Positions 1 through 9,202 of a stretch of DNA of 9,202 nt are shown here, one piece after another. The stretch's first letter is position 1, and each line of letters begins with the position of its first letter. Position numbers and translations under genes: made by a program. Location: the NCBI GenBank assembly GCA_035527835.1, contig DATKZS010000104.1, positions 1 to 9,202 on the forward strand. Reading direction: 5' to 3'. The stretch comes from DATKZS01 sp035527835 [NCBI: bacterium]. GTDB taxonomy: Bacteria > RBG-13-61-14. Under the pieces are notes generated by a model. That model did not search any database and was not told the origin of the DNA. It saw only the letters and a program-made list of their open reading frames with translations.

Positions 1-3
1 AAG

Positions 4-93
4 AAATTCAACCACTAAGGCACTAAGGGCACGAAGGAAAGAAGAATCAAATTTTTTATGCTTCGTGCTCTTTGTGTCTTTGTGGTTCAATTC
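4..93. repeat. Imperfect palindromic repeat (KGYG-unit type)
   Basis: The left arm (10-36) and right arm (61-87) are near-perfect reverse complements, with weaker pairing extending to about 4 and 93. The spacer is about 24 bases and A/T-rich. The right arm consists of three successive units, CTTCGTGCT, CTTTGTGT and CTTTGTGG, so it has a period of 8 to 9 bases as well as being inverted. Such elements are non-coding and can form a long hairpin or cruciform. It may extend left of the window. Its function is unknown; mobility is inferred from the related element at 6428-6692. Confidence 0.75.
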
Positions 94-154
94 ATCTTGT
101 TCTCACTCCGGCCGCTCGATGGGGATGAGGGGTAGAGTAGGGAGCAGCGGGGAC

Positions 155-167
155 GGGGTCAGACCCC
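155..167. repeat. Short perfect palindrome GGGGTC-A-GACCCC
   Basis: Six-base arms surround a single central base, just upstream of the HU-like promoter. Similar short GC-rich palindromes occur as REP-like sequences linked to IS200-like (RAYT) transposases in other genomes. No such transposase is visible here, so that link is only a suggestion. It could also be a protein-binding operator for the gene at 248. Confidence 0.4.
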
Positions 168-196
168 AATACTGGAGGCACCGCAGGGGCTCTAAG

Positions 197-225
197 TTGA
201 AATGTTCATGAGGTCAGCCCATAAT
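197..225 (+). promoter_or_regulatory. Sigma70-type promoter of the HU-like gene
   Basis: A -35 hexamer TTGAAA (197-202) and a -10 hexamer CATAAT (220-225) are separated by 17 bases. Each matches the consensus at five of six positions. Transcription would start near 232, giving a very short leader that contains the GGGAGG ribosome-binding site (about 238-243) just before the ATG at 248. Spacing and position make this a good prediction, but it is inferred from sequence alone. Confidence 0.6.
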
Positions 226-247
226 TCTCCAAGAGGCGGGAGGCGCA

Positions 248-526
248 ATGACCAAGAAAGACTTGATTGATCGGGTGATGGCCAAGAACGAGGGCATGAG
301 GTTCAAGGATGCCGAACTCGTGGTCAACACTCTCTTCGATTCGATTATAGAGGCCTTGGCCTCGGAAGATAAGGTTGAGATTCGTGGTTTCGGCAGCTTC
401 AAGATCAGAGAGCGCAAGGCCAGAGAAGGACGCAATCCCAGGAGCGGCCAGAAGGTCCGGGTCAAGGCCAAGAAGGCAGCTCGATTCAAGGCGGGCAAAG
501 AGTTGAAGGAGCGGGTTGACGGTTAG
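248..526 (+). CDS. HU/IHF-family DNA-binding protein
   Basis: This 92-residue protein has the length and layout of the bacterial HU/IHF family, small dimeric nucleoid proteins that bend DNA in the cytoplasm. The N-terminal part (residues 1-42, starting MTKKDLIDRV) is the helical dimerisation region. The family signature follows at RGFGSF (46-51), and the DNA-binding arm contains GRNPRSG (61-67), whose proline (about 64) is the one that intercalates between bases in HU and IHF. The C-terminal half is strongly basic. The ATG has a GGGAGG sequence four to five bases upstream and a promoter at 197-225. The gene is monocistronic here and diverges in function from the downstream minus-strand genes. 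I cannot tell HU from the IHF beta type by eye, so no symbol is given. Confidence 0.93.
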   Translation: MTKKDLIDRVMAKNEGMRFKDAELVVNTLFDSIIEALASEDKVEIRGFGSFKIRERKAREGRNPRSGQKVRVKAKKAARFKAGKELKERVDG

Positions 527-638
527 TCCTCAAAGTCCAATAGTCCGTGCGGCTTGACTTCGAGAGCGTCGGCGTCAGTGTTGTCCATGCTTAAAGTTAT
601 GATTTTACACTGGACTCTTGGGGGGAATAGTCCCTCTT

Positions 639-2165
639 TCACTCTTGAATTGAATAGCGGCTCGGCGTCTCGAAATCGAGCACGAGCACCTTGTCTCTAA
701 ATTTTATTTTGGTCACCATGGTGCCGAATTCCTGATGCGCGTATGGATTGTCCCAGCGTGCGTATGGACCCAGGTCAGCCGCCGCGCCGCTTACCAGCAT
801 CGGCCCATACCAGCCGACCGTGATAAGTCCCTGGCTGGGGGAATCGTAGGTTACGCTTGAGCCTACCGTCACGGTGGCGTTCCGGATGGAGGTTACAAAC
901 TCGGCGAACGTGCCGTTATTTTCCACGTCACCAAGCTCGACGATCCAGACGTTGTCGGTGTCGTTGGCGATCAGCTCGTAATCGGTTTTAGCCGGATCGG
1001 TGGACCATACGGGCGGACTCGAAGAATAAAGGGCCAGATAGGCATCGCCTTTCCTGCCGATTACCCAGTTGCCTGTTTCCACATATTCATATTCATCGAA
1101 CATTGTCCTCGGGAAATATGCGTGGGTCCAGTCCGGGAAGAGGGAACTTATGGGGAGAGGGGCGCCGAGGTATTTCTCCAGGGTGCCGAAGGCGGGTTCG
1201 TGGTACTGAAAAATCCCGACGTTTTTATTAATAGTGACTCGGGGCACGAATCCACCGGTCCATTCACTGCCGAATTCGGCGCCGACAGGAAGGTCGGCCG
1301 GAAAAGAGGTAATTACGAAACAGTCCCGGTCCAGAGTGGCCTGCCACGCCACCACCTGCCCGGTCCAGGAAAATGGTTTCCAGTCCTGGACCCCCGAAAG
1401 CTGGTAGTAAGGAGTGCGGTAAGTGTAGGTATTGGCTTCCTCCAAAACACTGCCGCGGCTCATGGGCGCGAGCTCCTCGGCCACACCTATCACCGTCTGG
1501 GTGCCGGAAAAGGGCTGGAAAAGAGGGGCCAGGTCTTTGAAGGTATTACCCGCCCATAGGTTGAAGGTATCAAGCAGGTTGAATGATCCATCAATGACTT
1601 CCGGAGCCAGGTAACCCGTCAAGCTCCACCAGAAAACCACGTCCTCGGGTTCGGAATAAGTGATGCCGTAAGAAGGCCCGTCTTCAAGTTTAATGCTGTC
1701 GCGCTGGCGGTGCTCGACACTGTCATTCATATCCCGGGCCACGTCCTCCAGAATTGGCGGCGTCCAGTAACGGTCGCTGGTGGCCAGGAACGCCGCCGTG
1801 AAATTATTAGTGCTGAGCTCGCTGATGCCGCCGATCTCCACGTTATCGAGCATGAGCCAGGCGGCCTCGGTGATGGAGTCGTTCAGTCCGCCAACGTATT
1901 TAGTCGGATAGGTCCGGCCGTGAGTTGTCGCGAAGCGACCCTGGTAATAATTGCTCGCCATGTCAAAAGCCAACACGTCGAGAAGAATGGCGGCCTTGGT
2001 CCTGACGGATTGCTCGTCAGCGAAATCAACCAGGTTGAGCAGCGCCGGCATGTCCTCGTTGAAATAGACGTTGGAATGCCATTCCGCAAAACCGAACCGG
2101 CCGCGGTAATCCAGCCATTTATGAAGCAACGGCCGGGCGTGTTCCATGTGCTCCCGGCCGGTCAT
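639..2165 (-). CDS. Uncharacterised large protein, probably 5'-truncated
   Basis: A protein of about 508 residues is read from the ATG at 2165. The same frame stays open to a TTG at 2189 and is stopped by TAA at 2217-2219. None of these starts has a clear ribosome-binding site; the ATG at 2147 has GGGAG close by. The sequence begins abruptly in what looks like a folded domain (MTGREHMEHARPLL), without a signal peptide. Residues 1 to about 200 are helix-rich with many aromatic residues (RFGFAEWHSNVYF). The second half appears beta-rich (YRTPYYQLSGVQDWKPFSW, then many short hydrophobic strands). This order recalls alpha/alpha-toroid plus beta-sandwich polysaccharide lyase-like proteins, but I recognise no catalytic motif and assign no function. 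The abrupt start, missing translation signals and nearby tRNA scar (2268-2319) suggest a remnant that lost its N-terminal part. Confidence 0.6.
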   Translation of the reverse strand: MTGREHMEHARPLLHKWLDYRGRFGFAEWHSNVYFNEDMPALLNLVDFADEQSVRTKAAILLDVLAFDMASNYYQGRFATTHGRTYPTKYVGGLNDSITEAAWLMLDNVEIGGISELSTNNFTAAFLATSDRYWTPPILEDVARDMNDSVEHRQRDSIKLEDGPSYGITYSEPEDVVFWWSLTGYLAPEVIDGSFNLLDTFNLWAGNTFKDLAPLFQPFSGTQTVIGVAEELAPMSRGSVLEEANTYTYRTPYYQLSGVQDWKPFSWTGQVVAWQATLDRDCFVITSFPADLPVGAEFGSEWTGGFVPRVTINKNVGIFQYHEPAFGTLEKYLGAPLPISSLFPDWTHAYFPRTMFDEYEYVETGNWVIGRKGDAYLALYSSSPPVWSTDPAKTDYELIANDTDNVWIVELGDVENNGTFAEFVTSIRNATVTVGSSVTYDSPSQGLITVGWYGPMLVSGAAADLGPYARWDNPYAHQEFGTMVTKIKFRDKVLVLDFETPSRYSIQE

Positions 2166-2267
2166 GCCGGCTTTTGCGCGGCAACACAAAAAGACAGGAA
2201 GAAATAGGGAAAAGAATTAGACTGATAAGATTCCGGCGGGGGATCAGACCACTCGGTGATTTGGTGT

Positions 2268-2319
2268 TGGCGGGCCGTGCGAGATTCGAACCCGCGGCCA
2301 ACGGATGATAAGAGCAACC
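2268..2319 (-). pseudogene. 3' half of tRNA-Lys(CTT), probable attachment-site scar
   Basis: Read on the minus strand, this stretch has a CTCTTAT anticodon loop (2308-2314), an imperfect anticodon stem, and a TGGCC-like variable region. A T-arm follows: stem GCGGG/CTCGC, loop TTCGAAT, 2279-2295. The acceptor 3' strand ACGGCCC, discriminator G and encoded CCA come last. The 5' half (acceptor strand GGGCCGT and D-arm) is not found upstream. A tRNA fragment running from the anticodon loop to CCA is the typical duplicated end left by tyrosine-recombinase integration into a tRNA gene. The lysine assignment rests on the CTT anticodon and the acceptor sequence. The region between anticodon stem and T-arm is about two bases longer than normal, so it is degenerate. 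Confidence 0.6.
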
Positions 2320-2414
2320 TAGACGACAATTTAAAACCGGCTCCTATTCAATGACTTGCTGAATCATAAACTACGTTAGGGTCGGTTGCTGTTTACCATT
2401 ATTTTCATAGGGCT

Positions 2415-2730
2415 CTGTACATTTCAGAGTGGATGATACTTGCAGCATGATCAGCCAAGACTTTTACACGGATGGAAGGGATTTGAACGGATTTCACGGA
2501 TCGGACCAGGATATCCGTGCGATCCGTATTCCATCCGTCGGCGTCAAGTTAATACGTTCCCCTTCAAGTCATCGGGATCAGCGGTCTTTTCCCAGCCTCC
2601 GGATGGGAACTGATCTCACGGATCAAGAAATTTCCGGCCATTTTTCTGATCCGTGTCATCCGTTTCATCCGTTTTCATCCGTGTAAATTCTTAAAGCCCG
2701 CCGGAGGATGATCCACTCTCGAGTGCACAG
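2415..2730. repeat. Large nested palindrome with ACGGAT units
   Basis: The outer arms 2415-2439 and 2706-2730 are imperfect inverted repeats, both carrying AGAGTGGAT followed by a similar tail. The inner arms 2462-2502 and 2648-2687 are a second inverted pair, beginning and ending with TTTACACGGATG and its complement. The inner arms are made of repeated ACGGAT or ATCCGT units about 9 to 10 bases apart. No convincing protein is encoded. It lies downstream of kduD and may act as a fold-back terminator or be a non-autonomous mobile element. A weak 6-base direct repeat (TTTCAT, 2403-2408 and 2735-2740) flanks it. Confidence 0.7.
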
Positions 2731-2751
2731 GACCTTTCATGGAAACAGGCC

Positions 2752-2781
2752 GATTTTACAAAATCCCGGAACATTCCCGGA
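2752..2781 (-). terminator. Possible terminator after kduD
   Basis: On the minus strand, about 15 bases after the kduD stop, CCGGGAA-TG-TTCCGG can form a short bulged stem, followed by GATTTTGTAAAATC with a run of T. The stem is short and the T-run is interrupted, so this is a weak prediction. The palindrome at 2415-2730 could contribute. Confidence 0.3.
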
Positions 2782-2795
2782 TCATTTACCCGTGC

Positions 2796-3560
2796 TTATT
2801 TTCCCATCCATCCGCCGTCCACCACCACGATGGACCCGTTCATGTAGTTGGAGGCCGCCGAGGCCAGGAACACCACCGGCCCGGCAAAGTCCCGGGGCTC
2901 TCCCCATCGGCCCTGGGGGATGCGCTCGAGGATCGCCTGGTATCTTGCCGGGTCGTCCTGGAGGGGCTGGGTGTTGGGCGTTTTAACGTAGCCGGGCGCG
3001 ATGCCGTTCACGTTCACGCCCTTTCCGGCCCACTCGTTGGCGAACGCCATCACCAGCTGCCCGAGCCCGCCCTTGCTGGCCGCATAGCCGGGCACGGTGA
3101 CCCCGCCCTGGAAGGTCAAGAGCGAGCAGGTGAAGATGATCTTGCCCGCGCCGCGCTTTAACATGTCCTTGCCGAACTCGCGGGTGATGACGAACTGGGA
3201 ACTCAGGTTAACCTCGATGACCCGGTCCCAGTATTCGTCGGGATGCTCGGCCGCGGGCTTGCGCATGATGATTCCCGCGTTGTTTACCAGGATGTCAATT
3301 TTTTTGAGATCCTTCCTGATATTCTTGATGGACGCATACAGGGAGTCGCGGCTGGAGAAGTCGGCGGCATAGTGCGCGTACTTCCTGCCGAGCGCCGCCA
3401 CGGCCTTTCCGGTTTCGCCGCGGCCTTTCATCTTGCGGCTCATGGCGACGATGTCCGCGCCGGCCTCGGCGAGAGCGATGGCCATGGCCTGGCCGATACC
3501 GGAGGACGCGCCGGTGACAACGGCGGTCTTCCCATCCAGTCTGAAATCGTCAAGAATCAT
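2796..3560 (-). CDS. kduD: 2-dehydro-3-deoxy-D-gluconate 5-dehydrogenase (KduD), SDR family
   Basis: KduD interconverts 2,5-diketo-3-deoxygluconate and 2-keto-3-deoxygluconate using NAD(H), the step after KduI in unsaturated-uronate breakdown. The 254-residue protein is a classical short-chain dehydrogenase. It has the dinucleotide-binding motif TGASSGIG (16-23), NNAG (93-96), Asn118, catalytic Ser146, and Tyr159-x3-Lys163. KduD-like stretches include the FQGG...VPGYAASK region, IAPGYVKTPNTQPL, ERIPQGRWGEP and the C-terminal VDGGW, all closely resembling E. coli KduD as I remember it. I chose the ATG at 3560 because MILDDFRLDG matches the KduD start and AGGAAAGGA lies upstream; the frame remains open further upstream. 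It begins 14 bases after the dctM stop, so it is the last gene of the operon. A related gluconate SDR is the main alternative, but kduI in the same operon supports KduD. Confidence 0.88.
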   Translation of the reverse strand: MILDDFRLDGKTAVVTGASSGIGQAMAIALAEAGADIVAMSRKMKGRGETGKAVAALGRKYAHYAADFSSRDSLYASIKNIRKDLKKIDILVNNAGIIMRKPAAEHPDEYWDRVIEVNLSSQFVITREFGKDMLKRGAGKIIFTCSLLTFQGGVTVPGYAASKGGLGQLVMAFANEWAGKGVNVNGIAPGYVKTPNTQPLQDDPARYQAILERIPQGRWGEPRDFAGPVVFLASAASNYMNGSIVVVDGGWMGK

Positions 3561-3574
3561 GGCGCCATCCTTTC

Positions 3575-4870
3575 CTACTTGATCAGTTCGAGGGTGCGGG
3601 GAAGCCAAAGAGAGAGCCCGGGCACGAAGGTTATGACCATGAGCGATGCGGCCATGGCCGCGAAGAACGGCAGCATGGGCCTGGTCACTTCGGCGATCGA
3701 GGTTTTGCCCACGCTGCAGCCCACGAACAGGCAGGATCCCACCGGCGGAGTGCAGAGCCCGATGCAGAGGTTGGCTATGATCATGATGCCGAAGTGCACG
3801 GGGTGCATGCCCAGTTTTTCGACCACGGGAAGGAAGATGGGCGTGAAGATGAGCACCGCCGGCGTCATGTCCATGAAGGTTCCGACGAAGAGCAGGAGCA
3901 GGTTGATGATGAGCATGATCACCACGGTGTTGTCAGAGACTCCCAGGAGCGCTTTGGCCACGCCCTGAGGTATGTTCTGGGTGGTCAAGAGCCAACTCAT
4001 GGCCGAGCTGGCTCCCACCATCAGCATGACGATGGCGGTTATCTTGCCGACCTGGACCAGTATCTCCGGCATGTCCCGGAGCTTGACCTCGCGGTAGATA
4101 ACCACGGCCAGCAAAAACGAGTAGGCCACGGCCATGGCGGCGGCCTCGGTGGCCGTGAAGATTCCGCCCAAAATGCCGCCGATGACGATGACGATCAACA
4201 ACAGGCTCATGAAAGCGCCGCCAAAAGACTTGGCTATTTCGGCCGCTCCCGCGTACTCGCCCGCCTTGTAACCTCGCGCCATGCCGATAAGCCCGCACAC
4301 CGCCAGGATGCCAAGCCCGATGAGCACGCCGGGCAGGACGCCGGCCATGAACAAGGCGGCAATCGAAACGGTGCCGGCGGCCACGGCGTACACGATCATG
4401 ATATTGCTGGGAGGGATGACCATGCCGGTGGTGGCCGCGGTCACGGTGACGGCCACGTTGAAGTCGCGGTCGTAGCCCTTATTATTCATCTCCGGGATCA
4501 TGAAGCCGCCGATGGAGGATACGGCGGCCACCGCCGAGCCGGAGATGGCTCCGAAGATCATGCAGGTCAGGGTGTTAACGTAGGCCAGTCCTCCCGGCAG
4601 CCACCCCACCAGGGCGTTGGCGAAGCGGATCAGGCGCGAAGCCATGCCGCCCCGGCCCATCAGTACGCCGGAGAAGATGAAAAAGGGTATGGCCAGCAGG
4701 GCGAAGCTGTCCACGCCGTTCGCCATCTTCATGGCCACCATGTATGAGGGATCGCCCCCGACGGCCAGAATGGCCAGGAAAGTCGACATGGCGATGGCCA
4801 CGGCGATGGGCACGTTCATGAGCAGCAGCAGCACGAAGCTGACAACCAGGATTAGCGGAACCATGCTCAA
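3575..4870 (-). CDS. dctM: TRAP transporter large permease (DctM family)
   Basis: This 431-residue, very hydrophobic protein is the large membrane subunit of a TRAP transporter, which moves organic acids inward using a sodium gradient together with DctQ and a periplasmic binding protein. The sequence shows about a dozen hydrophobic segments. Polar breaks typical of the family include FGAISGSAVAAVSSIGG (near residue 110), PPSNIMIVYAVAAG, and IGLCTPPVGSCLFVGCSVGK near the C-terminus, the two halves of the inverted-repeat scaffold. The reading frame begins at TTG (4870), overlapping the dctQ stop TGA. AAGGAGG lies seven bases before that TTG but thirteen before the alternative ATG (4864), so I prefer TTG. 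The kduI and kduD genes in the operon imply that the cargo is an unsaturated or deoxy-keto uronate, but the permease sequence alone does not reveal the substrate. Confidence 0.93.
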   Translation of the reverse strand: MSMVPLILVVSFVLLLLMNVPIAVAIAMSTFLAILAVGGDPSYMVAMKMANGVDSFALLAIPFFIFSGVLMGRGGMASRLIRFANALVGWLPGGLAYVNTLTCMIFGAISGSAVAAVSSIGGFMIPEMNNKGYDRDFNVAVTVTAATTGMVIPPSNIMIVYAVAAGTVSIAALFMAGVLPGVLIGLGILAVCGLIGMARGYKAGEYAGAAEIAKSFGGAFMSLLLIVIVIGGILGGIFTATEAAAMAVAYSFLLAVVIYREVKLRDMPEILVQVGKITAIVMLMVGASSAMSWLLTTQNIPQGVAKALLGVSDNTVVIMLIINLLLLFVGTFMDMTPAVLIFTPIFLPVVEKLGMHPVHFGIMIIANLCIGLCTPPVGSCLFVGCSVGKTSIAEVTRPMLPFFAAMAASLMVITFVPGLSLWLPRTLELIK

Positions 4871-5391
4871 CCGGCGTCCTCCTTGCCCGCGCCTTCCTGA
4901 TTGGTGAACCGCGCCCTGGTTATGGATTCGAGGGAAAAGAGCAGGAAGAAGACCCCGCTCACCGGCACCGCAAGATAGACATAGGCCTTGGGGATGCCCA
5001 GGGCCATCATCATCTGGTTGAGGCTGAAGGTCCGCGATACCAGGGTGAAGCCGCCGAAGAGCAAAACCGAGACCGTGAAGGCCAGCACGACCAGGTCGGC
5101 CGTTAACGTCATCCTTTTGCGGGTAGCATCGTCCATCCTTGCCACGAAGTAGTCAACCCCCAGATGCTCGCGGGTCCCGAAGGCCACGGCCGCGCCCAGC
5201 AACACCACCCAGATGAGCAGCACCCGGGCCAGTTCCTCCGTCCAGCTGCTCTGCTCTCCCAGAAGGTAGCGGGAAGCCACGCCCCACAGAACGTCGAGGA
5301 CCAGGAGAATGAGAGCCACCATGAGCACTATCTCCAAGAACCGCACCATCGAGGTTTTCACTTTGATAAAGGCCTGGATAATGGCATCCAT
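4867..5391 (-). CDS. dctQ: TRAP transporter small permease (DctQ family)
   Basis: This 174-residue inner-membrane protein is the small subunit that pairs with DctM. Four hydrophobic segments are visible, around residues 18-38, 55-72, 95-115 and 135-155. The family-typical region SRYLLGEQSSWTEELARVLL lies between the first two, where the conserved W-x-E-E-x-x-R is found, followed by a GTREHLGVDYF loop. The ATG at 5391 lies four bases after the dctP stop, with GGAG at the end of dctP as ribosome-binding site. The 3' end overlaps dctM by four bases, so translation is probably coupled. DctQ has no catalytic role of its own; it forms the membrane complex with DctM. Confidence 0.92.
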   Translation of the reverse strand: MDAIIQAFIKVKTSMVRFLEIVLMVALILLVLDVLWGVASRYLLGEQSSWTEELARVLLIWVVLLGAAVAFGTREHLGVDYFVARMDDATRKRMTLTADLVVLAFTVSVLLFGGFTLVSRTFSLNQMMMALGIPKAYVYLAVPVSGVFFLLFSLESITRARFTNQEGAGKEDAG

Positions 5392-5395
5392 TGGT

Positions 5396-6427
5396 TCACT
5401 CCATCTCCCTGATCCGCTCGAGCAGCTCGCCCACCGCCGTTCCCTGGTAGGAATCGAGCAGCGGTTTTACCTTCTCGACGAAAGGCCTCTGGTCAGGGTA
5501 GTAAATCTTTGCACCCTCCTCCTGGGCCAGCTTCAGGGCCTCCTCGGTCTTCTCCTGCCAAAGCTTCCTCTGGTAGCGGGAGGCGTCATCCGCGGCCTGC
5601 TGCAGCCATGCCTTCACCTTCGGGTCGAGTCCTTGCCAGACCTCTTCGCTGATGAGCAGGATATCGGGAACGCGGGTGTGGCCGTCCATGGAGAAGTATT
5701 TACAGACCTCGTAGTGGCGGTTGCTGTAATAGCTGGGCGGGTTGTTCTCGGCGCCATCCACCACTCCCTGCTGGAGCGCGGTATAGAGCTCGCCCCAGGC
5801 GATGGGCGTTGGCGCGCCGCCCAAGGCCGAGACCATGCTGATGGCGGTTTTCGAGTTCATGACCCTGATCTTCAAGCCGGCCAGATCATCCGGGGTGAGC
5901 ACGGGCCTGTCCTTGGTGTAGAAGTTCCTGCTGCCGGAGTCGAAGTAACAAAGGCCGCGGAGGTTCTTGTCCACTCCGCCCAGAAGAAGTTCTTTGCCGA
6001 GCTCGCTGTCCAACACCCTCCAGTAGTGTTCGCGGTCCTTGAACACGTACGGCAGGCTGAACACGGCCATCGCGGGAATGAAGCCTTCCATGGGGGACGC
6101 CGAGGTCTTGGTCAGGTCCAGCGCGCCGTTTTGGAGCAGCTCGATGCATTCGGTTTCGCTGCCGATGACTCCGCTGGGATAGATGTCTATGGTTACGGCG
6201 CCGCCGGAGATTTCTTCGAGGCGTTCCTTCATGTATACCAGGGCGGCATGGACCGGGTGAGAGGGATCGAGAGTGTGGGCCAGTTTAAGGACCAGGACTC
6301 GATCTTTTTTATCGTGGGGCTCATCCAGATTCTGGAACCTCACCCAAACGGAGAAAACAATGGTGGCGATAAGGGCCCCCACCATGATTCCGGCCGCGAA
6401 ACCGGAGGATTTTTTTTCAGCCATCAT
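5396..6427 (-). CDS. dctP: TRAP transporter substrate-binding protein (DctP family)
   Basis: DctP-family proteins capture organic acid anions outside the inner membrane and deliver them to DctQ/DctM. This 343-residue protein has an N-terminal hydrophobic stretch (about 11-29), then the binding domains starting at RVLVLKLAHT. Family features include YPSGVIGSETECIELLQNG (83-101), FSLPYVF (123-129), Arg167 in SGSRNFY, and the GLKIRVMNS segment. Arg188 in that segment is the expected carboxylate-binding arginine. WGELYTALQQGVVDGAENN follows. The N-terminal segment has no obvious cleavage motif (IVFSVWVRFQ), so the protein may remain anchored. The start is ATG-ATG-GCT at 6427. The 265-bp element 6428-6692 directly abuts this codon, and no good ribosome-binding site is visible within it, so expression may be impaired. 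A TTG at 6445 is in frame but lies inside the element. Confidence 0.9.
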   Translation of the reverse strand: MMAEKKSSGFAAGIMVGALIATIVFSVWVRFQNLDEPHDKKDRVLVLKLAHTLDPSHPVHAALVYMKERLEEISGGAVTIDIYPSGVIGSETECIELLQNGALDLTKTSASPMEGFIPAMAVFSLPYVFKDREHYWRVLDSELGKELLLGGVDKNLRGLCYFDSGSRNFYTKDRPVLTPDDLAGLKIRVMNSKTAISMVSALGGAPTPIAWGELYTALQQGVVDGAENNPPSYYSNRHYEVCKYFSMDGHTRVPDILLISEEVWQGLDPKVKAWLQQAADDASRYQRKLWQEKTEEALKLAQEEGAKIYYPDQRPFVEKVKPLLDSYQGTAVGELLERIREME

Positions 6428-6692
6428 CAGTGCTGTCCAAAACAAACGAACCGGAAAACCGCCATGGCGCCAAGAACGCCAAGCATCATGATTTTATTTA
6501 AATCTCAGTCCAGCTTCCGGCCAAATGATTCTTTCTTGGCGCTCCCGCCGGCCGGTTCGCCAAGCAGGTTGGGGCCAAAGCCCTGGAGCTGTTTTTCAGT
6601 CCCGCCGCAAAGAAACACCAGGATTTACTCGGCGATTCTTGGCGTTCTTGGCGCCTTGGCGGTTTTCTTAGCTCCTATTTGGGACAAGGGTG
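6428..6692. mobile_element. 265-bp MITE-like palindromic element, copy 1
   Basis: The ends are imperfect terminal inverted repeats: CAGTGCTGTCCAAAA on the left, and CACCCTTGTCCCAAA when the right end is read on the minus strand. Inside are long arms 6455-6483 and 6638-6666, which pair at 28 of 29 positions. A separate internal hairpin lies at 6535-6564 (CTTGGCG...CGCCAAG). The element is bounded exactly by the 9-bp direct repeat AGCCATCAT at 6419-6427 and 6693-6701, a likely target-site duplication. There is no transposase, so it would need one supplied elsewhere. A second copy begins at 9063. It separates kduI from dctP inside the operon. Confidence 0.8.
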
Positions 6693-6701
6693 AGCCATCA
6701 T
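6675..6701 (-). CDS. Eight-codon leader ORF made by element insertion
   Basis: The right-hand copy of the duplicated target restores ATG-ATG-GCT at 6701, the original dctP start, and continues into the element as MMAHPCPK before TAG at 6675-6677. GAAGG lies five bases upstream, apparently the ancestral dctP ribosome-binding site. If translated, ribosomes leaving kduI would make this octapeptide and stop about 250 bases before dctP. It is probably an insertion by-product without function. Confidence 0.4.
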   Translation of the reverse strand: MMAHPCPK

Positions 6702-6732
6702 GAAAGCCTTCGGGTTTGGAGAATCTCGCCGC

Positions 6733-7563
6733 TCACTTCAGGTCGTGAACCGGGATCTGGTCCATGTCCGTGAAGTCCTGGTTCTCGCCGCCCATTCCCC
6801 AAACGAAGCAATAGGCCCCGGTGCCCACGCCGCTGTGGATGCTCCACAGGGGAGATACCACGGCCTGCCGGTTTTTTACCACGAGGTGGCGGGTCTCGCC
6901 GGGCGGGCCCATCAGGTGGAACAGGATGGCGTCGTCCGCCAGGTTGAAGTAAAGGTAAACCTCGGTGCGCCGCTCGTGGGTGTGGGCGGGCATGGTGTTC
7001 CACACGCTGCCCTCCTTGATCTCGGTGTAGCCCATTACGAGCTGCGAGCTCTTGATCCCCCCGGGATGGATGTACTTGTTCAGGGTCCGGACGTTGGCCT
7101 CCTTCCGCGAACCCAGCTCCACCACCTCGGCGTCGCTCTTCTTGGCGTGGGTGGTCATGTGCTCGGCGTGGGCCGGGTAGCTCAAGATGTAGTACATGGC
7201 CGGCGCCTTCGGGTCGGCGCTCGCGAAAGACACCTCTTTCGATCCCCGGCCGATGTACAGGAACTCGAGGTTGGCCATCTTGAAAGACTTGCCGTCCACC
7301 GTGATGGCGCCGGCATCCCCGATATTGATGACGCCGGCCTCGCGACGCTCGCAGAAGTAGTCGGCCGCAAGCTCTTTGCCCGCCTCCAGCTCGAGAGCCC
7401 CTTTTACCGGCACGGCCGAGCCGACCACCACCCGCTCGACCTCGCAGTACTCGAGGCATAACTCGCCCGCCCTGAAAAGGTCCTCGATCAGAAACTCCTT
7501 GCGGACCTCGTCCGTGGTCATCCTCGCATAGCGGACCCGGTCGGCGGCGTACCTGGTCTTCAT
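6733..7563 (-). CDS. kduI: 4-deoxy-L-threo-5-hexosulose-uronate ketol-isomerase (KduI)
   Basis: KduI isomerises 4-deoxy-5-ketouronate (the spontaneous product of unsaturated uronates) to 2,5-diketo-3-deoxygluconate in the cytoplasm, feeding KduD. The 276-residue protein has full KduI length. Its cupin metal site is intact: His194, His196 and Glu201 in PAHTHERRTE, and His243 in SIHSGVGTGAYCFVWGMGGEN. These match the E. coli zinc ligands with a shift of two. Other family segments are HPGGIKSSQLVMGYT and the N-terminal MKTRYAADRV. The ATG at 7563 overlaps the TGA of the upstream DUF4861 gene (ATGA), with GGAGAG nine bases upstream, so the two are translationally coupled. Downstream, dctP was ancestrally about 31 bases away but is now separated by the inserted element. 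Confidence 0.95.
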   Translation of the reverse strand: MKTRYAADRVRYARMTTDEVRKEFLIEDLFRAGELCLEYCEVERVVVGSAVPVKGALELEAGKELAADYFCERREAGVINIGDAGAITVDGKSFKMANLEFLYIGRGSKEVSFASADPKAPAMYYILSYPAHAEHMTTHAKKSDAEVVELGSRKEANVRTLNKYIHPGGIKSSQLVMGYTEIKEGSVWNTMPAHTHERRTEVYLYFNLADDAILFHLMGPPGETRHLVVKNRQAVVSPLWSIHSGVGTGAYCFVWGMGGENQDFTDMDQIPVHDLK

Positions 7564-8735
7564 GGCTTCTCTCCATTAACGATCTTCACGGCTACCGGGT
7601 TGGCCTGGCGCTCGATGAAGCTCTCGAGGTAGCTCTCCCACTGCTCGCGGGTAACTATCTCGCCGGCCTTTTCCCAGCCGTAGCCCGCGAAATAAGTGAA
7701 CTCGCCGTCCGCTCCGGGGGCGACCACGTAAAAGGCGTTACCCTCGAATTTCTTCTTCGAGTCAACGAGCTTGTAGTCCCCGATTATCCCCGGGGGCACC
7801 ACCACGCCGGTGCCGAGGGGGTGCCCGTCTATGTCCTCCCAGCAGTAGAGGTAACCCTTCGAGCGGTCGTGAAACGCCTTGGCCTTTCCCTCGTGGGTGG
7901 ACAGCCCCACGGCCACCCGTGGATTGGCCGGCTTGCCGTCCACGTAAAATTTTTCCCTGACCTCGAACATGCGCGAGCCCAGGTCAAGGGTTATGCGCCT
8001 GGTTTCGGTGATCCGCTTGCCGTCCACTTCCCAGGGGCCGTAGCTCAGTACGAACGATGCCCGGAGAGGGCCGTTGCTGAACTGCCTCCACTCGCGGTAA
8101 ACATTCGACATGTGCCGCAGGCCGCCGGACCAGATGGCCGTGCCGCCGCCGCCAAGCGAGCTTCCGACCTTGTAGCCGTCGTAGCCCTCGCCATAGTCGA
8201 GGTGATAGCTCTTGCCGAGCTTCTCCCCCTTGTACCAGCCGTCCACGACCGGGTACTTGACCCGCTTCATGAAACAGTCGAACCCGCTGTTCTCCACCCC
8301 GTTCGCCAGGGCGGGCCCATAGGCGCGGTAGGCGATTACGTCGTTCTCCCAGGCGAAGTCGTCGGCGCGCTCGGGAACGAACCGGGCGTAAACCCGGGAA
8401 GCGCTTTCGGGGATATTCAACGAGGAGTCAGCCGCGATCTTGAAGCTCTTGGCCTCGCCGCCCAAGAGATCGGTCATGAATAGCAGCTCGTCCACGCCGC
8501 CGTCGCCGTCATTATCAATGGCCTGGCTGAGCGCGGCCTTGCCGGCCGGGTCCACCACCCTGGCGTTTTCTTTCGTGAGGCCCGAAACGCCGCCCGACAG
8601 CTCGTTCCAATCGAGCGCGATAATCTCGCCGCTTCTCGCCGCGGCAAGGGGATTCGAAACCTCCACGGTCAGCTCTTCCGCGTTGGCCGTGAAAACCGGC
8701 ATGGCAATCACCAAAAAAAAGAGAACATTTTTCAT
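7560..8735 (-). CDS. Exported DUF4861 domain protein
   Basis: This 391-residue protein has a Sec-type signal peptide (MKNVLFFLVIAMPVFTANA, cleavage likely after residue 19), so it should act in the periplasm or outside the cell. The body matches what I recall of DUF4861 proteins: RFVPERADDFAWENDVIAYR, then RVKYPVVDGWYKG, YHLDYGEGYDGYKVGSSLGG, GTAIW, a WRQFSNGPLRASFVLSY strand, and TETRRITLDLGSRMFEV. The fold appears beta-rich. Such proteins often lie in polysaccharide-utilisation loci, but I know of no firmly assigned activity, so a role in processing or binding uronic-acid glycans is inferred from the operon. I chose the ATG at 8735 because GGAGGT (8742-8747) lies six bases upstream; a GTG at 8738 would be only three bases away. 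It is the first gene of the operon and overlaps kduI by four bases. Confidence 0.85.
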   Translation of the reverse strand: MKNVLFFLVIAMPVFTANAEELTVEVSNPLAAARSGEIIALDWNELSGGVSGLTKENARVVDPAGKAALSQAIDNDGDGGVDELLFMTDLLGGEAKSFKIAADSSLNIPESASRVYARFVPERADDFAWENDVIAYRAYGPALANGVENSGFDCFMKRVKYPVVDGWYKGEKLGKSYHLDYGEGYDGYKVGSSLGGGGTAIWSGGLRHMSNVYREWRQFSNGPLRASFVLSYGPWEVDGKRITETRRITLDLGSRMFEVREKFYVDGKPANPRVAVGLSTHEGKAKAFHDRSKGYLYCWEDIDGHPLGTGVVVPPGIIGDYKLVDSKKKFEGNAFYVVAPGADGEFTYFAGYGWEKAGEIVTREQWESYLESFIERQANPVAVKIVNGEKP

Positions 8736-8741
8736 CACGGG

Positions 8742-8828
8742 ACCTCCATCATGTGAGCCTTGGAGCCCCGGCTCTGCCGGGGACCAGGGCGGAACCTGGA
8801 CTTGCCTTCAAGATTTAATACATCGCAA
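8742..8828 (-). promoter_or_regulatory. Operon leader with two hairpins
   Basis: The predicted untranslated leader of about 90 bases contains a perfect 7-bp stem with a 3-base loop (8766-8782, CCCCGGC-AGA-GCCGGGG on the minus strand). A second 5-bp stem with a 6-base loop lies at 8784-8799. Both sit upstream of the GGAGGT ribosome-binding site (8742-8747). They could stabilise the message, act as an attenuator, or be a REP-like remnant. There is no T-run after the stems, so they do not resemble a standard terminator. Confidence 0.4.
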
Positions 8829-8834
8829 GGTTCT

Positions 8835-8863
8835 ACTATATATGCCGATACCCTTGTCATCAA
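8835..8863 (-). promoter_or_regulatory. Probable sigma70-type promoter of the uronate operon
   Basis: On the minus strand TTGATG (8858-8863) and TATAGT (8835-8840) are separated by 17 bases. The -10 matches the consensus at five of six positions and the -35 at four. Transcription would start near 8828. No clear KdgR-like operator is visible. This is the best candidate upstream of the DUF4861 gene. Confidence 0.5.
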
Positions 8864-8880
8864 GCTCTCAGGCCTATGCA

Positions 8881-9060
8881 ATGCCGAATAGCAAAATGGC
8901 GGAAGCCATCAGGACCGCCTTGACCCGTCTTGCGTGGCTCCGGTTGGACCGGTCCGTGCCGAAGTCCTGTTTGAGACTCGCCTGCCATACCGGCATGAGG
9001 CGAGGTGAAATTATGAATCTGACTTGGGATATGGCCGATATGGAAAATGCAAGAAGCTAA
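8881..9060 (+). pseudogene. Tyrosine recombinase (phage integrase) remnant
   Basis: The 59-codon stretch ending at TAA 9058-9060 contains LACHTGMRRGEIMNLTWD, the signature around the first catalytic arginine of tyrosine recombinases (integrase/XerC family). A functional enzyme would continue for roughly 120 or more residues, with the H-x-x-R motif and catalytic tyrosine. Here the frame stops shortly after, and the palindromic element copy 2 begins three bases later. The upstream residues resemble an integrase core only loosely, so frameshifts or deletion are likely. The frame is open upstream only because it shadows the DUF4861 gene. This is a dead fragment, a sign that an integrative element once lay here. 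Confidence 0.7.
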
Positions 9061-9062
9061 TA

Positions 9063-9202
9063 CAGTGCTGTCCAAAATAAACGGACCGGAGAACCGCCAA
9101 GACGCCAAGAGCGCCAAGGATTATTTTTCAACACGATTTTAAGAGGGCTTGGGTGCGAATGTTTCTTGCTTGGCGCTCCCGTCGGCCGGTCCGCCAAGCC
9201 GG
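9063..9202. mobile_element. MITE-like palindromic element, copy 2 (cut by window end)
   Basis: The first 56 bases (9063-9118) match copy 1 (6428-6483) at 50 positions, starting with the same CAGTGCTGTCCAAAA end. The central hairpin 9169-9198 matches 6535-6564 closely and lies at nearly the same distance. The 50 bases between these blocks are much less conserved, suggesting that only the structured parts are constrained. If it has the length of copy 1, it should end near 9327, beyond the window. Confidence 0.8.

Follow-up and report, generated by a model that had tools for sequence, protein, structure and literature searches.

A palindrome-bearing 265-bp element in front of dctP is very probably a MITE moved by an IS4/DUF4372-type transposase

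A 265-bp non-coding element sits directly in front of the sugar-acid transporter gene dctP in the stretch of DNA analysed here (9,202 nucleotides, called the window). Judged from its sequence, this element is very probably a MITE moved in trans by an IS4-family transposase of the DUF4372 type. The assignment follows from the ends of the element, the length of the duplication at its flanks and the elements found in other genomes. It is short and has no functional transposase gene or remnant of one, its terminal inverted repeats are like those of the autonomous family (CA(N4)TGTCC at both ends), and its 9-bp duplication has the length seen in the parent family. What moves seems to be any sequence bounded by the CA(N4)TGTCC ends, and the element is most likely of an ordinary mobile-element kind with an unusual palindromic filling. 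MITEs are typically shorter than 500 bp, according to the available text of PMC10969869.

Results

An exact 9-bp duplication at the start of dctP

The direct repeat AGCCATCAT flanks the 265 bp on both sides (Table 1); the identity covers exactly nine bases, with 0 bases of extension leftward. Within the window this 9-mer occurs only at those two sites and not on the opposite strand, and exact 9-mer direct repeats with a spacing of 245 to 304 number five among 535,110 position/spacing combinations. When the flanks are joined without the element, a 31-base gap between kduI and dctP results, with GAAGG five bases before the ATG. The original prediction had described an exact 9-bp duplication with no matching base beyond it, had identified the 9-mer on the minus strand as the first three codons of dctP and had reconstructed the same 31-base gap with its GAAGG; all of this was confirmed. 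It had also placed the insertion into the dctP start codon, which has to be corrected: the start codon is uninterrupted, codons 1 to 3 are duplicated and the element lies immediately upstream of the retained ATG. Judged from the perfect duplication, a recent insertion event is plausible.

The ends of the element are imperfect inverted repeats in which 11 of the 17 outermost bases are identical (chance 6e-4 at equal base frequencies), and both fit the form CA(N4)TGTCC. The GCCAAG arms of the palindrome start 31 and 30 bases inward from the two ends. Folding of the element was better than that of all shuffles, with a z of -5.9 as DNA and of -5.0 as RNA including the flanks. There are two copies within 9.2 kb, the second being incomplete at the end of the window, and the homology to this second copy (9063) sets in immediately after the left 9-mer. 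The window has 0 matches in Rfam at the gathering score, tblastn with four transposases found no transposase remnant in the element (best E 4.8), and no IS4/DUF4372 transposase gene was seen within the window.

Table 1. Positions of the element, its parts and the adjoining genes in the window.
Feature	Position	Strand	Remark
Target-site duplication, dctP-side copy	6419..6427	-	ATGATGGCT on the - strand, dctP codons 1-3
Target-site duplication, kduI-side copy	6693..6701	-	likely native Shine-Dalgarno still precedes
265-bp non-autonomous element (probable MITE)	6428..6692	.	delimited by the 9-bp duplication, the inverted ends and the homology start in the copy at 9063
Left end CAGTGCTGTCCAAAACAAAC	6428..6447	+	compared with the ends of L121, L155 and L162
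Right end, inward reading CACCCTTGTCCCAAATAGGA	6673..6692	-	compared with the ends of L121, L155 and L162
Element ends CAGTGCTGTCCAAAA / CACCCTTGTCCCAAA			form near which the ends of parent IS4/DUF4372 elements would fall
Left GCCAAG arm CCGCCATGGCGCCAAGAACGCCAAG	6459..6483	+	repeat analysis
Right GCCAAG arm, inverted	6638..6662	-	repeat analysis
Inner stretch CTTGGCGCTCCCGCCGGCCGGTTCGCCAAGCA, partly self-complementary	6535..6566	.	counterpart present in second copy
Second copy, same orientation, truncated by window end	9063..9202	+	31/34 first bases as in the element
Left 9-base flank of second copy, AAGCTAATA	9054-9062		
dctP, TRAP transporter substrate-binding protein (PF03480), intact frame	5396..6427	-	
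kduI, 5-dehydro-4-deoxy-D-glucuronate isomerase (NF002091)	6733..7563	-	
GAAGG, likely native dctP Shine-Dalgarno	6707..6711	-	now 274 bp farther from the dctP ATG
New 8-codon frame (MMAHPCPK, stop)	6675..6701	-	original start site reading into the element end

Genomes for comparison were taken from the phylum of G001 or G393 (L004: Planctomycetota bacterium), called here the Planctomycetota sample, and from the phylum of G002 (L006: Terriglobia bacterium), called the Acidobacteriota sample. The best relatives of KduI showed 57-59% identity in the Acidobacteriota sample (247 genomes) and 59% in one class of the Planctomycetota sample (198 genomes), while the best relative of DctP reached 56% (Planctomycetota sample, 246 genomes) and KduD was 63-65% identical in two loci. 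No DctP relatives were found in 28 genomes from the phylum of G003. Among the relatives' loci from the sampled genomes there was no empty kduI-dctP junction, and in the loci up to L040, mostly with 1.5-kb flanks, dctP and kduI never occurred together.

Other palindromic repeats were also seen in the window. A large nested palindrome at 2377-2763 has CACGGAT-type inner arms (2463-2505 and 2645-2687) and outer inverted arms CTGTACATTTCAGAGTGGATGATACT and AGGATGATCCACTCTCGAGTGCACAG. It holds TTTCAT at 2403 and at 2735; as the inversion runs on outward, this pair is at most a possible target duplication. Positions 1-100 contain a third palindrome built along similar lines, AACCACTAAGGCACTAAGGGCACGAAGG ... 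CTTCGTGCTCTTTGTGTCTTTGTGGTT. With repeats at 1-100 and at 9063-9202, both ends of the window therefore lie in repeats, as in a contig broken at repeats. A minus-strand frame of 516 aa at 639-2189 has no match in Pfam or NCBIfam at E <= 1e-5.

Autonomous IS4/DUF4372 elements with the same ends and duplication length

In the available text of a survey of the IS4 family, the family is defined by a DDE transposase encoded in a single frame, by the Y(2)R(3)E(6)K motif and by duplications of about one helix turn, and its subgroup IS4Sa is listed with ends CA------T and direct repeats of 8-10 bp (PMC2266710, Table 1). The three conserved letters of the IS4Sa ends are present at either end of the window element; a placement beside this subgroup would follow from the end consensus and the duplication length only, and we offer it as a comparison. 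The IS4Sa end consensus prompted a search for parents among transposases with DUF4372 (PF14294).

In the Planctomycetota sample, PF14294 transposase matches were present in 11 of 246 genomes and 15 loci were retrieved, most of them with ends of the CA(N4)TGTCC form (absent from L118 and L119). All seven strict pairs of transposase size (1,317-1,367 bp) carry an exact 9-bp duplication, and three other strict pairs (389, 487 and 1,790 bp) carry none. Five of the seven elements (L109, L110, L111, L120 and L122) are closely similar copies of a single element, inserted at different sites, with transposases 93-100% identical, so that there are fewer independent element types than insertions. With mismatches allowed, L114 gave a 1,431-bp pair with 9 bp. 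Reversed or scrambled motifs gave no pair with a duplication in these 15 loci.

The Acidobacteriota sample had matches in 18 of 199 genomes, from which 29 loci were retrieved. Ten strict pairs were found here, with 9 bp in L153, L156 and L162. L149, L155, L157 and L169 start two bases or less from a contig end and were excluded from the duplication count; no duplication accompanied L151 (a 1,328-bp pair), a pair of 469 bp or an alternative pair of 1,081 bp. Taking both samples together, of 11 strict pairs of transposase size that could be tested, 10 have 9 bp duplicated (3/4 in the Acidobacteriota sample), five of these ten pairs being close copies of one element. The control motifs, run over all loci of both samples, yielded four pairs and no duplication.

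The transposases of L121, L111, L155 and L162 all scored 248-280 bits against the IS4 family transposase model NF033592 (cut-off 115), contain both PF14294 and PF01609 and show the YREK motif. In comparison with L121, L155 and L162, the left end of the window element agrees at 14, 16 and 16 of 20 bases with the end that lies downstream of the transposase and at 13, 15 and 12 with the upstream one; for the right end the figures are 15, 15 and 13 of 20 with the upstream and 12, 13 and 12 with the downstream end. The left end of the second copy agrees with the downstream end of L155 at 17/20. The better match for each window end thus falls in one polarity in all three elements, by a margin of 1-4 bases (16 vs 15 for the left end in L155), and this shared polarity may be taken as a hint. 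The window element is therefore like L121, L155 and L162 in its terminal sequence, and like L121 and L162 in its 9-bp duplication; unlike them, it is non-coding and measures 265 bp.

Short elements in an Acidobacteriota genome

A genome of 1.9 Mb in the Acidobacteriota sample, G075, has 66 occurrences of the end pattern, where the backward control has 10; none of six further genomes had more of them than its control. From 48 stretches of G075 (L208-L255), which cover most, not all, of the 66 matches, we extracted 31 short elements that are complete and 123-670 bp long. A perfect 9-bp duplication flanks 14 of the 31, eight of nine bases match in four and six or fewer in 13; among 5,208 shifted controls, 9/9 was seen in 7 and 8/9 in 47. 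By tblastn, five of the 31 match a DUF4372 transposase in its first 37 or its last residues, and in L213 the N-terminal and C-terminal transposase pieces adjoin, as after an internal deletion in an IS. These elements have CA(N4)TGTCC-type ends and 9-bp duplications as the window element does, but differ from it in their interiors, with 0 GCCAAG repeat pairs in the retrieved stretches. Transposase remnants persist in five of them, whereas the window element has only its ends in common with the IS. Short elements that combine CA(N4)TGTCC ends with a 9-bp duplication are demonstrated separately in G075. The transposition event with a 9-bp target duplication that had been proposed for the dctP junction is thereby supported, since the end rule and the length recur in the IS4/DUF4372 and in the G075 elements.

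Alternative origins of the insertion

We consider it barely credible that the 9-bp repeat arose by chance or in assembly with no insertion having taken place. A shared 9-mer anywhere between two 66-base flanks does appear in about 1% of shuffles (214/20,000); however, the 9-mer observed falls exactly at boundaries that have independent support, the left one from the second copy and both from the inverted ends; shuffling the window 300 times produced five end pairs and 0 with a 9-bp duplication, and the joined flanks form an operon junction with a Shine-Dalgarno. A MITE of another 9-bp-duplicating family, such as ISAs1, the IS903/IS5 group, IS1 or others, is very improbable, since DUF4372 elements agree with the window element at both ends and in duplication length. 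This explanation draws on the fact that several transposase families generate 8-10 bp duplications, and on MITEAba12, whose ends GGCTTTGTTGC we take to be of the IS5 type. The available text of PMC6382973 gives MITEAba12 these ends together with 9-bp duplications; like the window element it is a small passenger element, and it disrupts a gene, but its ends differ, it has 113 bp, and its proposed parent IS lies in the same genome.

ISAs1 was rejected as a parent, the ends of ISAs1-type elements in two genomes of the Planctomycetota sample (CAGGGCGAACGCATGTA, CAGGGCCAGCGCATATG and CAGGGCGAGGACATTTA; CAGGGC...) being unlike those of the window element. In the text available for two further MITEs, BrickBuilt has repetitive filling and long stem-loops, with other ends and duplications of variable length (PMC4596501), and Chunjie lies within an operon, with ends that differ from those of the window element (PMC10969869). 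Among the titles and abstract openings listed from the open-licence literature, no paper on the element or on a DUF4372-type MITE was found, and the matches listed for the letters of the repeat concerned only unrelated subjects.

The GCCAAG palindrome as a passenger

Outside the window, the palindromic core is more widespread than the element. The element matches at E <= 0.01 in 53 of 343 genomes of the Planctomycetota sample, the better matches nearly all to the core, in a scan that scored two candidates per genome. A contig scan of genomes for the left end followed by the GCCAAG arm returned five hits, all judged chance; a looser end-plus-arm pattern gave 25 matches (24 genomes) in 314 genomes of the Planctomycetota sample compared with 32 in the backward control, and 0 of these 25 loci had the pair of ends. 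Viral contigs yielded three hits to the left end, judged chance, and none to the inner palindrome, and the element was absent from phage records. In plasmid records, 19 weak matches to the element were found, including two in Nostoc that hold the GCCAAG core and one in Ensifer, and blastn with the ends only found nothing.

The GCCAAG palindromes of the Planctomycetota sample resemble that of the window element in the core around CTTGGCGTTCTTGGCGCCTTGGCGG, with up to 100% identity over 27 bases; they differ from it in having no CA(N4)TGTCC pair and no significant duplications. That such a palindrome is itself the mobile unit, REP-like or self-standing and with the outer 30 bases included, would account for its abundance in some genomes (74 core matches vs 0 backward in G759, and 0 in G260) and for the mostly convergent arrangement of neighbouring cores (17 of 20 pairs > <, 2 << and 1 <>). 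We nevertheless regard it as very unlikely. Flanking direct repeats of at least 8 bp accompany 3/25 palindromes and 22/600 mismatched flanks (p = 0.07), so that neither a significant excess of duplications nor a common terminus marks the palindrome boundary in the 25 pairs; the pair of CA(N4)TGTCC ends is found at 0/60 of the GCCAAG loci retrieved from the Planctomycetota sample; in the two Nostoc plasmid elements the ends around the single GCCAAG arm are of another kind altogether (GGACTTACGCA); and the ends of the window element resemble those of an IS instead. The original prediction that this class of non-coding palindrome transposes is consequently left unsupported, both by the flanking repeats, whose excess is not significant, and by the 60 loci, from which the end pair is absent. 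Given these two results and the Nostoc arm between other ends, the palindrome is most likely a passenger sequence able to sit in different vehicles.

Further variety was seen among these palindromes. Five loci of G759 (L084, L092, L094, L096 and L105) hold GCCAAG palindromes of 124-147 bp whose outer flanks also seem to be inversely repeated (for example AAATTGAACCGCC / GGCGGTTCAATTC), with no evident target duplications. Nested palindromes also occur in the Planctomycetota sample, where L054 has a GCCAAG palindrome within a CGCAGAT-type one and L050 a GCAGAG-type one within a GCCAAG palindrome.

Gene context and predicted effect on dctP

The minus-strand genes of the window are DUF4861, kduI, dctP, dctQ, dctM and kduD, and dctP is probably co-transcribed with dctQ, dctM and kduD. 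As originally proposed, the coding sequence of dctP is intact and its likely native ribosome-binding site has been displaced (by 274 bp); this Shine-Dalgarno now stands ahead of a second ATGATGGCT, which opens the 8-codon frame. MITEs change expression by several routes, as outlined in the available text of PMC10969869, and here we infer that the insertion lowers translation of dctP. That it is instead neutral for dctP, or even a source of expression signals, is somewhat less probable and keeps appreciable weight: the dctP coding sequence is whole, and a GGA triplet ends 8 bases ahead of the retained ATG (TTTTGGACAGCACTGATG). Against this, a simple consensus scan of 6300-6800 found no promoter-like site, the likely native Shine-Dalgarno has moved away from dctP, and a very stable hairpin has been brought in between kduI and dctP. 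Under the preferred reading of lowered translation, weak initiation at the retained ATG by way of the GGA might still possibly keep the effect mild.

The two copies of the element, in the same orientation, bracket kduI and the DUF4861 gene (6428-9202), and this gene pair could be movable or losable as a MITE-flanked unit.

Discussion

Insertion by a staggered cut followed by fill-in is the chemistry of the IS4 family. In the mechanism that we propose for the window element, a DDE transposase of the IS4 family that bears DUF4372 at its N-terminus would be provided in trans and act on the CA(N4)TGTCC ends; a 9-bp staggered cut at dctP codons 1-3 would receive the element, and fill-in of the stagger would leave ATGATGGCT duplicated, the GCCAAG palindrome being carried along as passenger filling between the mobile ends. 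As a result, dctP would be translated less well, the likely Shine-Dalgarno serving the 8-codon frame 274 bp upstream, and the long hairpin between kduI and dctP would add to the weaker translation.

It is conceivable, though we think it rather unlikely, that the GCCAAG palindrome is a module shared across phyla that was taken up independently by unrelated MITEs, one of the IS4 type and one of the GGACTTACGCA type in Nostoc. If this is true, the uptake perhaps occurred because a long conserved hairpin protects the element, its transcripts or the host operon, and MITEs would be one vehicle by which GCCAAG palindromes spread between genomes.

The analysis allows a palindromic repeat whose origin had been obscure to be given a name, as a likely passenger of IS4/DUF4372 transposases. 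It also keeps the moving part, the transposon ends, distinct from what is probably cargo, the GCCAAG palindrome between them; the two are easy to confuse. The signature of CA(N4)TGTCC ends with a 9-bp duplication can be searched for in any genome. With its insertion at codons 1-3 and the protein left untouched, the element in front of dctP would offer a natural test of the effect of a MITE on translation in an operon.
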